From assembly GCF_011758805.1 (NCBI RefSeq), contig NZ_JAANOW010000001.1, positions 1,922,001 through 1,986,000 of the forward strand: a DNA stretch of 64,000 nucleotides. The letters are read 5' to 3'. The notes beneath the pieces were generated by a model. It was not told the origin of the DNA. It saw only the letters and a list, made by a program, of their open reading frames with translations, and made no database searches. The first letter of the stretch is position 1, and every line of letters begins with the position of its first letter. The position numbers and the translations under genes are program-made. Below are positions 1 to 64,000 of the stretch, piece by piece. This stretch comes from Mycolicibacterium fluoranthenivorans (GTDB taxonomy: Bacteria > Actinomycetota > Actinomycetes > Mycobacteriales > Mycobacteriaceae).

Positions 1-2
1 CG

Positions 3-776
3 CAGGCCAAGCAGACGGTGCCGACCACACTGGACGAACTGGTCTCGGTGTCCAAGGCGCTCAAGTCCGGCGACCGTGCGGGTATCGCCATGCAGCCGCA
101 GCGCGGGTACAAGATCTTCGAAGAGTGGGGCAACTGGTTGTTCGCCGCGGGCGGTTCCATCTACGGCCCCGACGGCAAGCCCACGCTGAACACGCCGGAA
201 GCCAAGCGTGCGCTCGAGGCCTACATCGACACGTACAAGAACGCGGCCCCGGCGAACAGCCTGAACTGGAGCATGGACGAGGCGCAGCGCTCGCTGGCCG
301 CCGGCCAGTCGGCGTCGATGATCAACTACAACTGGCAGCTGCCCGCCGTCAACGAACCCGGATCCGGCCCGTCCGCCGGCAAGTTCAAGCTGGCGACCAT
401 CCCCGGTGGCAAGCAGGTGCTGGGCTCGTGGAGCTGGGCCATCCCGGCCAACTCCGGTGCCTCGGACGCCGCGTGGGCGTTCGCCTCGTGGATCACGGCC
501 AAACCGCACGATGTCGTGCGCACGGAGAAGGGCGGCGCCGCGATCCGGCAGAGCACCCTCAAGGATCCGGCCGTGCTCAACGGCACGTTCGGCGCGGACT
601 ACTACGAGACGGTGGAGAAGCTGCTGGCCAACTCCGCGCCGTTGAGCCAGGGGCCCAGCGGCGAGGAGATGATCCAGGCCGTCGGCACCGAACTCAACGA
701 GGCCGTCGCCGGCACCAAGAGCGTCGACGACGCGCTGGCTGCGGCGCAGGCCGCCGCCGAGAAGATCCAGGGCTAG
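3..776 (+). CDS. Carbohydrate ABC transporter substrate-binding protein, 5'-truncated by window edge
   Basis: Only the C-terminal 257 residues are visible; the frame is open to the first base, so the signal peptide, lipobox and N-lobe lie outside the window. The visible part has the pattern of the MalE/UgpB-like solute-binding family: a DELVSVSKAL helix, tryptophan-rich ligand-cleft segments (WGNWLFAAGG, SWSWAIPANSG), and a C-terminal lobe ending in a helix that closes with KIQG before TAG. Two permease genes and an ATPase gene follow, so it should be the extracytoplasmic receptor of that importer. The ligand cannot be read from the sequence; sugar or polyol is an inference from family and neighbours. 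Confidence 0.88.
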   Translation, partial: QAKQTVPTTLDELVSVSKALKSGDRAGIAMQPQRGYKIFEEWGNWLFAAGGSIYGPDGKPTLNTPEAKRALEAYIDTYKNAAPANSLNWSMDEAQRSLAAGQSASMINYNWQLPAVNEPGSGPSAGKFKLATIPGGKQVLGSWSWAIPANSGASDAAWAFASWITAKPHDVVRTEKGGAAIRQSTLKDPAVLNGTFGADYYETVEKLLANSAPLSQGPSGEEMIQAVGTELNEAVAGTKSVDDALAAAQAAAEKIQG

Positions 777-838
777 CTCACCCCCCCGACGAGCTGGCCC
801 TTCCCGAAACCGACCGCCCCACGAAAGGAGCGATGACC

Positions 839-1693
839 ATGGTGCAGTTCAAACACGGCATGGTCGCCCCCCTGATCGCCCTTTTCGTCGGGGTGGTCGG
901 TTTCCCTCTGGGATACGCCTTCTACCTCAGCGTCACCGACTTCAAGCTCACCAATCACGGCACACCGAATCTGGTGGGCGCCGACAACTACGTCAACACC
1001 TTGGGCGACGGGGAGTTCTGGCACGCGTTCGGCACCACCGCGCTGTACGTACTCATCGCCGTCGGGCTGGAACTGGTGATCGGGCTGGCCCTCGCCCTTT
1101 CGCTGCAAAAGCAGCGCTGGGCACGCGATCTGACCCGTTCGATGCTGTTGGCTCCGATGTTCATCACCCCGATCGCGGTCGGGCTGATCTTCCGTTTCCT
1201 GCTCAACGACCAACTCGGTGCCATCCCACACCTGCTGCGGGCGATCGGCATCGACTACGACTTCTTCGGGCCCGGACGGGCGCTGTTCACCATGGCGTTC
1301 ATCGATGTCTGGCAGTGGACGCCGTTCATGGTGCTGCTCCTGCTGGCCGGCCTGGAATCCATTCCGCGCCAACCCCTGGAGGCGGCCCGGGTGGACGGCG
1401 CGAGTGGCTGGTATGTGCTGCGCCGGGTGACACTTCCGCTGTTGGCTCCGGTGTTGGTGGTGGCCATCATGCTCCGGTCGCTGGACGCCATGAAGGTGTT
1501 CGAGTATGTCTTCGCCACCACCCGCGGTGGCCCGGGCACCGAAACCGAGACGCTGCAGTACTTCATCTACCAGACCGGCATCCAGTTCTTCCGGCTCGGC
1601 TCGGCGTCCTCGATGGCGTTCGTGGTGCTGGTACTCGTGCTGGCGGTCATCGTGGTCACGTTCCGCCGGATGGAGAAGGCGAAACAGTCATGA
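839..1693 (+). CDS. Carbohydrate ABC transporter permease (MalF-type)
   Basis: Inner-membrane permease of about 284 residues with six predicted transmembrane segments and the cytoplasmic EAA loop (EAARVDGASGW) that docks the ATPase, as in the binding-protein-dependent transport family. The start is the second of two in-frame ATGs: AAGGAG at 825-830 lies 8 nt before ATG 839 but only 2 nt before ATG 833, so 839 fits ribosome binding better. The stop overlaps the start of the next permease by 4 nt (ATGA), which indicates translational coupling. It forms the heterodimeric channel with that protein. Confidence 0.92.
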   Translation: MVQFKHGMVAPLIALFVGVVGFPLGYAFYLSVTDFKLTNHGTPNLVGADNYVNTLGDGEFWHAFGTTALYVLIAVGLELVIGLALALSLQKQRWARDLTRSMLLAPMFITPIAVGLIFRFLLNDQLGAIPHLLRAIGIDYDFFGPGRALFTMAFIDVWQWTPFMVLLLLAGLESIPRQPLEAARVDGASGWYVLRRVTLPLLAPVLVVAIMLRSLDAMKVFEYVFATTRGGPGTETETLQYFIYQTGIQFFRLGSASSMAFVVLVLVLAVIVVTFRRMEKAKQS

Positions 1694-2505
1694 AGAACTC
1701 CCGCCTATTGACCGCCTGCCGGATCGCCCTGCTGTGGGCTGCCGCGATCACGGTGCTGTTCCCGGTGCTATGGGTGGCGCTGGCGAGCGTGAAAACTGCC
1801 CAGCAGCTCAATGATCCGTTTCTGCTGAGCTTCACCCCGGTGCTCGACAGCTGGCGCAACGTGCTGTCCTCGGGCATCCTCGCGGCGGCCGGACGCAGCG
1901 CGCTGGTCGCACTGGTCACCGTCGGCATCAGTGTCGTGGTCGGCAGCATGGGCGCCTACGCCATCGCGCGGTTCCGCGCCGGCGGCACCGCGACCCGGTT
2001 CGGCATGCTCGCCGCGCAGGTACTGCCGCCCGCGGTGCTGGTCTTCCCCTTCCTCACGATGGCCTATGCGCTGCGGCTCAACGACACCGTGGTGCCGGTG
2101 ATCTTCGCGCATCTGAGTTTCGTTCTGCCCGTGGTCACCTGGTTTCTCATCGGGTTCTTCGAGGCGGTGCCGCGGTCCTTGGAGGAACAGGCCCAGGTCG
2201 ACGGTTTCACCCGATTCCAGGCGTTCCGGATGGTAGTCCTTCCACAGGTGTTCCCCGGGATCGGTGCGGCGGCTATCTTCGGTTTCACCCTGTCCTGGAA
2301 CGACCTTTTCTACGGCCTCATCCTGGCACCGGGTAAGGCGGCCATTTTGCCGGTCGCCATCGCCGGGTTCAACACCTTCCGCGGCGTACAGATCGGTTCG
2401 ATGAGCGCGGCGATCCTCATCGCCGTGGTGCCGGTCGTCATCGCGAGCTTCTTCATCCAGCGCCGGCTCGTGCAGGGCATCAGCGGCGGCGCGGTCAAGT
2501 TCTAG
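1690..2505 (+). CDS. Carbohydrate ABC transporter permease (MalG-type)
   Basis: 271-residue permease with about six hydrophobic segments and a C-terminal EAA-like loop (EEQAQVDGFTRF). MalG-type permeases typically end soon after the last membrane helix, and this one ends GISGGAVKF. Its ATG overlaps the preceding stop by 4 nt. It is predicted to pair with the upstream permease in the cytoplasmic membrane and to use the ATPase encoded 23 nt downstream. Substrate is unknown. Confidence 0.92.
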   Translation: MKNSRLLTACRIALLWAAAITVLFPVLWVALASVKTAQQLNDPFLLSFTPVLDSWRNVLSSGILAAAGRSALVALVTVGISVVVGSMGAYAIARFRAGGTATRFGMLAAQVLPPAVLVFPFLTMAYALRLNDTVVPVIFAHLSFVLPVVTWFLIGFFEAVPRSLEEQAQVDGFTRFQAFRMVVLPQVFPGIGAAAIFGFTLSWNDLFYGLILAPGKAAILPVAIAGFNTFRGVQIGSMSAAILIAVVPVVIASFFIQRRLVQGISGGAVKF

Positions 2506-2528
2506 AAATGATTGGGTAGCAACGCGTC

Positions 2529-3599
2529 ATGGCAACAGTCCGTTTCTCCGGCGTCAACAAGTCTTACGGCTCCACGTCCATCGTGAAGGACCTGAACCTT
2601 GAACTGCCCGACGGTTCTTTCACCGTGCTGGTGGGACCGTCGGGCTGTGGCAAGTCGACGTCCCTGCGCATGCTCGCCGGACTGGAATCCGTCACCTCGG
2701 GCACCATCACCATCGGCGAGCGCGACGTCACGAACCTGCAGCCACGCGACCGCGACGTGGCCATGGTGTTCCAGAACTACGCGCTCTACCCGCATCTGAG
2801 TGTGCGGGAGAACATCGCCTTCCCGCTGCGGGCTTCCAAGACGCCGCGCGCCGAGGCGCTGCGCCGCGCCGACGAGGTAGCCGAATCGCTCGGCCTGGGC
2901 CAGCTGGTGGGCCGTAAGCCCAAGGATCTCAGCGGCGGTCAGCAGCAGCGGGTCGCCATCGGGCGCGCGATCATCCGGGAACCGTCGGTCTTCCTGTTCG
3001 ACGAGCCGCTGTCCAACCTGGATGCCAAATTGCGGGTCGAGACGCGTACCGAACTGCTGCAGATCCAGCGTCGACTCGGCATCACCTCCGTGTACGTCAC
3101 GCACGACCAGGAGGAGGCCATGACGCTGTCGGATCGCATGGTGGTGATGCGAGATGGGCGCACCGCGCAGGAGGGCACCCCACTGGAGGTGTACAACCGC
3201 CCGGCGGACACCTTCGTGGCCTCCTTCGTCGGCAGCCCCAAGATGAACCTGCTCGACGGCGAGCTGGTCGGCCGGACCTTCACCGTGCCAACCGGATTCA
3301 CCATCGATGTCGACGGGATGGCCGCAACCGGACCACTCATCCTCGGCGTCCGGCCCGACGACCTCGTGCCGGTGGCGGCCTCTGGGGATGAAGCTGCCAC
3401 CGCACACGTGACCCTGATCGAACTACTGGGTCCGCGCGCCATCGTCACCATCGAGGCGCGCGGCACCGAACTGACCAGTGTGGTGGAGACCGCACGCCTG
3501 ACGGGCATCACCGAGGGCGCCGCGGTGGCGCTCTCGGTCCGGCCGGGTGCCGCTCAAGCCTTCGACGCACGGACACAACTGCGCCTGACCGGCGCGTGA
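2529..3599 (+). CDS. ABC transporter ATP-binding protein (UgpC/MsmK type)
   Basis: 356-residue ATPase that powers the importer. Walker A GPSGCGKST is at residues 36-44, the Q-loop glutamine near 82, the signature LSGGQQQR at 134-141, Walker B VFLFDEP at 154-160 and the H-loop His at 192. About 120 further residues form the TOBE/regulatory domain seen in MalK, UgpC and MsmK, so the protein is the normal length for that group. It follows the second permease by 23 nt in the same operon. MsmK-like ATPases can serve several importers, so exclusive use by this system is not certain. Confidence 0.93.
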   Translation: MATVRFSGVNKSYGSTSIVKDLNLELPDGSFTVLVGPSGCGKSTSLRMLAGLESVTSGTITIGERDVTNLQPRDRDVAMVFQNYALYPHLSVRENIAFPLRASKTPRAEALRRADEVAESLGLGQLVGRKPKDLSGGQQQRVAIGRAIIREPSVFLFDEPLSNLDAKLRVETRTELLQIQRRLGITSVYVTHDQEEAMTLSDRMVVMRDGRTAQEGTPLEVYNRPADTFVASFVGSPKMNLLDGELVGRTFTVPTGFTIDVDGMAATGPLILGVRPDDLVPVAASGDEAATAHVTLIELLGPRAIVTIEARGTELTSVVETARLTGITEGAAVALSVRPGAAQAFDARTQLRLTGA

Positions 3600-3634
3600 C
3601 GCATAGAACCTGAGAGAAGAGGACAAGCAGATAT

Positions 3635-4405
3635 ATGACCAAGACAGTCGTGGTGACCGGTGCTGGATCCGGCATCGGGCGGGCGATCGCGACCACCCTC
3701 GCGCAACGTGATTGGCGCGTGGTCGTCACCGATATCAACGGCGATGCCGCGCGTGACGTCGCGGCCGGCCTGCCGCACCAGGAGGCCGGGCACGAATCGG
3801 CGGTGCTCAACGTCAGCGCACCCGAGGACGCCGCCACCGTCGCCTACGGGATCGCCGATCGACTCGGCCTGGATGCGTGGGTGAGCAACGCCGGAATCTC
3901 GTTCATGCACAAGTTTCTCGACGCACCGGTGGCCCGTTACGACCAGACCATGGACGTCAACCTCAAAGGCGTCTTCGTGTGTGGTCAGGCGGCCGCCCGT
4001 GCCATGGTGCGCAGCGGCACCGCCGGCAGCATCGTCAACACCGCGTCGATGGCGGGCAAACAGGGCCGGGTGCCCTACCTGTCGGATTACGTGGCGTCCA
4101 AGTTCGGCGTCGTCGGCCTCACCCAGGCGATGGCCTACGAGCTCGGCGAGCATGGCATCACGGTGAACTGCGTGTGTCCCGGCTACGTCGAGACACCCAT
4201 GCAGACAAGGGAACTGGAGTGGGAGGCGGAGCTCCGCGGATCCACGCCGGACGGTGTGCGCACGATGATGATCGACGACACCCCGCTGGGGCGGCTGGAA
4301 CAGCCCGACGATGTCGCCCGTGTGGTGGCCTTCCTGCTCTCCGAAGACGCGCGCTTCGTCACCGGTGAGGCACTGGCCGTCAACGGCGGCGCCTACATGG
4401 ATTAG
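3635..4405 (+). CDS. SDR family NAD(P)-dependent oxidoreductase
   Basis: 256-residue classical short-chain dehydrogenase. The cofactor motif TGAGSGIG is at residues 8-15, NAG at 85-87, and the catalytic Ser138, Tyr152 and Lys156 (YVASK) are all present. Asp33 at the end of the second beta-strand favours NAD+ over NADP+ by family rule. The 35-nt gap from the transporter ATPase and the shared strand suggest it oxidises the imported sugar or polyol, or an intermediate of it. The C-terminal VNGGAYMD is typical of sugar-alcohol and 3-ketoacyl reductase-like members. Substrate is inferred, not shown. Confidence 0.9.
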   Translation: MTKTVVVTGAGSGIGRAIATTLAQRDWRVVVTDINGDAARDVAAGLPHQEAGHESAVLNVSAPEDAATVAYGIADRLGLDAWVSNAGISFMHKFLDAPVARYDQTMDVNLKGVFVCGQAAARAMVRSGTAGSIVNTASMAGKQGRVPYLSDYVASKFGVVGLTQAMAYELGEHGITVNCVCPGYVETPMQTRELEWEAELRGSTPDGVRTMMIDDTPLGRLEQPDDVARVVAFLLSEDARFVTGEALAVNGGAYMD

Positions 4406-4451
4406 CCGTCCGCTCCCGATCAGCTTTGTAGTCAATAAGAAAGGCATATCA

Positions 4452-5273
4452 GTGACCACCACCTGGCTCGACGAGGTCTTCGGAGTACGAAAGCCCGTCA
4501 TCGCCATGCTCCACCTCAGCGCACTGCCCGGAGATCCCGGCTACGACACCGCCGGCGGGATCGCCGCGGTGGTCGACCGGGCCCGCGCCGAGCTCGACGC
4601 GCTGCAGACCGGGGGAGTGGACGGCGTGATGATCAGCAACGAGTTCAGCCTGCCGTATCTGACCAAGACCGAACCGATCACGGCGATCACCATGGCCCGC
4701 ATCATCGGCGAACTGCTGCCCGACCTCTTCGTGCCCTACGGCGTCAACGTGTTGTGGGACGGGCGTGCCTCCATCGACCTGGCCGTCGCCACCGGTGCCA
4801 AGTTCGTCCGGGAGATCTTCACCGGCGTGTACGCCAGTGATTTCGGCTTGTGGGACACCAACGTCGGCGAGGTGGCCCGGCACCGGGCACGCGTCGGCGG
4901 GTCCGCGGTGAAGCTGCTGTTCAACATCGTCCCCGAGTCGGCCACCTATCTGGCCGCGCGCGACCTCGCCTCGATCACCCGCACCACGGTGTTCGCGACG
5001 CTGCCCGACGCGATCTGCGTGTCGGGGGCCACCGCGGGCGCGCCGACCGACACCGAGGCGCTGCGGGTGGTGAAGTCCGCGGCCGGTGACGTACCGGTGT
5101 TCGTCAACACCGGGGTGCGGGCCGAGAACGTGGCAACGCAACTCTGCGTCGCGGACGGGGCCGTGGTGGGGACGTACTTCAAGGCTGACGGTGTGTTCGA
5201 GAACCGCGCCGACCAGAAGCGGGTCGAGGAACTGATGCTCGCCGCCAGGGCATTCCGGGAACAGCTGGCCTGA
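4452..5273 (+). CDS. BtpA/SgcQ family TIM-barrel protein
   Basis: 273 residues resembling the BtpA/SgcQ family: N-terminal KPVIAMLHLSALPGDPGY, then GVDGVMISNEFS, YGVNVLWD, a central KFVREIFTGVYASDFG and the C-terminal VFVNTGVRAENV plus VGTYFKADG. These are phosphate-binding TIM-barrel-like features. SgcQ relatives sit in sugar-utilisation operons, and BtpA was named for photosystem I biogenesis in cyanobacteria, so the enzymatic role is not settled. The GTG at 4452 is chosen because the alignable region starts with the peptide right after it; upstream codons in this frame overlap the SDR gene. It ends the sugar cassette, before a hairpin. Confidence 0.8.
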   Translation: MTTTWLDEVFGVRKPVIAMLHLSALPGDPGYDTAGGIAAVVDRARAELDALQTGGVDGVMISNEFSLPYLTKTEPITAITMARIIGELLPDLFVPYGVNVLWDGRASIDLAVATGAKFVREIFTGVYASDFGLWDTNVGEVARHRARVGGSAVKLLFNIVPESATYLAARDLASITRTTVFATLPDAICVSGATAGAPTDTEALRVVKSAAGDVPVFVNTGVRAENVATQLCVADGAVVGTYFKADGVFENRADQKRVEELMLAARAFREQLA

Positions 5274-5275
5274 TC

Positions 5276-5337
5276 CGGGGCACGGGACCGGGCTCGGCTC
5301 ACGGCGAGTCGATCTCTGGTCCCATGCCGGTGCCCCG
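5276..5337 (+). terminator. Imperfect hairpin after the sugar operon
   Basis: Arms CGGGGCAC (5276-5283) and GTGCCCCG (5330-5337) pair perfectly, and inside them GGGACC (5284-5289) pairs with GGTCCC (5318-5323), with a 6-nt bulge on the right arm. It starts 2 nt after the BtpA-family stop. There is no U-tract, so this would be a mycobacterial non-canonical terminator or simply a stable RNA fold. Confidence 0.4.
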
Positions 5338-5353
5338 TTGACGGCGCCGTCAA
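5338..5353. promoter_or_regulatory. Perfect 16-bp palindrome upstream of mbtM
   Basis: TTGACGGCGCCGTCAA is a perfect inverted repeat 110 nt before the mbtM start. TTGACG also resembles a -35 hexamer. It does not match the IdeR iron-box consensus. A dimeric regulator site is possible. Confidence 0.3.
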
Positions 5354-5462
5354 GGTACGCGCCCACGTGCCGGTCCTTTGCTGTAATTTCCTCCCATGAC
5401 GCTCGGCGCGCTTGGGGCCGCGATATGACCCTCATTACGATCATTGCCCGAATTGCACGTCG

Positions 5463-6995
5463 ATGGTGAACCCATTGGCCGCGGTGCTGCGTGAGCGGTT
5501 GCCGGTCAGCGGCAACCATCTGGTGTTGCTCGAGGACGGCATCTGGGTTCGGCACCCGTGGCCGGAGATCTATGCCAGGGCCGAGAATGTGGCCGAGTGG
5601 GCCTCGGATGGCGGCATCACCGCGATCGGTCTGGTGGGCGAGCCGACCGCGGAGTTCGTCGCAGCGGTCATCGGCGCCCAGTTGGCCGGCGCCGCGGTAT
5701 CGATCCTGCCGGGCCCCATCCGTGGCGCCGATCCCGCGGAGTGGGCGCACGGCACACTGGCACGGTTCGCCGGGATCGGCATCCGGCGGGTGCTGAGTCA
5801 CGGGAGCTATCTGGAGCGCCTCGCCGCCGAGTCGCCGGCCGTGGCCGAGCTGGCCACCATCGCGCATCCGCGGCGGTCGTCCACCGTCGCGTTGCCCGAC
5901 GTCGACGCGCCGGTCGCCGTCCTGCAGGGCACCGCCGGCTCGACGGGCACGCCACGCACGGTGGCGATGTCACCGGCGGCGGTGCTGGCCAACCTGAACG
6001 GGCTCAACGAACGCATCGGGGTGGGACCGGACGATGTCGGGTGTTCGTGGTTGCCGCTCTACCACGATATGGGCCTGAGCTTCCTGCTGTCGGGCGCGGT
6101 CGCGGCCATCGACGTGTGGCAGGCCCCGACCTCGGCATTCCAGGCCTCACCGTTCCGGTGGCTCAATTGGCTCAGTGACAGCGGGGCCACCATCACGGCC
6201 GGACCGAATATGGCCTACGGGATGATCGGCAAATATTCCCGCCGCGTCACCGGCGTCGACCTGTCCGCACTGCGTTTCGCGCTCAACGGCGGTGAGCCCG
6301 TCGACTGCGAACTCACCGAACGGTTCGCGACCGAGATGGCGCGGTTCGGCTTCGATGCGGGTGCCCTGTCGCCGTCCTACGGTTTGGCCGAATCCAACTG
6401 CGCGGTCACGGTTCCCGTGCCCGGGATGGGTTTGCGTGCGGTCGAGACCGAAACCGGCAGGCGCGCCGTGCTCGGTGAACCGATCACCGGGATGGAGGTG
6501 CGAATCGAACCGGGCGACGACGATACCGACGGGGCTATCGGTGAGATCGCCCTCCGCGGCACCTCGATGATGACCGGGTATCTCGGCGACGAGCCGCACA
6601 GCGATCAATCCTGGTTCCGCACCGGCGATCTCGGCTACTTCGCCGACGGCGGTCTGGTGGTGTGCGGCCGGGCCAAGGAGATCATCACGGTCGCCGGGCG
6701 CAACATCTTCCCGACCGAGGTCGAGCAGTTGGCCGCCCAGGTCCCCGGAGTGCGCGAAGGTGCCGTGGTGGCCGTCGGCATCGGCGAGGGCTCGGTGCGG
6801 CCCGCCCTGGTGGTCACCGCCGAGTTCCGCGGTCCCGACGAGGCCGGTGCCCGTACCCGGTTGATGCAGCACGTCGCGTCGGGATGCGGCGTCATGCCCG
6901 CGGACGTCATCTTCGTCAGGCCGGGCACCCTGCCCAGAACGTCCTCGGGCAAGCTGCGTCGCCTGGAGGTCAGGCGCAATCTGGAGAGCCGTTAG
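5463..6995 (+). CDS. mbtM: Long-chain fatty acid-[acyl-carrier-protein] ligase MbtM (FadD33-like)
   Basis: 510-residue adenylate-forming enzyme closely resembling M. tuberculosis MbtM/FadD33, which activates the lipid tail of mycobactin and loads it on the carrier MbtL. Family landmarks are RHPWPE, GLVGEPT, VSILPGP, the phosphate loop [66 protein letters not shown] and the C-terminal [10 protein letters not shown] with the adenylation lysine. ATG 5463 is chosen because MbtM homology starts there; the frame extends to a TTG at 5412 but that stretch looks unrelated. No mbtL, mbtN or mbtK gene is adjacent and no IdeR-like box is evident. A possible -10 TACGAT lies at 5436-5441. Confidence 0.85.
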
Positions 6996-6996
6996 C

Positions 6997-7002
6997 TACG
7001 CT
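6997..7002 (+). promoter_or_regulatory. Putative -10 element for a leaderless transcript
   Basis: TACGCT fits the SigA -10 pattern TANNNT and ends 8 nt before ATG 7011, which would place transcription start at or next to the start codon. The hexamer straddles the region just after the mbtM stop. Confidence 0.45.
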
Positions 7003-7010
7003 GGACATAC

Positions 7011-8669
7011 ATGTCTGATTTCACGCTGGCCAAACGTATGCTGACCGCACTGGTGCTGCGGGTCGCCGCCGCCCGGTTCGGCCTGGGGCCGCCGACGACG
7101 AGCTACGACGTGACCCGCGATATCGACGTCCCGACCCGGGATGGCGAGCGGCTGCGCACCGATGTCTACACGCCGGAGTCGGAGCCGGTCGGCACGCTGC
7201 TGATGCGCACCCCGTACGGCCGCTCCAGTCTGTTGGTCACGGTGGTTGTCGGGCTGTACGCCGGACGCGGATATCGTGTCGTCTTGCAAAGTACGCGAGG
7301 GACTTTCGGTTCCAGTGGAACTTTCGAACCGGGCCGCGACGAGACCGCGGATGCGGCCGACACGGTGGCGTGGCTGCGTACTCAACCATGGTTCGACGGG
7401 CAGTTCGCCACCATGGGGGCGTCCTATCTCGGGTTCACCCAGTGGGCGTTGCTGTCCGACCCGCCGCCGGAGCTGACCACATCGGTCATCGCCATGGCAT
7501 CCCATAATCTGGGCGAGTCCTGTTGGAGTACAGGTTCATTCGCGCTCGCCGATATCCTCAACTGGAGCTACCAGGTGGCTCATCAGGAAGACGGCGGCAC
7601 CGTGCGCGGCCTGGTGCGGGCGCTCACCACGGTACGCAGGATGCGGCGGCCGTTGCAGACGGTGCCGCTGCGCGATGCCGGCCACCGGGTGCTCGACGGC
7701 CGCGTCCCCTGGGTGGAGTCCTGGCTGACCACACCGGATCCCGCTGATCCCTACTGGCGGCCCAGCCGGCTCGACGACGCACTGCACCGGGTGAGCGCGC
7801 CGGTGCTGCTGATCGCCGGGTGGCAGGACGTGTTCCTCACCCAGACCCTTGAGCAGTACGGCGCGCTGGCGCGCCGGGGTGCCGAGCCGGCGCTGATCGT
7901 GGGGCCGTGGACCCATGCCGAGGGCGGTGGCGACGCGGTCCGCGAGACGCTGGCCTGGCTGTCCGGACCACGCTGGAGCGGGGCGCGGATCTACGTCAGT
8001 GGTGGTAGTGGGGCGAGCGAAGCGACGGGGAGTGGTACCGGCGCAAGCGAGAGCCCGTGGCGTGAGCTGCCCGCATGGCCACCGCCTGCCGAGAACACGG
8101 TGCTGTACCTGCAGTCCCGGGCCGCACTGTCCGGCCGGCGGCCTGCCGATGCGGGGACCATCGCCCGGTTCGTGTTCGACCCCACCGACCCGACCCCGAC
8201 GGTCGGTGGCCGACTTCTGTTCGCGCCCAGCGGGTATTGCGAGGACGGGGCTCTGGCCGCGCGCGCCGATGTCGTCACCTTCACCACTGCCCCGCTCACC
8301 GAGGCGCTGGAGGTGATCGGCACGCCGCGGATCGAGCTCGTGCACCGCACCGACACCGGGTGGGCCGACGTCTGGGTGCGGATCAGTGAGGTGGGGCCCG
8401 ACGGCGCGTCCCGCAATGTGAGCGACGGCTACGTGCGACGGACACCTGGGGCCGAACCGGTGCTGCAGCTGGACCTGGACCCGATCGCGCACCGATTCTC
8501 GGCCGGATCGCGGATCAGACTGCTGATCGCCGGCGGCTCACATCCACGCTATGCGCGCAACCACGGCACTGGTGAATCGGTATGGTCGGCAACGCAGATG
8601 GTGTCGTCATCCCATGAGGTCGGCGCGGGCTCCCGATTGCTGCTACCGGTTCCGGTGGACCCGGCCTAG
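7011..8669 (+). CDS. CocE/NonD family hydrolase (X-Pro dipeptidyl-peptidase-like)
   Basis: 552-residue serine hydrolase. The N-terminal alpha/beta-hydrolase domain has the nucleophile motif GASYLG with Ser138, an acid Asp273 (GWQDVF) and His302 (GPWTHAEGG). The C-terminal half is the beta-rich domain of the CocE/NonD family (SEVGPDGASRNVSDGYVR, IRLLIAGGSHPRYARN). Relatives include cocaine esterase and nonactin hydrolase; acyl-ester or amide substrates are expected but not identifiable. Residues about 334-340 (GASEATG) come from a dispersed DNA repeat placed between the two domains. The gene begins 15 nt after mbtM. Its stop overlaps by 4 nt, in the palindrome CTAG, with the stop of the convergent quinone reductase gene. 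Confidence 0.88.
   Translation: MSDFTLAKRMLTALVLRVAAARFGLGPPTTSYDVTRDIDVPTRDGERLRTDVYTPESEPVGTLLMRTPYGRSSLLVTVVVGLYAGRGYRVVLQSTRGTFGSSGTFEPGRDETADAADTVAWLRTQPWFDGQFATMGASYLGFTQWALLSDPPPELTTSVIAMASHNLGESCWSTGSFALADILNWSYQVAHQEDGGTVRGLVRALTTVRRMRRPLQTVPLRDAGHRVLDGRVPWVESWLTTPDPADPYWRPSRLDDALHRVSAPVLLIAGWQDVFLTQTLEQYGALARRGAEPALIVGPWTHAEGGGDAVRETLAWLSGPRWSGARIYVSGGSGASEATGSGTGASESPWRELPAWPPPAENTVLYLQSRAALSGRRPADAGTIARFVFDPTDPTPTVGGRLLFAPSGYCEDGALAARADVVTFTTAPLTEALEVIGTPRIELVHRTDTGWADVWVRISEVGPDGASRNVSDGYVRRTPGAEPVLQLDLDPIAHRFSAGSRIRLLIAGGSHPRYARNHGTGESVWSATQMVSSSHEVGAGSRLLLPVPVDPA
8010..8030 (+). repeat. Dispersed GC-rich repeat, copy 1
   Basis: Contains GGCGAGCGAAGCGACGGGG inside the CocE-type gene, translated as GASEATG. 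A degenerate second copy (GCGCAAGCGAGAG) follows at 8041-8053. The same core occurs at 14515-14604, 18651-18674 and 22930-22949. Confidence 0.75.
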
Positions 8670-9634
8670 CGCACCTTCAGTACGACTTTGCCGGTGGCAC
8701 TACGGTTTTCCAGCGAGGCGATGGCGTCACCGGCCCGCTCGAAGGGATAGACCTCGGGTTCGGGTGCGCTGACCGCGCCGGAGGCCAGCAGCGGGGCCAG
8801 TTCCGCCCACTGCTGCGCGAGGTAGCCCGGGTGGGTCATGGTCCACGCGCCCCAGCCGACACCGACGGCGTCGACGTTGTTGAGCAGCAACCGATTCACC
8901 TTGACGGTCGGGATCTCGCCGCCGGTGAATCCGACGACCAGCAACCGGCCGCCCGGAGCCAGGGAACGCAGTGAGTCGGTGAACCGGTCCCCGCCCACCG
9001 GATCCAGCACGATGTCCACGCCGCGACCGCCGGTCAGCTCGGCCACCGCGTCCTTGAACCCGTCGGCCAGCACCACGTCGGTGGCTCCTGCGGCGCGGGC
9101 GGTCTCACCCTTGGCCTCGGTGCTCACCACCGCGATCACCCGGGCGGCGCCGAACGCCGGTGCCAGCCGCAGCGTCGAGGTGCCGATCCCGCCGGCGGCA
9201 CCGTGCACCAGCACCGTCTCCCCGGCGGCCAACCGGCCGCGGGTCCGCAAGGCGAAGTGCACCGTCAGATCGTTGAACAGCACGCCCGCACCGGCCTCGA
9301 AGGACACCGAGTCCGGCAGGGCGAACACCCGCTCGGCGGGCAGCGTCACCACCTCGGCCATCCCGCCGGTGAGCAGGGTCAGTCCCGCCACCCGATCCCC
9401 GGCGCGCACATGGGCATCGGCCGGTGCGCTGCGCACCACCCCGGCCACCTCGGCTCCCGGGATGTAGGGCAACGGCGCCTTGTACTGATAGAGCCCGCGG
9501 GTCTGCAGGGCGTCGGGGAATGCCACGCCGGCCGCGTGTACCTCGATCACCACCCCGTCGGTGCCTGGTTCCTCGATGTCGACCAACTCCGCGACCGACG
9601 GACCGTCCAACCGGGGTATGTGTATGGCGCGCAT
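8666..9634 (-). CDS. fadB4: NADPH:quinone oxidoreductase family protein (FadB4-like)
   Basis: 322-residue medium-chain reductase without the catalytic-zinc motif. The N-terminal GroES-like domain starts MRAIHIPRLDGP; the Rossmann domain has VLVHGAAGGIGTST and VIAVVSTEAKGE, followed by GVDIVLDPVGGDRF, as in zeta-crystallin-type quinone reductases. Length and sequence recall M. tuberculosis FadB4 (Rv3141, 323 aa), which in that genome sits next to fadE23; here it lies about 42 kb away from fadE23, beyond the nuo operon. The start at 9634 was preferred over upstream codons because homology begins at MRAIHI. Only 23 nt separate it from the divergent alcohol dehydrogenase gene. The symbol is a likely but unconfirmed orthology. 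Confidence 0.82.
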   Translation of the reverse strand: MRAIHIPRLDGPSVAELVDIEEPGTDGVVIEVHAAGVAFPDALQTRGLYQYKAPLPYIPGAEVAGVVRSAPADAHVRAGDRVAGLTLLTGGMAEVVTLPAERVFALPDSVSFEAGAGVLFNDLTVHFALRTRGRLAAGETVLVHGAAGGIGTSTLRLAPAFGAARVIAVVSTEAKGETARAAGATDVVLADGFKDAVAELTGGRGVDIVLDPVGGDRFTDSLRSLAPGGRLLVVGFTGGEIPTVKVNRLLLNNVDAVGVGWGAWTMTHPGYLAQQWAELAPLLASGAVSAPEPEVYPFERAGDAIASLENRSATGKVVLKVR

Positions 9635-9645
9635 GAAGCACCATT

Positions 9646-9651
9646 TAACAT
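9646..9651 (+). promoter_or_regulatory. Putative -10 element in a 23-bp divergent promoter
   Basis: TAACAT ends 6 nt before the GTG start at 9658, so the alcohol dehydrogenase mRNA is probably leaderless. The whole intergenic space to the divergent fadB4-like start is only 23 nt, so that gene's own promoter must overlap this one or lie inside the neighbouring coding sequence. Confidence 0.45.
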
Positions 9652-9657
9652 CCCGGC

Positions 9658-10746
9658 GTGATATCAGCACGTGCCGCGGTACTCCGCGCAGCAGGTCAGG
9701 ACCCGCAGCTCACCGATATCGAACTGCGTGATCCGGTCGCTGACGAGGTGCTCGTCCGCATCGAGGCCGTCGGCATCTGCCATACCGACATCAGCGTGGC
9801 GTCCTGGTTTTCCAAGGTGCCCATGGTGTTCGGGCACGAAGGCACCGGCACCGTCGTGGCCGCGGGACCCCGGGCACAGGACCGCATCGGGGCGCGGGTG
9901 GTGCTCACCTTCGCCAGCTGCGGCACGTGCGCCAACTGTGCCGGTGACCGTCCGGCCTACTGCGACCAGTCGACCAACCTGAACATGAGGGGCAGCCGCC
10001 GCGACGACACCAGCGCCCTGCGCCTGGATGGTCAGCCGATCACCGGAGGATTCTTCGGCCAGTCCAGCTTCGCGACCTACGCCATGGCCCGCAGTCGCAA
10101 CGCCGTCACGCTGCCCGAGGGCATCGACCCCGCGTTGGCCGCACCGCTGGGCTGCAGTGTGCAGACCGGCGCGGGGGCGGTACTCAACGTGCTGACCCCG
10201 GCCGCCGACGACGCGGTCGTCGTGTTCGGTGCCGGCGCGGTCGGGCTGTCGGCGGTGATGGGGGCCCGCATCGCGCGGTGCCGCACCATCATCGCCGTCG
10301 ACCCGATCGCTGCGCGCCGCGCACTCGCCACCGAATTGGGCGCCACCCACACGTGCGACCCCGCCGATACCGACGTCCCGGCCGCCGTGCTGGAGCTGAC
10401 CGGTGGGGCCGCGGCCGTCATCGACACCACGGCCCGCCCGGAGGTCGTCGCTTCCGCGGTCGGGCTGCTGCGCTCCCGCGGCACCCTGGCGCTGCTCGGA
10501 CTCGGCGCGCCGATGGCCGAGCTGCCGGTGGCGCTCATCATGGCCAAGGGCATCACTGTGCGCGGCGTCGTCGAGGGCGACAGCGACCCGCATGTGTTCA
10601 TCCCGTACCTCGCCGACCTGCACCTGCGTGGCGAGTTGCCCCTGGACAAACTGGTCACCAGCTTCCCCTTCGATGATTTCGGCCGGGTGTGGTCCGCGGC
10701 GAAGGCCGCCGAGGTGATCAAGCCGGTGCTCGTCACGTCGGATTGA
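9658..10746 (+). CDS. Zinc-dependent alcohol dehydrogenase family protein
   Basis: 362-residue medium-chain dehydrogenase. Catalytic zinc ligands Cys41 (GICHTD), His60/Glu61 (GHEG) and Cys166 (PLGCSVQTGAG) are present, as is the structural zinc lobe Cys88, Cys91, Cys94 and Cys102. The nucleotide motif is VVFGAGAVGLSAV, followed by IIAVDP with an Asp that favours NAD+. The layout is that of aryl-alcohol/benzyl-alcohol dehydrogenases (XylB-like), but the alcohol cannot be named. The GTG start is supported by a -10 hexamer 6 nt upstream. The gene is divergent from the fadB4-like reductase and 53 nt before an alpha/beta hydrolase on the same strand. Confidence 0.9.
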   Translation: MISARAAVLRAAGQDPQLTDIELRDPVADEVLVRIEAVGICHTDISVASWFSKVPMVFGHEGTGTVVAAGPRAQDRIGARVVLTFASCGTCANCAGDRPAYCDQSTNLNMRGSRRDDTSALRLDGQPITGGFFGQSSFATYAMARSRNAVTLPEGIDPALAAPLGCSVQTGAGAVLNVLTPAADDAVVVFGAGAVGLSAVMGARIARCRTIIAVDPIAARRALATELGATHTCDPADTDVPAAVLELTGGAAAVIDTTARPEVVASAVGLLRSRGTLALLGLGAPMAELPVALIMAKGITVRGVVEGDSDPHVFIPYLADLHLRGELPLDKLVTSFPFDDFGRVWSAAKAAEVIKPVLVTSD

Positions 10747-10799
10747 CACGGCGTAGGCTGGACGGTCCGGCAAAGAGGCCGAGACGATTGGAGCAGGCG

Positions 10800-11723
10800 A
10801 TGGCGCTTCCCTCGCTACCTGCGAGCCGCACGCTCACGGTGCGTTCGGCCGACGGCACCCGGCTACACGCGCAGGTGTTCGGGCCGGAGCACGGTTATCC
10901 GATCGTGCTGGCACACGGCATCACCTGCGCCCTGGAGGTCTGGGCCCACCAGATCGCGGATCTGGCCGGCGACTACCGCGTCATCGCCTACGACCACCGC
11001 GGCCACGGCCGCAGCGAAACCCCCAGGGAGCGCCGCGGCTACAGCCTCAACCACCTGGCCGCCGACCTCGATGCCGTCCTGGACGCCACGTTGGTGCCCG
11101 GTGAGCGGGCTGTCATCGCCGGGCACTCGATGGGCGGGATCGCGATCTCCTCCTGGTCGCAGCGCTACCCGCAGCGCGTCGCCCAGTGCGCCGACGCCGT
11201 CGCCCTGATCAACACCACCACGGGGGACCTGCTGCGCAATGTGCGGCTCGCGCCGGTGCCCGCCCCGCTCACCGAGGCCCGGATCCGGGCCGCCGGGACC
11301 TTCCTCAAGACGTTCGGGGCCACTCCGATCCCCAACCTCGCAGGCGGGCCCAACAAGCGCTTCGTCCAATACCTGGCCGTCGGCCGCGATGCGGACCCGG
11401 AGGTGGCCGACCTGATCTACCGGCTGTTCGCCGCCACCCCGCCGGCCGGCCGCGGCGGGTGGGCCAGGGTCTTGGTGGACGGCCTTGGGCCCACACATAT
11501 TTCGCTGCACAACCTGACGGTGCCGACGCTGGTGATCGGCAGCCGCAAGGACCGGCTGCTACCGATCAACTCGTCGCGTCATATCGCCGAACACGCACCC
11601 AATCTTTCGGCGTTCGTCGAGATGTCCGGTGGCCACTGCGCCATCCTGGAACGGCCGGCCGAGGTGAACCGGCAATTGCGCAGCCTCGCCGAATCGGTTG
11701 CGCGGCAACAGCTCAGTTCCTGA
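10800..11723 (+). CDS. Alpha/beta fold hydrolase
   Basis: 307-residue hydrolase with the oxyanion motif VLAHGITC, the signature AYDHRGHGRSETP, nucleophile elbow AGHSMGGIA, and a C-terminal GGHCAILERP carrying the catalytic His; the acid is probably in GSRKDRLLP. It is the usual length for lysophospholipase/haloalkane-dehalogenase-like esterases, and the substrate is unknown. The start at ATG 10800 has GGAGCAGG upstream (10790-10797). It lies on the same strand after the alcohol dehydrogenase and converges on the flavoprotein gene with a gap of 2 nt. Confidence 0.88.
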   Translation: MALPSLPASRTLTVRSADGTRLHAQVFGPEHGYPIVLAHGITCALEVWAHQIADLAGDYRVIAYDHRGHGRSETPRERRGYSLNHLAADLDAVLDATLVPGERAVIAGHSMGGIAISSWSQRYPQRVAQCADAVALINTTTGDLLRNVRLAPVPAPLTEARIRAAGTFLKTFGATPIPNLAGGPNKRFVQYLAVGRDADPEVADLIYRLFAATPPAGRGGWARVLVDGLGPTHISLHNLTVPTLVIGSRKDRLLPINSSRHIAEHAPNLSAFVEMSGGHCAILERPAEVNRQLRSLAESVARQQLSS

Positions 11724-11725
11724 AA

Positions 11726-13054
11726 TCACCGACTGAGGTAGTCGATCACCTCGGCCGCCGCACGCTGCCCGGACCGCACCGCGCCGTCGAGGAACCCGGT
11801 CCATTCGTCGGCGGTCTCGGTACCCGCCCAGAACACGCCGTCCACCGGGGCCCGCAGCACGTGCCCGTAGCTGCTCCACGACCCCGGCGGCACCGCCGCG
11901 GTGGGCCCGCCCGGCGCGAAAGGTTCTGCACCCCAGCAATGGTCCATGTAGGCGATGGGGTTCGCGGCCGCGTCGCCGAACAATGCGGTGAAGTTGCGCA
12001 GTGCCCGTTCCCGGCGCTGCGCTGCGGGCAGCGGGTCGAAGGTGCGGGCGTCGGCGAAGCCCAGCAACACCCCGGGTCCGTCGTCGCTCGGGCTGACGTC
12101 GAAGGTGATGAACACCGGTCCTTCGTCGGACAGTGCCTCCCCGGAAAAGCCCGCCGCCCGCCAGAACGGCTTCTCGTAGGCGACGTAGGCCTTGCTGAGA
12201 TTGCCCTGCGGCCAATGCGCGATGAGTTCCCGGTGCTCGTCGGGCAGGGCCGGCTCGAAGGCGATCGCCCCGCGATGGGCGGGCGGGATCGCGACGATCA
12301 CCGCCGTGGCGTGCCATGACTCTGCCGCCGATTCCACGCGATAGCCGGTGCCCTCCCGCGCGATCCGGCGCACGGCCGTGTTCAGGTAGACGGTCAGGTC
12401 TTCGGCCATCCGTACCGCGATCGGTTGTGTCCCGGCGGGGAAGCGGTCCTGCTGGGCGCCGCCCTTGACGTCGAGCATCGGTCCCAGGCCGCCGGCCGCC
12501 TTCACGTAGCGCACTGCGTGCAGCATCGAGACCTCGTCGGGTTCGCACCCCCAGGTCACCCGGGACATGATCGCCATCAGATTCCGCGTCGAGGCATTCG
12601 CGTGCACAGACCGCAGCCAGCTGTCCAGGCTGCGCCGGTCGAGCCGCGCGGCGGCGGGGACCGACCACGGGTTGGTCACCGGGATCAGCCGGGACAGCCG
12701 CTCGAAACGCCACTGGATACGGGACACGTCGAACAGTTCGATCATCGACAGCTTGGGGATGGTGCTCCGATAGGACCGCACCCGTCCGTGCCAATCGATC
12801 AGGTTTTTCCCGCGGCTGTGGGTGGGTACGGTCTCGCAGCCCAGCTCGGCGGCCAGCGTGAGGACCGCATCCTGGGTCGGGCCGACGAAGGTGCCGCCCA
12901 GGTCGACCGGCACGCCGGCGATCGTGGTCGTGTACGACCGGCCGCCGACGCGGTCGCGGCCCTCCAGCACCACCACCTCGTGCCCGAGTTTGGTCAGCTC
13001 GCGCGCTGCCGACAGTCCCGCGAATCCGGCTCCCACCACGATGACATCGCCCAC
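11726..13054 (-). CDS. Flavin monoamine oxidase family FAD-dependent oxidoreductase
   Basis: About 442 residues. The N-terminus [20 protein letters not shown] is a dinucleotide-binding motif followed by [12 protein letters not shown], and the C-terminus has [20 protein letters not shown], the FAD-covering motif of the amine oxidase family (MAO/putrescine oxidase/phytoene desaturase clan). The GTG at 13054 fits the FAD motif at the extreme N-terminus; the frame also allows a start at 13090, adding 12 residues. It is divergent from the F420-type oxidoreductase at 13105. Typical reactions are oxidation of amines or polyenes; the substrate is not evident. Confidence 0.87.
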
Positions 13055-13104
13055 AGGCACAGTCTGCCCCGAATCTCCGCAGAATCGCACTAAGGTGAGC
13101 CGCT

Positions 13105-14085
13105 GTGAAGGTCATGACGGCGTTGTACGGGCCGACCGATGCTGCCGACCGTGCGCGGGCGCTGCGCGATGCCGGGGCCAGTGGGGTGTTCAGCTTCGAA
13201 GGTCCGCACGACGTTTTCACGCCGCTGACGTTGGCGTCCACCGTGGGCGGCCTGGACCTGATGACCAATGTGGCGATCGCATTCCCGCGCAATCCGATTC
13301 ACCTGGCGCACCAGGCCATCGACCATCAGATCCTGTCCGGCGGCCGGTTCACCCTGGGGCTCGGCACTCAGATCCGCACCCAGATCGAGAAGCGGTTCGG
13401 CGCCGACTTCGACCGGCCGGTGGCGCGGATGACCGAAATGGTCGCGGCGCTGCGGGCCATCTTCACCACCTGGTCGACGGGGGAGCGGCTGGAGTTCCGG
13501 GGCGAGTTCTATCGGCACACCCTGATGACCCCGACCTTCACGCCGCGCGGCAACGTCTACGGACCGCCGCCCATCTATGTGGGCGCGTTGGGTCCGCGAC
13601 TGACCCGGGCGGTGGCCGAGCACGCCGACGGCTTGCTGGTGATGCCGTTCGGGAACAAGAAGTTCCTCCACGAGGTCACGATGGCCGCCGTCGACGAAGG
13701 GCTCGCCGCGGCCGGGCGGGATCGCGCCGACCTGGCGATCGTGCCGGAGATCATCGTCTCGGTGGGCGACGACCACGCCGCGACGCGCCAATTGCTGGCG
13801 TTCTACGGTTCCACCCCGGCCTACCGGCCTGTACTGGACGTGCACGGATGGGGCGACCTGCAGCCCGAACTCAACGCGCTGTCCAAGCAAGGACGATGGG
13901 CGGAGATGGGGGCGCTGATCGACGACGACGTGCTGCACACCATCGCCGCATGCGGCACACCCGCCGAGGTGGCCGCCCATATCAGGGACCGGGTGGCCGG
14001 TATCTCGGACCGGATCTGCATCTACCAGCCCGGACCGATCGCGGTGGATTCACTGGCGCAGATCGTTGACGCGCTGCGCACCTGA
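13105..14085 (+). CDS. LLM class F420-dependent oxidoreductase
   Basis: 326-residue luciferase-like monooxygenase-family protein (TIM barrel) of the mycobacterial F420-dependent group. Visible features are the N-terminal [54 protein letters not shown] and [14 protein letters not shown]. It probably uses F420 or FMN for reduction or oxidation of an unknown substrate. The GTG start has TAAGGTGAG upstream at 13091-13099; TAAGGT could serve as a -10 (8 nt gap, leaderless) or AAGGTGAG as a ribosome site. The gene precedes the Baeyer-Villiger-type gene by 45 nt on the same strand. Confidence 0.88.
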
Positions 14086-14130
14086 GCACCTATGGTGGTG
14101 GTACGGCAACGGACCACGAGGAGGTTGTCC

Positions 14131-15729
14131 ATGGGCGAGGAGCAGGTCGAGTCCTCTCCCGAATGGTCAGATGTGCTGATCATCGGGGCCGGGATCTCCG
14201 GGATCAACGCCGCCTACCGCATCCACGAACAGAACCCGCAGCTGAGCTACACCATTCTGGAGCGGCGCGAACGCATCGGCGGCACCTGGGATCTGTTCCG
14301 GTATCCGGGTATTCGATCTGACAGCGATATCTTCACCCTCAGCTTCCCCTACGAGCCGTGGACCCGGCAGGAACACGTCGCCGACGGCGCCGATATCCGC
14401 CAGTACCTGACCGATGTGGCGCGCAAATACGGCATCGACCGGCACATCCGGTTCGGCACCCGGGTGCTCTCGGCCGATTGGGACTCGGCCACCGATTCCT
14501 GGACGGTGCGTACCGGGGCGAGCGAAGCGACGGGGGAAAGTTCCAGGGCGAGCGAAGCGACGGGGGAAAATTCCGGGGCGAGCGAAGCGACGGGGGGCGC
14601 TTCCGATGGCCCGGTGTACCGGGCGCGATTCCTGTTCTTCGGTACCGGTTATTACGACTACGACCAGCCGCACAACCCGCCGATCCCCGGGCTGGAGGAT
14701 TTCGGCGGTCAGGTGGTGCATCCGCAGTTCTGGCCCGAGTCATTGGACTACGCAGGCAAGAAGGTGGTGGTGATCGGCAGCGGCGCGACGGCGATCAGCC
14801 TGGTGCCTGCGCTGGCCGAGCAGGCCGCCCACGTCACCATGCTGCAGCGCTCCCCGACCTACATGGCATCGATGTCCGCTGTCCCGGCGTTCACGCAGGG
14901 AATCCGGAACATGCTGCCGCGCAAGATGTCTCATCAGATCGTGCGCACACTCAACGCCTGGGTTCACTACCTGACGTACGTCTTCTTCCGGAAAGCCCCG
15001 AACATGGGGCGCAAGGTGATCCGCGACCGAAACAAGGCGCGACTGCCGCACGGGTATCCCATCGATGTGCATTTCAACCCGCGCTACCGGCCATGGGACC
15101 AGCGGATGTGTCTGGTGCTCGACGGCGATCTGTTCGAAGACATCAGTGCTGGGCGTGTCGAGGTGGTCACCGACCACATCGACCACGTCGACCCCACCGG
15201 CATCGTGTTGAAGTCGGGCGAGCGGGTGGACGCCGACATCATCGTCACCGCGACGGGGCTGACGCTGCAGGCACTCGGCGGGATCGAACTCAGCATCGAC
15301 GAGCAGCGCGTCGACCCCACCGATCGCTTCGTCTACAAGGAGCACCTCCTCGAGGAGGTGCCGAATATGGCGTGGTGTGTCGGCTACACCAACGCCTCGT
15401 GGACACTACGGGCCGACATGACCGCCAAAGCGGTGGCAAAGCTGCTGGCCTACATGGACTCTCACGGATACACCCATGCCTATCCACATTTGGGCGGGGT
15501 AGCCATGCAGGAGAGACCGGCCTGGGATCTCAACGCCGGGTACGTGCAGCGCGCCCCGCATGCGCTGCCGAAATCCGGTACCCGGCGGCCGTGGAAGGTG
15601 CGGCACAACTATGCCCTCGATGCCTTGGAGCACCGGCTCGACCGGATCGGGGAGTCGATGGTCTTCGGCCGGGCGCCGGTCAGCTCCGCCGCTGACAAGC
15701 CGGCCGTCACACCGAAGGTCGCCATCTAG
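14131..15729 (+). CDS. Baeyer-Villiger-type flavin monooxygenase (EthA-like), with internal repeat
   Basis: 532-residue class B flavoprotein. FAD motif GAGISGINAAYR near residue 18, then ERRERIGGTWDLFRYPGIRSD, the monooxygenase fingerprint FGGQVVHPQFWP (F-x-G-x3-H-x3-W-P), and the NADPH motif VIGSGATAISLVP. The overall layout is that of EthA and related mycobacterial ketone or sulfide monooxygenases. The start at 14131 is set by a perfect AGGAGG (14119-14124) with 6 nt spacing; a more upstream in-frame ATG at 14092 lacks this. Residues about 129-158 are three tandem 10-residue units of type GASEATGESS, inserted between the FAD and NADPH regions without breaking the frame. Confidence 0.9.
   Translation: MGEEQVESSPEWSDVLIIGAGISGINAAYRIHEQNPQLSYTILERRERIGGTWDLFRYPGIRSDSDIFTLSFPYEPWTRQEHVADGADIRQYLTDVARKYGIDRHIRFGTRVLSADWDSATDSWTVRTGASEATGESSRASEATGENSGASEATGGASDGPVYRARFLFFGTGYYDYDQPHNPPIPGLEDFGGQVVHPQFWPESLDYAGKKVVVIGSGATAISLVPALAEQAAHVTMLQRSPTYMASMSAVPAFTQGIRNMLPRKMSHQIVRTLNAWVHYLTYVFFRKAPNMGRKVIRDRNKARLPHGYPIDVHFNPRYRPWDQRMCLVLDGDLFEDISAGRVEVVTDHIDHVDPTGIVLKSGERVDADIIVTATGLTLQALGGIELSIDEQRVDPTDRFVYKEHLLEEVPNMAWCVGYTNASWTLRADMTAKAVAKLLAYMDSHGYTHAYPHLGGVAMQERPAWDLNAGYVQRAPHALPKSGTRRPWKVRHNYALDALEHRLDRIGESMVFGRAPVSSAADKPAVTPKVAI
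14515..14604 (+). repeat. 3 x 30-bp in-frame tandem repeat (dispersed element copies 2-4)
   Basis: Three consecutive 30-bp units, each with GGGCGAGCGAAGCGACGGGG followed by a variable tail, sit at 14515-14544, 14545-14574 and 14575-14604. They encode ten residues each (GASEATGESS, RASEATGENS, GASEATGGAS). The period of exactly 30 keeps the monooxygenase frame. Confidence 0.9.
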
Positions 15730-15777
15730 TTCCGGGCAGCTATCGATTCGATTCGACCACAGTGCACAATCGCACTG

Positions 15778-16296
15778 ATGGGATATACGCCCGACATCCT
15801 GGACACCGGACTGGATGTCGTCTTCTGCGGGATCAACCCGGCGTCCACCGCGGCGGCTGCCGGGCACAACTTCTCCAGTCCGAGCAACCGCTTCTGGACG
15901 GTGCTGCACCGGGCGGGGTACACCGACGTCCGGTTGCGACCCGACCAGGAGCAGCTGCTGCTGACCTACGGCTGCGGTATCACCGCCGTCGTCACCCGGC
16001 CGACCCCGCGTGCCAGTGATGTCACCGCAGCTGAATTCCGTGACTCGGCACCGGTGTTCGAGGCCAAGGTCCGGCATTACGCGCCGCGGGTCGTCGCGTT
16101 CCTGGGCAAGCGTGCGCTGGCGGCGATGCTGTCGCGTCCCGATCTCGAGTGGGGACGGCAACCGCGTGGCATCGCGGGCGCACAGGCGTGGGTGCTGCCC
16201 AATCCGAGCGGTCTGAACCGGAATTTCACGCTCGACGCGCTCGTCGCCGCGTATGCCGAATTACGGCGTCCGGATGGTGACGCCGGTCGCCAGTAG
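15778..16296 (+). CDS. mug: Mismatch-specific G:T/U DNA glycosylase (Mug/TDG family)
   Basis: 172-residue uracil/thymine-mismatch DNA glycosylase that excises U or T opposite G. Motif 1 is visible as FCGINPASTAAAAGHNFSSP with the catalytic Asn in GINPA, and motif 2 as NPSGLNRNFTLDAL, which inserts into the DNA helix; both match the Mug/TDG family. The start at ATG 15778 leads directly into the first beta-strand. The last 36 nt overlap the 3' end of the convergent AraC-type gene. Confidence 0.88.
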   Translation: MGYTPDILDTGLDVVFCGINPASTAAAAGHNFSSPSNRFWTVLHRAGYTDVRLRPDQEQLLLTYGCGITAVVTRPTPRASDVTAAEFRDSAPVFEAKVRHYAPRVVAFLGKRALAAMLSRPDLEWGRQPRGIAGAQAWVLPNPSGLNRNFTLDALVAAYAELRRPDGDAGRQ

Positions 16297-17016
16297 CTGG
16301 GTGGCGGACAGTCCGAACGTCGTCTTGAAGCGGTCGGCCAGGTGCGACGGGCTGGCGAAACCCGCCTCGGCAGCAGCGGTGGTGAGATTGCTGCCGGCCG
16401 CCAGCTCGGTTCCGGCCCGGATCAGCCGGCTCCACAGCCGGTAGCGGCGCAGGCTGCATCCGGTCTCTTGCCGGAACAGGTGCAGGAACCGCGATTCGGA
16501 CAATCCGGTGGCCGCGGCCATTTCTCCGGCCGGGATGGATACCGCGGGATCATCACGAATCTGTGTGGCCGCCATCTTGATCCGGGCATCGATGGGGTGG
16601 ATCGCGGCCGGGGCGGCGGCATCGCGCCAGCGTGCCGCGGCGGCATCATCCTGGGGCAGCGTCGACAACGCGTCCCGGCGCTCATGGTCGGTGCCGACAG
16701 CGCCCTGAAACTGGGTGAAACGACGCCGGCAGGACGCGCTGCGCTCGGACGCGGGATCGAGGTAGCAGGTCACCAAACGGCCGTCCAGGGCCAAGTGGTG
16801 GGTCATCCGCGGCGGGATGAGCGCCGTCCGCGTGACGACCTGCTGGGCGCCCACGGTGACGGTCAGCGGTCCGTCGACCCCGACGGCCAGGCACCACGCC
16901 GACCCGGAATGCGGCTCCAATCCCAGCGCTGGACCGGCGTACAACGCCTGCCCGGGCCACAACCACACCGTTGGGGAGCAGGTTTGTGGAAGCGCCGCCG
17001 GTACCGGGCTGGGCAT
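16261..17016 (-). CDS. AraC family transcriptional regulator
   Basis: 251-residue regulator. Residues about 1-130 form a cupin-like ligand domain, and the C-terminal 100 residues carry the two helix-turn-helix units of the AraC/XylS family (MAAATGLSESRFLHLFRQET and LTTAAAEAGFASPSHLADRF). ATG 17016 is chosen because AGGAG lies just upstream on the minus strand. It is divergent from the DUF4345 gene at 17054, its likely target by position, with 37 nt between starts. The 3' end overlaps mug by 36 nt. Inducer unknown. Confidence 0.9.
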   Translation of the reverse strand: MPSPVPAALPQTCSPTVWLWPGQALYAGPALGLEPHSGSAWCLAVGVDGPLTVTVGAQQVVTRTALIPPRMTHHLALDGRLVTCYLDPASERSASCRRRFTQFQGAVGTDHERRDALSTLPQDDAAAARWRDAAAPAAIHPIDARIKMAATQIRDDPAVSIPAGEMAAATGLSESRFLHLFRQETGCSLRRYRLWSRLIRAGTELAAGSNLTTAAAEAGFASPSHLADRFKTTFGLSATQLLATGVTIRTP

Positions 17017-17053
17017 GCTGGACTCCTGATCGCTGACGAAACAGGAGGTTACC

Positions 17054-17404
17054 GTGGTCGAACTCGTCGTGGCGCTGTTCTTCGCCGGTATGGGTCTGTA
17101 CGCACTGACGGCCCCGGCAACCATGGTGCGCCCGTTCGGCGTCACCCTTGCTACGGCGACCGCTCGCGCTGAAGTCCGCGCCGTGTACGGCGGGTTCGGT
17201 GTGGCCATCGCCGCGGTGCTCGTCTATGCATCACGGGTGCCGGAGGCGCGCACCGGTGTACTGATCACCGTCGGTGTCGCCCTGGCGGGGATGGCTGTCG
17301 GACGGGTGGTGTCGGTGTTCGACGGGCGGACGCCGTTCTACCCCAACTGGTTCTACTGCCTGGTGGAAGCGGTGGCCGCGGCGGCGCTGTTCGGGGCGGT
17401 GTGA
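17054..17404 (+). CDS. DUF4345 family small membrane protein
   Basis: 116 residues with four hydrophobic helices (ELVVALFFAGMGLYALTAPA, FGVAIAAVLVY, GVLITVGVALAGMAVG, CLVEAVAAAALFGAV). The pattern, with PNWF before the last helix, matches the DUF4345 family of unknown function. A strong AGGAGG (17043-17048 region) precedes the GTG start. Its divergent arrangement with the AraC regulator across 37 nt suggests direct control by it. Confidence 0.8.
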   Translation: MVELVVALFFAGMGLYALTAPATMVRPFGVTLATATARAEVRAVYGGFGVAIAAVLVYASRVPEARTGVLITVGVALAGMAVGRVVSVFDGRTPFYPNWFYCLVEAVAAAALFGAV

Positions 17405-17438
17405 TTCGCCTGCCCGCACGACCCTGACGTCGATCTCG

Positions 17439-17468
17439 CTGGAGCACCGCGCAGGTGTGATGCTCCAG
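17439..17468. terminator. Hairpin between convergent genes
   Basis: Arms CTGGAGCA (17439-17446) and TGCTCCAG (17461-17468) pair perfectly over 8 bp with a 14-nt loop, in the 73-nt space between the DUF4345 stop and the CrtC-like stop. No U-tract on either strand; it could act as a bidirectional non-canonical terminator. Confidence 0.45.
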
Positions 17469-17477
17469 ACTCGTCGG

Positions 17478-21386
<3,909 letters not shown>

Positions 21387-21397
<11 letters not shown>

Positions 21398-22970
21398 ACT
21401 GCTGGCCGTTGACCAGATCCAGCAGGGGTTGGGGTAGCGCGCCGAGTGCGAAGGTCACGGCCGCGGTGATGGTCACGGTCGCCGTGCTGAGCATGCTGGG
21501 GACCACCACGACGGGTGGGTTCTCGGGTGGATCGGTGAAGAACATCAACACGATGACGCGCACGTAGAAGTACGCTGCCACGGCACTGGCGACCACACCG
21601 ACGATCACCAGAGGAGCGGCTCCACCCTCGGCGGCGGCCTTGAACACCGCGAACTTGGACACGAAGCCACTGGTCAGCGGGATACCCGCGAAGGCCAGCA
21701 GAAACAGCGAAAAGACCACGCTCACCAGGGGATAACGACGGCCCAGCCCGGCCCACTGGGACAGGGTGGTGGCCTCCTCGCCGTCGGCGTTGCGTACCAG
21801 GCCGGCGAGCGCGAACGCGCCCAAGGTGCTGAAACCGTAGGCGAACAGATAGAACAGTGTCGCCGACAGTCCGGCACCGTTGAGGGCGATCACCCCGGTG
21901 AGGATGAACCCGGCATGCGCCACCGAGGAATACGCCAGCATCCGCTTGACATCGCTCTGCGAGATGGCGGTGATGGTGCCGACTGCCATGGTGAGGATGG
22001 CGATGACCCACAGCACCGGACGCCAGTCATGCGCCAGGCCGGGCAGCGCTACATAGAAGATCCGCAACATCGCCCCGAACGCGGCGATCTTGGTGGCCGC
22101 CGCCATGAACGCCGTCACCGGCGTCGGCGCGCCTTGATAGACATCGGGAATCCACGAATGAAAAGGCACCGCGCCCACTTTGAACAACACCCCGACCGAC
22201 ACCAGGGCCACCCCGACCACCGCCATCGAGGTGTCCCCGCCCGTGGTTACCGCGGCGGCGATCCCACCGAGGCTGAAGCCGCCGGAGAACCCGTACAGCA
22301 TCGCGATCCCGTACAGGAAGAATGCCGACGAGAACGCACCCAACAGAAAGTACTTCAGCGCGGCTTCCTGGGACAGCAGCCGTCGCCGGCGTGCCAGCCC
22401 GCACATCAGGTACAGCGGCAGCGAGAACACCTCGAGTGCGACGAACATGGTCAGCAGGTCGTCAGCGGCCGGGAACAACATCATCCCTGCCACGGCGAAC
22501 ATCGTGAGCGGGAAGACCTCGGTCTGGGCGACCACGGCTTTCGCGGCGATCTTCTCCGCGACGCTGCCCGGAACCGCCGCGGCCTGCGGGGTGAACCCGT
22601 CCAGGCCGAGCCCCTCGTCGGCGGGTATCCGCCGCTCGGCGATCAGCAGCGTGCCGAGGATGCCGACGAGCAGCAGGGTGCCCTGGAGGAACAGTGCCGG
22701 TCGGTCCACCGCGACTGCGCCGACCGCCGCCGGGCCGCCCGCGCCGTTGAGGGACAGTGTCACCAGCACCACCGCCGCCAGCGCGGCCAGTTGACCGCCC
22801 ACGGCGAGCACCAGTTGGGTGGCGTACCGGACATTGCGCGGCAGGAACGCTTCCACCAGAACGCCGGCCACCGCCACACCGAGCACGATGAGCATCGGTG
22901 ACAGCTGGAAGTACTCGATGGACGGCGCCGGAGCGAGCGAAGCGACCGGAACTGGACCAGGCAGTGTCAT
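21387..22970 (-). CDS. nuoN: NADH-quinone oxidoreductase subunit N
   Basis: 527-residue antiporter-like membrane subunit of complex I with about 14 hydrophobic helices. Conserved features include MFVALEVFSLPLYLMCGLAR with the helix-5 Glu, VGVLFKVGAVPFHSWIPDVY with the key Lys, and SDVKRMLAYSSVAHAGF. The N-terminal peptide (residues about 2-15) contains PVASLAP from an antisense copy of the dispersed repeat, so this end may be newer than the core. ATG 22970 overlaps the nuoM stop by 4 nt. It is the last gene of the operon; its 3' end overlaps the convergent esterase by 11 nt. Confidence 0.96.
22930..22949 (+). repeat. Dispersed GC-rich repeat, copy 6
   Basis: GGAGCGAGCGAAGCGACCGG on the plus strand, lying antisense within the first codons of nuoN, where it is read as PVASLAP. 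Same core GAGCGAAGCGAC as the other copies but in a different reading sense. Confidence 0.65.
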
Positions 22971-24544
22971 CGGTGCGAGCCCTCCGCGGTCGGGACGGGA
23001 TCCTGCTGATGAATCGTGCGCAGGGTGTGGTCGACGGCCGGATTGATGACATCCAGCGCCGGCTTCGGGTAGATACCCAGCACCAGCAGCAGCGCGATCA
23101 GCGGCGCCACCACGATCAGTTCGCGCGGCACCAGATCGCGCAACCGCTCGTTGCCGTCCTTCACCGGTCCCGTCATCATCCGCTGGTACGCCCACAGGAT
23201 GTAGATCGCGGACAACACCAGTGCACTCACCGCGAACACCGCGATCGCCGGGTATCGGGTGAATGTGCCGATCAGCACCAGGAATTCGGAGATGAACGGC
23301 GCGAGCCCGGGCAGCGACAGGGTGGCCAGTCCGGCGACCAGGAAGGTTCCGGCCAGCACCGGGGCCACCTTCTGCACACCGCCGAAGTCGGCGATGAGCC
23401 GCGAACCCCGGCGTGACACCAGGAATCCGGCGATGAGGAACAGTGCCGCCGTGGAGATGCCGTGGTTGACCATGTAGAGCGTGGACCCGGACTGGCCCTG
23501 GCTGGTCATCACGAAGATACCCAGGATGATGAACCCGAAGTGGGAGATCGAGGTGTAGGCGATCAGCCGCATGACATCGGTCTGACCGATCGCCACGACG
23601 GCACCGTAGACGATGCCGATCACCGCCAGGGTGATGATCAACGGCCGGAACGTCATCGACGCGTCGGGGAACAATTGCAGGCAGTACCGCAGCATCCCGA
23701 AGGTACCGACTTTGTCGACGACGGCCATCATCAGCACCGCCGTCGCCGGGGTGGCCTCGACGGCGGCGTCCGGCAGCCAGCGGTGGAACGGCCACAGCGG
23801 GGCCTTCACCGCGAAGGCGAACATGAATCCGAGGAACAGGGCATTGAGCACGGCGGGGCTGGCGCCGAGTTCGCCGCGGGAGACCGCACCGACGATGGCC
23901 CGGAAGTCGAAGGTCCCTCCGAGGGCATCGGTGGTCACCACGTACAGTCCGATCACCCCGGCCAGCATGATGAGCCCGCCGAACAGGTTGTACAGCAGGA
24001 ACTTCACCGCTGCGGCGCTCCTGCCGGCGCCACCGAACCCGCCGATCAGGAAGTACATCGGGATGAGCATGGCCTCGAAGAACACGTAGAACAGCAGCAC
24101 GTCGAGGGCGACCAGTGAGATCAGCACCATGCCTTGGACGGCGAGGGTCAGTGCCAGATAGCTCTGGGTCGAACGTGTCCCGAAGCGGGTCTCGTCCCCG
24201 GCCGGTGATTCTCCCGCCGCTGCGCCGGCGCCGGTGTTCCAGCCCGCGATCAACAGCAGCGGCACCAACACCGCGGTCAGCACCACCAGCGCCAGCGCAA
24301 TCCCGTCGACGCCGAGGATGTAGCCGGTGCCGAAGGTCGGAATCCACGGGTGGTCCTCGACGAACTGGAACTGCGGTCCCGCCGGGTCGAACCGCACCGC
24401 GAGCACGAGCGCGATGGCCAGCACCGCACACGACACCGCCAGCGCCACATAACGCGCGACCTGCTTGGCGGGCAACAGGATCACCACCGCGGCGCCGACG
24501 ATCGGCACCGCCCACAGCGCGCTCAGCCAGCCGATGCCGGTCAC
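22967..24544 (-). CDS. nuoM: NADH-quinone oxidoreductase subunit M
   Basis: 525-residue antiporter-like subunit in the distal membrane arm. Family landmarks: [19 protein letters not shown] with the helix-5 Glu, [17 protein letters not shown] with the helix-7 Lys, [19 protein letters not shown] and the C-terminal [13 protein letters not shown] 24544 overlaps the nuoL stop by 4 nt, and its own stop overlaps nuoN by 4 nt. It contributes to proton pumping. Confidence 0.97.
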
Positions 24545-26415
24545 CAGATCCTCACCACCAGGAACGCTCCGATCACCAGGGCCGCGCCGCCGAGCATGGA
24601 CAGGGCGTAGGACCGGGCGAACCCGGTCTGCCAGGAGCGCATCCGCCGGGAGGCATCACCGATCAGTCCGGCCAGGCCGCGGGTTACCCCGTCCACGGCG
24701 TCATCGTCGATCTCGACCAGACCCGCGGTGAGCTGCCGGCCAGGCCGCATGAACACCGATTCGTTGAACCGGTCGCCGTACAGATCGGCGCGCGCCGCAT
24801 CGGTCAATGCCGAACCCTGCGGCGCAGTGTCGGGAACCGGGCGCATCGCGTACATCCGGTAGGCGACACCGACACCGATCGCGACCACCGACAGGGTCAC
24901 CACCGTCATGACCCACACCGGGATGTCGCCGTGGGCAACGTGGCTGCCGACCACCGGTTCCAGCCAGTGTGCCAGGGTGCCGCCGATGGCCAGGAGCGCA
25001 CCGGCGCCGACCGAGCCGACGGCCAGCACGATCATCGGGGCGGTCATGATGCCGGGGGATTCGTGGGGATGTTGTTCGTGCTCTTCCCAACGCTTTTCGC
25101 CGAAGAACGTCATCAGCATCACCCGGGTCATGTAGAACGCGGTGATACCCGCACCCAGCAGGGCCGCGCCGCCCAGCAGCCATCCGCGTGCCCCGCCGGT
25201 GGCGAACGCGGTCTCGATGATGGCGTCCTTGGAGAAGAAGCCGGCGAACGGCGGCACCCCGATGATCGCCAGGTACCCCAGCCCGAATGTCACGAACGTC
25301 ACCGGCATATACGTGCGGAGACCGCCGTAGCGGCGCATATCGGTTTCGTCGTTCATCCCGTGCATCACCGACCCGGCGCCGAGGAACAACCCGGCCTTGA
25401 AGAAGCCGTGGGTGAGCAGATGCATGATCGCCACCGCGTAGCCGGCCGGGCCCAGCCCGGCGGCCAGCACCATGTAGCCGATCTGCGACATCGTCGACGC
25501 GGCAAGGGCTTTCTTGATGTCGTCCTTCGCGCACCCGATGATCGCGCCGAACAGCAAGGTGACCGCGCCGACGACGGTGACGGCCAACTGAGCGTGGGGG
25601 GCGAGGTTGAACACCGGCCCGGATCGCACGATCAGATAGACACCCGCGGTGACCATGGTCGCGGCATGGATGAGCGCCGACACCGGCGTCGGGCCTTCCA
25701 TCGCGTCACCCAACCAGGACTGCAGCGGCACCTGCGCGGACTTACCGCAGGCGGCGAGCAGCAGCAGGAGTCCGATCGTGTTCAGCGAACCCTCGGACAA
25801 TCCCGGTGCCGCCCCGAAAAGGCCGGCGTACGAGACGGTTCCGGCCGTACTGAACATCACCATCAACGCCAGCGCCAGGCCCATGTCGCCGACCCGGTTG
25901 ACGATGAACGCCTTCTTGGCCGCGGTCGCCGCCGACGGCTTGTCCGACCAGAACCCGATCAGCAGGTAGGACGCCAGGCCGACACCTTCCCACCCCATGT
26001 ACAGGCCCAGGTAGTTGTCGGCCAGGACCAGCAGCAGCATGGCCGCGACGAAGAGATTCAGGTACGCGAAAAACCGTCTGCGATCCGGGTCGTGCGCCAT
26101 GTAGCCGATGGAGTACAGGTGGATCAGCGATCCGACACCGGTGATCAGCAGCACGAAACAGATGGACAGCGCGTCGACTTGCAGACCGAAGTCGACGTGC
26201 AGTGCCCCGACCGGTACCCAGGAGAACAGGGTCTGCTGGATCACCCGGTCATCGGCACCGCGACCCAGCAGATCGGCGAACAACACCACGCCCACGACGA
26301 ATGACGCCAGGGCCGTCGCGCAACCCAGCAGGTGACCCCAGCCGTCGGTGGCTCTGCCCCCGAGCAGCAACACGGCCGCACCGGCCAGGGGGAGGGCGAT
26401 CAGCAGCCAGGTCAT
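24541..26415 (-). CDS. nuoL: NADH-quinone oxidoreductase subunit L
   Basis: 624-residue antiporter-like subunit, the largest of the three, carrying the long lateral helix in its C-terminal part. Recognised by [60 protein letters not shown] and [20 protein letters not shown]. Start and stop codons overlap nuoK (TGATG) and nuoM (4 nt). It pumps protons at the tip of the membrane arm. Confidence 0.97.
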
Positions 26416-26714
26416 CAGTTCCTCAGCAGACTGGCCGCGTCCACGGAGGCCGATCGCCGGGCCCGGAAGATCGTCATGATGATGGCCAGGCCCACCACCA
26501 CCTCACACGCGGCGACCACCATGGTGAAAAACGCCACCACCTGCCCGTCGAGGTGACCATGCATCCGGGAGAGGGTGACGAAGGCCAGGTTCGCCGCGTT
26601 GAGCATCAGTTCGACGCACATGAACATCACGATCGCGTTGCGGCGCAACAGCACCCCGGTCGCGCCGATGGTGAACAGCAGGGCCGACAGGTAGAGGTAG
26701 TTCGCCGGATTCAC
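26415..26714 (-). CDS. nuoK: NADH-quinone oxidoreductase subunit K
   Basis: 99-residue small membrane subunit with three helices. It has the conserved glutamates in the membrane: [15 protein letters not shown] (Glu of helix 2) and [13 protein letters not shown] (Glu of helix 3), which belong to the proton path. Length is standard. It overlaps nuoJ upstream by 4 nt and nuoL downstream by 1 nt. Confidence 0.97.
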
Positions 26715-27448
26715 TTCTCACCGCTTCCGCGAGGGACCAGAACCGTGCTGACCGATGTCCGGGCCGCGGTGCCGTCGGGTAGCCGGGCCGGAATGTCCAC
26801 GGCGTTGTGCCGTGCGTACACCCCGGGGCTGGGCATCATGGTCGGATACCCGCCCGGGGCGAAACGCTCGATCGCCAGTTCGCGCTGGGTCTTGCGACGG
26901 TCGAACCGTTCCCGGTGTGCCAGCACCATCGCACCCAGGGTGGCGGTGATCAGCAGCGCGCTGGTGAGCTCGAACGCCCAGACGTAGCGGGTGAAGATCA
27001 GTGCGGCCAGGCCCTCGACATTGCCGCCCCGGTTCGCGGCATCGAGCCCCGCGAATCCGTTCACCGCGACATTGCCGATCCCGCCGATCAGCAGCACCCC
27101 GAAGCCGACACCGGCCACGATGGCCGCAACCCGTTGCCCTCGAATGGTTTCCACCAGGGACTCCGAGGTATCAACGCCGATCAGCATGAGCACGAACAGG
27201 AACAGCATCATCACCGCACCGGTGTAGACGACCACCTGGACGATCCCGAGGAACACGGCGTCCTGGGCGATATAGAGCACCGCGAGGTTGATCATCGTGA
27301 TCGCCAGGAACAGTGCCGAGTACACCGCTTTGGTGGCGGCCACCACCCCGATCGCACCGAGGACGGCCAGGGTGCCGACGATCCAGAAGGTGACGGCCTC
27401 GGTGGTCGAGGTTTGTGCCAGGCCCGCGGCGAGTACCGTCGCGGTCAT
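26711..27448 (-). CDS. nuoJ: NADH-quinone oxidoreductase subunit J
   Basis: 245-residue membrane subunit with five hydrophobic helices in the first 170 residues (for example [20 protein letters not shown] with the pi-bulge region) and a hydrophilic C-terminal tail of about 70 residues ([18 protein letters not shown] onward). The long tail is typical of actinobacterial NuoJ. The start at 27448 is set by [10 protein letters not shown]; it overlaps the nuoI stop by 4 nt. Confidence 0.95.
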
Positions 27449-27984
27449 CGGGCCGGGACCTTCGGAATGCCGAGGCCTGTCGCGGTGATGTTGCCGCGGT
27501 AGTAGTCCTCGTCGGTGCTGCCGGGCGCCATCTCGTGTGGCGGGGCGGTCATCTCGGGTGTGAGCGGGGCCAGCAGCTTGTCCTTGCCGTAGATCAGGTC
27601 GGCACGGTTGTCGTCGGCCATCTCGTAGTCGTTGGTCATGGTCAGCGCCCGGGTGGGGCAGGCCTCGATGCACAACCCGCACCCGATACAGCGCAGGTAG
27701 TTGATCTGGTACACCCGTCCGTACCGCTCGCCGGGTGAGAAGCGTTGTCCCTCGGTGTTATCCGCGCCTTCGACGAAGATCGCATCGGCCGGACACGCCC
27801 ATGCGCACAGTTCGCAGCCGATGCATTTCTCCAGGCCGTCGGCATACCTGTTGAGCTGGTGGCGGCCGTGATAGCGGGCGGCCACCGGACCGGGATGTTC
27901 GGGGTACTGCTCGGTGATCGGTGTGGTGAACATCGTCTTGAAGGTGACACCGAACCCGGCCAGTGCATCGCCGACCTTAGACAT
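27445..27984 (-). CDS. nuoI: NADH-quinone oxidoreductase subunit I (2 x 4Fe-4S ferredoxin)
   Basis: 179-residue peripheral subunit carrying clusters N6a and N6b. Two ferredoxin motifs are present: [12 protein letters not shown] and [12 protein letters not shown], each with four Cys. They pass electrons from NuoG to NuoB. ATG 27984 ([10 protein letters not shown]) is chosen over the longer frame, which overlaps nuoH coding sequence; the real overlap with nuoH is 8 nt. Confidence 0.97.
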
Positions 27985-29194
27985 CTGCGGCCTCCTTGTG
28001 CGGTAGCGGCGGCACCGGGAAGGCCCCGGTGTCAGGGGGTGGGGCGGGCGCCGCGATGTTGTGCCGCAGCGCATTCCACATCAGCAGTAGCAGGGCGGCG
28101 GCAGCGATGACGCCGACGCTGACCACCGCGGTCATCCACGACGGCGAGCCCTGGGCCCGCAACTCGTGGGTGACGGCGACGACGACGATCCAGCCCAGGG
28201 ACAGCGGGATGAGGATCTTCCAGCCCAATGCCATGAACTGGTCGTAGCGCAGCCTGGGCAGGGTGGCACGCAGCCAGATGTAGAAGAACAGGAAGGTCCA
28301 CACCTTCGCGACGAACCACAGCAGTGGCCACCACCCGGAGTTCGCGCCGTCGATCATGTTGAACGGGAACGGTGCACGCCAGCCACCGAGGAACATCGTG
28401 GTGGCCAGGGCCGACACCGTGGTCATGTTGACGTACTCGGCGAGCATGAACATCGCGAATTTCAGCGACGAGTACTCGGTGTGAAACCCGCCCACCAGTT
28501 CACCTTCGGCCTCCGGTAGGTCGAACGGCGCCCGGTTGGTCTCGCCGACCATCGAGGTGACATAGACCAGGAAGCTCGGCAGAAGCAGGAAGACATACCA
28601 GGTGTCGTGCTGGGCGGCGACGATGCCCGAGGTCGACATGGTGCCCGCGTACAGGAACACCGCGGCGAAGGACAGTGCCATCGCGATCTCGTAGGAGATC
28701 ACCTGGGCGCTGGAGCGCAGACCACCCAGCAGTGGGTAGGTCGAACCGGAGGCCCAGCCGGCCAGCACGATGCCGTACACCCCGATGGAGGTGACCGCCA
28801 GCACGTAGAGCACCGCCACCGGCAGGTCGGTCAGCTGTAACGGTGTGGTGTGCCCGAACACCGATACGTAGCCGCCCATCGGGATGACGGCGAACGCCAT
28901 GATCGCGGGGATCACCGCCAGTACCGGGGCCAGCAGGTAGATCGGCTTGTCGACCCCGGCCGGGATGAGCCCCTCTTTGAGTGCGAGTTTGACGCCGTCG
29001 GCCAGGCTCTGCAGCAGCCCGAACGGGCCGACCCGGTTGGGACCGAACCGCATCTGCATGCGGCCCAGCACCTTCCGTTCCACCAGGATGGCCACCAGCA
29101 CGGTGAGGAGCAGGAACACGAAGATGCCGAGCGCTTTCGCGATCACCAGCCACCATGGGTCGTGGCCGAATGAGGTCAGATCCGGGGTGTTCAT
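27977..29194 (-). CDS. nuoH: NADH-quinone oxidoreductase subunit H
   Basis: 405-residue membrane subunit with about eight helices that forms the quinone chamber with NuoB and NuoD. Recognisable segments are [30 protein letters not shown]-like helices, the loop [20 protein letters not shown] with its conserved acidic residues, and [12 protein letters not shown]. The C-terminal tail ends [12 protein letters not shown] 29194 overlaps the nuoG stop by 4 nt. Confidence 0.97.
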
Positions 29195-31560
29195 ACCGGC
29201 TCGATCCGCACGATATCGCCGACGCCGGCGCCCAGCGTCGTATGCACCGCCGACCCGGCCGAGTTCAGCGGTAGCCACACCACCCGGTCCGGCATCTCGG
29301 TGATCTCCAGGGCAACGGTGACCGATCCCAGGTCGGTACTGACCCGAACCGTGTCGGTGCAACCGGTTTCGGCGGCCGTGCCCGCGGACAGCCTGGCCAC
29401 CACCGGGCGGGCGGTACCGGCCAGGTACGGTTCCCCGTCCTGGAGCCGGCCGGCATCGAGCAGCATCCGCCATGAGGCGAGCACGGCCTGGCCCGGCCTG
29501 GCCTCCTGTGGCGCCGGGGCGATATCCGGTGCCGGTGCCGGCTTGCCCTGCCAGCCGCCGAGGCGGGCCAGTTCGGCGCGCACCCGGGGCGCGTCGACGA
29601 GGCCGAGGTCGACGCCCACCTCGTCGGCCAGCGCGGCCAGTACCCGCATATCGCTGGTCGCCGCCGGGGGCAGGGCACCGTCGAATACGCGGGGACGGCC
29701 CTCCCAGTTCACGAAGGCGCCGCTCTTCTCGGTCACGGGTGCGACCGGGAACACCACGTCGGCGCGGTCGGTGATCGCGCTGTGGCGCAACTCGAGGCTG
29801 ACCACGAAACCCGCAGCCTCGACGGCGGCCAGTGCGGCGGCCGGGTCGGGCAGGTCGTCGACGTCCACCCCGCCGATCAGCAGGGCGGCCAGGTCGCCGG
29901 CGGCCGCGGCGGCCAGGATGCCTGCGGTGTCGCGGCCCGGCTGCTCCGGCAGCTCTTCGACATTCCAGGCCGCGGCCACCTCCGCGCGGGCGGCCGGGTC
30001 GGTGACCGGCCGCCCGCCGGGCAACAGGTTCGGTGCCGCACCGGCTTCCAGCGCGCCCCGGTCGCCGGCGCGCCTGGGCACCCAGCCGATCCGGGCACCG
30101 GTCACCTCCGCCAGCCGGACCGCTGCGGTGTAGGCGCCCGGTGAGGTGGCCAACCGCTCGCCGACCAGGATGATGCTGCCCGAGGGGAGCTCGGCGCGCA
30201 GTCCGTCCAGTGCCGCGGCTTCGTCGCCCGGCGCCGCGCTGACCAGCCGGCCGCCCAACTTCGTCAGCCCGCGGGTGGCGAAGGGGGCCACGCAGATGAC
30301 CGGCAGCCCGTGCTTGCGGACCGCCTTGCGCAGCCGCAGGAACACGATGGGGGATTCCTCTTCGGGTTCCAGCCCGGCCAGCAGTACTGCGGGTGCGGTC
30401 TCCAGGTCGGCGTAGGTCACCGCGAACGGCTGACCGGCCACCGCGTGAGCCAGGAAGTGCAGCTCCTCCTGCGAGCCGGCCCTGGCCCGGAAGTCGATAT
30501 CGTTGGTGCCCAGCATGATCCGGGCAAACTTGGCGTAACCGTAGGCGTCTTCGAGGGTCAGGCGGCCGCCGGTCAGTACCCCGGCCCTGCCCGCGGTCAG
30601 TCCCCGCAGGGCCACCGCCACCGCTTCTGACCAGGAGGCGGGCCGTTGTGTTCCGTCGGGGTCGCGCAGCAGCGGGGTGGTGATCCGGTCGCCTTGGGTG
30701 GCGTAGGCGAACGCCCACCGACCCTTGTCGCAGTTCCATTCCTCATTGACCTCGGGATCGTCGCCGGCCAGGCGCCGCAACACCTTTCCGCGCCGGTGAT
30801 CGGTGCGCTGCGCACAGCCCGAGGCACAGTGCTCGCACGCGCTCGGCGAGGACACCAGGTCGAACGGGCGGGCGCGGAACCGGTAGGCGGTGCCGGTCAG
30901 CGCACCGACGGGACAGATCTGCACGGTGTTACCGGAGAAGTACGAGTCGAAGGGAGTCTGGTCCGCGATGCCGACCTGCTGCAGCGCACCGCGTTCCAGC
31001 AACTCGATGAACGGGTCTCCGGCGATCTGATCGGAGAACCGGGTGCAGCGCGCGCACAGCACGCAGCGCTCGCGGTCCAGCAGCACCTGCGCGGACAGGT
31101 TGATCGGCTTGGGGTAGGTGCGCTTGACGTCGGTGAACCGGGAGTCGGTGCGGCCGTTGGACATCGCCTGGTTCTGCAGGGGGCATTCGCCACCCTTGTC
31201 GCAGACCGGGCAGTCCAGCGGGTGGTTGATCAGCAGCAGCTCCATCACCCCGTGCTGGGCCTTGTCGGCGGCGGGGGAGGTCAGCTGGGTGCGCACCACC
31301 ATGTCCGGGGTGACGGTCGTGGTACACGAGGCGAGCGGTTTGCGTTGCCCCTCCACCTCGACCAGGCACTGCCGGCACGCGCCGACCGGCTCCAGCAACG
31401 GGTGGTCGCAGAACCGTGGGATCTGGATACCCATCAGTTCGGCCGCCCGGATCACCAGCGTGCCTTTGGGCACGCTGATCTGGTGGTCGTCGATGGTCAG
31501 CGTCACCATGTCGACGGGTGTGGTGTCGCCAAGCGGCCCAGCCGGTTCGGCCAGCGTCAT
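29191..31560 (-). CDS. nuoG: NADH-quinone oxidoreductase subunit G
   Basis: 789-residue iron-sulfur subunit. N-terminal 2Fe-2S domain with [15 protein letters not shown] and LASC; His-Cys 4Fe-4S motif [14 protein letters not shown]; a further 4Fe-4S site with CVLCARC and ICPVG; and a fourth set CEHCASGC plus a Cys about 30 residues later, which is the N7 cluster found only in some bacteria. The rest is the molybdopterin-oxidoreductase-like domain without cofactor function. ATG 31560 overlaps the nuoF stop by 4 nt. Confidence 0.97.
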
Positions 31561-32861
31561 ACCCCTGCCCCTTCCGTCGCGAACACTGTCGAGGCGTGCG
31601 GGTCGAACGGACATCCGCTGCCCAGATGTGCCTCGTACTCGTCGCGGAAATACTTGATGGACGAGATGATCGGGCTGGCGGCGCCGTCGCCCAGGGCGCA
31701 GAACGACTTGCCCAGGATGGCGTCGGAGATGTCCAGCAGGGTGTCGATGTCGGTCCGGTTGCCGGACCCCGTCTCCAGCCGCTCGAAGATCTGGCTCAGC
31801 CAGTAGGTGCCCTCCCGGCACGGCGTGCACTTGCCGCACGACTCGTGCGCGTAGAACTGGGTCCACCTGCGCACCGCTCGCACCACACAGGTGGTCTCGT
31901 CGAAGATCTGCAGTGCCTTGGTGCCCAGCATCGACCCCGCGCCACCGACTCCCTCGTAATCCAGTGGGACGTCGAGATGTTCGGGGGTCAGCATCGGGGT
32001 CGAGGAGCCGCCCGGGGTCCAGAACTTCAGCTGGTGCCCGGCCCGGACCCCACCGGCGTAGTCGAGCAGTTCTCGTAGCGTGATGCCCAGCGGAGCCTCG
32101 TACTGGCCCGGCCGGGTGACATGACCGGACAGTGAGTACAGCGTGAATCCCGGCGACTTCTCCGAGCCCATCGACTTGAACCAGTCCACCCCGCGGCGCA
32201 CGATCGGCGGCACGCTGGCAATGGACTCCACGTTGTTGACCACCGTCGGGCAGGCGTACAGCCCGGCCACGGCCGGGAACGGCGGCCGCAGTCGCGGCTG
32301 CCCGCGGCGGCCCTCCAGGGAGTCCAGCAGCGCGGTCTCCTCACCGCAGATGTAGGCTCCCGCCCCGGCGTGCACCACCAGGTCCAGATCGAAACCCGAC
32401 CCCAGGATGTCGCGGCCCAGATACCCGGCCTCGTACGCTTCGGCGACCGCGGCGCGCAGCCGCCGTAACACGGGCACCACCTCGCCGCGCACGTAGATGA
32501 AGGCGTGCCGGGCCCGGATCGCGTACGAGGCGATGATCGCACCCTCGACCAGCACATGCGGGGTGGCCATCATCAGCGGAATGTCTTTGCAGGTACCGGG
32601 TTCCGACTCGTCGGCGTTGATCACCAGATAGTGCGGTTTCGAGTCCGCCTGATTGATGAACGACCACTTCTGTCCGGTCGGGAAGCCGGCGCCGCCGCGG
32701 CCGCGCAATCCGGACTCCTTGACCAGTGCGATGACCGCGTCGGGTTCCATGTCCAGGGCCGCGTCGAGCGCCTGGTATCCGTCGTGACGCAGATAGGTGT
32801 GCAGCGTCCAGGATTGCGGAGCATCCCAATAGCTGCTCAGCACCGGTGTCAGGTCGGTCAT
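31557..32861 (-). CDS. nuoF: NADH-quinone oxidoreductase subunit F (NADH- and FMN-binding)
   Basis: 434-residue subunit that oxidises NADH through FMN and cluster N3. The glycine-rich NADH site [18 protein letters not shown], the FMN region [13 protein letters not shown] and [20 protein letters not shown], and the 4Fe-4S motif [13 protein letters not shown] with a later Cys (FCALGDGA) are all seen. It overlaps nuoE by 4 nt and nuoG by 4 nt. Confidence 0.97.
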
Positions 32862-33568
32862 CGCTCACCCCTGGCGGCCCGCAGCCCGGCGAGCGTCGCC
32901 GCACCCGGCGGAGAGGTGTCGGGGGCGCCGGCGGCGGTGTCCTCGACACCGGCGAGAATCCGCGCGGTCTCGCGGAAGGTGCACAGCGTCGCGCCGCGGC
33001 TGGGGGTGACCGGCTGCCCCGCGCGCAGATCGTCGACCAGTTCCCTTACCGAAGAGGGGGTTTGGTTGTCGAAGAACTCCCAGTTCACCATCACCACCGG
33101 AGCGAAGTCGCAGGCGGCATTGCACTCGATGTGTTCCAGGGTGATCGAGCCGTCGGTGGTGGTCTCGCCGGCGCGCACGCCGAGGTGTTCCTGCAGGATC
33201 TCCAGCAGCGCGTCGCCGCCCATGACGGCACACAGCGTGTTGGTGCACACCCCGACCAGATAATCCCCGGTGGGGTTACGCCGGTACATGGAGTAGAAGG
33301 TGGCGACCGCGGTCACCTCGGCCGGACTGAGCGCCAATTGCTCGGCGCAGAACCGGACTCCGGCCGGCGTCAGGTATCCGTCCTGCGCCTGGACCAGGTG
33401 CAGCAGGGGTAGCAGGGCGGAGCGAGGATGCGGGTATCGGGCGATGATCTGCTCGGCGTCGGCGCCCAGGCGCCTCATCACCTCGGCCGAATAGGATTGC
33501 GGCCCCGCCGATATCGGGGGACCGGCCTCATCGGGCCGCTGGCCCAGTCGCAAATCGATGACGCTCAC
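32858..33568 (-). CDS. nuoE: NADH-quinone oxidoreductase subunit E
   Basis: 236-residue subunit with a thioredoxin-like 2Fe-2S domain (cluster N1a). Ligands are in VCTNTLCAVMGGDAL (Cys-x4-Cys) and IECNAACDFAPVVMVN (Cys-x3-Cys). An actinobacterial C-terminal extension of about 60 residues (AGVEDTAAGAPDTSPPG) follows. The ATG at 33568 lies 7 nt after the nuoD stop. Confidence 0.96.
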   Translation of the reverse strand: MSVIDLRLGQRPDEAGPPISAGPQSYSAEVMRRLGADAEQIIARYPHPRSALLPLLHLVQAQDGYLTPAGVRFCAEQLALSPAEVTAVATFYSMYRRNPTGDYLVGVCTNTLCAVMGGDALLEILQEHLGVRAGETTTDGSITLEHIECNAACDFAPVVMVNWEFFDNQTPSSVRELVDDLRAGQPVTPSRGATLCTFRETARILAGVEDTAAGAPDTSPPGAATLAGLRAARGER

Positions 33569-33575
33569 CTGGTAC

Positions 33576-34901
33576 TCACCTGTCTACGCCTCCCATGACC
33601 GGGTCGATCGACGCGACCGCCGAGATCGCGTCGGCGACCATGCCGCCCTCGCACATCGCCGCCACCGCTTGCAGATTGGTGAACGACGGGTCGCGGTAAT
33701 GCACGCGGTAAGGCCTGGTGCCGCCATCGCTGACGATGTGCACACCCAGTTCCCCGCGCGGGGATTCGACCGCGACGTACACCTGGCCGGCCGGCACCCG
33801 GATGCCCTCGGTGACCAGCTTGAAATGGTGGATCAACGCCTCCATCGAGGTACCCATGATCTTGGCGATGTGATCTGGGGAGTTGCCCAGCCCGTCGGGG
33901 CCGACCTTCAGATCGGCCGGCCAGGCAAGTTTCTTGTCGGTCAACATCACCGGCCCCGGCCGTAGTCGGTCCACGCACTGCTCGACGATCTTCAGCGACT
34001 CCTTCATCTCGTCGACCCGGATCAGATAGCGGCCCAGGGCATCACAGCCGTCGGCGGTGCACACGTCGAAGTCGTAGGTGTCGTAGCCGCAGTACGGTTG
34101 TGCCTTGCGCAGATCGTGGGGTAGGCCCGTGGAGCGCAGCACCGGCCCGGTGATGCCCAGTGCCATACATCCGGTCAGGTCGAGGTACCCGATACCTTCG
34201 GTGCGGGCCTTCCAGATGTAGTTGTCGCGCAGCAGCTTCTCCATTTCGCGCAGTTGCCCCGGCAGGTTCTTGAGCAGGTCGCGCAGCTGGGGCATGGCCT
34301 CGTCCGGAAGATCGGCCGCCAGCCCGCCGGGCCGGATGAACGCGTTGTTCATCCGCAGGCCGGTGATGGTCTCGAACATGGAGAGGATGGATTCGCGGCC
34401 GCGGAACCCGAAGAACATCGCCGACATGGCACCCAGTTCCATCCCCCCGGTGGCCAATGCCACCAGATGACTGGAGATGCGGTTGAGCTCCATCAGCAGT
34501 ACCCGGATGACGGTGGCCCGCTCGGGGATGTCGTCGGTGACATCGAGCAGCTTCTCCACCCCGAGGCAGTAGGCCGTCTCGTTGAAGAACGGGGACAGGT
34601 AGTCCATCCGGGTCACGAAGGTCACGCCCTGCGTCCAGGTGCGGAACTCGAGGTTCTTCTCGATGCCGGTGTGAAGGTAGCCGATTCCGCAGCGGGCCTC
34701 GGTGATCGTCTCGCCTTCGATCTCCAGGATCAGCCGCAACACCCCGTGCGTCGACGGGTGCTGCGGACCCATGTTGACGACGATGCGTTCCCCGGCGTGT
34801 TCCCGGGCGGCGGCCACGACCGCATCCCAGTCCTGACCGCCGACCACGACGACGGGCGGGCCGTCGGGCGGGATGGTGGGAATGTTGCCCTGCAGCGTCA
34901 T
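33576..34901 (-). CDS. nuoD: NADH-quinone oxidoreductase subunit D
   Basis: 441-residue 49-kDa-type subunit, related to the NiFe hydrogenase large subunit, that builds the quinone site with NuoB. Landmarks: [16 protein letters not shown] with the quinone-site His, [14 protein letters not shown], and the C-terminal [18 protein letters not shown]. The C-terminus ends in DPVMGGVDR. Start overlaps the nuoC stop by 1 nt. In this genome C and D are separate genes, not fused. Confidence 0.97.
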
Positions 34902-35575
34902 CAGTTGTAGGACCTCCGCTGATCGGGCGGCGGGATCTCGGCGCCGTGGTACTCCACCGGGATTCCGCCCAGCGGGTAGTCCTTGCGCTGAGGATGGCCG
35001 ACCCAGTCGTCGGGCATCTCGATCCTGGTCAGTGCGGGATGGCCGTCGAAGATGATGCCGAAGAAGTCGTAGGTCTCCCGTTCGTGCCAGTCGGTGGTCG
35101 GATACACCGAAAACAGCGACGGCACATGGGGATCGGCATCGGGTGCGGCGACTTCGAGGCGAATCCGGCGGTTGTGGGTGATCGACATGAGCGGATAGAC
35201 CGCGTGCAGTTCCCGATCGTGCTCATCGGGATAGTGCACGCCCGACACACCCAGGCACAGCTCGAAGCGCAGACCGGGATCGTCGCGCAGCGTCTGCGCC
35301 ACCGCCATCAGGTGAGCGCGGCGCACCTCCAGCGTCAGCTCGTCGCGGAACACCACGACGCGCTCGACCGCTGCCTCGAATATCTCCTGGCCCAACGTTT
35401 CGGCCAGCCGGTCGACCACGTCGTCGAAGTACCCGCCGTAGGGACGTGGTGAACTGCCGGGCAGTGCGACTTCCCGGACCAGGCGACCATATCCGGAGGT
35501 GTCACCGGAGCCGTGCACACCGAACATGCCCCGGCGCTCGCCGATGATCTCCTTGTCGGTCACCTTGTCCGTCAT
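34901..35575 (-). CDS. nuoC: NADH-quinone oxidoreductase subunit C
   Basis: 224-residue 30-kDa-type subunit. The family signature is present as [23 protein letters not shown] and then RKDYPLGG, which contacts NuoD. The start at 35575 ([10 protein letters not shown]) overlaps the nuoB stop by 4 nt; longer frames run into nuoB and are discarded. The N-terminal 30 residues look flexible. Confidence 0.96.
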
Positions 35576-36126
35576 CGCAGCAGCCCGGTCAGTTCGATCG
35601 TGGGCCGTGAGGCCAGGGCGGCCTGCTCGGCGGCGGCGATGGCCTCGGCCCGGTTCACCCCGAGCGGCATCTCGGCAATCTTGGCGTGCAGCTTGAGGAT
35701 TGCGTTGAGCAGCATTTCCGGACGCGGGGGACAGCCAGGCAGGTAGATGTCCACCGGCACGATGTGATCGACGCCCTGCACCACGGCGTAGTTGTTGAAC
35801 ATACCGCCCGACGACGCGCATACGCCCATGGCCAGTACCCATTTCGGTTCGGCCATCTGGTCGTACACCTGGCGCAGCACCGGTGCCATCTTCTGGCTCA
35901 CCCGGCCCGCCACGATCATCAGATCGGCCTGCCGCGGAGTGGCGGAGAAGCGCTCCATTCCGAACCGGGCGATATCGAAACGCGGACCCGCGGTCGCCAT
36001 CATCTCGATGGCGCAGCACGCCAATCCGAACGTCGCGGGCCACAACGATCCTTTGCGGACGTAGCCGGCCACCTTCTCCACCGTCGAGAGCAGGATTCCG
36101 CCGGGTAATTGTTCCTCTAGTCCCAT
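35572..36126 (-). CDS. nuoB: NADH-quinone oxidoreductase subunit B (cluster N2)
   Basis: 184-residue PSST-type subunit that holds the terminal 4Fe-4S cluster N2. The unusual tandem Cys pair is in [10 protein letters not shown], with further ligands in [11 protein letters not shown] and LPGCPPRPE. It reduces quinone with NuoD. ATG 36126 overlaps the 3' end of nuoA by 10 nt. Confidence 0.97.
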
Positions 36127-36491
36127 GACAGACCTCCCCGTCGCCACACATAGGCGTAGGCGACGAACACCGTGAGCATGAACAGAATCATCTCGACCAG
36201 CGCGAACATCCCCAGGGAGTCGAATGAGACCGCCCAGGGATAGAGGAACACGATCTCGATGTCGAAGACGATGAACAGCATCGCCGTCAGGTAGTACTTG
36301 ATCGGAAATCGCTGCCCCGTGGCCAGCTTGGCGTCCTCGGCCGCAAGCAGCGGTTCGATACCGCACTCGTAGGCCTCGAGTTTGGCCCTGTTGTAGCGGC
36401 GCGGGCCGATCAGCACGGCGATACCGACCGAGCCGACCGCGAAGGCCGCTGCGATCACCCCGAGTACGAGGATGGGTAGGTAGATGTTCAT
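36117..36491 (-). CDS. nuoA: NADH-quinone oxidoreductase subunit A
   Basis: 124-residue membrane subunit with three helices. The conserved loop [12 protein letters not shown], with the Cys exposed in the deactive form of the enzyme, and [13 protein letters not shown] are both present. ATG 36491 is preceded by GGGGGAG on the minus strand (36494-36500), a strong ribosome site, whereas the longer frame start at 36539 has none. It is the first gene of the 14-gene operon and lies 22 nt from a CRP-like palindrome. Confidence 0.97.
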
Positions 36492-36513
36492 AGCTCCCCC
36501 GTTGGGCTTTCGA

Positions 36514-36529
36514 TGTGAGCTAGAACACA
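36514..36529. promoter_or_regulatory. CRP-like binding site upstream of nuoA
   Basis: TGTGA-GCTAGA-ACACA matches the mycobacterial CRP consensus (TGTGA-N6-TCACA) at 9 of 10 arm positions. It lies 22 nt upstream of nuoA ATG. Possible -10 hexamers on the minus strand, TAAGCT and TAGCGT, lie just upstream of the site, which would place it near or downstream of transcription start and suggest repression or a roadblock, but the start site is not known. Confidence 0.5.
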
Positions 36530-36650
36530 GCTTAGTCACGCTACCGGTCGGACCGGCGCATTTTGGCTAGGATGAAAATGACAGCTGGGTTACCACGTCC
36601 TCACCGGCGACGACGTGAAGAATTAACGGCCACAGCGCTTTTCGTGCTGC

Positions 36651-37052
36651 TTAGAGAGCTGCCCCACGGAGCAGGGATGCGACCGCCTCACCGAGCCGGA
36701 TCGGGTCGATCGGATGCGATACCGCTGCCTCGGCTCGTGACCACGTCGCCAGCCAGGCGTCGTCGGCCCGGCCGGTCAGCACCAGGATCGGCGGGCAGTC
36801 GGTGATCTCGTCCTTGAGTTGCTTGGCCAGTCCCAGGCCGCCGGTCGGCGCGGCCTCACCGTCGAGGATTGCCAGATCGAACCCGCCGTCGGCGAGCTGC
36901 TGGACGACGACCGGTGCGGTCGCGACATCGAGATAGCTCAGTTCGGGCAGATCCGGGTGCACACGGCGGCCGAGTGCCGACCGCACTGCGTCGCGGGTGC
37001 GGGGATTGGAGCTGTATACGAGGATCCGGACCTGCGCGTCGGTGTCGGCCAC
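36651..37052 (-). CDS. Single-domain response-regulator-like protein (Rv3143-like), degenerate receiver
   Basis: 133-residue receiver domain alone, without an output domain. The phospho-acceptor Asp64 (FDLAILDGE) and the switch Thr (LVLTGR) are kept, but the acidic pocket after the first strand reads VYSSNP instead of the usual DD, and the conserved Lys before Pro is replaced by His (VSHPIDP). Size and position next to nuoA match M. tuberculosis Rv3143. It may act as a docking protein rather than a phosphorylated switch. It follows the YceI gene by 10 nt and precedes nuoA by 159 nt on the same strand. Confidence 0.82.
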   Translation of the reverse strand: MADTDAQVRILVYSSNPRTRDAVRSALGRRVHPDLPELSYLDVATAPVVVQQLADGGFDLAILDGEAAPTGGLGLAKQLKDEITDCPPILVLTGRADDAWLATWSRAEAAVSHPIDPIRLGEAVASLLRGAAL

Positions 37053-37062
37053 GCCTGCGATG

Positions 37063-37572
37063 CTACGACTGCCGGACGAAGACCGCGGTGGCTTCGATGT
37101 TCACCGCTTCGCCCATCATTCCGAACAGGTTGCCGTCCACGCCGTAGTGCAGCCGGTTCAGGGTGGTGGTGGTCTGCAGTCGCAGCGCACCCTCGCCGTC
37201 TGCACGGACGTGGGTGGGCAGTTCGAGCTCGCGCTGCACGCCCTTGACCGTCAATTGGGCGCGCAGCGACACCCAGCCCGGCTGGGTGGCCTCGGCGGAC
37301 TCGATCGAGACCGCGATGCTGGGAAAGGCCTGGACGTCGAAGAAATCCGGCGACCGCAGGTGCTCGTCGCGTTTGCGGATACCGGTGCGCAGCGATGCGG
37401 CGCCGATCTGCAACTGCCCGGTCACGCTGTCCTCGGTGGCCCGCGCCGATCCGCTCACGTCGGTGAACGTTCCCTTGACGTGGGCCAGGCCCCAGAAGGT
37501 CGGGCTGTGAAACTCCAGCGTGGTGCGCTCGGGGTCGAGCTGCCAGTCGCCGAACCAATCGCTATTCGTCAT
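37063..37572 (-). CDS. YceI family protein
   Basis: 169 residues of the YceI lipocalin-like fold, which binds polyisoprenoid or other amphiphilic molecules. Signs are WQLDPERTTLEFHSPTFWG, the paired IRKRDEHLRSPDFFDVQAFP, and ELTVKGVQRELELP. No signal peptide is present, so this member should be cytoplasmic, unlike E. coli YceI. Start at 37572 overlaps the preceding SnoaL-like gene stop by 4 nt. Confidence 0.85.
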   Translation of the reverse strand: MTNSDWFGDWQLDPERTTLEFHSPTFWGLAHVKGTFTDVSGSARATEDSVTGQLQIGAASLRTGIRKRDEHLRSPDFFDVQAFPSIAVSIESAEATQPGWVSLRAQLTVKGVQRELELPTHVRADGEGALRLQTTTTLNRLHYGVDGNLFGMMGEAVNIEATAVFVRQS

Positions 37573-37937
37573 GACATCAACGGTGCCATATCCGCCGGGT
37601 CGAAGTACTCGTCGATCCGGGTGATGAGCCCGTCGGTGCCCACTTTGAGGACGATGCAGACCCGCAGCGCGATGGACGCGCCGTTGGTCGCGTCGGCGTG
37701 CAGGATGTGCTGTTGGACCAACCCGCCGTCGAAGAACTGACGGTCGAGGATCTCGTATCGTCGCGCGGTGGTGGTGTCGATGAACCATCGGATCACCTTC
37801 AGCGCGCGCCGCCTGTCGTTGTCGTGGGTATCGCCGCTGTGCCACACCGTGACGTCGTCGGCCCACAGCGCCTCGACGCCGGGGTAGTCGCCGCGCTCGA
37901 TGGCGCCGAACAACCGGTTCGCCACATCGATGCTCAT
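37569..37937 (-). CDS. SnoaL-like/NTF2-fold protein
   Basis: 122 residues with the cone-shaped NTF2/SnoaL-like domain: FGAIERGDYPGVEALWADDV, VWHSGDTHDNDRRRALKVIR, and GLITRIDEYFDPADM. Members are small isomerases, hydrolases or binding proteins; the role here is unknown. The start at 37937 has a perfect AGGAGG with 5 nt spacing, while the longer frame (37970) overlaps DUF6285. It is followed by yceI with a 4-nt overlap. Confidence 0.82.
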   Translation of the reverse strand: MSIDVANRLFGAIERGDYPGVEALWADDVTVWHSGDTHDNDRRRALKVIRWFIDTTTARRYEILDRQFFDGGLVQQHILHADATNGASIALRVCIVLKVGTDGLITRIDEYFDPADMAPLMS

Positions 37938-37956
37938 CTGGCCTCCTGCTGTTGAA

Positions 37957-38283
37957 TCACTCGCGTTCATAGCCGGGATGTGCGACGGCCAGCCGGTGCC
38001 GTACCAGCGCGTGCAGTGCAGGCAGCACCTCGTCGCCGCTGGCCCCGGAGCGGATGGACGCCGCCAAGGCGGGTTCGTCGGCGAAACCCAGTGCGTCCAG
38101 AGCCCGGCGGGGAATCTCGGCGCTGTCGTCGAGCAGTTCGCGTTCGACGGTACGCAGCACGTTGGCCGCGACGCGGGCGTGAAAGTTCACCGCCCCGCTG
38201 GTGCCGTCTCGGACCTCGGTTTCCAGGAACTCGGCGACGGCGGCCACCAGTTCGGCCGCGGTCGGTTTGTAGTGCAGATTCAT
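37957..38283 (-). CDS. DUF6285 protein, likely partner of the phosphotransferase (LvaB-like)
   Basis: 108 residues, mostly helical (PTAAELVAAVAEFLETEVRD, FHARVAANVLRTVERELL, HALVRHRLAVAHPGYERE). It looks like the DUF6285 family found beside APH-type kinases and acyl-CoA dehydrogenases. In Pseudomonas putida the equivalent small gene lvaB sits beside the kinase gene lvaA of the levulinate pathway. Start overlaps the kinase stop by 4 nt, so a stoichiometric complex is plausible. Function is inferred from context only. Confidence 0.78.
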   Translation of the reverse strand: MNLHYKPTAAELVAAVAEFLETEVRDGTSGAVNFHARVAANVLRTVERELLDDSAEIPRRALDALGFADEPALAASIRSGASGDEVLPALHALVRHRLAVAHPGYERE

Positions 38284-39260
38284 GCGGAACTTCCCGAGTC
38301 GCTGCGCTCCAGCCCTGCGGAACCCTCCAACAACGTCAGCAGGTCGTATTCGGTTTCGCACACCCGTCGTCCGATGGCGGCCAGTTCCACCGAACGGGTC
38401 TGCCCGGATCGATGCCGCTCGTACTGATAGCGGCAGATGACTCCCCAGCGCAGGGTGGCCAGCACCAGCCACCAGTGCAGGGCGGGCCGGTCGATTGCGG
38501 CGCCGCCGGCGTTCTCGTAGGCGGTGACGAATTCCTCGATGCTGCCCAGCCCGCCCGCACCGAGGTCTCTGGGCGCGCCGAATCGCCACGCCCTGATGCA
38601 GAACCACGCCAGATCGTCGGCGGCTTCACCGATATGGGTGAGTTCCCAGTCCAGGACGGCCGCCAGGCTGCCGTCGGCGACGATGAGGTTGCCCATCCGG
38701 AAGTCGCCGTGTGCGAGCACCGGGGCGGTCGGGGCCGGACGGCGTTGTTCCAACCACCGGAACGCATACTCGAAGGTGGCCGTGGTGTCGCCCATTTCGT
38801 CGAGCTCGTGTCGCCAATCTGTCAGCGGATCCGAGACGGGCAACCCGATACCCTCGGGATCGGCACGGTGGATCTGTGCCAGTGCCTGCGCGCATTGCGT
38901 CAGCAGTGCGGCCCGGGAGCTGTCGTCCAGGGTGCGTGCGATCTTGCGGACGATCGTCTCACCGGCGATGAAATCGCACACCAGGTAGGGATTGCCAAGC
39001 GGTTCAACCGAGTTGGAAGCCGCAAGGACACCGGGCACCGGCGCACCGCCGGCCGCGGCCCGGCGCAGCGCCGCGGCCTCCAGTTCCATCCCGGCGTGAA
39101 CCTCATCGGGTGGGCCGGTGCGCAGGATCAGTGGGCGGTCGTCTGCTGTGAACGCCCACGTGGCTCGGCTGGCGCCCCCGGTGAGCACCCGAAGATCGGC
39201 GATGCGGACGGTGCCGAGTACCGGTTCGAGCACCCCTGCGAGGGCTTGCGGATCGATCAC
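38280..39260 (-). CDS. Phosphotransferase family protein (LvaA/ACAD10-11 kinase-like)
   Basis: 326-residue APH-fold kinase. N-lobe LTGGASRATWAF, catalytic loop VLAHGDFRMGNLIV with the HGD motif, and metal-binding AVLDWELTHIGEAADDLAWF. Kinases of this group next to acyl-CoA dehydrogenases phosphorylate the hydroxyl of 4-hydroxyacyl-CoA (LvaA in P. putida, the kinase domains of mammalian ACAD10 and ACAD11). The gene overlaps the acyl-CoA dehydrogenase by 4 nt upstream and DUF6285 by 4 nt downstream, which supports that role over antibiotic resistance. Confidence 0.85.
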   Translation of the reverse strand: MIDPQALAGVLEPVLGTVRIADLRVLTGGASRATWAFTADDRPLILRTGPPDEVHAGMELEAAALRRAAAGGAPVPGVLAASNSVEPLGNPYLVCDFIAGETIVRKIARTLDDSSRAALLTQCAQALAQIHRADPEGIGLPVSDPLTDWRHELDEMGDTTATFEYAFRWLEQRRPAPTAPVLAHGDFRMGNLIVADGSLAAVLDWELTHIGEAADDLAWFCIRAWRFGAPRDLGAGGLGSIEEFVTAYENAGGAAIDRPALHWWLVLATLRWGVICRYQYERHRSGQTRSVELAAIGRRVCETEYDLLTLLEGSAGLERSDSGSSA

Positions 39261-40495
39261 TTGCGGCCGAACTTCAGCATCCGCTGGGCCACGCGGCGGA
39301 TCTGGATCTCCTCGGCCCCCTCGGTGATCCGGTATCGGCGGTGGTGGCGGTAGATGTGTTCGAACGGTTCGTGGCGGCTGTAGCCGACGCCGCCGTGAAT
39401 CTGCATGGCGCGGTCGGCCGCCTCACACACGAGCCGGTTGGCCCGGTAGTTGGCCATCGAGACCTTGTCCGAGACCTCCATATGGTGATCGCGATCCAGG
39501 TGCCAGGCTGCGTAGTACACCAGCAGCCGCACCATCTGCGCTTCGGTCTGCAATTCGGCCAGTGGCCACTGCACCGCCTGGTTCACCGACAACGGCTTGC
39601 CGAACACGATCCGGTCACCGGCGTACTGCGCGGCCCGGTCGATACAGTATTGCGCTGCACCCAGGCTGCTGGCTGCCTGCCGAATCCTGTTCTCGTGCAG
39701 GAAGGTCTGACCGACCTCGAGGCCGTGATCCACCTCGCCGAGCACCGCGTCGGCGGGCACCCGGACATCGGAGAGTTCGACCTCACCGTGGTCGCTGGGC
39801 ATGTTGAACGTCCACCAGTAGTAGGGGACGGTGAAGCCCGGGGTGTCGGTGGGCACCAGGAAGGCGGTGATCCCCGTGGCAGACCCAGCCGAGCCGGACG
39901 TTCTCGCGAAGACCAGGTCGTGGGTGGCCCGGTGCACCCCGGTGTTCCAGCGTTTGGCGCCGTTGATCACCCAGTCGTCGCCGTCGCGTACCGCGGTGGT
40001 CTCCATCCAGGTGGCGTCGCTGCCGTGGTTGGGTTCGGTCAACCCGAAGGCCATGGAGCGCTCGCCGGTGAGCATCGCCTCGACCCATTCGGCCTTCTGC
40101 GCCTCCGTGCCGAACCGGCTCATCATGATGACCTGCGGGAAGTTCCCGACGATCGACGATTCGTCCTGAAGGTCGTTGTGCAGTCCGAGGCCCTTGTGCG
40201 CCAGGTGTTCCCGGATGACGGCCATGTCCAGGTTGCTGCCGCCGCGCCCACCGAACTCCACCGGCAGCCCATACCGCAGCCAACCCGCGGCATCGGCGCG
40301 CCGGCGCATCTCGTCGAGCAGATCCTCCCATTCTCTGGCCGGCACGCCGCCGTTGTCCAGGTCGGTGCGCGCGAACTCGCGGCGCCGGTCGAAGTACTGC
40401 ATGTTCTCGCGTTCCAGCGGTGTGATCTCCGCCTCGATGAACGCATCCATCTCGGCCAGCAGCACCGGAAGATGTTCGGGTAAAGCGAAATCCAC
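39257..40495 (-). CDS. Acyl-CoA dehydrogenase (LvaC/ACAD10-11-like)
   Basis: 412-residue FAD flavoenzyme with the usual N-terminal helical, central beta and C-terminal helical domains: FGLTEPNHGSDATWMETTAV, VINGAKRWNTGVH, FGKPLSVNQAVQWPLAELQ, and the C-terminal IHGGVGYSRHEPFEHIYRHHR with TEGAEEIQ. The usual catalytic-base position for short-chain enzymes is not obvious. The tight coupling with a phosphotransferase matches the split form of ACAD10/11, where the dehydrogenase domain eliminates phosphate from 4-phosphoacyl-CoA to give an enoyl-CoA. It lies 20 nt after the TetR gene. Confidence 0.87.
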   Translation of the reverse strand: MDFALPEHLPVLLAEMDAFIEAEITPLERENMQYFDRRREFARTDLDNGGVPAREWEDLLDEMRRRADAAGWLRYGLPVEFGGRGGSNLDMAVIREHLAHKGLGLHNDLQDESSIVGNFPQVIMMSRFGTEAQKAEWVEAMLTGERSMAFGLTEPNHGSDATWMETTAVRDGDDWVINGAKRWNTGVHRATHDLVFARTSGSAGSATGITAFLVPTDTPGFTVPYYWWTFNMPSDHGEVELSDVRVPADAVLGEVDHGLEVGQTFLHENRIRQAASSLGAAQYCIDRAAQYAGDRIVFGKPLSVNQAVQWPLAELQTEAQMVRLLVYYAAWHLDRDHHMEVSDKVSMANYRANRLVCEAADRAMQIHGGVGYSRHEPFEHIYRHHRRYRITEGAEEIQIRRVAQRMLKFGRK

Positions 40496-40515
40496 TCTGA
40501 TCTCTCTTTCGTCCT

Positions 40516-41130
40516 TTAGAAGCCGTACAGGGTTCGCTTCCAGATCGTCGACAGTGTCTTGATCGCGTCCTGGTCGCTGATCTGCAGTTCGGATCCCGGA
40601 TTGCCGACCACGACGACGGTGAAGTTCTCGAAGAGCAGCGCGATCGCGGCGGCGACGTGCTCATCGGCCAGGTCTTGGGCGTAACCCTGTTGGCGGGCTC
40701 TGCGCACCGATCCGGCGACCATGTCCATGCCGAACCGGCGGAACTCGTGCTGCACCTTGGCGAATCGCGGCTGGGTGGCGCCCAGTTGGGCGACGGCGAT
40801 CATGATCCCGATGTTCTGCTTGAACAGATTCCAGTACCCGGTCACCACCGTCGTGAAGTACTCGGTGTCTTCGGGGGAGTCGGGCAACCGAACCCGGGTG
40901 CCGGACGGTTCGACGATGTCATGCAGGAAGGATTCGGCCAGCGAGGCCAGCAGGTCTTCCTTATCGTCGAAGTAGCGGTAGAACACCGCCGAGGATTTGC
41001 CCGCCGACGAGGTGATGTCCGCCAGGGTGGTGCCGTGAAAGCCGCGTTCGGCGAACAGTTTCCGGGCCGCCAGCTCGATGGCTTCGCGGGTCTGGCGGCC
41101 TTTGGCGGTCAGTGCTTGGGCGGGCGCCAT
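40516..41130 (-). CDS. TetR family transcriptional regulator
   Basis: 204 residues. Helix-turn-helix: TLADITSSAGKSSAVFYRYF at residues about 36-55, then the ligand-binding helices. It lies inside a long same-strand gene run, 1 nt after the HMG-CoA lyase-like gene and 20 nt before the acyl-CoA dehydrogenase gene, so it is probably co-transcribed with the genes it controls and regulates the operon promoter further upstream or the 20-nt gap region. The ligand is likely an acyl-CoA by family and context. Confidence 0.88.
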   Translation of the reverse strand: MAPAQALTAKGRQTREAIELAARKLFAERGFHGTTLADITSSAGKSSAVFYRYFDDKEDLLASLAESFLHDIVEPSGTRVRLPDSPEDTEYFTTVVTGYWNLFKQNIGIMIAVAQLGATQPRFAKVQHEFRRFGMDMVAGSVRRARQQGYAQDLADEHVAAAIALLFENFTVVVVGNPGSELQISDQDAIKTLSTIWKRTLYGF

Positions 41131-41131
41131 A

Positions 41132-42022
41132 TCAGGCCAGGATGCGATCCCCGGCGCGCAACAGCGCGCTGGGCAGTTCGTGGCCGACGGCGTCCTGTGC
41201 CACCTTGGCGGCGTCGATCGCGCGGTCCAGGTCGACGTCGACGTCGATATCGCTGTCGCGCAACAGGTACACCAGATCCTCGGTGGCGATGTTGCCGGAG
41301 GCGCCCGGGGCGAACGGGCAGCCGCCCAGGCCGCCGACGGAGGCGTCCAGCCGGGTCACCCCGGCCTGCACCGCGGCATACGCGCTGGCCAGTCCCGCGC
41401 CGCGGGTGTTGTGAAAATGCGCGCCGAGGGGGATGTCCCCGATGAGGGGTTTCAGCTTGCCGATCAGCACGCTGACGCGCCGCGGGGTGGTGGTGCCGAT
41501 GGTATCGGCGATGGCGATCCGGTCGACGCCGAGTTCCACTGCGGCGATGGCGATATCGAGCACGTGGCGGGCAGGTGTCGGGCCGTCGAATGGGCAGTCC
41601 CACGCGGTCGCGATGATGACCTCGACGGTGGCGTCACTGTCGTGCGCGATGCGGGCCACGTCGGCGATCGCGGCGGTGGCCTCGCTGCTGGAGCGTCCGA
41701 CGTTCGCCATGCTGTGCGCATCCGAGGCCGATACCACGTACTCGATGGACCGCAGCCCGGATGCGATGGCGCGCTTGGCGCCGTTGGCGCTGGCGACCAG
41801 AGCGGAGAATTCCACGTCGGGGAACCGGTACAGCTCCTCGGCGAGTTCGGCGGCGTCGGCGAGGGCGGGCACCTTGGACGGTGAGACGAACGCGGTGGCC
41901 TCGACCTCACGCACCCCGGTCGCCACGATGGCCTCCAGGAGTGCGACCTTGGCCGCCAGGGAGATCGGCTTCTCGATTTGCAGGCCGTCGCGCAGGCAGA
42001 CCTCACGGATGTCGACCTTCAT
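41132..42022 (-). CDS. HMG-CoA lyase-like aldolase (pyruvate carboxyltransferase fold)
   Basis: 296-residue TIM-barrel lyase. Metal and catalytic motifs of hydroxymethylglutaryl-CoA lyase are visible: DIREVCLRDGLQIE near the N-terminus, GAHFHNTRGAG, and the catalytic-Cys loop GGLGGCPFAPGASGN. It cleaves a 3-hydroxy-3-methylacyl-CoA into acetyl-CoA and an oxo product; HMG-CoA itself, or a longer branched or aromatic analogue, is possible. Overlaps the CoA-transferase gene by 4 nt and is 1 nt before the TetR gene. Confidence 0.9.
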   Translation of the reverse strand: MKVDIREVCLRDGLQIEKPISLAAKVALLEAIVATGVREVEATAFVSPSKVPALADAAELAEELYRFPDVEFSALVASANGAKRAIASGLRSIEYVVSASDAHSMANVGRSSSEATAAIADVARIAHDSDATVEVIIATAWDCPFDGPTPARHVLDIAIAAVELGVDRIAIADTIGTTTPRRVSVLIGKLKPLIGDIPLGAHFHNTRGAGLASAYAAVQAGVTRLDASVGGLGGCPFAPGASGNIATEDLVYLLRDSDIDVDVDLDRAIDAAKVAQDAVGHELPSALLRAGDRILA

Positions 42023-43221
42023 AGGACGCCCTCCTCCTGTAGCGCGGTGATCTGGTCGGCCGACAGGCCGAGCAGGCCACCGAACACCTCGTCGTTGTGC
42101 TGGCCGGGGCGCGCGGAACCGGCGTTGCGCACCGAACCGGGGGACTCGGTCAGCACGGGAACCACACCGGGTCCCTTGACATTTCGCTCGATCCGCTCAT
42201 CCCAGTGGTCGGCGATCATGCCGCGGGCCTGCAACTGCGGGTCGGCGACCACTTCGGCGACGGTGTTGATCGGCCCGGAGATCACGCCGGCCTGCGACAG
42301 CGTATCGATGATCTCGGCGGGCTGCCGTTCCGCGGCCCAGTCGCCGATGATCTTGTCCAGTTCATCCTGATTGCGGCCACGGGCAACGTGATTGACGAAC
42401 CGGTCGTCGGTGGCCAGCTCGGGCCGGCCCATCGCCTCGCAGAGGCGCCGGAACACGGTGTCCTGATTGGCGGCGATCACCACCCAGCTGCCGTTGGCGC
42501 TCTGATAGATGTTCGACGGCGCGATACCCTCCAGCCGGGTACCTGACGGGCCGCGCACCACGCCGCCGACATCGTAGTCGGGGATGGTGGATTCCTGGAT
42601 GGCCAGACATGATTCGGTCAGCGCGGTGTCGACGACCTGACCGACGCCGGTGACGCTGCGCCGGTACAGCGCGGCCAGTGCCCCCTGGGCGGCGAACATC
42701 CCGGCCAGGCTGTCACCGAGGGAGAGCGCCAGCCGTGGGGGAGGGCCGCCGGGAAATCCGTTCATATGCCGCAGGCCGCTGGCGGCCTCGGCGACCGAGG
42801 CGTACCCGGCCTTGCCGGCGTCCGGCCCGGTCTGCCCGTACCCGGACACCCGCACCAGGATGATGCCCTTATTGCGTTCGCGCAGCACGTCGTAACCCAG
42901 GTTCCACTTCTCCAGGGTCCCGGGCCGGAAGTTCTCCACGATCACGTCGGAACGGTCGACCAGTTCGAGAAACAGCGCCCGGCCGGCTTCCTTTCGCAGA
43001 TCCAGGGTGACGGCCTTCTTGTTGCGGGCGTGCACAGTCCAGAAGAAGTGGTGCCCGTCCAGTTCGGCCTGTCCCCAGGTGCGCAACGGATCCGGGGCGG
43101 AGGGCAGCTCGATCTTGAGCACCTCGGCGCCCATGTCCCCGAGCAGCCGGCCCGCGAACGGGCCGGAGATCAGGGTGCCGAGTTCGAGCACTCTGATGCC
43201 ATCGAGTGCGCCGGTGGTCAT
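42019..43221 (-). CDS. CoA-transferase, CaiB/BaiF family (family III)
   Basis: 400-residue family III CoA-transferase. It starts LDGIRVLELGTLISGPFAGRLL as typical, contains RNKKAVTLDLRKEAGR and GFPGGPPPRLALSLGDSLAGM with the catalytic Asp in GDSLAG, and ends with the family's C-terminal domain. It moves CoA from a CoA thioester to a free acid, here probably to feed the adjacent lyase. It overlaps its neighbours on both sides by 4 nt. Confidence 0.91.
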   Translation of the reverse strand: MTTGALDGIRVLELGTLISGPFAGRLLGDMGAEVLKIELPSAPDPLRTWGQAELDGHHFFWTVHARNKKAVTLDLRKEAGRALFLELVDRSDVIVENFRPGTLEKWNLGYDVLRERNKGIILVRVSGYGQTGPDAGKAGYASVAEAASGLRHMNGFPGGPPPRLALSLGDSLAGMFAAQGALAALYRRSVTGVGQVVDTALTESCLAIQESTIPDYDVGGVVRGPSGTRLEGIAPSNIYQSANGSWVVIAANQDTVFRRLCEAMGRPELATDDRFVNHVARGRNQDELDKIIGDWAAERQPAEIIDTLSQAGVISGPINTVAEVVADPQLQARGMIADHWDERIERNVKGPGVVPVLTESPGSVRNAGSARPGQHNDEVFGGLLGLSADQITALQEEGVL

Positions 43222-44417
43222 GGCGTTTCCAGCGAGAATCCGTGCCGGTGCAGCCAGTCCGTGCAGATCCCCACGGCCTGGCGCAGCGTGCCGCGCTGAT
43301 CGGGTCCGGAGTAGTAGTGGTTGGCCCCGGGGATCTCGTGCATCTCCTTGTCCGGATGCCCGATCGCCTCGTACAGCCGACGGGTGTGGCTGGGGGTGCA
43401 GGCATCGTCGGCGAGGTTGCCGATCACCAGTGCGGGCACCGCGATGTCAGGGCCGGCCTTCACGGCGTCACCGTTGGCGTCGTCATAACTCCACTGTGAC
43501 AGCCAGCTGCGCAGGGTGCAGAACCGGGCGAGGCCGACCGGGCTCATGTTGACCACCTGGGGGTCGCCCAGGTAGCACTGGCCGGGGGTGCGGTCATTGG
43601 GATCGACGGTCGGATCCAGCCAGCGCGGATCGGCCATGGTGCCGTGCACGACGAACGCGAATTCGTCGTCCGCTCGGCCGGCGGCCTTGAGTTCGGCGAG
43701 CTTGTCCTTGACCCAGGCCGTGATTCGCCGGTTCCGGGCGATCTGGGCCTGGTGGTAGCGCTCCAGGAATTCCGGGGTATAGGGCGGTTGATTGGGATTG
43801 TCCGGGTTGTACAGGTCCAACTCGGGGTCCCGCTTGGACGGGTCGTTCTCGTCGAGGATGGAAGCGTCCATCCATTCGGTCATGGTGCCGTGGCGGCTGA
43901 TGTGGGCGGCCAGCAGCATGATGCCATCGGCCGGGATGAGACCCAGCTTGGTCAGGTCGGGGCCGTCGCCGGACGGGCTGGCGGTGACGGTCGGGTGCTG
44001 GGCCTGCTGTTGGTAGAACACCGACAGTGAGCCGCCGCCGCTCCAGCCGGCGAGCACCACCTTGGAGTAGCCGAGCCGGTTCTTGGCGTCTTTGATGCAC
44101 TCGCCGAGGTCTTCGACCACCTTCTCCATCAGCAGCGCGGAGTCGGTGCCGCGGAACCGGCTGTTGCAGTAGATGACATGGTGGCCGGCGCGGGCCAGTG
44201 CGTTGATCATCGGCAGGTAGGCGCCCCCGCCGATCGGGTGCATGAACACCAGCACGGTGTCACTCTGTTTGGTCTTGGGCTTGAGCAGATAGCTCTCCAG
44301 CACCACCAGTTCGGCCACGCCGCCGTAGACGTCGCGGACCGATGAGGTGTTCTGGTACGCGACCAGATAGGGGATGCGCTCGTACTCGTACTTCACGGGT
44401 GTTTCCACGGTGGTCAC
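43218..44417 (-). CDS. Alpha/beta hydrolase
   Basis: 399-residue serine hydrolase: HPIGGGAYLPMINAL (oxyanion region), nucleophile elbow LAGWSGGGSLSVFYQ, acid in NLADDACTPS and His in IPGANHYYSGPDQR. The long insert between residues about 170 and 270 (DLYNPDNPNQPPYTPEFLER) is a lid-like segment. Its stop overlaps the CoA-transferase start by 4 nt and its start overlaps the stop of the dioxygenase, so it may hydrolyse a product of ring cleavage. Substrate unknown. Confidence 0.87.
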   Translation of the reverse strand: MTTVETPVKYEYERIPYLVAYQNTSSVRDVYGGVAELVVLESYLLKPKTKQSDTVLVFMHPIGGGAYLPMINALARAGHHVIYCNSRFRGTDSALLMEKVVEDLGECIKDAKNRLGYSKVVLAGWSGGGSLSVFYQQQAQHPTVTASPSGDGPDLTKLGLIPADGIMLLAAHISRHGTMTEWMDASILDENDPSKRDPELDLYNPDNPNQPPYTPEFLERYHQAQIARNRRITAWVKDKLAELKAAGRADDEFAFVVHGTMADPRWLDPTVDPNDRTPGQCYLGDPQVVNMSPVGLARFCTLRSWLSQWSYDDANGDAVKAGPDIAVPALVIGNLADDACTPSHTRRLYEAIGHPDKEMHEIPGANHYYSGPDQRGTLRQAVGICTDWLHRHGFSLETP

Positions 44418-45520
44418 TAGTGCTGCCCCAGATCGTTGGCGAGGATTTCGGCGGAGGGTGTGAGCCGGCGGCGGGTGTCGATGGCGATCACCGACCAGTC
44501 GACCCGGTCGTAATCGTCGAACCTGCGCCGGGCCCGTTCCCGCGCCTTCTCGGGTGCGCCGTGGTGAACGCCTTGCGGCGCATGGGAAACCAGACCGGGT
44601 GGCATCGGGATGCCGTACAGCGAGCCGGAGTGGAAGAACGCGATCTCGTCATAGTCGACGTTGCGGTGATACCACGGTGTGCGCTCGGTGCCGGGCACGC
44701 TCTCGGCCGGCTTGGGCAGGAAGTTCATCACGTACACCCCGGTGGCCTGCATGAACAGATGCACCGTCGGCGGCAGGTGCACGCTCTCGGAGGTGATGAC
44801 GGTGTAGTCCTCGATATTGAAGGTGAACGGGAAGTTGTCTCCGCGCCATCCCTCGACGTCCAGCGGATTGTGCTGGTAGAAAAGCGAAGTCGGCCCACCT
44901 GCGTGGATCAGCCGCACCTCGTATTCTCCGTCGGCCGCTGGCCCCACGCCATCGTCGATCGGTGCCGGTTCGGGGACGGTCACCTGCGCCGGGTCGAACG
45001 GGAAGTGCCGGCCCAGGATGCCGGCCGGCGGCACCCGGAAGTCGTCGGTGGCCTGGATCATCAGCCAGGTCGATTCTTCGTCGGGCACCTGCCGGAACGT
45101 GCACGCCTTCGGGATGTACACCCAGTCGCCTTCGCGGTACCGCAGCGGGCCGAACTCGGTCTCCAGCAGGCCGGCGCCCTTGTGGACGAACACCAGAAGG
45201 TCACCGTCGACATACCGGACGAAGAACGGCATCTCCTCGCTGCGCCGGCTCAGCAGCACCAGGCAGTCATCATTGGAGTACATCAGCAGCGGCCCGCCGT
45301 GAGCGTCGGTGGCGTCGCTGGGCTTGAGTTCGGATGACAACACATCGGTGGGCCGCAGAGGACCGACGGTGCGGTAGGCCGTGGGGTCGTGGCGCCGGTA
45401 CATGTTCGCGGTGCGACCGACGAACCCACCGCGACCGAGTTCGTCGTCTTTGAGGCCGTCCAGGTCGGCGTGCACACGCTTGGGCGTCTTGCCCTTGCGT
45501 AGGTGGACGAAGGATTCCAT
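44417..45520 (-). CDS. Homogentisate 1,2-dioxygenase family protein
   Basis: 367-residue cupin-type Fe(II) ring-cleavage dioxygenase, the length of the shorter bacterial members. Probable iron ligands are His285 (WYHRNVDYDE), Glu292 and His319 or His320 (HAPQGVHHG). Conserved-looking stretches are GDWVYIPKACTFR and NPLDVEGWRGDNFPF. Homogentisate is the type substrate, but no maleylacetoacetate isomerase or fumarylacetoacetase is seen nearby, so a different gentisate-like or homogentisate-like ring may be used. The start at 45520 has GAGGAGCGAG upstream on the minus strand. First gene of the run that continues to 36651. Confidence 0.84.
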   Translation of the reverse strand: MESFVHLRKGKTPKRVHADLDGLKDDELGRGGFVGRTANMYRRHDPTAYRTVGPLRPTDVLSSELKPSDATDAHGGPLLMYSNDDCLVLLSRRSEEMPFFVRYVDGDLLVFVHKGAGLLETEFGPLRYREGDWVYIPKACTFRQVPDEESTWLMIQATDDFRVPPAGILGRHFPFDPAQVTVPEPAPIDDGVGPAADGEYEVRLIHAGGPTSLFYQHNPLDVEGWRGDNFPFTFNIEDYTVITSESVHLPPTVHLFMQATGVYVMNFLPKPAESVPGTERTPWYHRNVDYDEIAFFHSGSLYGIPMPPGLVSHAPQGVHHGAPEKARERARRRFDDYDRVDWSVIAIDTRRRLTPSAEILANDLGQH

Positions 45521-45553
45521 CTCGCTCCTCGATGATCGGGCGATGCAAAACTG

Positions 45554-45564
45554 AAAGTGACTTT
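45554..45564. promoter_or_regulatory. Short palindrome upstream of the dioxygenase gene
   Basis: AAAGT-G-ACTTT is a perfect short inverted repeat 33 nt before the dioxygenase start, within the most A/T-rich part of the 153-nt gap at 45521-45673. The T-rich segment continues with TACTTTTTG. Could be a promoter or operator; nothing else recognisable is in the gap. Confidence 0.3.
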
Positions 45565-45673
45565 ACTTTTTGTTTCGCGAAGAGGCAAGGGTGCTCGGGC
45601 GTCGGCTTTGCGCTTAGAACCGGACCGTCAGGGAGCCGGCACACCCTTCGTCGGGGAACCTCGGGCCGGAGCG

Positions 45674-46114
45674 CTAACGTCCTGCCGCGCGGGCCAGTTC
45701 GATCGCCTCGGCCCGCAGTTGCAGCGGTTTTCCCTCGCCGAGGGTGCCCACGTGTTCGCCGCGTTCGTTGAGGGTGAAGCTCGCGATGGGTTGCACGATG
45801 ATATCGATCCAGGCCTTCCGGGCATGGGGCACATGCCAATTCCACATCGGTGAGGACACCACCAGCCGGTCGAAGCCGCGTACCCGTTCGATCTCGTCGA
45901 GCACCCGCTGCCACGCACTCTGCTGATCATCGGTGATCGGATCACCGAACAACTGCGCGAACTTGGCCAGGGCGGCGTCCCGGCCGAAGCGCAGTACATC
46001 ATCGCCCCACACCGAGAAGCGTTCGTATTCCTGGCCTTCCAGATAGGCCAGCGCCAGCTGAGACGACAGCGCGTCGTCACCCTTGGGACTGGCCTCGATC
46101 CACAGCGTCGCCAT
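45674..46114 (-). CDS. Short FMN-dependent NADH-azoreductase/quinone reductase-like protein
   Basis: 146 residues. Flavodoxin-like fold of the AzoR/NQO family: starts TLWIEASPKGDDALSSQLA and has the FMN-site stretch VVSSPMWNWHVPHARKAWID, followed by ASFTLNERGEHVGTLGEGKP. AzoR is about 200 residues, so this protein lacks roughly the last 50, ending instead ELARAAGR. It may be an unusual short form or be degenerate. It overlaps the acyl-CoA dehydrogenase-like gene by 1 nt upstream (TGATG), a sign of one transcript; a flavin reductase partner for that enzyme is possible. Confidence 0.76.
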   Translation of the reverse strand: MATLWIEASPKGDDALSSQLALAYLEGQEYERFSVWGDDVLRFGRDAALAKFAQLFGDPITDDQQSAWQRVLDEIERVRGFDRLVVSSPMWNWHVPHARKAWIDIIVQPIASFTLNERGEHVGTLGEGKPLQLRAEAIELARAAGR

Positions 46115-47271
46115 CAGATCATCGAGGTACGGGGGATCTTCAAGCCCAGGCTGAGCGCCCCGGCCAGCTCGCGGCTGGTGTCGTAGTCGAACACCACGTG
46201 CCCGGCCAGCACGTCGACATCCCGTTTGAACCGTTGCAGCGGGTTGGACAGGAAGTGGATGCTCGCCCCACCTGCGCCCAGCAGTTCCGCGATGACGGCC
46301 CGTGATTCGGTGACGATATGCGCTGCGGCCAGCCGGGCCTGTGCGCGGACGGGTCTCTCGACGGCATCGCCGGCCTCGACGATGGACTCGATCTCACCGA
46401 CGGTGTCGGCGAGCAGCCCACGCAAGGCGCGTAGCCGGACGTGTGCCCCCGCCAGGTGTGCCTGGGCGATCGGCTTGTCCTTCTGCATCACGCCCTCATA
46501 CGGCAGCACCCGTTCGGCGAGTCGTTCCGCGTAGATCTCGGTGACCCGCTCGGCGCCGCCCAGTGCGGGCATCGACGCCAGCAGCGCCAGGGCGGGCACC
46601 ATCGGCCAGCGGTAGGTGGCCGCGTCGTGCAACCCGGCTCCCGGCGCGGTGCCGGCATAGATGTCGGTCACCTTCACCAGGCGATGCTCCGGCACGAAGG
46701 TGTCGGTGACGATCGCGTCGTTGGACCCGGTGGCCCGCATGCCATCGGTGTGCCAGACGTCCTCGACGGTGACCTCGCTCATCGGCAGCAGCGCCAGCGC
46801 CGGATAGGCAGCGTCATCCGGCCCGCAGAGCGCGGCGACGATGATCCAGTTGCCGTGCATCACGCCGGTCGACCAGGACCACCGGCCGGTCAGCCGGATC
46901 CCCCCGTCGACGGCCACGCCGCGGCCCGTCGGGGCCAGGGGAGCGGGCGCCAGGAACGGCCTGCTGCCGAAGGCCTCCTCCTGGGCCTGCTCGCCGAACA
47001 GCGCCAGCATCCAGTTGTGCAGGGCGAAGAAGCCGATGGTCCACGCGCTCGAGGTGCAGCCATGGGCCAGCCGCCGGACCGGATCAAGGAGGGCGGGAAA
47101 CGGGGCCTGGGCTCCTCCGTACCGTGCCGGCACCAGGAGATCGGTGAAACCCGAGGCCAGCAGGTCTTCGACGGTGGCGTCGGGCAGTCGGCGCAAGGCT
47201 TCGGCTTCGTCGGCGCGGGCGGCGAGCGCGGTGACGAACTCGCCGGTGATCTCGGGCTGCGTGGTCAGCAT
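46114..47271 (-). CDS. Acyl-CoA dehydrogenase-fold flavoprotein (possible group D monooxygenase)
   Basis: 385-residue protein with the acyl-CoA dehydrogenase fold. N-terminus EAEALRRLPDATVEDLLASGF, then HGCTSSAWTIGFFALHNWML, GRWSWSTGVMHGNWIIVAAL, and C-terminal ELLGAGGASIHFLSNPLQRFKRDV. The IHFLSNPLQRFKRDV stretch and the lack of an obvious dehydrogenase base recall HsaA/HpaB-type flavin-dependent hydroxylases more than true dehydrogenases. A short azoreductase-like protein encoded next to it could supply reduced FMN. A palindromic operator lies 12 nt upstream of the start. Confidence 0.83.
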   Translation of the reverse strand: MLTTQPEITGEFVTALAARADEAEALRRLPDATVEDLLASGFTDLLVPARYGGAQAPFPALLDPVRRLAHGCTSSAWTIGFFALHNWMLALFGEQAQEEAFGSRPFLAPAPLAPTGRGVAVDGGIRLTGRWSWSTGVMHGNWIIVAALCGPDDAAYPALALLPMSEVTVEDVWHTDGMRATGSNDAIVTDTFVPEHRLVKVTDIYAGTAPGAGLHDAATYRWPMVPALALLASMPALGGAERVTEIYAERLAERVLPYEGVMQKDKPIAQAHLAGAHVRLRALRGLLADTVGEIESIVEAGDAVERPVRAQARLAAAHIVTESRAVIAELLGAGGASIHFLSNPLQRFKRDVDVLAGHVVFDYDTSRELAGALSLGLKIPRTSMI

Positions 47272-47283
47272 GGCCAGAACGTA

Positions 47284-47301
47284 CCATACCTTTTAGTATG
47301 G
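47284..47301. promoter_or_regulatory. Palindromic operator before the acyl-CoA dehydrogenase-like gene
   Basis: CCATAC-CTTTTA-GTATGG is a perfect 6-bp inverted repeat with 6-nt spacer, in the 44-nt gap between the TetR gene stop and the enzyme start. It is the likely target of the TetR protein encoded just upstream; TAGTATGG and ACCATACC are near-mirror half-sites. Confidence 0.6.
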
Positions 47302-47315
47302 AATCGATGGGTGCG

Positions 47316-47882
47316 TCAGGTGGCCAGCATGAGATCCAGAAATCGTTCGCTGCGGGCGGCCTGGCGCGGATGGGGGACGGGCCCCGACAGATGCAGTAGG
47401 CCGATCCCCACGGCAAACGTCGCGTCGGCCCGCAACTCGGCCTCGTCGGGGGCGAAGCCGGAGTCGAGAAACGCGGTGCGCACAGCCGCCCACACCCGGC
47501 GGTCGGCGGCGCGCACACTCTCTGCCACCTCGTCATCGGTGCGGGCCCATTCGCGCATGGCGCGCTCCAAGGTCCAATGTCCAGGGGTGATGAGCGAGGC
47601 CATCATGTGCCGCAATCGGTCGCGGGGTGGCAACGATCCGATCTCTTCTATCGAGCGGCGATCCCGGTCGCGGAGCTCACCCCAACCCTGCACAAGCGCT
47701 GTGCGGTAGCTGGGCATGCCGTCGAAGTGCCAGTAGAAGCTGCCTTTGGTCACCTCGAGGTGGCGGCACAAACGATCGATTTTCAGGGCTTTTATCCCTT
47801 CGGCGGCGAGGATCGTATAGCCGGCTTGCAGCCAGTCATCGACTGATAGACGATTGCTCGAAGAGGTCCGTTCACCCGCCAT
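47316..47882 (-). CDS. TetR family transcriptional regulator
   Basis: 188 residues. The helix-turn-helix segment is LKIDRLCRHLEVTKGSFYWHF at residues about 33-53. ATG 47882 (MAGERTSSSN) is preferred; the frame extends upstream to 47963 but with a basic, low-complexity N-terminus. It lies in the same direction as and 44 nt before the acyl-CoA dehydrogenase-like gene, with a palindrome in between, and divergent to the antigen 85 gene 231 nt away. Confidence 0.87.
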   Translation of the reverse strand: MAGERTSSSNRLSVDDWLQAGYTILAAEGIKALKIDRLCRHLEVTKGSFYWHFDGMPSYRTALVQGWGELRDRDRRSIEEIGSLPPRDRLRHMMASLITPGHWTLERAMREWARTDDEVAESVRAADRRVWAAVRTAFLDSGFAPDEAELRADATFAVGIGLLHLSGPVPHPRQAARSERFLDLMLAT

Positions 47883-49082
<1,200 letters not shown>

Positions 49083-49108
49083 TCTGCGCCATAGATCTGC
49101 GAGATAGA

Positions 49109-49152
49109 AGAGATCCCCCGGGGCCTGAAAAGGTCCCGGGGGATCTCTTTTA
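49109..49152. terminator. Strong intrinsic terminator after antigen 85
   Basis: Stem arms at 49109-49126 (AGAGATCCCCCGGGGCCT) and 49131-49148 pair over 18 bp with one G-U wobble and a GAAA tetraloop, followed by TTTT. It lies 27 nt after the antigen 85 stop and ends on the stop codon of the convergent FAD gene, so it may serve both strands. Confidence 0.92.
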
Positions 49153-50544
49153 TGCGTTCTCGCCCGCGGAAGCCGCTACCGGCTGGAGGGCCGCGGTGGG
49201 CGCGGGGCGCCGCAGATTCACCCGGGCGACGCGGGCCGCGAAGTCGGGCCGGAGCAGCTGGATCGGGGAGTCCATCATGCCCGTGACGCGCAACAGCTGG
49301 ACCGCGATATCGACGTCGGTCTCGGCCGCCCTCATCACCCAGTCGAGGTAGGCGTTGGACAGCCGCATCGACAGCGGGCGCGGACCGGCCACCTCGGGCA
49401 GGGAGAGATCCGAGCCCACCGCGGTCTGCCATGCCACCCGGAGCCGGCGGGCGCTGGCCTGGAAGAAGCGCCGAGACACGTCGCGATCGCCCCGGCGCAG
49501 GCACTCCCGCAAGATGGTGGACTCGATGGCGGCCATCGTCATACCTTGCCCGTACACCGGATTGAAGCTGCAGATCGCGTCACCGAATACCAACAGCCCC
49601 TGCGGAAAGCGCTTCATCTTGTCGTAGCGCCGCCACCGATTCGAGGGCACGCGGTAGTGCTCGACCTCGCCGAGCGGGGTGGCCGCGCGGACCGCTGCGA
49701 CGGCGTGCGGCGGCGCGAATCCCGCGCCGAAGGTGAGCATCTCGGCTCGGTTCGCGGGTGCGTCCTGGCCGCACATGGATCCCACCGTCATCATCCAGGT
49801 GTCGTTCTCATGGCCGACGATCGTCCACGCCCTCGGCCGGCCCGGCGCCGGGAAATAGCCGATCATCTGCTCGGGCAGGGCGCCGGCCGGTATCTGCAGC
49901 AATTGGCTGGCATAGGCGAGTTTGACGACGAGCTCGTCCGTGGGTGGGCTGCTGTAGCCCATCTCGCGCAGGAACGTCGGCGTCCGGGAGCCGCGACCGG
50001 TCGCATCGACGACGAGGTCGGCTTCCGTCACCCGGGGATCCTCGCCGCCGTGGCTGACGATTGTCGCGCCGGTGACACGACCGGCGTCCGGGCAGCAGGT
50101 CAGCCCGACCACATCGTGGCCGTCGAGGACCGTCACCGTGTCGATCGCGCGGACCCGCCGGCGGACATTGCGTTCGAGCAGAGGCCGGCTCGGAAAGTAC
50201 AGTCGGGCGGCGTCCGGCGATTCGGCATCGGTGTGGTGGGCCAGGACGTGGCCGGCAATCGCCACCTGCATGCGCGTCATCTCGGTGGACAGGGTGGCGG
50301 CACCGTCGCGGACCAGTTCGTCACCGAACCCGGGGAACAGTTCTTCGAGTATCTGCGCGCCTCGGGCCAGCAGGACGTGCCCGTGCCGGCCTTGGGGCAC
50401 GCCGCGGCGGGGGACGGGCTCGTCGTTCAGCTCATCGCGTTCGACGATCGTGACGCGGTGATAGCGCTCGGACAGCACCCGCGCCGCCAGTAGCCCTCCC
50501 ATGCTCGCGCCCAACACCACCGCGTGCTCACCGAGAACAGCCAT
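49150..50544 (-). CDS. FAD-dependent oxidoreductase (p-hydroxybenzoate hydroxylase-like fold)
   Basis: 464 residues. N-terminal FAD site AVVLGASMGGLLAARVL, with VERDELNDEPVPRRGVPQG following; the DATGRGSR segment (VVDATGRGSRTPTFL) and the second FAD motif LLVFGDAICSFNPVYGQGM are characteristic of the hydroxylase/halogenase/geranylgeranyl reductase clan. Substrate not deducible. Start 50544 (MAVLGEHA) is used; the upstream frame to 50607 has no support. It converges on the antigen 85 gene at a shared terminator and lies 114 nt after fadE23, with a hairpin between. Confidence 0.84.
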   Translation of the reverse strand: MAVLGEHAVVLGASMGGLLAARVLSERYHRVTIVERDELNDEPVPRRGVPQGRHGHVLLARGAQILEELFPGFGDELVRDGAATLSTEMTRMQVAIAGHVLAHHTDAESPDAARLYFPSRPLLERNVRRRVRAIDTVTVLDGHDVVGLTCCPDAGRVTGATIVSHGGEDPRVTEADLVVDATGRGSRTPTFLREMGYSSPPTDELVVKLAYASQLLQIPAGALPEQMIGYFPAPGRPRAWTIVGHENDTWMMTVGSMCGQDAPANRAEMLTFGAGFAPPHAVAAVRAATPLGEVEHYRVPSNRWRRYDKMKRFPQGLLVFGDAICSFNPVYGQGMTMAAIESTILRECLRRGDRDVSRRFFQASARRLRVAWQTAVGSDLSLPEVAGPRPLSMRLSNAYLDWVMRAAETDVDIAVQLLRVTGMMDSPIQLLRPDFAARVARVNLRRPAPTAALQPVAASAGENA

Positions 50545-50612
50545 TCTTGGAGTGTCGGCGCGCTGGTCGGCGCGACGTAGGGTAATTCGGTACTCGAATC
50601 GGCACACGCCGA

Positions 50613-50644
50613 CGGCGCCCGCACGAAATTCCGTACGGGCGCCG
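50613..50644. terminator. Hairpin after fadE23
   Basis: CGGCGCCCG (50613-50621) and CGGGCGCCG (50636-50644) form a perfect 9-bp stem with a 14-nt loop, in the 114-nt space between the fadE23 stop and the FAD oxidoreductase start. No U-tract. Likely separates the two transcription units. Confidence 0.5.
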
Positions 50645-50658
50645 CCAACGTCGTGAAA

Positions 50659-51867
50659 TTACTTCAGCTGGGCTGAGGACAGCCCCAGCAGCCGTCGTGC
50701 GACGACCAGCTGCTGAATCTGCTGCGTGCCCTCGAAGATGTCCAGGATCTTCGAATCCCGCGCCCACTTCTCCAGGAGTGCCTCTTCGGAATAGCCTGCG
50801 GTGCCGGCCATCTCGACGGTCTTGAGGGTGATGTCGGTACCCACCCGGGCGGCCTTGGCCTTACCCATCGAGGCTTCCTTGGAGTTCGGGATCTTGTTGT
50901 CGGCCTGCCATGCCGAGCGCACCGTCAGCAGGTAGCCGGCTTCCCAGTCAGCCTCCATCCGCAGGAATTCCGCGGCGGCGGCGCTCTGCGCGTGTGCGGG
51001 CTTGTCGTAGGAGATCTCGATCCCGGCGTCGGTGAGGATGGTGCGCAGTTCCTCCAGCGCCGCCCGGGCGACGCCGACAGCCATCGCGGCCACGATGGGC
51101 CGGGTGTTGTCGAAGGTCTCCATGACCCCGCCGAAGCCCTTGTCCACCTTGACTTCCGGATCGCCAAGGAGGTTCTCCTTCGGGATGCGGGCGTTGTCGA
51201 AGCGGATCACGGCGGTGTCGGAGGCCTTGATGCCGAGTTTGTGCTCGAGGCGTTCGACGATCACGCCGGGATGTTCGCGTGGCACCACGAACGACTTGAT
51301 GGCGGCCCGGCCCAGTGACTTGTCCACGGTCGCCCACACCACGATGTGGGTGGCCCGGGAGCCCGCCGTCACGAAGATCTTCTCGCCGTTGATGACGTAC
51401 TCATCGCCGTCGAGCGTGGCCGTCGTCGACACGGCCGCCGAGTCGGAACCGAAGCTCGGCTCGGTGATGGCCATGGCGGCCCACACCTTGCCGAAACGCT
51501 CCAGCTGCTCCTTGGTGGCCACGCTGGAGATGGCGGCGTTGCCGAGGCCCTGATAGGGCACCGTCAGCAGCAGGGCGACATCGCCCCAGCTGACCTCCAG
51601 CGCATTCAACAGGGCAGACATGTTGGCGCCGTTGACGTTCTTCTCGGAGCCCTCGCCGGCGGTGAACGCGTCGGCGCCGGCCAGGGAGAGGGTCTTGGCC
51701 TCCGAGATCCCCTCGAACAGGCTGGCCAGGGTGTCCAGCTCGACCGGGTAGGCGTGCTCGGCCTTGTCGTATTTGCGGGAGATCGGCCGCAACATCTCGG
51801 CTGCACCCTGGTGGCCCTTCTCGAGGACCGCTTGTAACTTCTTCGGGAGTTCCAGATTGATTGCCAT
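50659..51867 (-). CDS. fadE23: Acyl-CoA dehydrogenase FadE23
   Basis: 402-residue acyl-CoA dehydrogenase, almost the length of M. tuberculosis FadE23 (Rv3140), and in the same order after a fadE24-like gene. Landmarks: MAITEPSFGSDSAAVSTTAT, YVINGEKIFVTAGSRATHIV, ATVDKSLGRAAIKSFVVPRE and the C-terminal GTAGYSEEALLEKWARDSKI, DIFEGTQQIQQLVVARRLLG. It probably forms a heteromeric enzyme with FadE24, as paired mycobacterial FadE proteins do. It starts 20 nt after the fadE24 stop and shares its promoter. Confidence 0.88.
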   Translation of the reverse strand: MAINLELPKKLQAVLEKGHQGAAEMLRPISRKYDKAEHAYPVELDTLASLFEGISEAKTLSLAGADAFTAGEGSEKNVNGANMSALLNALEVSWGDVALLLTVPYQGLGNAAISSVATKEQLERFGKVWAAMAITEPSFGSDSAAVSTTATLDGDEYVINGEKIFVTAGSRATHIVVWATVDKSLGRAAIKSFVVPREHPGVIVERLEHKLGIKASDTAVIRFDNARIPKENLLGDPEVKVDKGFGGVMETFDNTRPIVAAMAVGVARAALEELRTILTDAGIEISYDKPAHAQSAAAAEFLRMEADWEAGYLLTVRSAWQADNKIPNSKEASMGKAKAARVGTDITLKTVEMAGTAGYSEEALLEKWARDSKILDIFEGTQQIQQLVVARRLLGLSSAQLK

Positions 51868-51887
51868 GCAAGCCTCCTGAGCTTGTC

Positions 51888-53264
51888 TTAGAGAACCACA
51901 ACGCCTTCGGCGACACCGATTGCCCGCAGATCGCGGTACCAGCGTTCGACCGGGTGTTCTTTGGTGTAGCCGTGGCCACCGAGCAGCTGGACGCCGTCCA
52001 GGCCGATCTGCATGCCCTTGTCGGCGCCGAACTTGCGAGCCAGCGCGGCCTCACGGGTGAAGGACAGGCCCTGCTCGGCGCGGGCGGCGCCGCGCCAGGT
52101 GATCAGCCGCAAGCCGTCGAGTTCGATGGCGATGTTGGCGGCCATGAACGCGACCGACTGGCGGTTGGCGATGGGCTCGCCGAACGCTTGGCGCTCCTTG
52201 ATGTAGGGGATGACGTAGTCCAGCACGGCGTGTGACGTGCCGACAGCCAGTGCGGCCCAACCCAATCGGGCCAGGGCGATGGCTTCGGAGTAGTCGTTGT
52301 CGGTGGCCTCGTCCTCGCCGAGCCGGTTGTGCAGCGGGACGGCGACGTTGTCGAGTTCGATCTTGCCCAGGGCGGCGGCGCGGATGCCCATGCTCGGGTC
52401 GGCCTTGACGGTCAACCCTTCGGACTTCGATTCGACGATGAACAGCGCCGGCTTGCCGTTGAGCTGGGCGCCGATGATGAACAGTTCGGCGTCGGCGGCG
52501 GCAGGCACCAGCGATTTGACGCCGGACAGCCGGTACCCGCTGGGGGTGCGGACCGCGGTCGTCTTCAACGCGGTCGGGTCGAACAGCGCATGCGGTTCGG
52601 TGATGGCGACGCAGGCCTGCGGGACGTTCTCGCCGGCGAACTCGGGCAGGTAGGTGGCCTGCTGGTCGGCGCTGCCCCAGTGGGTCAGGGCCGAGGCGAC
52701 ACCACCGGGCGCCAGGATCGGCAGGGCCAAGCCCATATCGCCGTAGGCCAGCGCCTCGGCGACCAACGCGGTGGTGACGGTGGAACGGTGGGCAGCGATC
52801 CCGTCGAAATCTTCGGGGATGTTGATGGCGGTGATGCCGAGTTCGGCTGCCTTGGCGATCAGGTCAACGGGGTAGGTCGCGGCATCGTCGGCGTCGTGCG
52901 CGGCGGGGCGCAGGATCTCGGCGGCGAACTCCTCGACGGTTTCGACGATGAGCTTCTGATCCTCGTCGGGCGTGAGGTCGAAGTAGTCGGATCCACTGGG
53001 CTTGAGCCGGGTGGCCGGCTTGCCGAGTCCCTGGATGCGCTTGATCTGGCGCGTCGAGGCGCCAGCGGCGGAGAACGCCGTCTTGACGCCGTAGCGCAGG
53101 CCCTTGTTGAGCGGATCGCGCAGGCCGTAGCGGTCCAGGAATTCCTGGCCGACGATGGGGGTGATCAGCGCCAATCCAATATCGGTCGCTGTCCGCTTGT
53201 GCTTTTGCAGCCCGATGGCACTCTCGGGTCCGGTGCGCTTGGGGCGGGATTCGATCTGGGTCAT
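51888..53264 (-). CDS. fadE24: Acyl-CoA dehydrogenase FadE24
   Basis: 458-residue acyl-CoA dehydrogenase with an N-terminal extension of about 80 residues before the core (FDLTPDEDQKLIVETVEEFA). Core features: CVAITEPHALFDPTALKTTA, YRLSGVKSLVPAAADAELF, AVLDYVIPYIKERQAFGEPI and the C-terminal QLLGGHGYTKEHPVERWYRD. Length and order with fadE23 and hisN match M. tuberculosis Rv3139, so the name is given. The gene starts 40 nt downstream of a 20-bp palindrome, probably a repressor site. Confidence 0.88.
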   Translation of the reverse strand: MTQIESRPKRTGPESAIGLQKHKRTATDIGLALITPIVGQEFLDRYGLRDPLNKGLRYGVKTAFSAAGASTRQIKRIQGLGKPATRLKPSGSDYFDLTPDEDQKLIVETVEEFAAEILRPAAHDADDAATYPVDLIAKAAELGITAINIPEDFDGIAAHRSTVTTALVAEALAYGDMGLALPILAPGGVASALTHWGSADQQATYLPEFAGENVPQACVAITEPHALFDPTALKTTAVRTPSGYRLSGVKSLVPAAADAELFIIGAQLNGKPALFIVESKSEGLTVKADPSMGIRAAALGKIELDNVAVPLHNRLGEDEATDNDYSEAIALARLGWAALAVGTSHAVLDYVIPYIKERQAFGEPIANRQSVAFMAANIAIELDGLRLITWRGAARAEQGLSFTREAALARKFGADKGMQIGLDGVQLLGGHGYTKEHPVERWYRDLRAIGVAEGVVVL

Positions 53265-53303
53265 GTGCAGCCTCGTCTAGTAGGTGCGGTGTGCCATGAC
53301 CGT

Positions 53304-53323
53304 ATCTTACTCCCGAGTAAGAT
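53304..53323. promoter_or_regulatory. 20-bp palindromic operator upstream of fadE24
   Basis: ATCTTACTC-CC-GAGTAAGAT has perfect 9-bp arms and lies 40 nt before the fadE24 start and 22 nt after the hisN stop. On the minus strand, a possible -10 TACGGT follows it and TTGCCG precedes it, so it overlaps the promoter core. TetR-family fatty acid regulators bind such sites; the regulator is not encoded next to it. Confidence 0.6.
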
Positions 53324-53344
53324 CGGCAAAAGCTGTTACTAAGT

Positions 53345-54121
53345 TCACACCAGGCGGCGCAGGACCTGGTCGTGCAAGAGGCCGTTGGTGGCCAGCGCGC
53401 TGCCGCCGTGCGGGCCGGGCCGGCCGTCCACGCTGGTGAAGGTTCCGCCGGCTTCCCTGATGAGGATGTCCAGCGGCGCGATGTCCCACACCTTCACCTC
53501 GGGTTCGCAGGCAATGTCCACCGCGCCCTCGGCGACCAGGCAGTACGACCAGAAATCCCCGTAGGCCCGCACCCGCCACACCTCGTCGGTGAGTGCCACG
53601 AACTCCTCACGGCGGTCCTCCCACCCGGTGGTGAGGTCGGAGTACGACAGGCTGGCCGCGCTCAGTTCGGTCACGCCGGACACCTGAATCCGGCGGGTCG
53701 ACCCGTTGAACGACGCGTACGCACCCTCGCCGGCAGCGGCCCACCAGCGCCGGCCCAGCGCCGGTGCGCTCACCACGCCGACCACCGGCACACCGTCGTC
53801 GACCAAAGCGATCAACGTGCACCACACCGGCACCCCGCGCACGAAGTTCTTGGTGCCGTCGATCGGATCGATGATCCAGATGCGGCCCGCTGTCGTCCCG
53901 GAAGTCGTTGCGCCGCCGAACTCTTCGCCGAACACCGCGTCTGCGGGCCGCGCCTGCGCCAGTGCCGCGCGCAACGCCTCCTCGGCGCCCTGGTCGGCGT
54001 CGGTGACCGGGGTCAGATCCGGTTTTGTCTCGACGCGCAGATCCAGCGCGCCGAAGCGCTCCATGGTGAGCGCGTCGGCCTGATCGGCGAGCTGCAGGGC
54101 GAGCGTGAGATCGGTACTCAT
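53345..54121 (-). CDS. hisN: Histidinol-phosphate phosphatase (inositol monophosphatase family)
   Basis: 258-residue Mg2+-dependent phosphatase that removes phosphate from L-histidinol phosphate in histidine synthesis, by resemblance to M. tuberculosis HisN (Rv3137, 260 aa), which also lies beside fadE24. Metal-site motifs: FGEEFGG (Glu), [17 protein letters not shown] (Asp-x-Asp-Gly-Thr) and [17 protein letters not shown] (Asp). The ATG at 54121 is 23 nt from the divergent start of the small membrane protein gene. Confidence 0.88.
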
Positions 54122-54132
54122 GGCTGCAGTCC

Positions 54133-54138
54133 TACCAT
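54133..54138 (+). promoter_or_regulatory. Putative -10 element for a leaderless transcript
   Basis: TACCAT (TANNNT) ends 6 nt before ATG 54145, in the 23-nt divergent space between hisN and the small membrane protein gene. Confidence 0.4.
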
Positions 54139-54144
54139 GGGGCT

Positions 54145-54492
54145 ATGTGGGAATTCGCTCTGCTGTTGCTGTTGGTCGGCGCGTTGGTCCTGATCGTCGT
54201 GCCGCGACTGCGCAACCGGCGGGGCACTCCCGGCGATTGGCAGTCCGGCCAGCTGTTGGTGACCGGTCTGAGCCCCCGGCCGGACGCCACCGGTGAACAG
54301 TTCGTCACCATCACCGGCGTGATCAACGGCCCCACGGTGGCCGAGCACGTGGTGTACCAGCAGCTGGCGGTCGACGTCGACCAGTGGCCGACCGTGGGCC
54401 AGTTGATCGCCGTCGTCTACTCGCCGAAGAATCCCGACAACTGGCGATTCGCGCCGTCGCAGGTGCCCGACCACCCGGGCGAGTTGTCCTAG
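54145..54492 (+). CDS. Conserved small membrane-anchored protein
   Basis: 115 residues. One N-terminal transmembrane helix (MWEFALLLLLVGALVLIVVP) followed by RLRNRR on the cytoplasmic side, then a beta-rich domain (GQLLVTGLSPRPDATGEQFV, ITGVINGPTVAEHVVYQQLA, TVGQLIAVVYSPKNPDNWRF) that could be an OB- or SH3-like fold. I do not recognise a named family. The stop shares the CTAG palindrome with the stop of the convergent DUF559 gene. The gene is divergent from hisN. Confidence 0.72.
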   Translation: MWEFALLLLLVGALVLIVVPRLRNRRGTPGDWQSGQLLVTGLSPRPDATGEQFVTITGVINGPTVAEHVVYQQLAVDVDQWPTVGQLIAVVYSPKNPDNWRFAPSQVPDHPGELS

Positions 54493-55436
54493 CCCGCGAG
54501 ATTGCAGTTATCGCCCGAAAGAACGAGTGCACGCCGCAGCAACTGCAATCTCGCGGCGAGCCGGGCCCGTGCCGGATGTGGTGGGCCGAGTTTCCCGTCC
54601 CAACCGCGGGCGAGCAGGGTGCGGTACGTCCGTTCCAGGATCTCCCAGTCGCTGTCCTCTTTGATCACCCGCACGACGTTCCACCCGAGTCGTTCGATCC
54701 GGGGGAGTGTGCGTAGGTCTTTCACGTACTGAAACCGATTGGTGCGGTGTTGATCTCCGTCGTACTCGACGACGACCAGATGCTCCGCCCAGCCCAGGTC
54801 GACGGTGCGCAGCACCCTGCGGCCGTCCAGGATGGGGATCTGGGTGACCGGCCGCGGGAAGCCGGTGTCGAGGAACAACAAGCGCAGGCGGCTTTCCTGA
54901 GGTGAGGCCGCGCCGCCGTCCACAAGGGGCAGTATGGCGCGCAGTTGTTTGAGCCCACGGACGCCGCGATAGCGCTCCGCCAACATGGACACGTCCGCGG
55001 TGTCGAATGCCGTGACGCGCTTGAGTTCATCCATCCGGGCGAGCGCCTCGGTCCGCGGCCGGTATCGTCCCAGGTCGAACGCGGTACGGGCCGGCGTTGT
55101 CACCCGGACGCAATCCTCGACCATCACCTCGTCGGCGCCGAGGCGGTCGCGCCGCACCACGATCCCCGGCGGCGGCCGACTGATGGTCCAGATCATCTCG
55201 ACGTCGATGTCCATATCGATCCAGCGGGCGCCGTGCAGTGCCGACGCGGCGAGGCCGGCGATGACCCCCAGCTTGCGGGAGCGGAGGAAGGCGCCGTCGA
55301 TGCGCTCGTCGAGGGTCAATTCGTGCCCCCTGGGCGCATAGACGTCACGGTGGATGCGGTCGTGGTGGCGGCGCAATTCGTGTGGCGTGACCGAACCGTG
55401 CGCCAGGGCCTGCGTGCCCACGATGAGCTTCCTCAT
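54489..55436 (-). CDS. AbiEi-like antitoxin domain / DUF559 endonuclease-like protein
   Basis: 315 residues. The N-terminal half (LIVGTQALAHGSVTPHELRR, IHRDVYAPRGHELTLDERI, AGLAASALHGARW) looks like the winged-helix domain of type IV AbiEi antitoxins. The C-terminal half has a PD-(D/E)XK/Vsr-like DUF559 pattern: ESRLRLLFLDTGFP, TVDLGWAEHLVVVEYDGDQH and RTLPRIERLGWNVVRVIKED. Start 55436 (MRKLIVGT) is used; the longer frame to 55496 enters the flanking hairpin. The last 20 codons encode RLQLLRR...DNCNLAG across a 16-bp inverted repeat. No toxin gene is adjacent. Related repeats bound the gene on both sides. Confidence 0.8.
   Translation of the reverse strand: MRKLIVGTQALAHGSVTPHELRRHHDRIHRDVYAPRGHELTLDERIDGAFLRSRKLGVIAGLAASALHGARWIDMDIDVEMIWTISRPPPGIVVRRDRLGADEVMVEDCVRVTTPARTAFDLGRYRPRTEALARMDELKRVTAFDTADVSMLAERYRGVRGLKQLRAILPLVDGGAASPQESRLRLLFLDTGFPRPVTQIPILDGRRVLRTVDLGWAEHLVVVEYDGDQHRTNRFQYVKDLRTLPRIERLGWNVVRVIKEDSDWEILERTYRTLLARGWDGKLGPPHPARARLAARLQLLRRALVLSGDNCNLAG
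54494..54556. repeat. Left hairpin of the DUF559 unit
   Basis: Arms CCGCGAGATTGCAGTT (54494-54509) and AACTGCAATCTCGCGG (54541-54556) are perfect over 16 bp with a 31-nt loop containing GTGCAC. They lie within the last codons of the DUF559 gene. Confidence 0.85.
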
Positions 55437-55507
55437 ACCGGGATGTTCACCCCGGGTGCCGACAGATCTCCTCGACATTGCGGTTGTTGTGCACAAGTGC
55501 GAGTGGC

Positions 55508-55534
55508 GTCCGCGATAACGGCAATCTCGCGGAC
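55508..55534. repeat. Right hairpin of the DUF559 unit
   Basis: GTCCGCGA (55508-55515) and TCGCGGAC (55527-55534) form an 8-bp stem with an 11-nt loop. GCAATCTCGCGG at 55521-55532 repeats the core of the left hairpin. GTGCAC lies about 20 nt upstream (55490-55495), as in the left copy read on the minus strand. Confidence 0.8.
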
Positions 55535-55548
55535 GGGCGGGGGATGGC

Positions 55549-55554
55549 TACGCT
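55549..55554 (+). promoter_or_regulatory. Putative -10 element for the PPOX-F420 gene
   Basis: TACGCT ends 7 nt before GTG 55562, which would give a leaderless mRNA and decides that start over ATG 55544, which would lie upstream of the transcript. Confidence 0.45.
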
Positions 55555-55561
55555 GACATTC

Positions 55562-55969
55562 GTGCCCCAGCCGCTGCCCGAAGACCTGCTCGACCTGCTG
55601 CGCAAGCCCAGCCCGTGCTTCGTCGCGACGTTGATGCCGGACGGGTCACCGCAGCTCACCGAGACCTGGGTGCACACCGACGGTGAACATGTCGTCATCA
55701 ACATCGTCGACGGCCACCAGAAGGCGCGGAACATCGCGCGCGACCCGCGTGTGGCGGTGAACATCGCCGATCCCGACGACATCCGCCGGTTCTACGCGGT
55801 CCGTGGTCGGGTCAGCGCCGTCACCACCGAGGGCGGCAGGGAGAGCATCGACGAGATCTCACACAAGTACCTCGGGATCCCGTACCCGAACTTCAGCGGA
55901 AACCCGGACGAGACAAGGCTCATCGTCACCATCGAAGCCGACAAGATCACCCCGCCCATGGGTGGGTGA
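55562..55969 (+). CDS. PPOX class F420-dependent oxidoreductase
   Basis: 135 residues with the split-barrel flavin/F420-binding fold of the pyridoxamine-5'-phosphate-oxidase-like family: LLRKPSPCFVATLMPDGSPQ, ETWVHTDGEHVVINIVDGHQ, KARNIARDPRVAVNIADPDD and RGRVSAVTTEGGRESIDEIS. Close mycobacterial relatives bind F420 and reduce diverse substrates. The GTG 55562 is favoured by a -10 hexamer 7 nt upstream and by homologues starting near PLPEDLLDLL; ATG 55544 would add six residues. It abuts the convergent fprA stop with no gap. Confidence 0.86.
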   Translation: MPQPLPEDLLDLLRKPSPCFVATLMPDGSPQLTETWVHTDGEHVVINIVDGHQKARNIARDPRVAVNIADPDDIRRFYAVRGRVSAVTTEGGRESIDEISHKYLGIPYPNFSGNPDETRLIVTIEADKITPPMGG

Positions 55970-57325
55970 TCAACCGTGCGCGATGCCCAGCATGTCGGCG
56001 ACGCTGACCAGCTTCACCCGGGGCCGGTGCTGGGCCTCGCCGGTGGCGCGCTCGTGCGCGTCGATGCGCTGCCAGTGATCGTCGGTGACGAGCTTGGGTT
56101 GCCGCGACAGCAGCCACTCGACGAGCACCTCGGAATGGTCGGCGGGGAAACCGGGTTCGCCGAGCCCGGCCAGAAGCGTGGCGACGGTATCCGCCGAATC
56201 CTTCTTGTTCGAACCGATCACGCCCGAGGGGCCGCGCTTGATCCAGCCCACCACGTACTCGTTGCGTGAACCCTCGACGCGACCGTCGGTGTGCGGGATG
56301 GTGCCGGAGCGGTCGTCGAACGGCAGTCCGCTCAGCGGCACCCCGCGGTAGCCGACCGCGCGCACCACCAGCTGTACCGGAATCTCCTCGCGCTCCCCGG
56401 TGTCCTTGGCGACCACCCGGCTGCCCTCGTTCACCAGTTCGTTGCGCCCCAACACAATCGACTCGACGCGGCCGTCGCCACGGATCTCGATCGGTGAGGT
56501 GGCGAACTTGAAGACCACCCTGCGCTTGGCTCCCCGCGGGTCCATCTCCGCGTACTCGCGCAGCACCTTCACGTTCTGCTTGACGGCCTTGCCGGCCGCC
56601 TCCAGCTCCTCGTCGGTGATGGCGTCGAAGTCGGCTCGGTCCACCACGATGTCCACCTCGGCCATCTGTTCCAGGTGGCCCAGCTCGCGTAGTTCCAGCG
56701 TCGTGAAGGGGGCCTGCACGGGTCCGCGCCGACCGACCACGATCACCTCCTGCACACCGCGCACACCGAGCGAGTCCAGGGCGTGGTCGGCGATATCGGT
56801 CTGCGCCAGGATCTCGGGATCACTGATCAGGATCCGCGCCACGTCCAGGGCCACATTGCCGTTGCCGATCACCACGGCGCGCTGTGCGTTGAGGTCCGGT
56901 GCGATGCCTTGGAAGTGCGGGTGGGCGTTGTACCAGCCGACGAAGTCGACGGCGGCGACACTGCCGGGCAGGTCCTCACCGGGGATGCCCAGGGCCCGGT
57001 CGGACTGCGCGCCGACGGCGTAGACCACCGCGTCGTAACGCTGCGCCAACTCCGCGGCCTGCACATGCTCACCGACGGTGATGTTGCCGAAGAAACGGAA
57101 CCGCGGGTTCGCCGAAGTCTTCGCGAACTGCGCGCTGATCGACTTGATCTTCGGATGATCGGGCGCCACGCCCGAGCGCACCAGGCCCCACGGCGTGGGG
57201 AGCATCTCCAACATGTCGACGCGAATCTCCCGATCCTGCGACGCATCGGCGGACTTCAACAGCGATGCGGCGGCGAAGAACCCGGAGGGTCCCGAGCCGA
57301 CGATCGCCACGTGGTACGGGCGCAT
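55970..57325 (-). CDS. fprA: Ferredoxin/adrenodoxin-type NADP+ reductase FprA
   Basis: 451-residue flavoprotein that moves electrons between NADPH and ferredoxins or P450s. FAD motif HVAIVGSGPSGFFAAASLL at residues 5-23; LPTPWGLVRSGVAPDHPKIK; NADP motif AVVIGNGNVALDVARILI; C-terminal VVGWIKRGPSGVIGSNKKDS. Length and sequence match M. tuberculosis FprA (Rv3106, 456 aa), divergent from prfB as here. Start at 57325 gives MRPYHVAIVGSG; the open upstream frame is not supported. Confidence 0.94.
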   Translation of the reverse strand: MRPYHVAIVGSGPSGFFAAASLLKSADASQDREIRVDMLEMLPTPWGLVRSGVAPDHPKIKSISAQFAKTSANPRFRFFGNITVGEHVQAAELAQRYDAVVYAVGAQSDRALGIPGEDLPGSVAAVDFVGWYNAHPHFQGIAPDLNAQRAVVIGNGNVALDVARILISDPEILAQTDIADHALDSLGVRGVQEVIVVGRRGPVQAPFTTLELRELGHLEQMAEVDIVVDRADFDAITDEELEAAGKAVKQNVKVLREYAEMDPRGAKRRVVFKFATSPIEIRGDGRVESIVLGRNELVNEGSRVVAKDTGEREEIPVQLVVRAVGYRGVPLSGLPFDDRSGTIPHTDGRVEGSRNEYVVGWIKRGPSGVIGSNKKDSADTVATLLAGLGEPGFPADHSEVLVEWLLSRQPKLVTDDHWQRIDAHERATGEAQHRPRVKLVSVADMLGIAHG

Positions 57326-57451
57326 GTGCGAGCCTTTTCGTGAGGCTGACCGGCGGCGCGCAAGGGGCTGTCGCGACGTCGCCGCAGCGGTTACCAGGCC
57401 GATGCTAGCCGCGCCGCGCCGATCGAGGGCGGACTCTGGATAAGCGGCCGG

Positions 57452-57457
57452 TACCCT
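57452..57457 (+). promoter_or_regulatory. Putative -10 element of prfB
   Basis: TACCCT ends 8 nt before the GTG start at 57466, within the 140-nt fprA-prfB divergent region. It suggests a leaderless prfB mRNA. No clear -35 hexamer. Confidence 0.45.
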
Positions 57458-57465
57458 GAACTTTC

Positions 57466-58590
57466 GTGGATCCAGACCTTCTTGCAGATATCGCCGCACT
57501 CGACGGAACGCTCACCACCGTGGAGCGGGTGCTCGATGTCGACGGTCTGCGTGCCCGCATCGCCACGCTCGAGGCCGAGGCCACCGATCCGAACCTGTGG
57601 AACGACCAGGCCAACGCGCAGAAGGTGACCAGCAGCCTGTCGCACGCCCAGAGCGAGCTGCGCCGGGTCGAGGAACTGCGCCAGCGCATCGACGATCTGC
57701 CGGTGCTCTACGAAATGGCCGCCGAAGAGGAAGACCAGGACGCTCGTACGGCGGCCCTGGAGGAAGCCGACGCCGAGCGGGCGCAGCTGCGCGAGGACCT
57801 GGAGGCCCTCGAGGTCCGCACCCTGCTGTCCGGCGAATACGACGAACGCGAAGCCGTCGTGACGATCCGCTCCGGGGCGGGCGGGGTGGACGCCGCCGAC
57901 TGGGCCGAGATGCTGATGCGGATGTACATCCGCTGGGCCGAGGCGCACAAGTATCCCGTCGAGATCTTCGACACCTCCTACGCCGAAGAGGCCGGTATCA
58001 AGAGCGCCACCTTCGCCGTGCACGCGCCCTACGCCTACGGCACGCTGTCGGTGGAACAGGGCACGCACCGGCTGGTGCGCATCAGCCCGTTCGACAACCA
58101 GGGCCGACGCCAGACCTCGTTCGCCGATGTCGAGGTGTTGCCCGTGGTGGAGACCACCGACCACATCGACATCCCGGAAGGCGATCTGCGGGTGGACGTC
58201 TACCGCTCCAGCGGCCCCGGTGGGCAGTCGGTGAACACCACCGACTCCGCGGTGCGCCTCACGCACATCCCGACCGGCATCGTCGTCACCTGCCAGAACG
58301 AGAAGTCGCAGCTGCAGAACAAGGTGTCGGCCATGCGGGTGCTGCAGGCCAAGCTGCTGGAACGCAAGCGCTTGGAGGAACGCGCCGAGATGGACGCCCT
58401 CAAGGGCGACGGCGGCAGCTCCTGGGGCAACCAGATGCGCTCATACGTGCTACACCCGTATCAAATGGTGAAAGACCTGCGCACCGAGTACGAGGTGGGG
58501 AGTCCGTCCGCCGTCCTCGACGGCGATATCGACGGCTTCCTGGAAGCGGGAATCCGTTGGCGTAACCGCAAAGACGATGACGAGACGTAG
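57466..58590 (+). CDS. prfB: Peptide chain release factor 2
   Basis: 374-residue RF2, which reads UGA and UAA stop codons. The stop-recognition tripeptide SPF is in [15 protein letters not shown] and the peptidyl-hydrolysis GGQ (residues 252-254) in [16 protein letters not shown]. The gene is one uninterrupted frame: the programmed +1 frameshift of E. coli prfB is absent, as usual in actinobacteria. GTG start supported by a leaderless -10. The MscS gene follows after 3 nt. Confidence 0.97.
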
Positions 58591-58593
58591 CCC

Positions 58594-59502
58594 TTGAACT
58601 GGTCCCAGCAGTGGCACAACTTCTGGCACGGTCAGATCGGTGAATGGATCCTGACCCGCGGCCTGCGGATCGTCATGCTCGTGCTCGCCGCGATGCTGGC
58701 CGCCCGGTTCGTCAACTGGATCGCGCAGAAGATCACCCAGCGCATCGATGCGGACTTCCGCGAGAGCGACGCTCTGGTGCGCTCGGAGACCACCAAGCAC
58801 CGTCAGGCCGTCGCCTCGGTCATCTCCTGGGTGACCATCGCGATGCTCGTCGTCATCGTCTTCGTCGAGTTCACCGACATCCTGGCCATCCCCATCGCCT
58901 CGCTGGTGGCACCGGCCGCGGTGATCGGTGCCGCGCTCGGTTTCGGCGCCCAGCGGCTGGTGCAGGATCTGCTGTCGGGTTTCTTCATCATCACCGAGAA
59001 GCAGTACGGCTTCGGTGACCTGGTCGCGCTGACCGTCTCCGGTATCGCACTACCCGCCGAGGGCACGGTGATCGACGTGACGTTGCGGGTGACCAAGCTG
59101 CGCTCGTCGGAGGGCGAGATGCTGACCATCCCGAACGGCCAGATCGTCAAGACAGTGAACCTGTCCAAGGACTGGGCCCGCGCGGTCGTGGATATCCCCG
59201 TGCCGACCACCGCAGACCTGCACACCGTCAACGAGTTGCTCAGCGGGGTGTGCGAGTCCGCCATGAACGATCCGCAGATGCGGGAACTGCTGTTGGACAA
59301 GCCGCAGCTCATGGGTGTGGAGAGCATCCAGGTCGACACGGTGAACCTGCGCATGGTGGCCCGCACGCTGCCCGGCAAGCAGTTCGAGGTGGGCCGCCGG
59401 CTGCGGCTGCTGGTGATCGCCGCCCTGGCCGGCGCGGGTATCGCCTCACCCGCGGAGTCCGCGGCATTGGCCCCGATCGTGCCGCAGGAGCCGCACCAGT
59501 GA
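58594..59502 (+). CDS. MscS family mechanosensitive ion channel
   Basis: 302 residues. N-terminal membrane helices ([40 protein letters not shown]) and the pore helix region [40 protein letters not shown], with the glycine/alanine pattern of TM3 in MscS. The C-terminal cytoplasmic part has [20 protein letters not shown]. It opens on hypo-osmotic shock. TTG start at 58594, 3 nt after prfB; no better start is available. Corresponds by position to Rv3104c. Its stop overlaps the next gene by 4 nt (GTGA). Confidence 0.88.
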
Positions 59503-60029
59503 AATTCACGCTGCGCCGCGAAGGCGAGAACCGGCACTGGCCCAACTATCTGTTCTGGGGCCGGGTGCGCGCCTCCACCGCCGGGCTGATCGTCGCGTTC
59601 TGCTTCACCTGGTGGCTGTACGACACCTATCAACCGCCGCCGGAGCCGGCGGTCCCGGCCCGGCAGGTGGTGCCGCCCGGTTTCGTGCCCGACCCCGCGT
59701 ACACCTGGGTGCCGCGCACCAACGTGCAGTCGCCGCGCACCACACGTACCACGACGACCACCACCCCGACTCCGACGACGACCGAGCCGACCACGACCAC
59801 CGAGTCGACCGGCACCACGACCACCTCCCCGGGTGTGCCGCCGACCACAACGACCTCGACTCCAGCGGCGCCGACCACGACGGTGATCGACCCCGACGGG
59901 CCCGGTCCGATTCCGCCGCTGACCTTGCCCGTCATCCCGGGCCCGACCCCAGCGGTGACGACGCAGACGACGGTCGATCCGAACGCGGCGCCCGCGACAC
60001 CGGTGCCACCCGCACGCAGCGCCAGCTGA
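59499..60029 (+). CDS. Proline/threonine-rich single-pass membrane protein (Rv3103c position)
   Basis: 176 residues. Residues about 22-45 form one transmembrane helix ([20 protein letters not shown]), followed by an extracytoplasmic Pro-rich and Thr-rich tail with long runs of TTTT, PTTT and PPTT. Between Thr-rich stretches lies [20 protein letters not shown]. Such tails may be mannosylated and span the cell wall. GTG at 59499 overlaps the MscS stop by 4 nt; AGGAG lies 9 nt before it. By position it matches Rv3103c between the channel and ftsE genes. Confidence 0.82.
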
Positions 60030-60053
60030 CACGCGTCACCTTCCGGCTACACT
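60026..60053 (+). promoter_or_regulatory. Putative promoter of ftsE
   Basis: CTGACA (60026-60031), one base from TTGACA, and TACACT (60048-60053) with a 16-nt spacer. Transcription would start near 60061, at or beside GTG 60062/ATG 60065, giving a leaderless ftsEX mRNA separate from the prfB operon. Confidence 0.5.
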
Positions 60054-60064
60054 GGCGTGCCGTG

Positions 60065-60754
60065 ATGATCACGCTCGACAAAGTGAGCAAGCAGTACAAA
60101 TCCTCGGCGCGGCCCGCGCTCGACGATGTGTCGCTCAAGATCGACAAGGGCGAGTTCGTCTTCCTCATCGGTCCGTCCGGATCGGGTAAGTCGACGTTCA
60201 TGCGTCTGCTGTTGGCCGCCGAACACCCGTCCAAGGGCGATATCCGGGTGTCGAAGTTCCACGTCAACAAGCTCTCCGGCCGGCATATCCCGAACCTGCG
60301 CCAGGTGATCGGCTGCGTGTTCCAGGATTTCCGGCTGCTGCAGCAGAAGACGGTGTTCGACAACGTGGCCTTCGCGCTGGAGGTGATCGGCAAGCGCGGC
60401 GATGTCATCAACCGGGTGGTACCCGACGTGCTGGAGATGGTCGGACTGTCCGGCAAGGCCAACCGGCTGCCGCACGAACTCTCCGGTGGCGAGCAGCAGC
60501 GGGTGGCGATCGCCCGGGCGTTCGTGAACCGGCCGCTGGTGCTGCTGGCCGACGAGCCCACCGGCAACCTGGACCCCGAGACCAGTAAAGACATCATGGA
60601 TCTGCTCGAGCGGATCAACCGCACCGGCACCACCGTGCTGATGGCGACGCATGACCACCACATCGTGGACTCCATGCGTCAGCGCGTCATCGAGCTCGAA
60701 CTGGGCCGGCTTGTCCGCGACGAACAGCGCGGCGTCTACGGAATGGATCGCTAA
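60065..60754 (+). CDS. ftsE: Cell division ATP-binding protein FtsE
   Basis: 229-residue ABC ATPase of the FtsEX complex, which activates peptidoglycan hydrolases (RipC in mycobacteria) at division. Walker [10 protein letters not shown], signature LSGGEQQR, Walker [16 protein letters not shown] and H-loop ATHDHH are all present. Length equals the M. tuberculosis protein. Start at ATG 60065 (MITLDKV); a GTG one codon earlier is possible and would fit leaderless initiation. ftsX starts directly after its stop. Confidence 0.97.
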
Positions 60755-61648
60755 GTGCGTTTTGGCTTCCTCGTCAATGAGGTTCTGACCGGTTTTCGTC
60801 GCAACGTCACCATGACGGTGGCGATGATCCTGACGACGGCCATCTCCATCGGTCTGTTCGGTGGTGGTCTGCTGGTGGTGCTGTTGGCCGACCATTCCCG
60901 CACCATCTACCTGGACCGGGTCGAGAGCCAGGTCTTCCTCACCAACGACGTGTCGGCCAACGACCTGACCTGCGACTCGGATCCGTGCAAGGCGCTGCGC
61001 GCCCAGATCGAGGCGCGCGACGACGTCAAGTCGGTGCGGTTCCTGAACAGGGACCAGGCTTACGACGACGCGATCAGGAAGTTCCCGCAGTACAAGGACG
61101 TCGCCGGCAAGGACGCGTTCCCGGCATCGTTCATCGTCAAGCTCGACAACCCCGAGCAGCACAAGGACTTCGACGTCGCCATGCAGGGCCAGCCCGGTGT
61201 GCTCAACGTGCTCAACCAGAAGGACCTGATCGACCGGCTGTTCGCCGTGCTCGACGGGATCAGCAGTGTCGCGTTCGCGGTCGCGCTGGTGCAGGCCGTC
61301 GGTGCGGTGCTGCTGATCGCCAACATGGTTCAGGTCGCGGCGTACACCCGGCGCACCGAGATCGGCATCATGCGACTCGTCGGCGCCACCCGCTGGTACA
61401 CCCAGTTGCCGTTCCTCGTCGAGGCGATGCTGGCCGCGCTGATCGGTGTGGTGCTCGCGATCCTCGGCCTGGTCGTGGTGCGGGCATTGTTCCTGGACAA
61501 GGCGCTGAGCCAGTTCACGCAGGCTAATTTGATTGCGCCCATCGACTACGCTGACATTTTCTACATCACCCCCGCCCTGCTATTCGTCGGCGTGGCGATG
61601 GCGGGGCTCACGTCCTACGTCACGTTGCGCCTGTACGTCCGAAGATAG
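60755..61648 (+). CDS. ftsX: Cell division protein FtsX
   Basis: 297-residue membrane partner of FtsE. Four hydrophobic segments: [20 protein letters not shown] near the N-terminus and three in the last 130 residues ([60 protein letters not shown]). Between the first two is the extracellular domain of about 120 residues with two Cys (CDSDPC) that binds the hydrolase activator. GTG start abuts the ftsE stop. Length matches M. tuberculosis FtsX. Confidence 0.96.
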
Positions 61649-61650
61649 AG

Positions 61651-62145
61651 ATGTCCAAGAAAACCACCAAGCCCGACAAGGCCAACAACCAGGTTGTTGC
61701 GACCAATCGCAAAGCCCGGCACAACTATTCGATTCTGGATGTGTACGAGGCCGGGGTGGTGCTGGTGGGTACCGAGGTGAAGAGCCTGCGCGAAGGTCAG
61801 GCCTCGCTGGTCGATGCGTTCGCCACCATCGACGACGGCGAGATCTGGCTGCGCAACCTGCACATCGCCGAGTATCACCACGGCACCTGGACCAACCACG
61901 CGCCGCGGCGCAATCGCAAACTGCTGCTGCACCGGCGTGAGATCGACAACCTGGTCGGCAAGATCCGCGACGGCAACCTGACTCTGGTGCCGCTGTCGCT
62001 GTACTTCACCGACGGCAAGGTGAAGGTGGAGCTCGCGCTGGCCCGCGGTAAAGAGGCCCACGACAAACGTCAGGATCTGGCCAAACGCGACGCGCAGCGT
62101 GAGATCACCCGCGAGTTGGGCCGGCGCAACAAGGGCATGCGCTGA
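61651..62145 (+). CDS. smpB: SsrA-binding protein SmpB
   Basis: 164-residue partner of tmRNA in trans-translation. Conserved parts: [79 protein letters not shown] and the basic C-terminal tail ending RNKGMR. ATG starts 2 nt after ftsX, so it belongs to the same operon. The tmRNA gene ssrA is not beside it here. Confidence 0.97.
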
Positions 62146-62153
62146 TCGGCGTA

Positions 62154-62987
62154 GTGCTCGCGCTGGTCTCGGCCGCCGGGTACGGCGTGAGCGATTTCGT
62201 CGGGGGTATCGCCTCGCGCCGGGTCGCCGCGCTGCGCGTGGTGATCGTGTCCTACCCGCTGGCGATGGTGCTGCTGAGCGTGCTGGCGCTGTTCGTCGAC
62301 GGGCACGTGACGGGCCCTGCGGTGTGGTGGGGTCTGCTGTGCGGGTTCTGCCAGGCATTCGGGGTGTGGTGGTTCTACGCCGCGCTGGGTTCGGGCCCGA
62401 TCTCGGTGGTGTCCCCGCTGACCGCGATCCTGGTGGCCGGCGTCCCGGTCGGCTTCGGCGTGCTGATGGGCGAGCGCCCCAGCGCGGTGGCCCTCGCCGG
62501 GATCGCGGTGGCCCTGGTGGCGGTGGTGCTGGTGTCCCGCGGTGTGAGCGATGAGGATGTCACCGAACACCGGTTCACCACCAAGGTGGCATGGTTGACG
62601 GTCGGGTCCGGCCTGGCCTTCGGGCTGAACTTCGTGGTGATCAACGAGGCCCCGCACGACGCCGGGTTATGGCCGCTGGTGTTCGCGCGGATCGCCGCCT
62701 CGGTGATGGTGGTGCTGATCGCCCTGGTCGCCGGGCAACTGCGGGTGCCGACCGGGGTGCCGCTGTGGCTGGCGCTGTCGGCCGGTGTGCTGGATACCGT
62801 CGCCAACATCGCCATGCTGTGGGCTTTACAGAACTCCCTGCTGTCGTTGACCGGGGTGCTCATCTCGCTGTATCCGGCGGGCACCGTCGCGCTGGCGCTG
62901 CTGGTGCTCAAGGAGAAGGTGACGCGCTGGCAGGTGGTCGGGATGGTCGCCGCGCTGGCCGCGGTCGCCATGATCGCCGGCGGCTAA
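62154..62987 (+). CDS. EamA/DMT superfamily transporter
   Basis: 277 residues with ten hydrophobic segments in two EamA repeats of about 130 residues (ALVSAAGYGVSDFVGGIASR start of repeat 1; KVAWLTVGSGLAFGLNFVVI start of repeat 2). Typical segments: SGPISVVSPLTAILVAGVPV and SLTGVLISLYPAGTVALALL, each near the end of a repeat. It exports or imports small metabolites; cargo unknown. GTG 62154 is used, 8 nt after smpB. Confidence 0.84.
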   Translation: MLALVSAAGYGVSDFVGGIASRRVAALRVVIVSYPLAMVLLSVLALFVDGHVTGPAVWWGLLCGFCQAFGVWWFYAALGSGPISVVSPLTAILVAGVPVGFGVLMGERPSAVALAGIAVALVAVVLVSRGVSDEDVTEHRFTTKVAWLTVGSGLAFGLNFVVINEAPHDAGLWPLVFARIAASVMVVLIALVAGQLRVPTGVPLWLALSAGVLDTVANIAMLWALQNSLLSLTGVLISLYPAGTVALALLVLKEKVTRWQVVGMVAALAAVAMIAGG

Positions 62988-63053
62988 CCGCCGCGACCGT
63001 GCGTGTTTGCACACCGACACGCCGCGAAAACCGGCATTCAGCGCACCCTCGCG
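62978..63053. repeat. Intergenic hairpin block between EamA and the ABC gene
   Basis: CGGCGG-CTAA-CCGCCG (62978-62993) spans the EamA stop. CCGCGA (62991-62996) and TCGCGG (63048-63053) bound a further fold with inner GCGTGT (63001-63006) and ACACGC (63017-63022). The CCGCGA/TCGCGG arms are the same as in the DUF559-flanking hairpin. It may act as a terminator for both convergent genes. Confidence 0.45.
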
Positions 63054-63054
63054 G

Positions 63055-64000
63055 CTAGCGAGCGCGACACAACCGCCACCGCGCGATACCGGCGAACCCG
63101 ATCGCCAGCACCCCGAGCATGACCATGTCGAACCACCACGCGCTGGCGGTGTGCTGCCAGTGCCCGTCTTGGGCGATCCCGACCACCGAGTTGCTCAGAT
63201 CCGAGGTCGAGGCCGTCGCCGAGAAGCCCCAGCGGGCCGGGGTCAGCGAGGCGAGCACCGACAGCGCCGGCCGGCCCGTCACGGGGATGAACCCACCGGC
63301 CAGCACCAGTTGCGCGGTCAGGGTCACCGCCAGCAACGGCATCACCTGATCGGCCGTGCGGGCCAGCGCCGAGATGGCCAGGCCGAGGATCGCGGCGACC
63401 AGACCCGCGGCCGCGACACCGACGATGAGCTCGAGCAGCGGGTTGCCCAGCGCCGACGCGCCGGCCGGTCCCGGCTTGCCGAGGCGGACGATCAGCACCA
63501 GCGCCACCGACTGCGCGACGGCGACCGCGCCGAACACGGCAATCTTGGCCAGCAGGTAGGCGGTCGTCGACAGCCCGGCCGCCTGCTCGCGGCGGAACGG
63601 GGCCCGCTCGTTGGTCAGGTCGCGCACCGTCAGCGTGACGCCCATCAGGATGGCGGCGAAGTTGGTCAGGGCGATCACCTGCTTGGCTTCGAACGGCGCC
63701 GACGCGGCCGCGCTCAGAAATCCGGCATGCCCGGACACCGTCAGCGGCAAGATCCCGACGAGCAGCGGTAGCACGGCCAGCAGGGCCAAGGGACCGCGGT
63801 CGGCGAGCAGCAGCCGCAACTGGCGGCGGGCCAGGATGAAGAACTGATCTGTCGGCGTGACCTTTTCGGGCAACGGCGTGGGTGCGAGGGTGATCAGACG
63901 CAGCCGGGGCGGCGGGCTGGACGCCCAGCGGCGGTCCAGGTAACGCCGTTGCGCCCCTTCGGGATCGGCGCACAGGCCGGCGAAGATCTCGGCCCAGTCG
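63055..64000 (-). CDS. ABC-2 type transporter membrane domain, 5' end beyond window
   Basis: The frame stays open from 63057 to the right edge, so only the C-terminal 314 residues are seen. The first part (WAEIFAGLCADPEGAQRRYL) looks like the linker after an ABCG-type ATPase domain; then about six hydrophobic helices of an ABC-2 permease (LLADRGPLALLAVLPLLVGI, IALTNFAAILMGVTLTVRDL, VAAAGLVAAILGLAISALAR, VMPLLAVTLTAQLVLAGGFI, ASAWWFDMVMLGVLAIGFAG). This resembles mycobacterial FHA-ATPase-permease half transporters such as Rv1747. The TTG at 63873 is probably internal, not the true start. Function and cargo cannot be decided here. Confidence 0.82.
   Translation of the reverse strand, partial: DWAEIFAGLCADPEGAQRRYLDRRWASSPPPRLRLITLAPTPLPEKVTPTDQFFILARRQLRLLLADRGPLALLAVLPLLVGILPLTVSGHAGFLSAAASAPFEAKQVIALTNFAAILMGVTLTVRDLTNERAPFRREQAAGLSTTAYLLAKIAVFGAVAVAQSVALVLIVRLGKPGPAGASALGNPLLELIVGVAAAGLVAAILGLAISALARTADQVMPLLAVTLTAQLVLAGGFIPVTGRPALSVLASLTPARWGFSATASTSDLSNSVVGIAQDGHWQHTASAWWFDMVMLGVLAIGFAGIARWRLCRAR

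Follow-up and report, generated by a model that had tools for sequence, protein, structure and literature searches.

In the 64,000-nt stretch of the Mycolicibacterium fluoranthenivorans genome analysed here (the window), a single nuclease gene is enclosed by two long palindromes, and the unit so formed is set between a small membrane-protein gene and a gene with a PNPOx domain (Table 1). The stop codon of the nuclease gene overlaps that of the membrane-protein gene, which confirms the CTAG stop that the initial annotation of this DNA had described as common to the unit and its neighbour.

Table 1. The palindrome-flanked unit, its parts and its nearest neighbours in the window
Feature	Position	Strand	Remarks
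Small membrane-protein gene	54145-54492		nearest neighbour
DUF559/MTES_1575-type nuclease gene	54489..55436	minus	315 aa; ATG at 55436; stop TAG 54489-54491
Whole unit, palindrome-gene-palindrome	54494..55532		1,039 bp
Palindrome A, downstream	54494..54556	minus	63 bp; overlaps the gene's last codons; perfect outer stem of 16 bp; minus-strand centre ACTCGTTCTT
Vsr-like PD-(D/E)XK nuclease part	54654..54896	minus	E181, D213, E224, H230
N-terminal AbiEi-like DNA-binding part	55041..55373	minus	residues about 22-132; likely repeat-recognition part (predicted)
Palindrome B, upstream	55470..55532	minus	63 bp; 33-nt gap to the ATG; minus-strand centre ACTCGCACTT; orientation as A
PNPOx-domain gene	55544-55969		other nearest neighbour; Pfam E = 3e-15

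The same annotation had read the gene as an AbiEi-type region joined to a DUF559-type nuclease region, and profile searches bear this out. The PADLOC AbiEi model matches residues 22-132 of the window protein (E = 7.6e-5) and also 60 of 60 relatives, and the Pfam families MTES_1575 (E = 0.0011) and DUF559 (E = 0.0052), both below the Pfam cut-offs, are matched within residues 212-261. Among 56 aligned relatives the MTES_1575 profile is matched by 47 and the DUF559 profile by 21 (E<=0.01), so that by profile the nuclease domain belongs with these families (PF18741 and PF04480); the AbiEi-like N-terminal part is an addition to them, and their one-line descriptions in Pfam name no repeat partner. 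The leading Pfam families among the 56 members are MTES_1575, DUF559 and AbiEi_1, and Transposase_17, the IS200/IS605-like HUH tyrosine transposase, is not among the five families that they match at the same threshold. The four nuclease residues of Table 1 are invariant in an alignment of 60 sequences. MTES_1575 is described as a Vsr-type REase in the relevant passage of one paper (PMC3710099), and a Vsr-like protein of Caulobacter is the topic, as that source presents itself, of another (PMC12907096). Profile matches to PDB sequences (four, E 0.03-0.2) were taken as chance. Because dN/dS is 0.11-0.25 across 12 homologous pairs, some of them non-independent, the protein is, by this measure, kept by selection of the purifying kind.

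The DUF559 family is present in 118 of 118 genomes of the genus sampled, and the window's own genome holds nine genes of it (10 matches, as one gene is matched in two pieces). An own-genome paralogue in two overlapping pieces with a broken frame (L016/L017, G000:C1:1279395-1280226; L and G numbers are our handles for loci and genomes) has kept its palindromes at both ends, and the solo copies L204 and L205 look by eye like this type.

At each end of the window unit, two arms of 23 bp enclose an asymmetric centre of 17 nt, around ACTCGCACTT. The hairpins that the initial annotation had placed at both sides are real, though larger than it described: because each end is a complete 63-bp palindrome, the right end, too, is a hairpin. 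Its 12-mer GCAATCTCGCGG, with GCGATAAC directly before it, is present at both outer ends, and the left stem is indeed a perfect 16 bp (16/16, 54494-54509 with 54541-54556). GTGCAC likewise lies inside both window elements, but it is no feature of the family, in which the centre common to many types is CTACTCGCACTTT. A reading of the ends as transposon-like terminal inverted repeats is not supported, as they are palindromes whose centres, in the family, are more often direct; in the window unit the two asymmetric centres point the same way, so that its ends are in direct orientation.

The 12-mer is exact at 54494 (-), 54545 (+) and 55521 (+). The outer arms (54494-54514 and 55512-55532) are identical at 20 of 21 positions, and the inner arm of the right-hand palindrome (55470-55532) reads CCTCGACATTGC, which differs at two of 12 bases. 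With up to two mismatches allowed, the 12-mer alone shows no enrichment in the window (17 occurrences vs 13.2 expected); in the whole genome the exact 12-mer occurs eight times, as opposed to zero for its reversed control, and seven of the eight fall in five 63-bp palindromes, three of which are away from any DUF559 gene found. Matches at 27013 and 27064, spaced 51 apart as in the element, were rejected as chance, since they lie on the same strand with the rest of the palindrome missing; they sit in a coding frame that by eye resembles an NADH-dehydrogenase subunit. An Rfam search of 54300-55700 gave two matches up to E=1, both under the gathering score and none at the palindromes.

Forty-seven elements align without gaps at 63 columns (outer arm, inner arm, then centre), and 86.3% of the alignment cells are paired, a percentage that is partly by construction because the elements were selected for palindromicity and core match. 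The 47 aligned 63-mers have no conserved columns of a GTAG-type head. A covariance model matches palindromes A (E=2.1e-12) and B (E=3.6e-12), both of which are members of its training set, and it finds elements in 114 of the 118 genus genomes, with up to 45 candidates scored per genome and one palindrome possibly counted on both strands. The genomes G022, G053, G055 and G057 give no model match, yet hold 2-11 DUF559 matches each. In the window's own genome there are at least 12 distinct model elements, 10 of which, among the matches listed, are not beside a DUF559 gene. Such model counts miss some types, because not all centres are alike (L010-L013 and L018, for example, have others); the palindromes vary from one gene lineage to the next, and at the other own-genome family genes repeat finding returned palindromes or matched repeats of other sequence at both ends.

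Two smaller observations concern the make-up of the elements. The upstream palindromes of L259, L260 and L263 carry in or near their centre TTATCCACA, which we take to resemble a DnaA box. On the strand reading ACTCGCACTT, mispairs are biased to G over C (G-G 109, C-C 56; 121 non-redundant elements). An excess of G-T over A-C mispairs (154 vs 97, 121 elements) may be a trace of a folded single strand, but the excess of G-G over C-C has the same strand bias.

Matched repeats around the genes of the family

A locus was scored as bracketed when the best local match of its upstream against its downstream flank exceeded the 99th percentile of shuffles. In a first set, drawn from the window's own genome, from others of the genus and from four whole genomes, 63 of 68 loci were used (five short frames were dropped, own-genome L017 and L018 among them), and matched repeats bracket 52 of these 63, or 50 of 61 without duplicates, the score of L262 being inflated by its IS copies. 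All seven own-genome loci that are long enough pass the threshold. A second set of 80 named Mycobacteriaceae loci was fetched separately; L281 has too little flank, which left 79, and 11 of the 80 repeat loci that are already in the first set (protein identity >=95%). Here 64 of 79 loci are bracketed, as opposed to one of 77 control flanks displaced outward, and without duplicates the figures are 55 of 69 and none of 67. These shuffles and displaced controls were used instead of an earlier wide-flank test, which was blurred by homologous neighbours (5/38 above the cross-locus 99%). On such flank comparisons, bracketing by matched palindromes is the rule in the family, though not universal: the matched pair is missing at 11 of 63 and 15 of 79 loci, which include L290, the second paralogue of a MAG, and the exchanged units L267 and L272.

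Elements of the core type stand on both sides at 56 of 140 loci, upstream only at 21, downstream only at seven and on neither side at 56; without duplicates the corresponding numbers among 127 loci are 46, 20, 6 and 55. Where both sides carry them, the centres are oriented ++ at 32 loci, -- at 11, +- at nine and -+ at four (28, 9, 6 and 3 of 46 without duplicates).

In a phylum sample, relatives at E<=1e-15 occur in 46 of 197 genomes, five of them genus genomes, and 10 of the 24 non-genus loci tested are bracketed by matched repeats, several of which are palindromic. In Tsukamurella both of the loci looked at are bracketed, and the palindromes of the one differ from those of the other. The two lie in PLSDB records (NZ_LR134454 and NZ_LR134464) that are labelled plasmids, and the gene content of these records (e.g. 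purB) looks chromosomal; because they carry such genes, the plasmid matches of the family in Tsukamurella are probably chromosomal.

The initial annotation had offered, as one of two readings, a stand-alone defence gene; we weighed it in the form of a restriction or defence nuclease encoded close to common hairpins. A few members do give weak matches of that kind (PADLOC mREase_II in 3 of 60, NCBIfam ProA in 5 of 60). Nevertheless, the family appears in six of 72,556 plasmid records and one of 50,697 phage records, the window unit holds no partner gene, and the contrast of matched pairs with displaced controls excludes chance hairpins, such that we regard this reading as highly improbable.

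Pairing of gene and repeat

The arms at the two ends of a locus are 80% identical, as opposed to 53% between loci (80 vs 52 without duplicates). The window-type arm was counted in the 118 genomes with a 19-nt arm pattern and one mismatch allowed, a count in which a palindrome may match with both its arms. It is matched 14 times in G089, eight in G113, seven in G030, five in the window's own genome (G000), four in G010, once each in nine others and not at all in 104, and the reversed control of the pattern gives one match in total. G089, G113, G030 and G000 are the only genomes with a homologue of at least 61% (61-65%, or the window protein itself), and it is in these that the arm is matched 5-14 times; the other 114 genomes have at most four matches each. 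The arm is absent from G091 (60%, residues 1-285) and G070 (59%, residues 1-299), and G010 has its four matches although its best homologue is at 54%.

In the four homologue-bearing genomes the gene holds the same neighbours. The 19 solo copies examined, on the other hand, fall at four sites common to two or three species and eight sites seen once in the fetched set (a twentieth stretch, L426, has no palindrome and was left out). Because the gene keeps one neighbourhood while solo copies occupy many sites, the repeats are found at more places than the gene.

Similarity of arms goes with similarity of proteins across the family (Mantel r=0.52 for 84 loci; with duplicates removed, 0.45 for 72 loci, against a permutation maximum of 0.11). 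Given the C-terminal part of the protein, residues 1-75 still correlate with the arms at r=0.42 in both sets (permutation maximum 0.14, and 0.17 without duplicates), and the C-terminal part given the N-terminal one correlates at 0.08 and, without duplicates, 0.03, within the permutation range. By these correlations, the arm sequence tracks the N-terminal AbiEi-like part and not the nuclease part. The Mantel values alone are no proof of recognition, because related genes share both protein and repeat by descent.

Gain, loss and exchange at orthologous sites

The membrane-protein gene is found in 118 of 118 genomes. No DUF559 match lies beside it in the stretches fetched from 29 relatives, some of which end at contig ends, and in 16 of the 29 the gene next to it is the fprA-like one (window frame 55970-57325, presumably an fprA-like enzyme). 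A solo palindrome occupies the window site in three relatives (L053, L063, L074) and, by eye, in L069 also, and the counterpart of the window gene is present in G089, G113 and G030 (L019-L021). The PNPOx gene is on the other side of the unit in G089 and a remnant, by eye, in G113 and G030; with the window, L019-L021, L056 and L068 taken together, it stands on either side of the unit, survives as a remnant (by eye) or occurs without a DUF559 gene, so that this position seems to have a second gene that varies.

Solo palindromes were compared between G095 and G106, two species 91-93% alike. Fifteen of 26 G095 elements have an orthologous element in G106, and of the 17 elements unshared between the two, 12 were tested for empty sites. 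In three cases the site without the element is cleanly empty; where the element is present it stands 5-9 bases beyond a stop codon, and the three alignments reveal no clear target-site duplication. At the L146 site G106 has a palindrome of a different type (L256-type, E=1.8e-15); the L156 and L170 sites are no more than suggestive, with scores of 10.5 and 8.5 where controls reach 10. L182 is a diverged copy; for L168, L178 and L197 one flank was found or the flanks lie on different contigs, and L196, the last of the 12, was assigned to no outcome class. L169/L236, with flanks 1.5 kb apart, had looked like a gene-bearing copy and was rejected, as the insert is a 445-codon frame without a DUF559 match. 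This frame (L236:1037-2374, G106:C13), hydrolase-like by eye, takes the place of a solo palindrome of G095.

Some solo sites are old, being common to species about 80% alike at the DNA level. Among solo palindromes at shared sites, 64 changes are one-sided and six compensatory, where chance predicts 1.5, in 21 orthologous pairs that are partly non-independent, as they come from species triplets; these are 21 of 25 pairs, three of unequal length or partial match and L429/L432 being left out. The arms of such palindromes differ by 9.7% and the centres by 16.2%. This drift, in which pairing is not maintained at the individual site, fits copies that are renewed by spreading, and not sites each kept for a local function, although the arms are the more conserved.

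It bears as well on a reading in which the protein is an autoregulated DNA-binding protein or a toxin-antitoxin relic, the upstream palindrome its operator, the downstream one a terminator and the solo copies its regulon. Such a reading accords with the match of the N-terminal part to AbiEi antitoxin models and with the position of the upstream element, which, among the 77 loci that have a core-type element there, lies 31-33 nt before the start codon in 50 (with duplicates removed, 43 of 66). It accords poorly with palindromes that erode at shared sites and with solo copies that are present in one and absent from the other of two species 91-93% alike. The same sequence on both sides of the gene, the fixed 63-bp length and the invariant nuclease residues also speak against it, as does the lack of a partner gene between the two palindromes of the window unit and of a toxin-family match in the two window neighbours scanned. 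We consider it improbable.

Sites at which the gene itself comes and goes are found as well. At the L259 site the gene, between palindromes, is present in G059, and a single palindrome of its type in G114 and G100. The L270 site again has the gene in G059; there G097 carries a single palindrome of the same type, and G114, G100, G106 and G095 carry one of another type (types by eye at both sites). The L261 site is occupied by the gene in G106 and empty in G095. L254/L255 and L267/L272 have common flanks and different genes and palindromes, and L267 and L272 are without a matched downstream copy. One MAG holds two paralogues of 81.7% protein identity. They resemble each other between the outer edge of the 5' palindrome and the stop codon, with flanks that are unlike, and the second (L290) is without a matched downstream palindrome. 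For the most part, to judge from its flanks, the gene is inherited vertically: among 65 pairs of proteins that are 75-95% identical and have sufficient flank, 58 are at the same site and seven are not, a duplicate-free count that replaces one of 85 same-site and 18 different pairs with duplicate loci included.

That an orthologous site may carry the gene in one relative and a lone palindrome of its type in another would be explained equally well by homing or cassette exchange, in which the nuclease cuts palindromic landing sites, the gene is copied in by homology-directed repair, and single palindromes are empty targets or the scars of a gene lost when its two flanking copies recombine. Different types at the same intergenic site (L254/L255 vs L267/L272; the L270 site; the L146 site) point the same way, and flanking palindromes that are more often direct would make loop-out possible. 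EDxHD nucleases are Vsr-like. Among homing endonucleases of the EDxHD kind, one is described whose target measures nearly 60 bp (PMC3943268). I-Bth0305I, an enzyme of this kind, resembles the present protein in being a single-gene nuclease joined to DNA-binding regions with a very long target. In the present system, by contrast, there is no intron, a complete palindrome stands on each side of the gene, and elsewhere the repeat occurs in multiple copies without a gene. Palindrome-free sites exist, moreover (G095 at the L261 site; the three empty solo sites), so that palindromes also appear or vanish without the gene, and many solo sites of the fetched set are without a gene-bearing counterpart. 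Because of these palindrome-free sites and many gene-free copies we favour spreading of the 63-mer over homing, which we hold to be unlikely as the main account; spreading and homing or exchange may both be true.

Comparison with REP/RAYT and other repeat systems

In the reading we favour, and consider probable, the window unit belongs to a REP-like repeat system whose own enzyme is a PD-(D/E)XK (DUF559/MTES_1575) nuclease in place of a HUH transposase. Several results weigh against this reading: the mostly vertical inheritance of the gene, solo palindromes whose pairing is not maintained and some of which are at old sites, the loci with no matched pair, the lack of a clear target-site duplication at the empty sites aligned, and the deviating arm counts of G091, G070 and G010. 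The initial annotation had proposed looking for co-occurrence of repeat copies with the cognate gene, for repeats at other DUF559 loci and for both empty and occupied sites in close relatives. Because all three were found, its selfish unit with domains acting on their own repeats is the better of its two readings, the action of the protein being what we infer. Bracketing, end-matched types, dispersal, gain and loss, the two site states (gene or single palindrome) and purifying selection are read from the genomes; binding, cutting and repeat spreading by the DUF559 protein are suggested by analogy. The N-terminal domain would bind the arms of its cognate 63-bp palindrome and the nuclease part would cut at the palindrome so bound, the substrate being either an extruded single-strand hairpin or duplex DNA. 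Copying or repair would then place new 63-bp copies elsewhere, and the gene itself would mostly stay at its own site. A wider proposal, to which we give an even chance, is that Actinomycetota have a repeat-spreading system of separate origin from REP/RAYT. In it a Vsr-like PD-(D/E)XK nuclease with an AbiEi-like reader would recognise its own long palindromes and spread them, or be spread by means of them; one genome would contain several gene-repeat pairs, each specific to itself, and different pairs would occupy the same intergenic sites in turn.

The closest parallel is the REP/RAYT system (TnpA-REP, 'REPtrons'), for which the passages drawn on here describe a gene flanked by two REPs, coevolution and cognate abundance (PMC2817692). 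In both systems, by these and further passages (PMC8266576, PMC3733652), the gene is delimited by two palindromes, cognate palindromes are scattered, repeat abundance goes with gene presence (here for the window type), and orthologous genes lie in the same context in different hosts. Protein and repeat coevolve in both, though here shared descent is not separated out. The enzyme, on the other hand, is AbiEi-like plus PD-(D/E)XK here and an HUH tyrosine transposase there, and the repeat measures 63 bp with a 17-nt asymmetric centre, as opposed to 20-40 bp with a GTAG head. Copy numbers are in the tens, compared with the 37-427 perfect copies given for Stenotrophomonas, and the hosts are Actinomycetota where those of the original RAYTs were gammaproteobacteria. 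For TnpA-REP, in-vitro processing of the single-stranded repeat is reported in the same sources, whereas for the present protein cutting is a prediction. Because the HUH transposase and the GTAG head are absent, the present protein is not a RAYT.

What appears to be new is the proposed pairing of REP-like repeats with a dedicated enzyme unrelated to RAYT; in the open-access literature we found no paper that, by its title or the start of its abstract, links DUF559/MTES_1575 genes to palindromic repeats. The repeats themselves may be partly known, because REPs have already been counted in Mycobacterium tuberculosis and stem-loop families listed: a table gives 64 REP sequences in strain CDC1551 (PMC1525189), and the stem-loop families Myt-1, -8 and -9 have been tabulated (PMC2267715). 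Compared by description, these could coincide, wholly or in part, with the repeats studied here, and the source passages give them no link to a gene. What moves REP-like repeats without a HUH transposase has been asked, in the passage concerned, for CGTC REPs (PMC3733652), and if our reading is right, the question becomes testable with an unrelated nuclease. Dispersed mycobacterial palindromes, possibly including the M. tuberculosis REPs, would then gain a dedicated enzyme and the DUF559 family, ubiquitous in the genus sample, a function, and single genomes would offer several natural protein-palindrome pairs for mapping how AbiEi-like domains read DNA.

A last observation concerns L258 and L262, at first taken for one cassette at two places. 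Longer stretches place them at the same site, with two inverted 1.87-kb IS copies in G059 (L276:2439-7033 and L262). The copies, IS110-like by eye and 98.9% identical, abut the outer edges of both palindromes, and IS110-family elements are reported, in a passage of PMC1525189, to target REPs in other bacteria.
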